From the IMG/VR virus record IMGVR_UViG_3300029267_001685, positions 1 to 21,089 of that record: 21,089 nucleotides of DNA. The stretch is one strand, 5' to 3'. The notes below the pieces were generated by a model, which was given only the letters and a program-made list of their open reading frames with translations, did no database searches and had not been told where the DNA came from. Source of the DNA: a virus. Made by a program: the position numbers and the translations under genes. Positions 1-21,089 of the stretch are shown one piece after another; position 1 is the stretch's first letter, and every line of letters begins with the position of its first letter.

Positions 1-95
1 GTTTCCCACCGCCTGCTTGCCTGGCGACAATATAGTCCGTCCGTCCTGAAATCAAATGAGAGTCACGACTTACGACCCCCCAACAATGGAGAGCA

Positions 96-719
96 ATGAG
101 AATGAAGATCAAGGATCGAATCAAGAGTATGCGTCGGGTGAAGGCGTCGGAGATCCGGCCGAACCCGCGGAACTGGCGGACACACCCCGAGAATCAGCAG
201 AACGCCCTTCGGGGGATCCTGGCCGAGATCGGGATAGTGGACGTCCTTATTGCTCGGGAGCTCGAAGACGGTGGCCTCGAACTGATTGACGGGCACCTTC
301 GGGCGGACACCGAACCAGACACGAAGTGGCCGGTGGTAGTGCTCGACGTCACGGCGGAGGAAGCGGACAAGATCCTGGCGACCCTGGATCCACTCGCGGC
401 CATGGCGGAGGCGGATCCGAAAGCGGTGGCGGATCTCCTGGCGGAGATCGAGACGGAGAGTGAAGCGGTCCAGGCACTCCTTGACAGTTTGCCGGCCGAT
501 CTCGAGTCGGCGCCCTCGGCGGAAGATGAGGCGGCGGCCGAGGAGCCAGGCGAAGGGCCGGGGCTCGGCAACCCGGTCGTGAGCTTCACGCTGGTCTTCG
601 AGGACGATGAGGAGCAAGCCACCTGGTACCGCTTCCTTCGCCACCTTCGGGACAAGTACCCCGAGGAGGAGACTCACGCCGGCCGCCTGGTGCAATTCAT
701 TCAGGAGCAAGACATTTGA
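96..719 (+). CDS. ParB/sulfiredoxin-fold domain protein (IbrB-like), first copy
   Basis: A 207-residue protein. Residues 15-75 look like a phage ParB N-terminal (ParB/Srx) domain: a box-I-like stretch IRPNPRNWRTHP, then a hydrophobic strand and LIDGHLRADT, which matches the conserved DG-x-x-R loop that binds nucleotide in this fold. An Ala/Glu/Asp-rich segment follows (about 100-150), then a folded tail (VVSFTLVFEDDEEQATWYRF) of a kind I associate with phage ParB-like proteins. The ATG at 102 (Met3) has GGAGAG at 88-93 with 8-nt spacing and is the better start; the ATG at 96 is too close. The stop overlaps the next gene's TTG start, so the two are translationally coupled. The neighbouring PAPS-reductase-like gene recalls the IbrB/IbrA pair of E. 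coli. The domain call is firm; the reaction is unknown. Confidence 0.8.
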   Translation: MRMKIKDRIKSMRRVKASEIRPNPRNWRTHPENQQNALRGILAEIGIVDVLIARELEDGGLELIDGHLRADTEPDTKWPVVVLDVTAEEADKILATLDPLAAMAEADPKAVADLLAEIETESEAVQALLDSLPADLESAPSAEDEAAAEEPGEGPGLGNPVVSFTLVFEDDEEQATWYRFLRHLRDKYPEEETHAGRLVQFIQEQDI

Positions 720-1702
720 GCCGATACAAACGCTACATAGACACGGATGTCGTGACCGAGGCTCGCAAGCGGATCCGGCATATCTTCGACGTCTTCGACT
801 CGGTGGCGGTATGCTTCTCTGGCGGCAAGGACTCGCTTGTCACGATGCGGCTGGTGTGGGAGGTGGCGCAGGAGCTGGGGCAGAAGCACGTCAACGTCAT
901 TTTCCGCGACGAGGAGCTGATAGCGGATCCGGTGATAGACTTCGTGGATGAGTACCGCCAGAAGCCATGGGTGAAAATGCGGTGGTTCGCGGTACCGTTG
1001 AAGGGCGACAAGTTCATTCTCGGCCGGCGGTGGTCCTACGTTCAATGGGACCGCGACCGGAAGTGGATCCGCGAAAAGCCACCGTGGGCAATCGTCCAAC
1101 CAGAAGGGGAGTATCGGGTCCTCGACCAGTACACGGCCGACGCTGTGTGCGCGGAAGGGCTCCCCGGTTCGGTCGCGTTCGTGACGGGGATCCGAGCCGA
1201 TGAGTCATTTGTCCGGTACCGCTCCGTTGTCAACAAGCTCCACGAGAACTACATCAACACGCCAATGGGAGCACCGGCCAACAGTCGCGTGAAGACGTGC
1301 AAGCCAATCTACGACTGGACCGAAAACGACATTTTCAAGTGGTTAGGGGAGAACGAGGTCCGGTATTGTTCGCAGTACGACGCCCAACACGTTGCGAAGC
1401 TCGGCCTTCGGGTAGCCACTCCCTTGCACGCGGAACACGCGAAGAGGCTCGGCAAGTGGCGGGAGATTGATCCAGGGTTCTATGACCGCCTCCTTGAGAT
1501 ATTCCCCGAGATGCGAGTGCAAGATCGGTACTGGTCGGAGTACGACGGAGCCGGCGTGAAGGCTCGATACTCGGACGGGTTTGCCGGATGCCGGCGGTAT
1601 ATCGAGGAAATGATTGACGAACCCGAACAACGCAAGGTCGCAGAAGCGGTATTCGGAAATGGTCAAGCTAAACAGGAAGGCGCCGGCCGCCTACCCGCCT
1701 GA
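716..1702 (+). CDS. Phosphoadenosine-phosphosulfate-reductase-like PP-loop protein (IbrA/DUF3440-like)
   Basis: A 328-residue member of the PP-loop ATP pyrophosphatase superfamily. The motif VCFSGGKDS at about residues 32-40 is the pyrophosphate-binding loop of PAPS reductases and related sulfurtransferases. Later come TGIRADES (about 158-165) and KPIYDWTENDIFKWL (about 198-212), both typical of the phage PAPS-reductase-like/DUF3440 group. Such proteins activate a substrate by adenylation; classical sulfate assimilation is unlikely in a phage. The start is TTG at 716 because AGGAG lies at 703-707 with 8-nt spacing, and it overlaps the preceding stop. Pairing with ParB-fold proteins resembles IbrA-IbrB, and more distantly the DndC-DndB logic of DNA phosphorothioation, but no DndA/D/E genes are present. 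Biochemical role unproven. Confidence 0.85.
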   Translation: MSRYKRYIDTDVVTEARKRIRHIFDVFDSVAVCFSGGKDSLVTMRLVWEVAQELGQKHVNVIFRDEELIADPVIDFVDEYRQKPWVKMRWFAVPLKGDKFILGRRWSYVQWDRDRKWIREKPPWAIVQPEGEYRVLDQYTADAVCAEGLPGSVAFVTGIRADESFVRYRSVVNKLHENYINTPMGAPANSRVKTCKPIYDWTENDIFKWLGENEVRYCSQYDAQHVAKLGLRVATPLHAEHAKRLGKWREIDPGFYDRLLEIFPEMRVQDRYWSEYDGAGVKARYSDGFAGCRRYIEEMIDEPEQRKVAEAVFGNGQAKQEGAGRLPA

Positions 1703-1811
1703 CATCCTCCTGAGCGCCCTCGTGTCGGGAAGTATCAAACGGACGCTAGTCCCGTTAAACAAGGCGGAGCAAGCTCTCAGGGCCAGGAAAGCAGCAAGGG
1801 GGACCAAATGA
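1659..1811 (+). CDS. Small hypothetical protein between PAPS-reductase-like and methyltransferase genes
   Basis: A 50-residue basic protein (MVKLNRKAPAAYPPDILLSA to the end RKAARGTK) whose start lies inside the end of the PAPS-reductase-like gene in another frame. The TGA stop overlaps the ATG of the methyltransferase gene (ATGA at 1808-1811), the signature of a genuine coupled gene. The start is uncertain: ATG 1659 has no clear Shine-Dalgarno, and ATG 1614 would add 15 residues but its GAGGA is only two bases away. No family recognised; the many Lys/Arg residues suggest nucleic-acid or partner binding at most. Confidence 0.5.
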   Translation: MVKLNRKAPAAYPPDILLSALVSGSIKRTLVPLNKAEQALRARKAARGTK

Positions 1812-2374
1812 GATTCAACTCGGTCGAGCACGTCGAGGCGTACCAACGGTTCGGTCGGTTTCCGCGGATCCACAAGCCGATGTTCGAAGCGGTCATCGAG
1901 CAAGCCAGGGGAACGCGGATCCTCGACGTGTGTTGTTCGACGGGACTTCTGGGGGAGCATTTTCGGACGCTAGGCTTCGACGCTATCGGTATCGAGCGGG
2001 ACCTGGAGGCTATCGCGGCGGCAAAGGACCACGGCGTTGGTCTTCCAATCACGGCGATGTCGATAGACCCGAGCACCGCGGCGGAGGTCTACAAACTAAT
2101 CGAGGCCGCCGGTGTGACTGTTGTGGTCGCCAGGCGTTGTTTTTCGGAGATATTTTGCGAGGAGCGGGACTTCGGTCCGGTGTTCTGCCGGGGGATCCAG
2201 GCCGCCGGCGTCGACGAATTGTTTTTGCAGGGGCGGGCGCCGACGAAGCGGGCAACCCACCCGATCCCAAACCTAGACGCCGAGATCGAGGTGTGCGGCG
2301 GAGCGTTCGTTGAACGTCGCCGGTGGCCGGTCGGTCCGGTAGCGTATTTGACACCAAAGGAGGGGACCGGATGA
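1808..2374 (+). CDS. Class I SAM-dependent methyltransferase-like protein
   Basis: A 188-residue protein with a Rossmann-type SAM-binding signature: RILDVCCSTGLLGEHF (about residues 37-52) corresponds to motif I, followed by FDAIGIERD (motif II acidic residue that would contact the SAM ribose). No NPPY/DPPY motif IV of amino-DNA methyltransferases and no PC motif of C5 enzymes is seen. It is therefore not an obvious DNA methylase; the substrate could be a small molecule, RNA, protein or modified base. A Cys/Arg-rich stretch VVARRCFSEIFCEERDFG occupies the usual motif IV region. Coupled by ATGA overlaps at both ends, so it belongs to the ParB/PAPS cassette. Fold call good, substrate unknown. 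Confidence 0.7.
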   Translation: MRFNSVEHVEAYQRFGRFPRIHKPMFEAVIEQARGTRILDVCCSTGLLGEHFRTLGFDAIGIERDLEAIAAAKDHGVGLPITAMSIDPSTAAEVYKLIEAAGVTVVVARRCFSEIFCEERDFGPVFCRGIQAAGVDELFLQGRAPTKRATHPIPNLDAEIEVCGGAFVERRRWPVGPVAYLTPKEGTG

Positions 2375-2640
2375 TTCCGACCAGTTTCGACGAATCGAAT
2401 TACGTCTTGGCAAAGCCGGCGGCTATGACTCATGAAGAGTGCGGTTGTCTTTCTGTCTTTGTCGGGCCGTCGACTGAGGGAACGCTTTTTGTTATTTCAT
2501 GTTGGAAGCTCACGGCCGAGGAGCTGGAGGAGATCCAGCGGACCGGCCGGGTTTGGCTCGGAATAGTAGGTCACACCATGCCGGCGGCATGGGTTCTCGG
2601 AACGAGCCCCTTTCACTCACAGGAGGAAACAAAGCCATGA
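2371..2640 (+). CDS. Conserved-looking phage hypothetical protein, 89 aa
   Basis: The start at ATG 2371 is chosen because an AGGAGG-type Shine-Dalgarno (about 2358-2363) precedes it and it overlaps the methyltransferase stop; the stop itself overlaps the next ATG (2637). The protein has an N-terminal part containing CGC and a C-terminal stretch WKLTAEELEEIQRTGRVWLG followed by MPAAWVLGTSPF, a pattern I associate with uncharacterised phage proteins. No catalytic motif or membrane segment is evident. Its conserved place between the methyltransferase and the second ParB-like gene suggests membership of the same functional unit. Confidence 0.65.
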   Translation: MIPTSFDESNYVLAKPAAMTHEECGCLSVFVGPSTEGTLFVISCWKLTAEELEEIQRTGRVWLGIVGHTMPAAWVLGTSPFHSQEETKP

Positions 2641-3173
2641 AGCCAATGAAAGACGATCCGGTATTGCATATCCGATGGTACCCCGCAAAGGACCTCAACG
2701 CGAACGCATGGAATCCCAACGCGGTATTGAAATCGGAGCTCCGATTGTTGGAGACGTCCATCGTTCGAACCGGGTGGATCCAGCCTATATTGATCTCGCC
2801 GGCCAGGACCATTATCGACGGGTATCATCGCTGGCGACTCTCACAAGAAAGCAAGGCACTCCTCAAGCGGTACCGCGGCCAGGTACCTTGCGCGGTGCTC
2901 GACTGTTCGGAGGCCGAGGCCAAGATGCTCACGGTGCGAATCAATCGGGCGAAGGGGACTCACGTCGCGGTCCGCCTGGCGGAGCTGGTGCAACAACTCA
3001 TCGACGATCACGGCCTCTTGCCGGAAGAGGTAGCGACCGGCATTGGGGCCGACCTCGGAGAGGTGGATCTCCTCTATCAAAATTCCATCTTCAAGGCTCG
3101 CAACCTGGCGGAAGCTCCCTACTCGCGGGCATGGTACCCCGCGGAGGGAACGCCACCAGGCCGGCCAGGCTAA
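2637..3173 (+). CDS. ParB/sulfiredoxin-fold domain protein (IbrB-like), second copy
   Basis: A 178-residue protein with a ParB-like domain: WYPAKDLNANAWNPNA, then an ETSIVRTGWIQPILIS strand and TIIDGYHRWRLS, where DGYHR is the conserved nucleotide-binding loop. A helical region after AKMLTVRINRAKG (about 100-150) matches the DNA-binding-like helices that follow the domain in IbrB-type proteins. The start at ATG 2637 is fixed by AGGAGG at 2621-2626 and by overlap with the previous stop. It is clearly diverged from the first ParB-like gene of the cassette, so this is not a recent tandem duplication. The stop codon overlaps the stop of the convergent HNH gene. Function inferred only: nucleotide or nucleic-acid binding, perhaps guiding the PAPS-reductase-like enzyme. 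Confidence 0.8.
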   Translation: MKPMKDDPVLHIRWYPAKDLNANAWNPNAVLKSELRLLETSIVRTGWIQPILISPARTIIDGYHRWRLSQESKALLKRYRGQVPCAVLDCSEAEAKMLTVRINRAKGTHVAVRLAELVQQLIDDHGLLPEEVATGIGADLGEVDLLYQNSIFKARNLAEAPYSRAWYPAEGTPPGRPG

Positions 3174-3652
3174 AACAAGGAGGGTTGCTTCGGTGGTCTC
3201 GGCGGATCCTCAACCCCGTTTAGTTCTCGCATCCTGGCGCCGTGAGCCAGGATCTCCGCGAACCCCGGCAAGGGGCCGTCGGCGCGGATCTTCTCGGGGC
3301 GGCCGGACGCTCGAAGGTGGTCCGCGGAGAACCGCGGGAAGTTTCGGGTCGCCAGGGGGGCAAACCGGAAGCCGGCGGCGAGTGTCGCAGCATACCGGGC
3401 AAAGGCGTCGGGGCACTTCGGCCGGCAATGGAGGATGATGTGGCAACGGTAGCAAAGCGAGTACTGGTCAATATTGTCGCCAAACGGCTCGGAGTAGTCT
3501 TCGGCGTGCGCCTCGATCACCCCCTCCGTTTGTCCGCAAACTTGACACTTGACCGGTCGGGTCCGCCGGCCGGCGTCGTACTCCTTCTTCAACCAAACGC
3601 CGGACTTCGCTCGCAAGCTCGGGGAGAATCCGTTGTACGGGTTCACGGTCAC
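3170..3652 (-). CDS. HNH-type zinc-binding nuclease-like protein
   Basis: A 160-residue protein with CQVCGQTEGVIEAHAEDYSE and then LCYRCHIILHCR: two zinc-binding CxxC pairs with an embedded His, as in HNH/ββα-metal phage endonucleases. The N-terminal NPYNGFSPSLRAK is typical of a phage HNH subfamily. GTG 3652 overlaps the upstream HTH stop; GTG 3646 has better spacing from AAGGG and may be the true start. The C-terminus ends KQPSLF, a possible sliding-clamp-binding tail. It is the last gene of the leftward set and converges on the second ParB-like gene with overlapping stop codons. Nuclease activity is likely by family but not shown; a role in packaging, recombination or homing is possible. 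Confidence 0.75.
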   Translation of the reverse strand: MTVNPYNGFSPSLRAKSGVWLKKEYDAGRRTRPVKCQVCGQTEGVIEAHAEDYSEPFGDNIDQYSLCYRCHIILHCRPKCPDAFARYAATLAAGFRFAPLATRNFPRFSADHLRASGRPEKIRADGPLPGFAEILAHGARMRELNGVEDPPRPPKQPSLF

Positions 3653-3846
3653 TTTCCCTTCTTCGGCGGGCGTCCTACCGCCCTAGGTTTCTTGGCAAAC
3701 CTCTTGAGGTCCGCCTCGGAGATTGCCCAATTGCGGCCAATCTTCACGCCTAGCCGGCCAGCTTCGCAGAACTGGCGGACGCGGCGCTCATCGAGACCGA
3801 GCTTTTCAGCGGCCTCGGCGGTCGTAAAGTATTTTGCTCTTGTCAT
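3649..3846 (-). CDS. Small helix-turn-helix (excisionase/MerR-like) DNA-binding protein
   Basis: A 65-residue protein. KYFTTAEAAEKLGLDERRVR (about residues 5-24) is a helix-turn-helix of the HTH_17/excisionase type, followed by the wing-like GRLGVKIGRNWAISEADLKRF and a basic tail GRPPKKGK. The start is chosen at ATG 3846 because the promoter -10 element at 3854-3859 puts the transcript start at about 3847, giving a leaderless or nearly leaderless message; ATG 3852 is the alternative. No Shine-Dalgarno is visible. It lies directly under a promoter containing the CCGATAGCGG site shared with the two other leftward units, so it is the best local candidate for the regulator of that site. That link is inference. 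Confidence 0.75.
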   Translation of the reverse strand: MTRAKYFTTAEAAEKLGLDERRVRQFCEAGRLGVKIGRNWAISEADLKRFAKKPRAVGRPPKKGK

Positions 3847-3853
3847 GTTCATA

Positions 3854-3882
3854 ATACTACCGCTATCGGCTGGCAGAGTCAA
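3854..3882 (-). promoter_or_regulatory. Leftward promoter III with CCGATAGCGG spacer element
   Basis: On the minus strand, -35 TTGACT (3877-3882), a 17-bp spacer ending in CCGATAGCGG (3860-3869) and -10 TAGTAT (3854-3859). The same ten bases fill the same place in the other two leftward promoters. It drives the HTH and HNH genes, probably leaderless. Confidence 0.7.
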
Positions 3883-3888
3883 GGGGGC

Positions 3889-4185
3889 TCAGGCGTCCTC
3901 GGTGGGCTCCTGGCCGTCGGTGGGGAATAGGTCCAATTGGCCGGCGGCACAATCCAGGCCGGCAAAGAGGGGCCGCTGGACTAGCTTCTCGGGCGGCTCG
4001 GGCTCCTGGGGCGCCGGCGGCTCGGGCTGGTCGTCCAGGCGGAAGGGCGTCGGCACGTCTTCCGCGAACGGGCAAGCGGACTCGTGGCACTCGGGCGTCA
4101 GTTGTCCAGGGTGCTCACAACAGCCGTCGGTGCCCTGGTGGGGGCAATCGTGTCGCCAGGTGGGGAGAATGTTCAACTCTATCAT
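3889..4185 (-). CDS. Small Cys/His-rich protein with proline-rich linker and QLDLF motif
   Basis: A 98-residue protein of unknown family. The N-terminal part (residues 14-38) holds CPHQGTDGCCEH and CHESACPF, a Cys/His array suited to binding one or two zinc ions. A Pro/Glu-rich linker (about 53-67) follows, then QRPLF (70-74) and QLDLF (83-87); QLDLF equals the consensus peptide for binding the bacterial beta sliding clamp. The start at ATG 4185 overlaps nothing but sits 5 bp from the stop of the preceding gene, with GGAAAG upstream. I infer a small replisome-interacting protein; an unrelated structural use of the motif is possible. Confidence 0.65.
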   Translation of the reverse strand: MIELNILPTWRHDCPHQGTDGCCEHPGQLTPECHESACPFAEDVPTPFRLDDQPEPPAPQEPEPPEKLVQRPLFAGLDCAAGQLDLFPTDGQEPTEDA

Positions 4186-4189
4186 CGGT

Positions 4190-4663
4190 CTACTTTCCGT
4201 TTTTGAGTGTGTTCAGGACCTCGGTCCAGGTGTCGCCGGATGCCAGCTCAAGGGAGCAAAACCCTGCCAGGTGCTCTACCGACACGGAACACCGGCGTCC
4301 AAAGCTCTTGCGTTTCAACGCCTTCTCCAGTTCGCGGGCCTCCGCCAGGGCGTCACGGCACTCGACAAACGCCTCGTACTCGGTGGCGGCCTTCTCCAAC
4401 GCGGCCAGGGCGGTCGGATCCGCGTCAACGTCAAGGACAAAACGGGCGGCCTTCCCAAGCGAGTCGGCTACCCCTTTCAAAACGTGCAAGCTACACAACT
4501 CCACCAGTTTCTTCGTCGTGGGCTTCAACGCCTTGAGCTCCTGTCGAGCCTCAGCTTGCTCGGGGGCTTTCGCGTCGTTCGGTCTGAACGTGGTCCAGAC
4601 CTGGCGCCCGGGGTTTTGTTTCTCCGCCAGGCGTTTCACTCGTTGTCGGATAGTCGCACTCAT
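4190..4663 (-). CDS. Hypothetical helical protein, 157 aa
   Basis: Not recognised. The protein starts MSATIRQRVKRLAEKQ, is rich in Ala, Glu, Lys and Leu, and from about residue 35 to 125 looks like long amphipathic helices (for example ECRDALAEARELEKALKRK), so a coiled coil or helical bundle is likely. No signal peptide, membrane segment or catalytic motif is seen. The start is well supported by GGAGGA just upstream in the minus-strand sense. It is the fifth gene of the unit started by the promoter at 6698-6725 and is separated from the upstream DUF932 gene by 84 bp containing a small hairpin. Confidence 0.7.
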   Translation of the reverse strand: MSATIRQRVKRLAEKQNPGRQVWTTFRPNDAKAPEQAEARQELKALKPTTKKLVELCSLHVLKGVADSLGKAARFVLDVDADPTALAALEKAATEYEAFVECRDALAEARELEKALKRKSFGRRCSVSVEHLAGFCSLELASGDTWTEVLNTLKNGK

Positions 4664-4704
4664 CGCACTCCTCCAGGGTCAAGGGTCAAGGGCCAATCCC
4701 GTCG

Positions 4705-4724
4705 GGCTCCACTCCGTTGGAGCC
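4705..4724. other. Intergenic stem-loop between DUF932 and downstream gene
   Basis: A perfect 7-bp inverted repeat (GGCTCCA / TGGAGCC) with a 6-nt loop in the 84-bp gap between two leftward genes. There is no T-run on either side, so it is not a standard terminator. It may protect the DUF932 message or tune readthrough. A tandem GGGTCAA repeat lies just beside it. Confidence 0.4.
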
Positions 4725-4747
4725 GTCAGGGGCGGGCCGTCAACCGC

Positions 4748-5800
4748 CTAGCTGGCCGTCACGATGCCGGCAATGCGGCAAGCGGCGTCAAAGGCTCGGG
4801 CCTTCATGTCGCGGCCGGGGCCGGCCAGGGTCACGTTGAACCGCGTCTCGGCCTTTTGCCGGGGCGTGGCGCCTCGCCGGGGCAGGTGGTCAATATGCTC
4901 GGTGACCGCGTTGAACGCGGCCCATGCGGATCCTGCAATGCCGGGGAGTCGCTGGCGGTCGTTGTGGTAGCAATCCGTTATGGCGGAGCGGGTCTCGGAG
5001 ATCCTCTTCGCTCGCAGCTCGGTGTAGTCGGGATCCTCCTTCGGGATCCGCGGGCACATCACGTCAAGGTAAGTGGCCCACTCGTCGGTGGTCATTTTCT
5101 TCGCGGCCAGGTCGCGGGCCGTGCTGGAGTGCTCATCGAACCGCGTGTTCGCCATGGACAGAATCCCGCGGGCCTCTTCGAGTTTGCCGTCGATCCGGCC
5201 GGTGTGGCGGATAGTCAGGTCGCGGACGGTCCCCTCCTTCAAGGCAATCGCGTAGGTGTTCGCACAAACAACGCGAACGTTGCACGGTCCGAACTTTATA
5301 GCCCCCGTCCCGTCGTGGGTGAGGCTCATCAGAATATACCGTTTCAGAGCGTCGTCGTCGGTAATGTAATCCACGTCGGGCAATCTCGCCAGGAGCACCA
5401 CCCGCCGGCCGCCGGCCAGGGAAAAGGCCGACTCGTACTGCATTTGCCCCTCTTCGACCAGGGCGTCAACAAACTGGAACGCCTCGGTGTTCTGGACAAC
5501 GGTGTATCGCTCGGACACCAAACCGAGGAACAGGTTATTGTCGTCGCGGACGTTCACCTTCACGGTCGGGTACTCTTCCCACAAGAGCGTCTCGGTGGGG
5601 CCGTCGGGCGTCTCGATTGTCCGCGGGGTGCCGATTGCCATGGGGCGTTGCACCACCTCCCAATCCAACTGAGCGGCCGTCAGGGCTTCCTGACTGGACA
5701 TCGCGTGGTCAAGGACGGTTCCAAGGCCATGCCAGGCGGGAGTCAAGGCAAAGGCGGCTTCGGCGGTTCCGTCGGCTCGTTCTGTAATCTCGTGACTCAT
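4748..5800 (-). CDS. DUF932 / TIGR03299-like phage-plasmid protein
   Basis: A 350-residue protein recognised by its N-terminal pattern: PAWHGLGTVLDHAMSSQEAL then LDWEVVQRPM, followed by NNLFLGLVSERYTVVQNTEA and FVDALV, and by a core with RVVCANTYAIAL and IRHTGRI. These are hallmarks of the DUF932 (phage/plasmid-related TIGR03299) family, usually 300-400 aa, found in phage early regions and plasmids with an ill-defined role in DNA metabolism. The start is ATG 5800 with GAGGAGA upstream; an upstream in-frame extension would overlap the preceding gene and lacks such a site. Complete and intact in length. Cellular role unknown; its place in the early unit fits DNA metabolism. Confidence 0.85.
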   Translation of the reverse strand: MSHEITERADGTAEAAFALTPAWHGLGTVLDHAMSSQEALTAAQLDWEVVQRPMAIGTPRTIETPDGPTETLLWEEYPTVKVNVRDDNNLFLGLVSERYTVVQNTEAFQFVDALVEEGQMQYESAFSLAGGRRVVLLARLPDVDYITDDDALKRYILMSLTHDGTGAIKFGPCNVRVVCANTYAIALKEGTVRDLTIRHTGRIDGKLEEARGILSMANTRFDEHSSTARDLAAKKMTTDEWATYLDVMCPRIPKEDPDYTELRAKRISETRSAITDCYHNDRQRLPGIAGSAWAAFNAVTEHIDHLPRRGATPRQKAETRFNVTLAGPGRDMKARAFDAACRIAGIVTAS

Positions 5801-5825
5801 AGCAATTCTCCTCAAGTAAAAGGGG

Positions 5826-6008
5826 TTAGGAAATACGTCGCATTCGTTGTCGGTAGGGGGAAGGGTTTGCCCGCAAGTAGGCGTCGGCCTCCTCGCGGGA
5901 CGGGAATCGGTGGTCAAGATCCAGCCACCCAAAATAGTCGTCCCGGAACTCCACTAGCCAGACTTGCGGCTCGCGGGGCGGATCGGCAAAGAGGGTCAAC
6001 TGGATCAT
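5826..6008 (-). CDS. Small protein with N-terminal QLTLF motif
   Basis: A 60-residue protein beginning MIQLTLFADPPREPQVWLVE, then a short alpha/beta-looking core with DHRFPSREEADAYLRANP. The last part resembles a small substrate-recognition fold but I cannot name a family. ATG 6008 is chosen because GGAG (6017-6020) lies 8 nt upstream; GTG 6017 overlaps that Shine-Dalgarno. The N-terminal QLTLF resembles the beta-clamp-binding peptide and is mirrored in two or three other proteins of the leftward set. Function unknown. Confidence 0.65.
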   Translation of the reverse strand: MIQLTLFADPPREPQVWLVEFRDDYFGWLDLDHRFPSREEADAYLRANPSPYRQRMRRIS

Positions 6009-6013
6009 GGGTC

Positions 6014-6382
6014 TCACTCCGCAACAGCAATCAAGTCTTCAATGGAAACGGTCAGCACGTCGGCCGGTTGCCAATCCAGGGCGCCGTAGTAGCACGGGCG
6101 GTCAACGCGGGTCAGGGCAACGTGGCGGCCGCCGGGGGCGTACACCTTGACCAGGCCGGTCTTGTGACCGCGGTCGCAGAACTCCAGGCAGGCCAGCCAA
6201 ACGGAGTCATTCAGGGAGCGGCCTTCGCGGGGCTCGCCTTCGCCAAACATCTCCAGGGAGGCGCCACCGTCGGGCCTCGGGGTGAAGGGGGCGTCGGGGG
6301 CAATTACGGCCAGGTAGTCCGAGGCAAAATGCCCGCCGTACAAGCAAATCTCGCCAACAATGGTTTTCGCGGGGGTGGTCAT
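6014..6382 (-). CDS. Hypothetical protein, 122 aa
   Basis: Not recognised. The protein starts MTTPAKTIVGEICLYGGHFASDYLAVIAPD (first part shown by MTTPAKTIVG) and looks like a small mixed alpha/beta globular protein with several aromatic residues and three cysteines; no motif stands out. The start has an AAGGAG Shine-Dalgarno at correct spacing. The next gene begins within about 8 bp of its stop. Second gene of the unit transcribed from the promoter at 6698-6725. Confidence 0.7.
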   Translation of the reverse strand: MTTPAKTIVGEICLYGGHFASDYLAVIAPDAPFTPRPDGGASLEMFGEGEPREGRSLNDSVWLACLEFCDRGHKTGLVKVYAPGGRHVALTRVDRPCYYGALDWQPADVLTVSIEDLIAVAE

Positions 6383-6394
6383 GGGGGGGCTCCT

Positions 6395-6652
6395 TTACTT
6401 TTGCATTTGCCAAGTTCGGTAGCTATGGAAACCAGCGGGGCGCCGGCTGGCCGGGTAGCGGTGGACGCCGGGGAGTGGCATCCAAACATTGCCGGCGGTA
6501 TCCAGGCGGATTACGGTACCGCCATCGTCGGCATATTCGCGGTAGGGGTGCCCACCGTGCGGACCGTGGAAGCGGCCTTCCTTGCCGGTGGTCCAGTAGT
6601 GAACGCCGTTCACCTTCACGCAATCGTCGGTAGTGGTTCCAAGTACGGTCAT
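6395..6652 (-). CDS. Hypothetical protein, 85 aa, first gene of leftward unit II
   Basis: Not recognised. The sequence contains VKVNGVHYWTTGKEGRFHGP and GYR/DDGGTVIRLDTAGNVW-like segments rich in Gly, His, Tyr and Trp, suggesting a small beta-rich fold. ATG 6652 is preferred because AAAGG precedes it by 8 nt, leaving a leader of about 40 nt from the predicted transcript start; ATG 6697 or 6691 would lie at or before that start. It opens the unit that continues through the 122-aa, 60-aa, DUF932, 157-aa and 98-aa genes. Confidence 0.65.
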   Translation of the reverse strand: MTVLGTTTDDCVKVNGVHYWTTGKEGRFHGPHGGHPYREYADDGGTVIRLDTAGNVWMPLPGVHRYPASRRPAGFHSYRTWQMQK

Positions 6653-6697
6653 GGTCGTGGCCTTTCGTGTTGTGCTGTTGTTTCCTCTCATGCCCAT

Positions 6698-6725
6698 ATT
6701 ATACCGCTATCGGAAGATTTTGCAA
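6698..6725 (-). promoter_or_regulatory. Leftward promoter II with CCGATAGCGG spacer element
   Basis: On the minus strand, -35 TTGCAA (6720-6725), 16-bp spacer ending in CCGATAGCGG (6704-6713), consensus -10 TATAAT (6698-6703). A 29-bp operator begins 43 bp beyond the -35 (6768), at exactly the same distance as in promoter I. Confidence 0.75.
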
Positions 6726-6767
6726 GAGGCATTTGCCGTGAGGCTAGAATTATTTTTACGGTGGCGT

Positions 6768-6796
6768 CCGAACTCGGGAGTCGGTCTCGACTTCGG
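6768..6796. repeat. 29-bp operator-like repeat, copy 1
   Basis: It begins with CCGAACTCGG and ends with TCGACTTCGG, two CCGA-NN-TCGG-type near-palindromes whose starts lie 19 bp apart, with GTCGGT between them. An A8 tract and CTTTT follow at 6801-6813. Same length and layout as the copies at 6865 and 8100. Likely protein-binding site upstream of leftward promoter II. Confidence 0.65.
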
Positions 6797-6864
6797 ACAG
6801 AAAAAAAACTTTTCCGACATCGGTATGATTTCGGGGTGGACACTTGCGAAAATAATAACGCCGG

Positions 6865-6893
6865 CCGAACTCGTTTGTCGGTACCGAGTTCGG
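6865..6893. repeat. 29-bp operator-like repeat, copy 2
   Basis: A perfect 9-bp inverted repeat CCGAACTCG (6865-6873) / CGAGTTCGG (6885-6893), with GTCGGTAC inside. It lies 97 bp from copy 1 in the 246-bp noncoding gap 6698-6943. The remainder of this gap contains AT-rich stretches and an isolated CCGACATCGG at 6814-6823; I see no gene there. Confidence 0.65.
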
Positions 6894-6943
6894 AGCCACA
6901 TCGCGGACAAGCCCCTGACGGGTGGTGTCGTTCGGTTCATGAC

Positions 6944-7153
6944 TCAATCCTCCGCGAAGACGCTGGCAACCAGTCGGCCGACTCGTGTCGTTGGGTGCCA
7001 GGTTATGACGGCAACCGAGACGCCGGCCAGGTCTTGCCGTTCTCTCCGTCGAACGGCTCGTATTGCATAAACGGCGGTTTTATAGGTGCGTCTGGTCTCG
7101 GGACAATACCAGCCGTCGGCGCGTTCGCAAATGTTGTATGCGGTGTATCGCAT
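6944..7153 (-). CDS. Small basic hypothetical protein, 69 aa
   Basis: Not recognised. The protein begins MRYTAYNICERADGWYCPET and has an Arg-rich middle (AIRAVRRRERQDL) followed by a hydrophobic strand AGVSVAVITWHP. Two cysteines and several tyrosines are near the N-terminus. The start is supported by GAGGAGG upstream at normal spacing, and its start is separated from the 141-aa gene's stop by only a few bases. Third and last gene of leftward unit I. Basic charge would allow nucleic-acid binding, but nothing specific is visible. Confidence 0.65.
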   Translation of the reverse strand: MRYTAYNICERADGWYCPETRRTYKTAVYAIRAVRRRERQDLAGVSVAVITWHPTTRVGRLVASVFAED

Positions 7154-7156
7154 CGC

Positions 7157-7582
7157 TCAATCCTCCTCGGGAAGCATTACGGTCAGGACGGGCTCGGCGT
7201 CGTCGCCAGGGCCGCAAACAATCTTCAACTCATGGTATCGCCGGCGGCCGGTACCGGTGATAATCACCTTGAACCACCTGGTCGTTTCGGTGGCTCGGTG
7301 GGCACACGTCTTCGACATCCACAAAACGTCATGCCAGACGCCGGCAAAGTCGTTCAAGTATTTCTCGTTGTCAACGGCCTTCTCGATCAGGGCGAACACC
7401 GCGGCCGTCATGGCTATGGGGTAGCGGAAATGTTGACGGGAGACGTCCGCCAGGGGGCCTTGCATCGCGTCAACGAGAACTCCGTCCTCAATAGCATCCT
7501 GGCGAGTGTAGGCGTATATCACTTCGCCAAAAACGTCGTCAACGGGCTCCGCGTCGGCAGGGAACAATTCAAGCTGAGTCAT
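7157..7582 (-). CDS. DUF6573-like protein with N-terminal QLELF motif
   Basis: A 141-residue protein. VFGEVIYAYTRQDAIEDGVL at about residues 17-36, followed by HFRYPIAMTAAVFALIE, matches my memory of the DUF6573 family, small proteins of unknown function on phages, plasmids and integrative elements. The N-terminus MTQLELFPAD carries a QLxLF peptide like the bacterial beta-clamp-binding motif. The C-terminal half (TRWFKVIITGTGRRRYHELK) looks like a beta-hairpin. The start is supported by GAGGAG upstream. Second gene of leftward unit I. Family call fairly good; role unknown. Confidence 0.75.
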   Translation of the reverse strand: MTQLELFPADAEPVDDVFGEVIYAYTRQDAIEDGVLVDAMQGPLADVSRQHFRYPIAMTAAVFALIEKAVDNEKYLNDFAGVWHDVLWMSKTCAHRATETTRWFKVIITGTGRRRYHELKIVCGPGDDAEPVLTVMLPEED

Positions 7583-7594
7583 GGGTTCAACTCC

Positions 7595-8008
7595 TCAAAA
7601 GGGGCAACGGTCCGCGGCGGAATGCCGGGGACGCCGGGAAAGTATCTCTATCGCCTGGCGGTAGGTTTCACTCGCGGGCGGCAACAGGTCTTGAGGCTCA
7701 CAGAGAACCTCGTAAAGGGCGGCGGCCGGATCCCCATAGGCGTTCAACTCGGGGAACTCGTAAGTCATGCTCGCGGCCAGGCCGTCAAAGCAAGGTATTT
7801 CGGAGTGGTCGCCGGTGGTAAAGGCTTTGCGGTAAACGGCTTTGAAGTGCATACCATAGCCGGACCGCTCAAATGCCTCAGCTCGGAGGGTCCATTTTCG
7901 CTCGCGGGCATACAGCTCATTCTCGCGAAGTTCGCAGTACAAGCATCGGACGTCGGTCCAATCCAGGCCGGCCTCGCGTGCTTCGTGTTTCAGCTCGTTT
8001 GTGTTCAT
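7595..8008 (-). CDS. Hypothetical protein, 137 aa, first gene of leftward unit I
   Basis: Not recognised. The N-terminal part MNTNELKHEAREAGLDWTDV is helical, followed by CLYC (about 23-26) and another helix; the C-terminal part is rich in Pro, Glu and Leu (EVLCEPQDLLPPASETYRQA). A single CxxC might bind metal but lacks a clear partner pair. The start has a very strong GGAGGA Shine-Dalgarno, and the gene lies directly under promoter I, so it is likely the first early message. Confidence 0.7.
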   Translation of the reverse strand: MNTNELKHEAREAGLDWTDVRCLYCELRENELYARERKWTLRAEAFERSGYGMHFKAVYRKAFTTGDHSEIPCFDGLAASMTYEFPELNAYGDPAAALYEVLCEPQDLLPPASETYRQAIEILSRRPRHSAADRCPF

Positions 8009-8029
8009 GTTGTTTCCTCCACTGTCTAT

Positions 8030-8057
8030 ATTCTACCGCTATCGGTATATTTTGCAA
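8030..8057 (-). promoter_or_regulatory. Leftward promoter I with CCGATAGCGG spacer element
   Basis: On the minus strand, -35 TTGCAA (8052-8057), 16-bp spacer ending in CCGATAGCGG (8036-8045), -10 TAGAAT (8030-8035), then a short leader with GGAGGA before the ATG at 8008. The 29-bp operator starts 43 bp beyond the -35 (8100). Confidence 0.75.
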
Positions 8058-8099
8058 TAGGAAATCGGCCGAATTCCCAAAATACTTTTGGGGTCGCGA

Positions 8100-8128
8100 C
8101 CGAAGTCGGTGGTCGGTACCGAGTTCGG
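8100..8128. repeat. 29-bp operator-like repeat, copy 3
   Basis: CCGAAGTCGG (8100-8109) and CCGAGTTCGG (8119-8128), each a perfect CCGA-NN-TCGG palindrome, with GGTCGGTA between them. It is followed by an A8 tract and CTTTTT (8132-8144), as at copy 1. It sits between leftward promoter I and the rightward terminase gene, so it could act on both. Confidence 0.7.
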
Positions 8129-8162
8129 CCGAAAAAAAACTTTTTGAATTTCAACGAATTAC

Positions 8163-10331
8163 ATGGTTGACCTGGCCGAATTAAAGACCGCCGAGAAAAA
8201 GCTCGACCAACAGCTTCGCAAAATCCGCAAGCTGACGGGTTCGGACTCCGAACGTGATCGAGACGCGGCGCGCAAGCGACGGCTCCGAGCGGCCGGCCGA
8301 GAGGTGGTGATCCCCCCGTGTGCGGATCCAGAGCGACGGGCTCGCCTCGAAGCAAACGACGAGGAGTGGCTCGCATACTACTGCGGCGACTTGTTCTGGT
8401 ATGACTTCACCGGCCAGCAGCGAGCAATGATCGAGGCAATTCGCCACGCTATTCGATACGGCGGTGACCAGTCACTCGCGGCCAGCCGTGGGGAAGGCAA
8501 GACCAAGCTATTCGAGCGCATGCTCCTAAAACATTCGTTGTCCGGCGAAGTGACGTTCGCGGTGCTATTCGCAGCAACCGGATCCGCGGCTCAGGATTCT
8601 CTTCAATCTATCCGCGACACAATTGAAACCAACGAGAAACTGTACGACGATTACCCCGAGGTGTGCGTCCCCGTGCGAGCTCTGGAGAACACTCCGAACC
8701 GCGCTCATTACCAGACCGTGAGCGGCAAGCGGATTGACAACGGGGTAGACTTCTCGCAAGTGCCGAGTCGGTTCTCCTGGTGCGGCCATGAGATCGTTTT
8801 CCCGCGGGTCCCCGGTTCACCGTCCAATGGGGCTATCATCGCAACGAGGGGCCTAGACGCGGCGGTGAGGGGCCTGAACAAGAACTCAAGGCGGGTCCAG
8901 GTGGCCGGCATTGACGACCCCGACACTGAGGAGACGGTCCGGTCCGAGGAGCAAGCTCACAAGCTGGAGGAGCGGATTGACCGGGCTATCGCCGGCCTCG
9001 GCGGACAACAACGGTCGGTGGCTCGCGTGATGCTCTCGACGATCCAGCGGCGGGAGTGCGTCTCTGCATGGTACACCGACCCGAGTCGCAAGCCCTCATG
9101 GAAGGGCAAGCGGTTTCGGTTTCTCTTGAAGCAACCCGACCGAATGGACCTGTGGGATGAGTACGTCCAGCTTCGCCAGCTCAACCAACAGACAACAGAC
9201 AACGAGGGCAACTTCACGGACCCGAACGCTCGCGGTGCTCATAATTTTTACCTTGAAAATCGGGAGGCGATGGACGCCGGGGCGGAGGTGGCGAATCCGC
9301 ACAGGTTTGACGCACAGGAACTACCGGACGGCTCTCAGCTCGAAGTCTCTGCGTTACAACGGTATTACAACGAAGTAGCCAGAATCGGGCCGGAAGCCGT
9401 GGCATCCGAGTACGACAATGATCCGCCGGAAGAGACGGGACCGATTGAGAGCGGTATCACGGCTCACCGGATCCAGCGACAGGTGAACGGGTTTGACCGG
9501 CGAGTTATCCCTCCTGGTTGCACGGTCTTGACGCAAGGGATTGACGTCCGAAAGATTGCTCTTCATTACGTCGTTCGAGCATGGCAGCCAGGAGCGACCG
9601 GCTTCACAATTCATCATGACGTCCAAGAGGTCCGCGGGACGGTCCGCGGATCCGACGAAGGGGTCGAGCACTCGCTTATTCGGGCTCTGGAGGAGCGGCG
9701 GGACGATATGGAGCGAAATCCGTACAAGACCGTTGACGGCGAAATCATCCCGATCACAACAACTCTAATCGACGCCGGTTGGAAAACGCAAGCTATCTAT
9801 CACTTTTGCCGCCTGGCCGGCAAGGGCTGGTGGCCGGCTATGGGCTTTGGCAAGTCAAACGGATGCGTCAAGGCGGCGTTCAATATGCCGAGCAAAGATA
9901 GTGCGACCCGCCGAAGCGGTGAGAACTGGTTTCTGACTTACCAGCGCAAGCCGAAGGTCTGGCTAGTCGCGTGCGACGCCGACAAGTGGAAGTCGTGGGA
10001 GCACGCCAGGTGGTTGACGGATCCGTCGCAACCTGGATCTATGACGCTATGGGGAAAGACGTCCGGCGGCAAGCGATTGTCGGAGGATGAGCAAAAACAT
10101 TTTGCCTACTCTAAACACCTCACGGCCGAGGTGGAAGCCGAGGAGGTAGTGAAGGGGATCCTACAACGAAGCTGGAAGCCCAAGTCGGACAATAATCATT
10201 GGTTCGATGCGAGTTATTTGTCGGACGTGGCGGCGAACATGGCGGGGATCCGGTTGCTCGGAACCGGCCATAGGGTAGTGAAGGCGGACGCCAGACCGAG
10301 CCTGGCGGATCTCAAGAAAGGGACGTCATGA
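8163..10331 (+). CDS. Terminase large subunit, GpA (lambda-type) family
   Basis: The 722-residue packaging motor that pumps DNA into the prohead and cuts it. The ATPase domain has Walker A SRGEGKT (108-114) and a Walker B-like strand VQVAGIDD (245-252). The nuclease domain shows QGIDVRK (acidic D461), TLIDAGW (D537) and HWFDASYLSD (D682/D688), the acidic cluster expected of the RNase H-like fold. Length agrees with the GpA family (about 600-720). ATG 8163 has no visible Shine-Dalgarno, unlike most neighbours, so it may use a leaderless message or another signal; I see no convincing rightward promoter in 8009-8162. No separate small terminase is recognised. The stop overlaps the next ATG (ATGA at 10328). 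Confidence 0.93.
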   Translation: MVDLAELKTAEKKLDQQLRKIRKLTGSDSERDRDAARKRRLRAAGREVVIPPCADPERRARLEANDEEWLAYYCGDLFWYDFTGQQRAMIEAIRHAIRYGGDQSLAASRGEGKTKLFERMLLKHSLSGEVTFAVLFAATGSAAQDSLQSIRDTIETNEKLYDDYPEVCVPVRALENTPNRAHYQTVSGKRIDNGVDFSQVPSRFSWCGHEIVFPRVPGSPSNGAIIATRGLDAAVRGLNKNSRRVQVAGIDDPDTEETVRSEEQAHKLEERIDRAIAGLGGQQRSVARVMLSTIQRRECVSAWYTDPSRKPSWKGKRFRFLLKQPDRMDLWDEYVQLRQLNQQTTDNEGNFTDPNARGAHNFYLENREAMDAGAEVANPHRFDAQELPDGSQLEVSALQRYYNEVARIGPEAVASEYDNDPPEETGPIESGITAHRIQRQVNGFDRRVIPPGCTVLTQGIDVRKIALHYVVRAWQPGATGFTIHHDVQEVRGTVRGSDEGVEHSLIRALEERRDDMERNPYKTVDGEIIPITTTLIDAGWKTQAIYHFCRLAGKGWWPAMGFGKSNGCVKAAFNMPSKDSATRRSGENWFLTYQRKPKVWLVACDADKWKSWEHARWLTDPSQPGSMTLWGKTSGGKRLSEDEQKHFAYSKHLTAEVEAEEVVKGILQRSWKPKSDNNHWFDASYLSDVAANMAGIRLLGTGHRVVKADARPSLADLKKGTS

Positions 10332-10621
10332 GCGAGCAAGTTCGCCCAAACCCAATAGACCGGCCGAGCCTGGCGGAGTTGGCCGGTGAGAATACGAAGC
10401 GGCGGCGGTGCCCTCATTGCAAGAAGCGAGCGTGGGGAGTCACCTCGGTTTGGACGAACGCGGACGGCAGCCGGCGACGGTCCTTTCATTGCCGGGCTTG
10501 TGGCTACACGGACAACTCGACCGAGCGGTACGATTCGGATATTGCCAGTGGTGGCAATTCCGAGCCGGATCCGCCACTTTCGCTTGACCCTTCCGTACTG
10601 GAAATGGACACTACTGAATAG
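10328..10621 (+). CDS. Zinc-ribbon protein, 97 aa
   Basis: Two CxxC knuckles, CPHC (28-31) and CRAC (55-58), spaced by 23 residues with WGVTSVWTNADGSRRRSFH between them, form a classic zinc ribbon. The C-terminal third is acidic and proline-rich without visible structure. Such proteins between terminase and portal occur in lambda-like and other phages; some resemble the Ogr/Delta class of activators but the exact spacing differs. The ATG overlaps the terminase stop, and a terminator follows shortly after. Possible roles are transcription control of late genes or assistance in packaging. Confidence 0.75.
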   Translation: MSEQVRPNPIDRPSLAELAGENTKRRRCPHCKKRAWGVTSVWTNADGSRRRSFHCRACGYTDNSTERYDSDIASGGNSEPDPPLSLDPSVLEMDTTE

Positions 10622-10663
10622 ACTCTACTAGGTCAACGGGGAGTAGCTACCCCACAAAAAGAA

Positions 10664-10698
10664 GGCCGTTCGGGGCCGAACACCCGAGCGGTCTTTTT
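10664..10698 (+). terminator. Rho-independent terminator after terminase/zinc-ribbon genes
   Basis: An 11-bp stem (10664-10674 with 10683-10693, two G-T pairs) around an 8-nt loop, followed by T5 (10694-10698). AAAAAGAA precedes the stem, so it could also work in the other direction. A second small palindrome, GTAGCTAC, lies at 10643-10650. The next gene's ATG begins at 10701, only two bases after the T-run. Confidence 0.75.
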
Positions 10699-10700
10699 CT

Positions 10701-10904
10701 ATGGCTGAGACGATCCAAGACAAGATCGACGAAATCGCCAGGAGCGGCGTCAAGGAAGCAACCGTTGACGGTGCGACGACTAAACGGTTTACGCCGGCGG
10801 AGCTGGCGGAGGGGCAGCAAGCGACCGCGACCGAGACCGCGATGAGCAAGAACCACCTCGGCCTTCGCCTCCGCAAAATCAAACCACCGGGGGGCGGCCT
10901 GTGA
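10701..10904 (+). CDS. gpW-like head-tail joining protein
   Basis: A 67-residue protein, the size of lambda gpW (68 aa), starting with the helical ETIQDKIDEIARSGVKEATV, then VDGATTKRFTPAELAEGQ and a basic tail KNHLGLRLRKIKPPGGGL. Gene order (between terminase and portal) and length both match gpW, which binds the portal ring and completes the connector for tail attachment. No Shine-Dalgarno precedes ATG 10701, because the terminator T-run occupies that place. Its stop TGA overlaps the GTG of the portal gene, so the two are coupled. The call rests on size, order and pattern. Confidence 0.7.
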   Translation: MAETIQDKIDEIARSGVKEATVDGATTKRFTPAELAEGQQATATETAMSKNHLGLRLRKIKPPGGGL

Positions 10905-12388
10905 ATCTCTTGCAGAGAATGGCGGCTCGTGTCTTCCGGCTACCGACTCAGCGGGTAGTGGCCGACGCTATACGGGCTCGGTACGACGCGGCGCAGTCTG
11001 GTACCGGGAACGAGGCACACTGGGCGGCGGCCGACGCACTCGACGCCGACGCGGCGAACTCCCTGGCGGTCCGCAAGAATCTACGGGAGCGGTCGAGGTA
11101 CGAGCGCGAAAACAACGGATACTCGAAGGGGACCCTCCGCACTCACGCGAACTACGTTGTCGGATCCGGCCCGACGTTGCGAATGGAAACGAAGTCGGAA
11201 GGCTTCAACAAAATGGTTGAGGCGGCGTGGAAGCGGTGGTGTAAGGCGGTATCGTTTCGGCGGAAGCTGAGGGTTCTCCACCTGGCGAAGACTGGCGACG
11301 GGGAATCTTTTGCTCGACTCCAGACCAATCCGAACCTTCGGGATCCGGTAAAGCTCGATATTGTTCCGCTAGAGTGCGACCAGTGTTCTTCGCCTTATCT
11401 ATCCTACGGCGAGCCGAATCACATCGACGGCATCAAGTTCGACGAATACGGGAATCCGGTCTCGTATGATATTCTCAAGGATCACCCTGGCGGGTTGTGG
11501 TCCTACGGCGCCAACGAAGCAAACTCCGTACCCGAGCGGTTCATGCTTCACTGGTACCTTCTTGAGCGGCCGAAGCAACACCGCGGAGTGCCAGACAATA
11601 GCTCCACTCTTTCCCTCACCGCGACCGCCAGGCGGTTCCGTGAGGCTACGGTCTCGGCAGCCGAGACGGCAGCCAGCTTCGGACTCATGCTGGAGACGAA
11701 CGCGGCGGCGTGCGTGGAAGCTGACGAGATTCGCCCGCTGACGGAGTTGGAGATTGACCACAACATGGCGGTCGCGGCGCCTATGGGTTGGCATGGAAAC
11801 CAGCTCAAGGCGGAACACCCTTCCACAACCTATGAGGGTTTCAATAAGCAGACCGTCAACGAGCAATCCAGACCAATCTCGATGCCTCGCAATGTGGCGA
11901 TGTGTGATTCGAGCGACTACAACTTTTCGAGCGGCCAGCTAGACCATCACACCTACTTCGCGGCGTGCGACAATGAACGTCTCGACGGTGACGAGTTGAT
12001 TGTTGAGCCCACCTTCGAGGCATGGTGGGCGGAAGCGAAGGACGTCTACGGGTGGGCTTTCGATTCTGCCTATGTTCCACCTCATTCATTCGGCTGGCCG
12101 GCCTACCCGAAGATTGACCCCGAGAAGACGGCGAAGGGTCGCAAGGTCAGTCTCTCCACCGGCGAGATTTCGCTCCGCCGGGTTCACGCCGAAGACGGCC
12201 ACGACTTCGAGGAGGAGCTGGTGGTCATGGCAAAAGATTACGGCGTTGAAGTCGATGAAATGCGAGTGATTCTCCGCAACGCAATTTTTGACACGTCATC
12301 GCCAGAACCGGAAGGGAAAGCGGACGACGGAAAGAAGCCATCACCACCAAACAACAGGTTTCGGAGAAACGGTCATGCGAAAGTCTAG
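10901..12388 (+). CDS. Portal protein, lambda family
   Basis: A 495-residue subunit of the dodecameric portal through which DNA enters and leaves the capsid. Family signs: an N-terminal region with RYDAAQSGTGNEAHWAAADA, then YSKGTLRTHANYVVGSGPTL, LHLAKTGDGESFARL and HWYLLERPKQHRGVP, all typical of the lambda gpB-type portal. Length is normal. GTG 10901 is preceded by a G-rich stretch and overlaps the previous stop; ATG 10919 is an alternative. Its end overlaps the next gene by 14 bp. The C-terminal 30 residues are charged and proline-rich. Confidence 0.92.
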   Translation: MNLLQRMAARVFRLPTQRVVADAIRARYDAAQSGTGNEAHWAAADALDADAANSLAVRKNLRERSRYERENNGYSKGTLRTHANYVVGSGPTLRMETKSEGFNKMVEAAWKRWCKAVSFRRKLRVLHLAKTGDGESFARLQTNPNLRDPVKLDIVPLECDQCSSPYLSYGEPNHIDGIKFDEYGNPVSYDILKDHPGGLWSYGANEANSVPERFMLHWYLLERPKQHRGVPDNSSTLSLTATARRFREATVSAAETAASFGLMLETNAAACVEADEIRPLTELEIDHNMAVAAPMGWHGNQLKAEHPSTTYEGFNKQTVNEQSRPISMPRNVAMCDSSDYNFSSGQLDHHTYFAACDNERLDGDELIVEPTFEAWWAEAKDVYGWAFDSAYVPPHSFGWPAYPKIDPEKTAKGRKVSLSTGEISLRRVHAEDGHDFEEELVVMAKDYGVEVDEMRVILRNAIFDTSSPEPEGKADDGKKPSPPNNRFRRNGHAKV

Positions 12389-14561
12389 CCCGATCAAAGC
12401 CAGTTTGAAGGATCTTCCCGACTGTATTGTCATTGCGGCCGAGGAGCTGACCATTGCCGCGGCGGCCGGCGAAGGGGACCGGGTTCGGCGGATGGATATT
12501 CGGGCATATAACGGCGGGTTTCTCCGCGTCGAGAAATACCCCTACCCTGTCGTCTGCGACATCAAGGGGATGAGGGTTCGACGGAACAAACTCCCCGTTG
12601 ACCGCGAACACAACCCCGACCGCCTGGTGGGACACATTCACACAATCGACAAGAGCTCAGGCGAGTACATCAACGCTGTCGCGTTTGCCTCCGTACCGGG
12701 GGAGGATCGAGAGCAAATGCTCGCAGCCTACGACAACGACTATCCTTGGGAGGCTTCCATCGAGGTTCGCCCGACGTCCCCTCCCGTGCTAATCCCCGAA
12801 GGGAAAACGGTACGACTCAACGGCCGAGAACATACCGGCCCGTTCATCCTAGCCAAGACCAGCGAGCTTTATCGCATTTCAATTGTCGGACAAGGCGGCG
12901 ACGACGAAGGCGCGACCGTGCGAATCGCGGCGTCTGCCCAAACCCAAAACCACTCAGGAGGTTTACCCATGGATTTCACGGAATGGCTGAAAAAGATGCA
13001 CCTCGACCCCGAGACGCTCACAGACCAGCAGACCGCCTCGCTCAAGGCGAAATTCGACGCCGAGGCCAGCGGAGAAGGCAAGCCGATCAAGGCAAGCGCC
13101 GGCGGCGAAGGAGCCGGCGGAGGCACCCCAACGTCACAGGTCGCCAACCTCCCCGAGTTCGACGAGGTGGAGATCAAGGCCACCTACTCGCATCACGTTG
13201 CGACGTTGGAAGCGGAAGCGGCCGGCTACGACTCCAGCAAGGTCGAGAAGCTGGCGGAGATCAAGGCAAAGGCCCTGGCCGACGGTCTGGAGACCTACCG
13301 CAAGGCCGTCAAAGAGAAATGGCCCGCAATCAAACTCGAAGCCGAGACGATCAAGGCGCAAGCGGACTTCCGCGTCGAGCTGATTCGCGCCGAGCGTCCG
13401 ACCGCTCCGCCGATCCACTCCAGCAGCAAAGACCTCAAGGCCGACGTGATCGAGGCGGCCTTGTCAATCTCGGCCGGCCTGCCGGATTACGAGAAGGCGT
13501 ATTCCGAGAAAACCCTTGAGGCGGCCGACAAGCACTTTCGGCATGTCGGACTGCAAGAGGCGATGCTCATTTGCGCGCGAGCCAACGGCTACACTGGCCG
13601 CGGCTCCTTCCGCTCGGACTTGCGGGGCATCTTCGAAGCGGCCTTCCCGATCCGCGGAGCGTTCACCGCGGTCAGTCTGCCGGGCGTCCTCGGAGCGGCG
13701 GCGAACAAGTTTATCCTGGCCGGCTTCGACAACGTTGAGGATACCTGGCGCGAAATATCGTCGATCAAGCCGGCGGTCGACTTCAAGACCATGACCCGGT
13801 ATCGCCTCCTCGACGGCCTCGAATATGAGGAGGTGGGGGCATCCGGCGAAATCAAGCACGGGTCTCTCTCGGAAGAGAACTACACAAACGCGGCCAAGAC
13901 CTACGCGAAAATGCTAGGCTTGACTCGTGTGGACATTATCAACGACGATCTCGGAGCGTTTGACACAATCCGAACTAAACTCGGTCGCGGAGCCGCGTTG
14001 AAGCTGAACACGGTTTTTTGGACCGCGTTCCTCGACAACTCAACTTTCTTTACGGCCGCTCGCGGCAACTACATGGAAGGCGCCGGTACGACCCTGCAAT
14101 CGTCGCAGTTGACCGCGGCCGTTCTGTTGATGCGGAAGCTGAAAACGCCCTCGGTCCAGGGGCAGGCCGGGCACCCGATTGGCGTGAAGCCGAAAAATCT
14201 CCTGGTGCCGCCTGAGCTTGAGGTGACTGCCGATGAGTTGTACGAGTCGACAAACCTGGTCGGCGGATCCACTAAGTCGACCGCCAAGAACACTCATGCG
14301 GGCAAATACAAGCCCCTGGTGTCAGCCTACTTGTCCGACTCAGCGATTACCAATTACTCGCTAACGGGGTGGTATTTGCTCGGGGACAAGAACGACTTGC
14401 CGGTCATGGAAGTCGTCTTCCTCAACAACCAACAGACCCCCACCGTGGAATCGGCGGAGGCCGACTTCAATGTTCTCGGCGTCCAATTCCGCGGGTACCA
14501 CGACTTCGGAGCCGCCAAAGCCGAATACAACGGCGGAGTGAAATCCAAGGGCGCTGCGTAG
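12375..14561 (+). CDS. Prohead protease-scaffold-major capsid protein fusion
   Basis: A 728-residue fusion. Residues 1-170 are a prohead-protease-like domain: LPVDREHNPDRLVGH (catalytic-type His about 79) and EASIEV (Ser about 128), like the U35/Mu-I proteases. Residues about 200-340 form a charged helical scaffold-like region. The remainder (FRSDLRGIFEAAFPI, then a capsid-like core with DTWREISSIK and LLVPPELE) resembles the major capsid protein of Mu gpT-type phages. The start is ATG 12375 with GGAG upstream, overlapping the portal end. A strong internal start at 12969 should give a protease-free 530-aa scaffold-capsid product. Cleavage sites are not evident by eye. Family assignment good; order of processing inferred. 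Confidence 0.88.
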   Translation: MRKSSPIKASLKDLPDCIVIAAEELTIAAAAGEGDRVRRMDIRAYNGGFLRVEKYPYPVVCDIKGMRVRRNKLPVDREHNPDRLVGHIHTIDKSSGEYINAVAFASVPGEDREQMLAAYDNDYPWEASIEVRPTSPPVLIPEGKTVRLNGREHTGPFILAKTSELYRISIVGQGGDDEGATVRIAASAQTQNHSGGLPMDFTEWLKKMHLDPETLTDQQTASLKAKFDAEASGEGKPIKASAGGEGAGGGTPTSQVANLPEFDEVEIKATYSHHVATLEAEAAGYDSSKVEKLAEIKAKALADGLETYRKAVKEKWPAIKLEAETIKAQADFRVELIRAERPTAPPIHSSSKDLKADVIEAALSISAGLPDYEKAYSEKTLEAADKHFRHVGLQEAMLICARANGYTGRGSFRSDLRGIFEAAFPIRGAFTAVSLPGVLGAAANKFILAGFDNVEDTWREISSIKPAVDFKTMTRYRLLDGLEYEEVGASGEIKHGSLSEENYTNAAKTYAKMLGLTRVDIINDDLGAFDTIRTKLGRGAALKLNTVFWTAFLDNSTFFTAARGNYMEGAGTTLQSSQLTAAVLLMRKLKTPSVQGQAGHPIGVKPKNLLVPPELEVTADELYESTNLVGGSTKSTAKNTHAGKYKPLVSAYLSDSAITNYSLTGWYLLGDKNDLPVMEVVFLNNQQTPTVESAEADFNVLGVQFRGYHDFGAAKAEYNGGVKSKGAA
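12956..12971 (+). promoter_or_regulatory. Strong internal ribosome binding site and in-frame ATG
   Basis: AGGAGG (12956-12961) followed after 7 nt by an in-frame ATG (12969-12971), codon 199 of the fusion gene, at the join between protease and scaffold. Translation from here would make the abundant capsid precursor without one protease per subunit. Confidence 0.65.
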
Positions 14562-14571
14562 CTCTGGCTCG

Positions 14572-14604
14572 ACCCGGCGGGTAGCCTGCCCCTGCCCGCC
14601 GGGT
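14572..14604 (+). other. GC-rich stem-loop after the capsid gene
   Basis: A perfect 10-bp stem (14572-14581 with 14595-14604) and 13-nt loop, ten bases after the capsid stop. No T-run follows, so it is probably a message-protecting or partial attenuation hairpin rather than a full terminator. Confidence 0.5.
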
Positions 14605-14629
14605 GCCATATTTCAGCAGGGGCAAAACC

Positions 14630-14658
14630 AACGAACCAAACAGTAACGAACCAAACAG
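14630..14658 (+). repeat. Tandem 14-bp repeat just before the decoration-protein RBS
   Basis: AACGAACCAAACAG occurs at 14630-14643 and again at 14645-14658, the second running into the AGGAGG of the next gene. An A-rich, unstructured leader like this may raise translation. Confidence 0.6.
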
Positions 14659-14668
14659 GAGGCCAGTC

Positions 14669-16063
14669 ATGGCTCAAACACAAACACCCTCGCAACTGGC
14701 CGAAGACAACGGCCGGTACATTCCGCACACCCCGTCAAGTGCCGTCTATGGCGGCGACGTCGTAGTCGTGGGCACGATGCCCCTCATTGCTCCCGTCGAC
14801 ATCGCGGCCGCCGCCCTCGGGGCGCTTGACTCCGGTGGTATCTGGAAGGTCCCAAACACCGACGGCGAAAGCGGCTCCGAAGGGGACGCAATCTATTGGG
14901 ACGAAAACGGCAACCCCGAGGTCGGTACCGTGGGAACCGGATCCGCGACCGCGACCGCGAGCGGCAACCACCTCATGGGGTTTGCGGTGGCAGACTGGTC
15001 TGCGACGGATCGATTCATCCACGTCAAAATGACGTGTGCCGAGCGGACCGCGACCATCGCCGGCAGCGTGACAGCCGACGACATCACCGGCTCGGACTCC
15101 AGCCTCGGCATCGCCGGCAAGGCGGGAGCGAGCGGGGCCGGTGGCGCGATCGCGGTCACCGGTGGTGCTGGTGATACGGGCGCCGGCGGGGCGGTTACAG
15201 TCACGGGTGGTGCTGGTTCGTCCGAGGCCGGCGGAGCCGTGAGCATGGTCGGTGGTGCTGGCAACGGTGCCAACGCCGGCGGAGCGGCGAGCGTGACCGG
15301 TGGAGCTGGTGGAGCTGCTGGAGCCGGCGGAGCCGCGTCTTTAACCGGCGGGGCGCCGGCGAGCGGCAACGCGGCCGGCGGAGCGGCGAGCGTAGCGGGC
15401 GGAGCGGGCTCGGGTACCGGGGCCGGTGGTGCGACCACCCTGGTCGGCGGTGCATCGGGATCCGGTGCGACCGGCAACGGTGGCGCGATCTCGGCCACGG
15501 GCGGAGCCGCGTCGTCCACGAACGGAGCCGGCGGAGCGGCCAGTCTGGTCGGTGGTGCTGGTGCTGGTACGGGCGCCGGCGGCGCAATCGCCATCACGGG
15601 CGGCGAGAGTGGAGCCGGGGCAACCGGCAACGGCGGCGCAGTCGCCATTACTGGCGGGGCCGCGGGCTCGACGAACGGCAACGGCGGCGACATCACGCTG
15701 ACGCCGGGTGCCCTGGCCGGTACCGGGCGGAACGGAAAGGTTCACCTAGACGGGTTCTGCGCACTCATGACCGCTCAGACGATTGACATGAGTGACGCGC
15801 AGGTCGCGTTGACCGCGGTGACCCTCACGGGCAACTGGCTCCTGGTGGATCCGAACTCTTCGGGCGCCAGTGAAAATCTGTTGCTCCCGCCGGAAGCCGA
15901 CATGGCCGATGTCATGCTCATTATCAAAAACACTGGCGGCGAGCATATCGCCCTGCAAAACGACGCCGGCGGCGCAATCGGCACAATCGAGGACGCCGAG
16001 GCGGCTCTGGTGCATTGCGACGGTACCACCTGGACAATCATCCAGTTCACCGAGACGACGTAG
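14669..16063 (+). CDS. DUF2190-type capsid decoration protein with glycine-rich repeat and C-terminal domain
   Basis: A 464-residue protein in three parts. Residues 1-125 match the DUF2190 capsid-decoration pattern (DNGRYIPHTPSSAVYGGDVV, PVDIAAAALGALDSGG, EGDAIYWDENG). Residues about 147-353 hold twelve repeats of 15-18 residues with consensus (A/N)GGA-x-x-(V/L/I)-(T/V)-GGA, almost free of charge, a composition compatible with a polyglycine-II or stacked beta fibre. Residues 354-464 form a small beta-rich domain with ENLLLPPEADMADVMLIIKN and ending GTTWTIIQF. The start at ATG 14669 has AGGAGG upstream and a tandem leader repeat. It sits directly after the capsid gene, as cement proteins do. 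I infer surface fibres on the capsid; the ligand is unknown. Confidence 0.82.
   Translation: MAQTQTPSQLAEDNGRYIPHTPSSAVYGGDVVVVGTMPLIAPVDIAAAALGALDSGGIWKVPNTDGESGSEGDAIYWDENGNPEVGTVGTGSATATASGNHLMGFAVADWSATDRFIHVKMTCAERTATIAGSVTADDITGSDSSLGIAGKAGASGAGGAIAVTGGAGDTGAGGAVTVTGGAGSSEAGGAVSMVGGAGNGANAGGAASVTGGAGGAAGAGGAASLTGGAPASGNAAGGAASVAGGAGSGTGAGGATTLVGGASGSGATGNGGAISATGGAASSTNGAGGAASLVGGAGAGTGAGGAIAITGGESGAGATGNGGAVAITGGAAGSTNGNGGDITLTPGALAGTGRNGKVHLDGFCALMTAQTIDMSDAQVALTAVTLTGNWLLVDPNSSGASENLLLPPEADMADVMLIIKNTGGEHIALQNDAGGAIGTIEDAEAALVHCDGTTWTIIQFTETT
15107..15727 (+). repeat. Coding glycine-rich repeat array, twelve units
   Basis: About 620 bp of imperfect 45-54-bp units encoding AGGAxxVTGGAGxxxG-type peptides. 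Units differ in codons and in spacer lengths (15 to 18 residues), so the array is diverged rather than freshly duplicated. GCCGGCGGAGC and GGTGGTGCTGG recur. Confidence 0.85.
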
Positions 16064-16076
16064 TTTGTTTTCTCCA

Positions 16077-16115
16077 CCCTCCGTCCCCGGTCTGATACTC
16101 GCCGGGGGCGGAGGG
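16077..16115 (+). other. Long GC-rich stem-loop after the decoration gene
   Basis: A 14-bp stem (16077-16090 with 16102-16115, one T-G pair) with an 11-nt loop, between the decoration-gene stop and the next ATG (16133). No T-run after it; likely an mRNA-protecting or attenuating hairpin. Confidence 0.55.
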
Positions 16116-16132
16116 GCCTCGGATAAGGTGCG

Positions 16133-16507
16133 ATGGGAAATATTTTTGAAGACGGCGCCAACGCCTTGCTCGACGACTTCGCGGAGTCGGCGAGCGTTCG
16201 CGTAAAGTACACGCAAGGCACGGCCGTATGTCAGTGGTCCGCCACCCTCGGCCGGCATGAGTATCAAACCGAGGACGAGATGGGAATTATGGTCACACGC
16301 TGGACCGACCTGGACTTCCACGGTCGAGCGAGCGACCTGATTATCGGAGGCGACCCGGTTATCCCCGCACCTGGCGACACAATCGAGTTATTTCGAGGGC
16401 GGGACACGGAAACCTATGAAGTTCTGCCGGTGGATCGACAGTGTTACAAGCTGGACCCCACTCAACAAAAAATCACAATTTTCACGAAGCGGATCAATAA
16501 GGCATGA
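16133..16507 (+). CDS. Putative head-tail connector / head closure protein
   Basis: A 124-residue protein. The pattern VRVKYTQGTAVCQWSATLGR, the segment DTIELFRGRDTETYEVLPVD and a C-terminal ITIFTKRI strand suggest a small beta-barrel head-closure or head-tail joining protein. The position, just after decoration protein and before a tail-completion candidate, fits lambda gpFII or HK97 gp7-like roles. The start has AAGG upstream and lies shortly after the hairpin. Its stop overlaps the next ATG (ATGA at 16504). No direct family hallmark, so the name rests on order and shape. Confidence 0.6.
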   Translation: MGNIFEDGANALLDDFAESASVRVKYTQGTAVCQWSATLGRHEYQTEDEMGIMVTRWTDLDFHGRASDLIIGGDPVIPAPGDTIELFRGRDTETYEVLPVDRQCYKLDPTQQKITIFTKRINKA

Positions 16508-16950
16508 CCAACGCGGCCATCATAGACACAGCCGACGCTCTGGTGAGCTTCCTGAATGAGGACCACTCCTGGTCGCAATCGTTCACGGCGGCCAGGGCGG
16601 CTATCGACTTCAATGATGAGCTGGCGGACGACGGCCTTCACGTCGACGTGGCGATAGGCCGGTCCGCGGAAGGTGAACCACTCTCGGGAGACGTTCAGGA
16701 GGATTCATACCTCATTGACGTGGGGGTCCGAAAGAAGTGTGACGTGAGCGACACGTCCGTTACCGACCCGTTGTGGTTGCTGGTGCAAGAGATCCGCGAC
16801 GTGTGCTTGAACTCGCGACTGACAGACCATGAGGCGGCGGTCTGCGTTGGGTGGCAACAGAAGCCGACCTACTATCGTTCGCACGCTCGGAAGTTCCGCC
16901 AGTTCACGTCCGTCGTCACGCTCGAATTTTCCATATCGAGAGACCTGTAA
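16504..16950 (+). CDS. Putative tail terminator / tail completion protein
   Basis: A 148-residue acidic protein beginning with the helix TNAAIIDTADALVSFLNEDH, then VDVAIGRSAEGEP, a strand YLIDVGVRKKC, the helix WLLVQEIRDVCLN and a last strand FTSVVTLEFSISRDL. This alpha-beta-alpha arrangement resembles tail-terminator (gpU/gp10-like) proteins that cap the tail tube at the head. Translation is coupled to the preceding gene by a four-base overlap. Similar small genes lie at this position in many siphophages. The assignment is by fold pattern and order only. Confidence 0.6.
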   Translation: MTNAAIIDTADALVSFLNEDHSWSQSFTAARAAIDFNDELADDGLHVDVAIGRSAEGEPLSGDVQEDSYLIDVGVRKKCDVSDTSVTDPLWLLVQEIRDVCLNSRLTDHEAAVCVGWQQKPTYYRSHARKFRQFTSVVTLEFSISRDL

Positions 16951-16963
16951 AGGATCGAAAGCC

Positions 16964-18130
16964 ATGACTCTCCCAACAGTCTTTCACCAGGAAGTACATT
17001 TCGCGGAGGCGGTGACGTTCGCGAAGGATACCACTCTTCCCGACGGCACAATCACAGACGATATGGTCTCAGCCGGGGCGGACATCGCGGCGAGCAAGCT
17101 CCAACACCAGTATGAAAAGACTATCGCAGACGATAGCAACGTCACGCCGGAATCGTTCACGCGGGTAATTCACCATGTCGTAGGCGCAACGGGCGTGCTG
17201 GTCGGATTCAAGGCGGGGGCGGTGGTCGCGGCGACGGCCGGCTCGGTGGAGCTGGACGTCAGGAAAAACGGCACCACGGTATTGACCGGGGTAGTCACTG
17301 TGGACAGCTCCGTCGCGGCCTACGGATCCATTTCGGGAACCCTATCGGTGACTGCGCTGGCCGTTGGCGACGTGCTTGAAATAGTCCAACAGGTCAAGGG
17401 CTACGATACCGGCGACTTCGAATATGACGAGGAGTTCTCGAAGGACGCCGGGGATACCTTGCCGGACTATTGGGCCGTCGACGCCGAGACGGCTAACTCT
17501 ACCGAGGATTACGTCACCGACGAAGTAGGCGGCGGCTATTCGCTTATCAACTCCAGCGATTCGGAGGCGCAGTCTACGCAATTGTTCGGCGGTGACAACC
17601 TCCAAATCGACCTCAACGAAAAGCCGATTGTGGAGTTCTGGATTCGTATGGATCTTACCGGAACGAACGCTCTCGGATCCGCCGACCAGCGGCTCGTGAT
17701 CGGCGTGTGTGGCAACCACACGAACGCCGAAGACTCGCTAGATGCCGTGACTACAAGTGCGTGGTTTCGCATGGAAGGCACCTCCGCAAACATTCTGGTC
17801 GAAGCCGACGACAACAATACCAACACGGACGATCAAGACTCGGGCGTCGACCTGGTAGACAACGCGGAAAATCATTTCCTTATTGACTTCTCGGATCTCT
17901 CGGCCGTGAAGTTTGAGATCAACGGCGTCGAGCAAAGCGGGGCGGCGGTAGTCATGAGCGACATAAGCTCCGAGACGAAGGTCCAGCCTATCGTGTGCCT
18001 CCAGCGGGACGCCGGGGCGGAAGAGGAAAAAATCTACATTGACCGGTTCCGCGTTCGTGGCGGCCGGTCCGGCGGCGGCCTTCCGAAGGGCGTCTATTCA
18101 TCCCTGGTGTGGAGAGAAGACGCGGCATAG
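16964..18130 (+). CDS. Virion protein with lectin-like (concanavalin-type) C-terminal domain
   Basis: A 388-residue protein starting at ATG 16964, preceded by AAAGGA. The N-terminal part HQEVHFAEAVTFAKDTTLPD and MVSAGADIAASKLQHQYEKT is of a kind seen in phage structural proteins; a small beta domain (about 60-145) follows. Residues about 150-380 form a beta-sandwich-like, Asp/Ser/Asn-rich region containing PIVEFWIRMDLTG, FRMEGTSANILVEAD and KIYIDRFRVRGG, similar to lectin/LamG-type jelly rolls. A carbohydrate-binding surface or tail-attached adhesin is therefore possible. An unusual insertion in the middle of the connector genes. No catalytic motif seen. Confidence 0.65.
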   Translation: MTLPTVFHQEVHFAEAVTFAKDTTLPDGTITDDMVSAGADIAASKLQHQYEKTIADDSNVTPESFTRVIHHVVGATGVLVGFKAGAVVAATAGSVELDVRKNGTTVLTGVVTVDSSVAAYGSISGTLSVTALAVGDVLEIVQQVKGYDTGDFEYDEEFSKDAGDTLPDYWAVDAETANSTEDYVTDEVGGGYSLINSSDSEAQSTQLFGGDNLQIDLNEKPIVEFWIRMDLTGTNALGSADQRLVIGVCGNHTNAEDSLDAVTTSAWFRMEGTSANILVEADDNNTNTDDQDSGVDLVDNAENHFLIDFSDLSAVKFEINGVEQSGAAVVMSDISSETKVQPIVCLQRDAGAEEEKIYIDRFRVRGGRSGGGLPKGVYSSLVWREDAA

Positions 18131-18138
18131 GGAACATC

Positions 18139-18540
18139 ATGTTCGGCATGAAAAGCAAGGTTATCGACGAACACCACAAGGTCGCGGCGGCGGCCAGTCG
18201 GGCGACGTATCGCAACCTCTTCCATGCCGCGGCGTCGATCCGCAAGACCGCTATTCAGTCTATCGAGCGTTCGCCGGATCCGAGCGAAGAGGGGGAGCCA
18301 CCTCACACGCGAGGTTTCCGTCGGGGCGGGCTTCCCGAGGCAATCCTCTTCGAGGTGGAGTTGAGGGACGAACAAGCGGTCATTGGAGTGGACGCCGGCA
18401 AGCTCGGGCGGGCGGGCGAGCCTCACGAGCACGGCACACGATACAAGGGCGACAAGTTTGAAGCCAGGCCCTTCATGGGTCCGGCACTCGAAGCGAACCT
18501 CGATAGATTTGCCCGAGGGTGGGCTGGATCTATCGGCTAA
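18139..18540 (+). CDS. HK97 gp10-like tail completion protein
   Basis: A 133-residue protein starting MFGMKSKVIDEHHKVAAAAS. The helix with ATYRNLFHAAASIRKTAIQS and the C-terminal EARPFMGPALEANLDRFARG are typical of the HK97-gp10-like/virion-morphogenesis family, which terminates the tail tube and binds the head connector. Length matches (110-150 aa). ATG 18139 is used because AGGG precedes it; ATG 18148 is another option. It sits immediately upstream of the likely tail tube gene, as is usual. Confidence 0.75.
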   Translation: MFGMKSKVIDEHHKVAAAASRATYRNLFHAAASIRKTAIQSIERSPDPSEEGEPPHTRGFRRGGLPEAILFEVELRDEQAVIGVDAGKLGRAGEPHEHGTRYKGDKFEARPFMGPALEANLDRFARGWAGSIG

Positions 18541-18559
18541 CAAACAGGGAGTAAATACC

Positions 18560-18988
18560 ATGGCCGCAACTGGCGTCAAAATGGGGTTTGAGGGAAAGAT
18601 TTACTATGGTGCCATCGGCTCGACGGCCGAGACGGAGATCACCAACAGCCGGGACATCGCCTATTCGATTGACCCCGAGAAAGGCGACACAACGGTCCGC
18701 GGGTCCGGCAGCTCCCCCCCGATCAATACGGAGCGGGTTACGGCCCTTGGGATCTCGATTGAGTGGACGATGCTCCGCCGGACGGATGCGACTCTCGAGT
18801 CGCTCCTGGCAGCGGCTATCGCCGGTACCGGCGTTGCGATCCGCACAAAGGACTTCTCCAGCGGCAAGGGGTTCGACGGGGATTGCAGTCTCGGCGTGAA
18901 GCTAGGCAAACCGTTGAAGGGCGAGCAGACCTACCAATTCACCGCCACCCCCACCGACGAACAGCGGACGCCGAGCCTGTATATCTAG
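18560..18988 (+). CDS. Putative tail tube (major tail) protein
   Basis: A 142-residue protein, start ATG 18560 after GGGAGT. The sequence KMGFEGKIYYGAIGSTAETE then ITNSRDIAYSIDPEKGDTTV, a helix TDATLESLLAAAIAG and the final KPLKGEQTYQFTATPTDEQR has the alternating strands and central helix of siphophage tail tube proteins. Position, after the gp10-like gene and before chaperone genes and tape measure, agrees. The following gene is a second candidate for tube or tail-associated protein, so which of the two forms the tube is open. Confidence 0.6.
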   Translation: MAATGVKMGFEGKIYYGAIGSTAETEITNSRDIAYSIDPEKGDTTVRGSGSSPPINTERVTALGISIEWTMLRRTDATLESLLAAAIAGTGVAIRTKDFSSGKGFDGDCSLGVKLGKPLKGEQTYQFTATPTDEQRTPSLYI

Positions 18989-19039
18989 GATCGGGATTCG
19001 GGATTCCACAAACAGCAAAACGAAATAAGGAATTGAATC

Positions 19040-19657
19040 ATGGCTACGGGAAAATTGCTCATCTCGGCGGAGATCGGCGGGAAGCAAATCAGCGAATCCT
19101 TCGACAAGACCGGGGACGCCGCCGAAGCTCTACCTGACATTGTTCTCACTGGCGGCCAGGCGGTAGGGAGTTGGGTCAAGACCGACGCCGACACCGCGGC
19201 CGGAACCCTGACGAACGGGCACGGGTACTCGACGGGCAAGATGGACGTCTACTGGACGTCGGGCACCACCGGGCTCGAAATGCGGTACGACGTCGACGTC
19301 ACTGTGACCGACGACGATATTGCGCTCGACGGCGGCAGCGGTGACGACTTCCCCGCAACGGCCGATGCGACGGTGGTTGTCTGTGCTCACCAGCAAATCA
19401 ACATGGCAATCGACGGTGACAATCTCGACGCCTTCGCGGCTCTGGCCGGTGTGCGGGCTCACATTCACGCCGAGGACGCGGACGCCGATGTTATCGGCGA
19501 CATCGACCTGTACGCTGATGAGGTGTACTTGTGGCACGATACTTGCGACCACGCAAACCCATTGACCGGGGATCCGGTGACCGTGCTCTATGTGAGCCAG
19601 GGGACCGTGACAGACGACACTATCACCATTATGAGATTGCAGGACTCGACTCCGTAA
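19040..19657 (+). CDS. Acidic virion protein of unknown family, 205 aa
   Basis: Not assigned to a family. The protein starts MATGKLLISAEIGGKQISES and is strikingly acidic, with many Asp (for example VTVTDDDIALDGGSGDD and DADADVIGDIDLYADEVYLW), which suggests calcium-binding loops or a beta-rich virion part. A good AAGGA lies upstream of the ATG. It follows the tail tube candidate and precedes the chaperone genes, so a tail-tube decoration or an alternative tube protein is plausible. No membrane segment or signal peptide. Confidence 0.6.
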   Translation: MATGKLLISAEIGGKQISESFDKTGDAAEALPDIVLTGGQAVGSWVKTDADTAAGTLTNGHGYSTGKMDVYWTSGTTGLEMRYDVDVTVTDDDIALDGGSGDDFPATADATVVVCAHQQINMAIDGDNLDAFAALAGVRAHIHAEDADADVIGDIDLYADEVYLWHDTCDHANPLTGDPVTVLYVSQGTVTDDTITIMRLQDSTP

Positions 19658-19701
19658 ACAACTCGACCGGGGCAATCACACTCAACAAAGGGAACTAGGG
19701 C

Positions 19702-20199
19702 ATGGCAAAGTTCACTGACGGACTCAAACGCGAATGGACCATCACGGTCACCACCGGGGCAATAAAGAAGGTTCGAAAGGCCCTCAATATCGACTTGGCG
19801 GACATTGACCAGGCGACATACAGCCGCCTAGCCAATGATCCGATTCTCCTGGTGGATCTCCTCTGGCTACTCATGGAAGCGGCCGCCAAACAGCGTGAGG
19901 TTACTGAGGAGTCATTTGCGGAGGGGTTGGTCGGGGATCCGATTGACTCAGCGACGGCGGCACTACTGGAGGCCGTCGCGGATTTTTTCCCCGCTCAGAA
20001 GAGGTCCCTGCTCAAGACAGCGACAGCGAAACAACTGGCGGTGCAACAGAAGGGGCTCGACCTGGCGATAGCGAAGGTGGGGGATCCAACGTTGGAGGCG
20101 AAGCTGGTCGAGGCGATGGAAACAAAGATGGACCGGGAGGTCGAGGACCTGTTGATCCGGTTGATCTCGCCTACGAGCTCGCCGGCCAATGCGGAGTAG
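19702..20199 (+). CDS. Tail assembly chaperone, G-like part
   Basis: A 165-residue helical protein (FTDGLKREWTITVTTGAIKK, then LVDLLWLLMEAAAKQ, LEAVADFFPAQKRSLLK and a final helix) with the size, order and composition of the gpG-type chaperones that coat the tape measure. It stops at 20199, and the protein homologous in pattern to gpT continues in the -1 frame across the stop. The start is ATG 19702 with an AGGG site. No catalytic features. The pair lies directly before the tape measure as in nearly all siphophages. Confidence 0.72.
   Translation: MAKFTDGLKREWTITVTTGAIKKVRKALNIDLADIDQATYSRLANDPILLVDLLWLLMEAAAKQREVTEESFAEGLVGDPIDSATAALLEAVADFFPAQKRSLLKTATAKQLAVQQKGLDLAIAKVGDPTLEAKLVEAMETKMDREVEDLLIRLISPTSSPANAE
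19983..19989 (+). other. Candidate -1 frameshift heptamer T-TTT-TTC
   Basis: In the G-like reading frame this reads T TTT TTC, a perfect X-XXY-YYZ slippery site, followed by CCCC. The -1 frame is open from here to 20441. It is 200 bases before the G-like stop, further upstream than usual, so its use is doubtful. Confidence 0.4.
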
Positions 20200-20216
20200 A
20201 CCCCGACCCGAAGACT

Positions 20217-20441
20217 TTGCGTGACGTGTGGATCATGGCTCGCGGCCGGTGGGATCTGACCGCGGCGGTGGTTGCGGCGATTGTCAACACACACCTGGCG
20301 GAGGATGCGATACCCGTCGAACCCGACCAACTCAACCCTTGTAGGGTCACGGCAAAGATTACCGAGGCGAGCAACGTGATCCCCTACACTCCGAAAATCA
20401 TGGAAGCACTACAAGCCCGTCAGGACGCCGAGAAGGTATGA
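20217..20441 (+). CDS. Tail assembly chaperone, T-like part (probable frameshift extension)
   Basis: In the -1 frame relative to the G-like gene, the open sequence upstream of TTG 20217 reads VDLAYELAGQCGVDPDPKTL and continues RDVWIMARGRWDLTAAVVAA, ending KIMEALQARQDAEKV. This resembles the T domain (start of helix, aromatic-rich WIMARG) that is normally made as a G-T fusion by programmed frameshifting. TTG 20217 and ATG 20235 have only weak Shine-Dalgarno signals, supporting fusion instead of separate initiation. The coding range given is the part after the first possible start codon; the real translated part likely begins near 20150. The tape-measure ATG overlaps the stop at 20438-20441. 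Confidence 0.6.
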   Translation: MRDVWIMARGRWDLTAAVVAAIVNTHLAEDAIPVEPDQLNPCRVTAKITEASNVIPYTPKIMEALQARQDAEKV

Positions 20442-21089
20442 GAAACATCCGCGCAGGTCGAGCGTTTGTTGAGTTGTACGTCAAGCGGAGTGCGTTCATG
20501 CGCGGTCTGGCGGGTGCTCAGGCCAGACTGAGGGCTTTCGGGCAATCGGCTCAGGCCATGGGCCGGCAAATGGTCATGATCGCGGCTATCGCGGCGGCTC
20601 CTATCGTGATGGCAACCAGGACGTTTGCCTCGTTCGACGATCAAATGAAGACGGTCCAGGCCGTCACCGGCGCAACCACCGAGAAGTTCGGTGAACTGTA
20701 CGAGATGGCGAAGCGACTCGGCCGGACCACCAGCTATACCGCCAGTGAAGTCGGCGGCGGCATGGTCTCCCTCGGCCGGGCGGGTTTCCGGCCGGAAGAA
20801 ATCAAGGCGGCAACGGCTGATATGTTGAACCTGGCTCGCGCAACGGGAACCGATCTCGCGGAGGCTTCCGACATTGCCGCAGGTACGTTGCGCGCTTTCC
20901 AGCTCGAAGCCGGGCAAATGGGGCGGGTTGCCGACGTCATGACTGCCACGGCAAACAACTCCGCACAGACGTTGACGGATCTCGGGGAGGCCATGAAGTA
21001 TATCGCCCCCCTGGCGAATGAGGCCGGCGAATCGGTGGAGGATACAGCGAAGATTATCGGGATCCTGGCGAACATGCAAATCAAGGGGT
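20438..21089 (+). CDS. Tail tape measure protein, TP901-type, partial (runs off the window)
   Basis: Only the first 217 residues are present, with no stop before the window end. The sequence RNIRAGRAFVELYVKRSAFM, a hydrophobic segment VMIAAIAAAPIVMA, then FDDQMKTVQAVTGATTEKFG and LGRTTSYTASEVGGGMVSLG matches the N-terminal domain of TP901/PhageMin tape measure proteins, which set tail length and are ejected at infection. ATG 20438 overlaps the T-like stop and has AGAAGG upstream. It is the last structural gene seen; tail tip genes should follow outside the window. Confidence 0.9.
   Translation, partial: MRNIRAGRAFVELYVKRSAFMRGLAGAQARLRAFGQSAQAMGRQMVMIAAIAAAPIVMATRTFASFDDQMKTVQAVTGATTEKFGELYEMAKRLGRTTSYTASEVGGGMVSLGRAGFRPEEIKAATADMLNLARATGTDLAEASDIAAGTLRAFQLEAGQMGRVADVMTATANNSAQTLTDLGEAMKYIAPLANEAGESVEDTAKIIGILANMQIKG

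Follow-up and report, generated by a model that had tools for sequence, protein, structure and literature searches.

IbrA and IbrB have been described in E. coli as regulators of gene expression. IbrA/IbrB-like genes are annotated in >200 phage records, and genes 4 and 5 of Mycobacterium phage Phlyer carry these two names. Among DNA-modification proteins, DndC requires a [4Fe-4S] cluster and DndB belongs to the ParB superfamily (PMC11662687), and the ParB-like ATPase DpdB is part of a DNA-modification system (PMC12839542). A survey also reported phage ParB-Methyltransf_23 fusions (PMC12704722); none was recognised among the loci that we fetched. The window analysed here is a 21,089-nt stretch (positions 1 to 21,089) of IMG/VR virus record IMGVR_UViG_3300029267_001685. 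Between positions 96 and 3173, it contains plus-strand ORFs that overlap one another, with TTGA/ATGA overlaps at 716-719, 1808-1811, 2371-2374, and 2637-2640 (Table 1). Profile searches and fold comparison agree with the preliminary description that these overlapping frames encode two ParB-fold proteins, a PP-loop PAPS-reductase-like enzyme, and a SAM methyltransferase-like protein. The overlapping ORFs are real, but the count of six joined genes given there includes one split gene (the IbrA C-terminus) and one passenger (89 aa). The boundary of 96-3173 also misses a minus-strand HNH-like gene at 3170-3652, and the unit extends to include it.

Table 1. Features of the cassette, in nucleotide positions of the window.
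Feature	Position	Strand	Remarks
ParB1	96..719	+	ParB/Srx-fold domain and conserved C-terminal domain
IbrA-like PP-loop (PAPS-reductase-like) ATPase	716..1702	+	SGGKDS loop intact; frame shifts near 1635-1650
Detached C-terminal part of IbrA-like protein	1614..1811	+	+1 frame; internal ATG at 1659
Class I SAM methyltransferase-like protein	1808..2374	+	Holds exchangeable slot
89-aa passenger protein, phrog_25433-like	2371..2640	+	Position and presence vary among relatives
ParB2 (IbrB-like ParB/Srx-fold partner)	2637..3173	+	IDGxHR and RINRAKGxH motifs
Small HNH-like zinc-finger protein	3170..3652	-	CxxCGQ...HxEDYS...CxxCH...H; in 81/105 relatives

We compared the window with relatives at 105 non-redundant loci, comprising a first sample of 55 and a second sample of 50 fresh loci that were picked on IbrA alone with the profiles unchanged. 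ParB1 lies upstream of IbrA in 91/94 testable loci (45/47 and 46/47 by sample), and ParB2 lies downstream of IbrA in all 92 testable loci (52/52 and 40/40); the window has the same arrangement on a single strand. Pairwise distances of IbrA, ParB1, ParB2, and the methyltransferase correlate with one another (r = 0.67-0.86), whereas every permutation gave ≤0.41. The cassette is a real phage-borne unit, with a conserved order far beyond chance. The scattering of genes among relatives that would have spoken against a joint system was not seen; the ParB1-IbrA-ParB2 trio is retained, in order, in nearly all of the 105 loci, which bears out the earlier proposal of one joint system rather than a chance assembly. 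The hosts of the cassette are phages and prophages of Actinobacteria, Firmicutes, Rhizobium, Planctomycetes, and others, and as read from the annotations of related phages, no gene adjacent to the cassette is named ParA. In the comparison with one relative, L116, ParB1, IbrA, and ParB2 are under purifying selection (dN/dS 0.16-0.24). L116 has the cassette and the HNH-like gene in common with the window, but the terminase, portal, and capsid genes of the window are not detectable there; conversely, in the close relative L132, whose terminase is 92% identical, a deletion of the interior has removed most of the cassette. These two cases indicate that the cassette is an accessory module. In chromosomes the cassette is rare (3/399, 1/392, and 1/398 genomes, each group including its centring genome), so that we found no independent bacterial version.

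The position held by the methyltransferase in the window is an exchangeable slot. A methyltransferase is present in 37 of the 105 loci and a GNAT acetyltransferase in 41, and no locus has both (0/105 against 14.4 expected; the Fisher value of 2.7e-11 is not a true probability because the loci are related). This exclusion was first found in the 55 loci and was reproduced in the 50 fresh loci; about a quarter of loci have neither gene. The GNAT gene lies between IbrA and ParB2 in 10 loci and after them in 30, the methyltransferase gene lies between them in 6 and after them in 30, and at least 14 switches between the two occurred on a 101-row IbrA tree. The four-enzyme unit of the preliminary description is thus present in the window but is not the invariant form. 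The repeated alternation of a methyl-adding and an acetyl-adding enzyme suggests a chemical modification with a swapped end group, probably of nucleic acid. Some loci additionally carry 2OG-Fe dioxygenases (L039, L041, L034, and L192) or an MT-A70 methyltransferase (L192, with a similar protein at L196), which also suggests decoration of nucleic acid. By sequence comparison alone, the alternative GNAT has no match to Mom of phage Mu and matches GNAT Pfam families instead. A full-text literature search turned up IbrA/IbrB annotations and remarks on PAPS reductase and no account of the methyltransferase/GNAT exchange; IbrA/IbrB-type phage pairs were already known.

The IbrA-like protein matches Pfam PAPS_reduct (E = 1.6e-15) and, over residues 2-311, phrog_2302 (E = 7.9e-103), with its C-terminal part detached in the window. 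The SGGKDS PP-loop is invariant across 47 IbrA-like sequences. The folds nearest to the AlphaFold model (pLDDT 90.6) are the PAPS domain of FAD synthase (Z 18.9), CysD (16.6), and APS reductase (15.6), and the tRNA PP-loop enzymes NcsA, TtuA, and TilS/MesJ are also among the matches (Z about 12-13). FAD synthase acts on a small molecule, which counts against a model with DNA as the substrate. In the window, the last ~20 residues of the IbrA reading frame lie outside the family frame. In almost every relative with a complete core the C-terminal part is fused to the enzyme, and the frameshift is confined to the window sequence. In the +1 frame, this part has 48% identity to L116, as compared to 25-27% in shifted frames, and a dN/dS of 0.40. 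The ORF at 1614/1659-1811 was rejected as an independent gene or family, as it matches the fused IbrA C-terminus of relatives. Because its reading frame is broken near the C-terminus, the window copy of IbrA is possibly impaired, unless the break reflects an assembly error or translational frameshifting.

ParB1 matches the PHROG profile phrog_723 (E = 3e-16), and its own profile matches ParB/Noc structures (E = 2e-11); ParB2 matches phrog_2159 (E = 4e-62). Both proteins match phrog_498, the ParB domain found in DNA-methyltransferase fusions of phages (E = 2e-11 and 6e-15), and for both, ParB/Noc is closer than SerK, which together with SbnI is a weak match of the ParB2 profile. ParB1 may start at 102 instead of 96, as the L116 protein begins there, and its family motif ADN(K/R) reads LDP in the window. 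The gene at 1808-2374 is predicted to encode a class I SAM methyltransferase-like protein: it matches phrog_11826 (E = 1.5e-27), the alignment contains motif I and the acidic residue after strand 2 (D40, G46, E63 region), and the AlphaFold model (pLDDT 92.5) has a class I methyltransferase fold (Z 13.8-15.5 over 153-174 residues). The methyltransferase of the window is 56% identical to that of L116. Its fold neighbours are small-molecule, protein, and rRNA methyltransferases (UbiG, PrmA, and Bud23), not amino-DNA methyltransferases, and this resemblance also counts against a DNA model.

The HNH-like gene occurs in 43/55 loci of the first sample and 38/50 of the second. In nearly all relatives, the invariant His is followed by Ala, Ser, Asn, Leu, or Cys, which makes nuclease activity doubtful. 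The 89-aa protein (2371-2640) was rejected as a member of the system: the near-identical phage L133 has it downstream of ParB2, it is absent from L116, and unrelated phages carry it alone without the cassette.

We tentatively interpret the locus as an accessory phage modification cassette in which the IbrA-like enzyme would add a reactive group to its substrate, probably phage DNA, for subsequent capping with methyl or acetyl. The enzyme would spend ATP to adenylylate a substrate oxygen, which would then be replaced or decorated, via the same enzyme, by a nucleophilic group (an amine or a thiol); the PP-loop adenylating fold counts in favour of this mechanism. The two ParB/Srx-fold proteins may bind nucleotide and load the IbrA-like enzyme onto its target, with the HNH-like protein probably serving as a zinc-binding accessory that contacts DNA. 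The methyltransferase would cap the installed group, and the GNAT of sister phages would acetylate the same group. The loci that show neither transferase and the broken IbrA frame of the window count against this reading. The likeliest target would be DNA of the phage itself, and exchange of the end group could let phages evade modification-specific restriction. The strict alternation of the methyltransferase and GNAT in one slot is a hint at the chemistry, since a single nucleophile should serve as acceptor for both; the product is therefore predictable, and the question is testable in cultured phages. The dedicated modification chemistry proposed earlier is consistent with the IbrA fold and with the transferase exchange. 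With somewhat greater caution, we suggest that these loci may represent a novel class of nucleic-acid hypermodification in phages, with a PP-loop/ParB core and mutually exclusive methyl or acetyl caps (sometimes oxidised) that are repeatedly swapped in place between phages. If so, an arms race would be taking place at a single chemical position; if the target is phage DNA, the cassette would add a hypermodification family with interchangeable end groups.

Alternatively, a TilS/TtcA/NcsA-like IbrA could act on a tRNA base, with the methyltransferase or GNAT finishing an RNA (tRNA/rRNA) modification that shields phage translation from host anticodon nucleases. We consider this unlikely: NcsA, TtuA, and TilS/MesJ are among the fold matches and the methyltransferase fold is near that of the rRNA methyltransferase Bud23, but FAD synthase, CysD, and CysH outscore the RNA enzymes (Z about 15-19 versus 12-13), ParB domains are linked to DNA or NTPs, and no RNA-binding domain was seen. 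A free nucleotide or cofactor (dNTP or flavin-like) could instead be modified before incorporation, with the ParB-fold proteins as SerK- or sulfiredoxin-like nucleotide kinases; this seems unlikely to the same degree. FAD synthase as the top fold match, the weak SerK and SbnI matches of ParB2, and the similarity of the methyltransferase to small-molecule enzymes are set against the greater closeness of both ParB proteins to ParB/Noc and a cassette unaccompanied by a polymerase, kinase, or hydrolase gene.

The sulfur chemistry raised in the preliminary description is not borne out. As a DndC counterpart, IbrA would serve a Dnd/Ssp-like phosphorothioate backbone modification, and both its weak DndC matches (5e-8 in NCBIfam and 3e-8 in PADLOC) and the ParB-superfamily membership of DndB point in this direction. 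However, IbrA scores 32.2 bits against the curated DndC model TIGR03183 (cut-off 290 bits) and 19.7 and 19.9 bits against the CysH models TIGR02057 (254 bits) and TIGR00434 (165 bits). Only C218 is conserved (45/47, with every other Cys column at ≤20/47), which does not provide the cysteine set for the [4Fe-4S] cluster that DndC needs. No DndD/DndE-like gene was identified adjoining the cassette, and an acetylated phosphorothioate would be chemically odd; we regard this explanation as quite improbable. No solved DndC is among the IbrA fold matches listed, an absence that carries no evidential weight. Decay of the window cassette, with the frameshifted IbrA as a dying gene en route to an L132-type deletion, is also distinctly unlikely. 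The restriction of the frameshift to the window and the L132 deletion fit such decay, but all other genes and the out-of-frame IbrA C-terminal part are intact and under purifying selection, and a single-base assembly error is equally likely. A role in regulating host or prophage gene expression, like that of IbrA/IbrB in E. coli, is very improbable: several phages carry these annotations, but the IbrA active site is intact and a swappable transferase would make no sense for a plain regulator.

Relative to described systems, the favoured modification cassette shares the PP-loop PAPS-reductase fold with Dnd/Ssp (DndC, DndB) and with BrxP of BREX type 4; it differs from these systems in the missing Fe-S cysteines, the lack of an identified DndD/DndE, a doubled ParB, and an exchangeable transferase. 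Within the Dpd 7-deazaguanine DNA modification system, DpdB is a ParB-like precedent for the ParB proteins, whereas no TGT (DpdA) adjoins the cassette and a PP-loop enzyme stands in its stead. The IbrA/IbrB pairs found in phages and on enterobacterial plasmids (phrog_424/phrog_2302) resemble the window in that an IbrA-like PP-loop enzyme adjoins a ParB-fold protein. Unlike the phrog_424 type, the phrog_2302 subfamily found here has a second ParB upstream, an HNH-like companion, and the methyltransferase/GNAT slot; phrog_424-type loci have a methyltransferase in 0/42, the HNH-like gene in 1/50, and a GNAT in 1/50. Genes 5-8 of Arthrobacter phage Salgado and genes 79-84 of Bacillus phage 031MP004 each contain an uninterrupted set for ParB, PAPS reductase, ParB, and methyltransferase. 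Arthrobacter phage Laroye is likewise of the methyltransferase type; in Mycobacterium phage Phlyer neither a methyltransferase nor a GNAT was seen beside the cassette. In Salgado and 031MP004, the order of the methyltransferase and ParB2 differs from that in the window, and IbrA is unsplit in both phages; these loci are direct relatives of the cassette in cultured phages.

Family searches of the window, a 21,089-base IMG/VR virus record, identified a gpA-type terminase, a capsid-protease fusion and a DUF932 protein, and they bore out all four proteins named in the preliminary description of the cassette: ParB1, an IbrA-like protein, a methyltransferase-like protein (MT) and ParB2. Overlapping + strand frames do span 96-3173. 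Of the six genes proposed there, the short frame matches the C-terminal part of IbrA-like relatives and was rejected as a separate gene.

Cassette genes and the adjacent HNH-like gene in the window
Feature	Position	Strand	Basis
ParB1	96-719	+	family search
IbrA-like PP-loop protein	716-1702	+	family search
Short frame	1614/1659-1811	+	open frame
Methyltransferase-like protein	1808-2374	+	family search
89-aa protein	2371-2640	+	open frame
ParB2	2637-3173	+	family search
Small HNH-like protein	3170-3652	-	minus-strand frame

The window IbrA-like protein lacks the C-terminal part carried by its relatives (YPxxYVxxxxxGxxKRxIxPL); that part is encoded one frame over, roughly at 1644-1811. Over this part, the window and L116, a Pirellulales MAG contig, share 48% identity in the next frame versus 25-27% in shifted frames, with a dN/dS of 0.40 in the frame of the C-terminal part. 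Because the out-of-frame part keeps this identity and dN/dS, either the frameshift arose not long ago, or it reflects an error of assembly, or translation bridges it. At relative locus L037 (6166-6957), otherwise conserved, several in-frame stops break the IbrA and ParB2 frames, possibly because a stop codon is reassigned in this phage.

Elsewhere in the window, a 1642-aa open frame (3242-8170, +) was rejected as a gene; it is a shadow frame of GC-rich DNA opposite the DUF932, HNH and other genes. Positions 14603-16063, which follow the capsid-protease fusion, encode a highly repetitive Gly-Ala-rich protein with VTGGAG repeats that may decorate the virion. Upstream of the terminase gene lie 138-nt direct repeats with 72% identity (6676-6813 and 8008-8145) and three copies (6765, 6862 and 8097) of a 32-nt element, CGGCCGAACTCG...GGTACCGAGTTCGG; these are possible regulatory or replication elements. 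The left ends of the window (1-10) and of its close phage relative L132 (1-5) fall within five bases; because these contigs of related phages were assembled independently, this suggests a physical genome end or repeat at the window's left edge.

The ParB1-IbrA-ParB2 unit is real and widespread, and is present in phages in culture (Arthrobacter phage Salgado, Bacillus phage 031MP004, Rhizobium phage L338C, and Mycobacterium phages prophi79-1 and Phlyer). We sampled 55 loci with <95% IbrA identity from viral and genome collections, part of them fetched via MT, and then 50 further loci picked on IbrA alone. ParB1 was upstream of IbrA in 45/47 testable loci of the first sample and 46/47 of the second, and ParB2 was downstream in 52/52 and 40/40; this comparison of neighborhoods in relatives upholds the earlier proposal of a joint unit. 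Pairwise distances correlate among the cassette partners, the only genes entered in this comparison. In a genome search, the system was rare across whole bacterial genomes.

Reading the gaps between genes revealed loci in which a GNAT acetyltransferase takes the place of the window's MT, with the same HNH-like protein close by. Profile searches, using an MT profile built from loci including the window, detected MT in 24 and GNAT in 18 of the first 55 loci, never both; one more GNAT (L034) fell under the threshold. The two were also never together in the 48 loci with ≥1.2 kb past ParB2. With profiles unchanged, the 50 fresh loci, free of MT-based selection, gave 13 MT, 22 GNAT and none with both, so that the 105 loci combined hold 37 MT, 41 GNAT and 0 with both, versus 14.4 expected. 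MT and GNAT occupy the same two positions. Their state switched at least 11 times on the IbrA tree of the first loci and at least 14 times across 76 labeled rows of the IbrA tree; the pattern is therefore one of repeated replacement, with no single ancient split. Some loci encode 2OG-Fe dioxygenases (L039, L041, L034 and L192), and an MT-A70 methyltransferase occurs in L192 and, judged by its sequence, in L196. Between ParB1 and IbrA, locus L268 (5231-6001) encodes a protein of 257 aa that has several cysteines, matches no Pfam family and may be another slot-type enzyme. In Microbacterium phage Hendrix (L007, 745-5146), a PAPS-reductase-like gene lies in a run with an annotated glucosyltransferase, methyltransferase and N-acyltransferase, so that an enzyme of this type is again surrounded by tailoring-like genes.

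The HNH-like protein occurred in 43/55 and 38/50 loci of the two samples but in only 1/50 loci with phrog_424-type IbrA, the comparison subfamily, and in 0/26 of the window phage's more distant terminase relatives (L134-L159). Across 79 sequences, its cysteines and histidines show little or no variation, whereas nearly all have Ala, Ser, Asn, Leu or Cys directly after the first invariant His, a position that in our reading corresponds to the general base of HNH nucleases. Read from this motif, the protein is probably a zinc-binding accessory that would not cleave.

The cassette is accessory: it passes from phage to phage, and a phage can lose it. L116 carries ParB1-IbrA-MT-ParB2 plus HNH in the window's layout, with 66% IbrA identity; nothing in this contig matched the terminase, portal or capsid of the window. 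L132 and the window share 92% terminase identity; in L132, ParB1 codon ~49 is fused in frame to the last ~36 ParB2 codons at an imperfect GTGGA..TCCT repeat, leaving an 85-aa remnant (1-362) with the cassette interior gone. In L133, the sister of L132, the ParB2 end is normal.

The structure predicted for IbrA (pLDDT 90.6) is that of a PP-loop ATP pyrophosphatase, with FAD synthase, CysD and CysH as nearest folds. PP-loop ATP pyrophosphatases adenylylate oxygen or phosphate, and ParB/Srx folds bind ATP, CTP or GTP. Because methyl and acetyl transfer alternate, the slot suggests a common nucleophile on which MT and GNAT would both act; the simplest one accepting both groups, and so the simplest candidate, is an amine. 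DNA would be our first choice of substrate, since phages carry ParB-methyltransferase fusions (PMC12704722) and family searches link both ParB1 and ParB2 to the ParB domain found in DNA-methyltransferase fusions of phages (phrog_498). The MT itself resembles a small-molecule or RNA enzyme, however, so the substrate may instead be RNA or a free nucleotide.

IbrA/IbrB-like phage genes are already known, by name only; the papers that we could search describe neither the second ParB nor the HNH companion, nor a slot held exclusively by MT or GNAT. Among known PP-loop systems, assimilatory CysH was rejected for the IbrA-like protein by curated model score, and the cassette is not a Dnd system, as the IbrA-like protein misses the curated DndC score and its cysteines fail.
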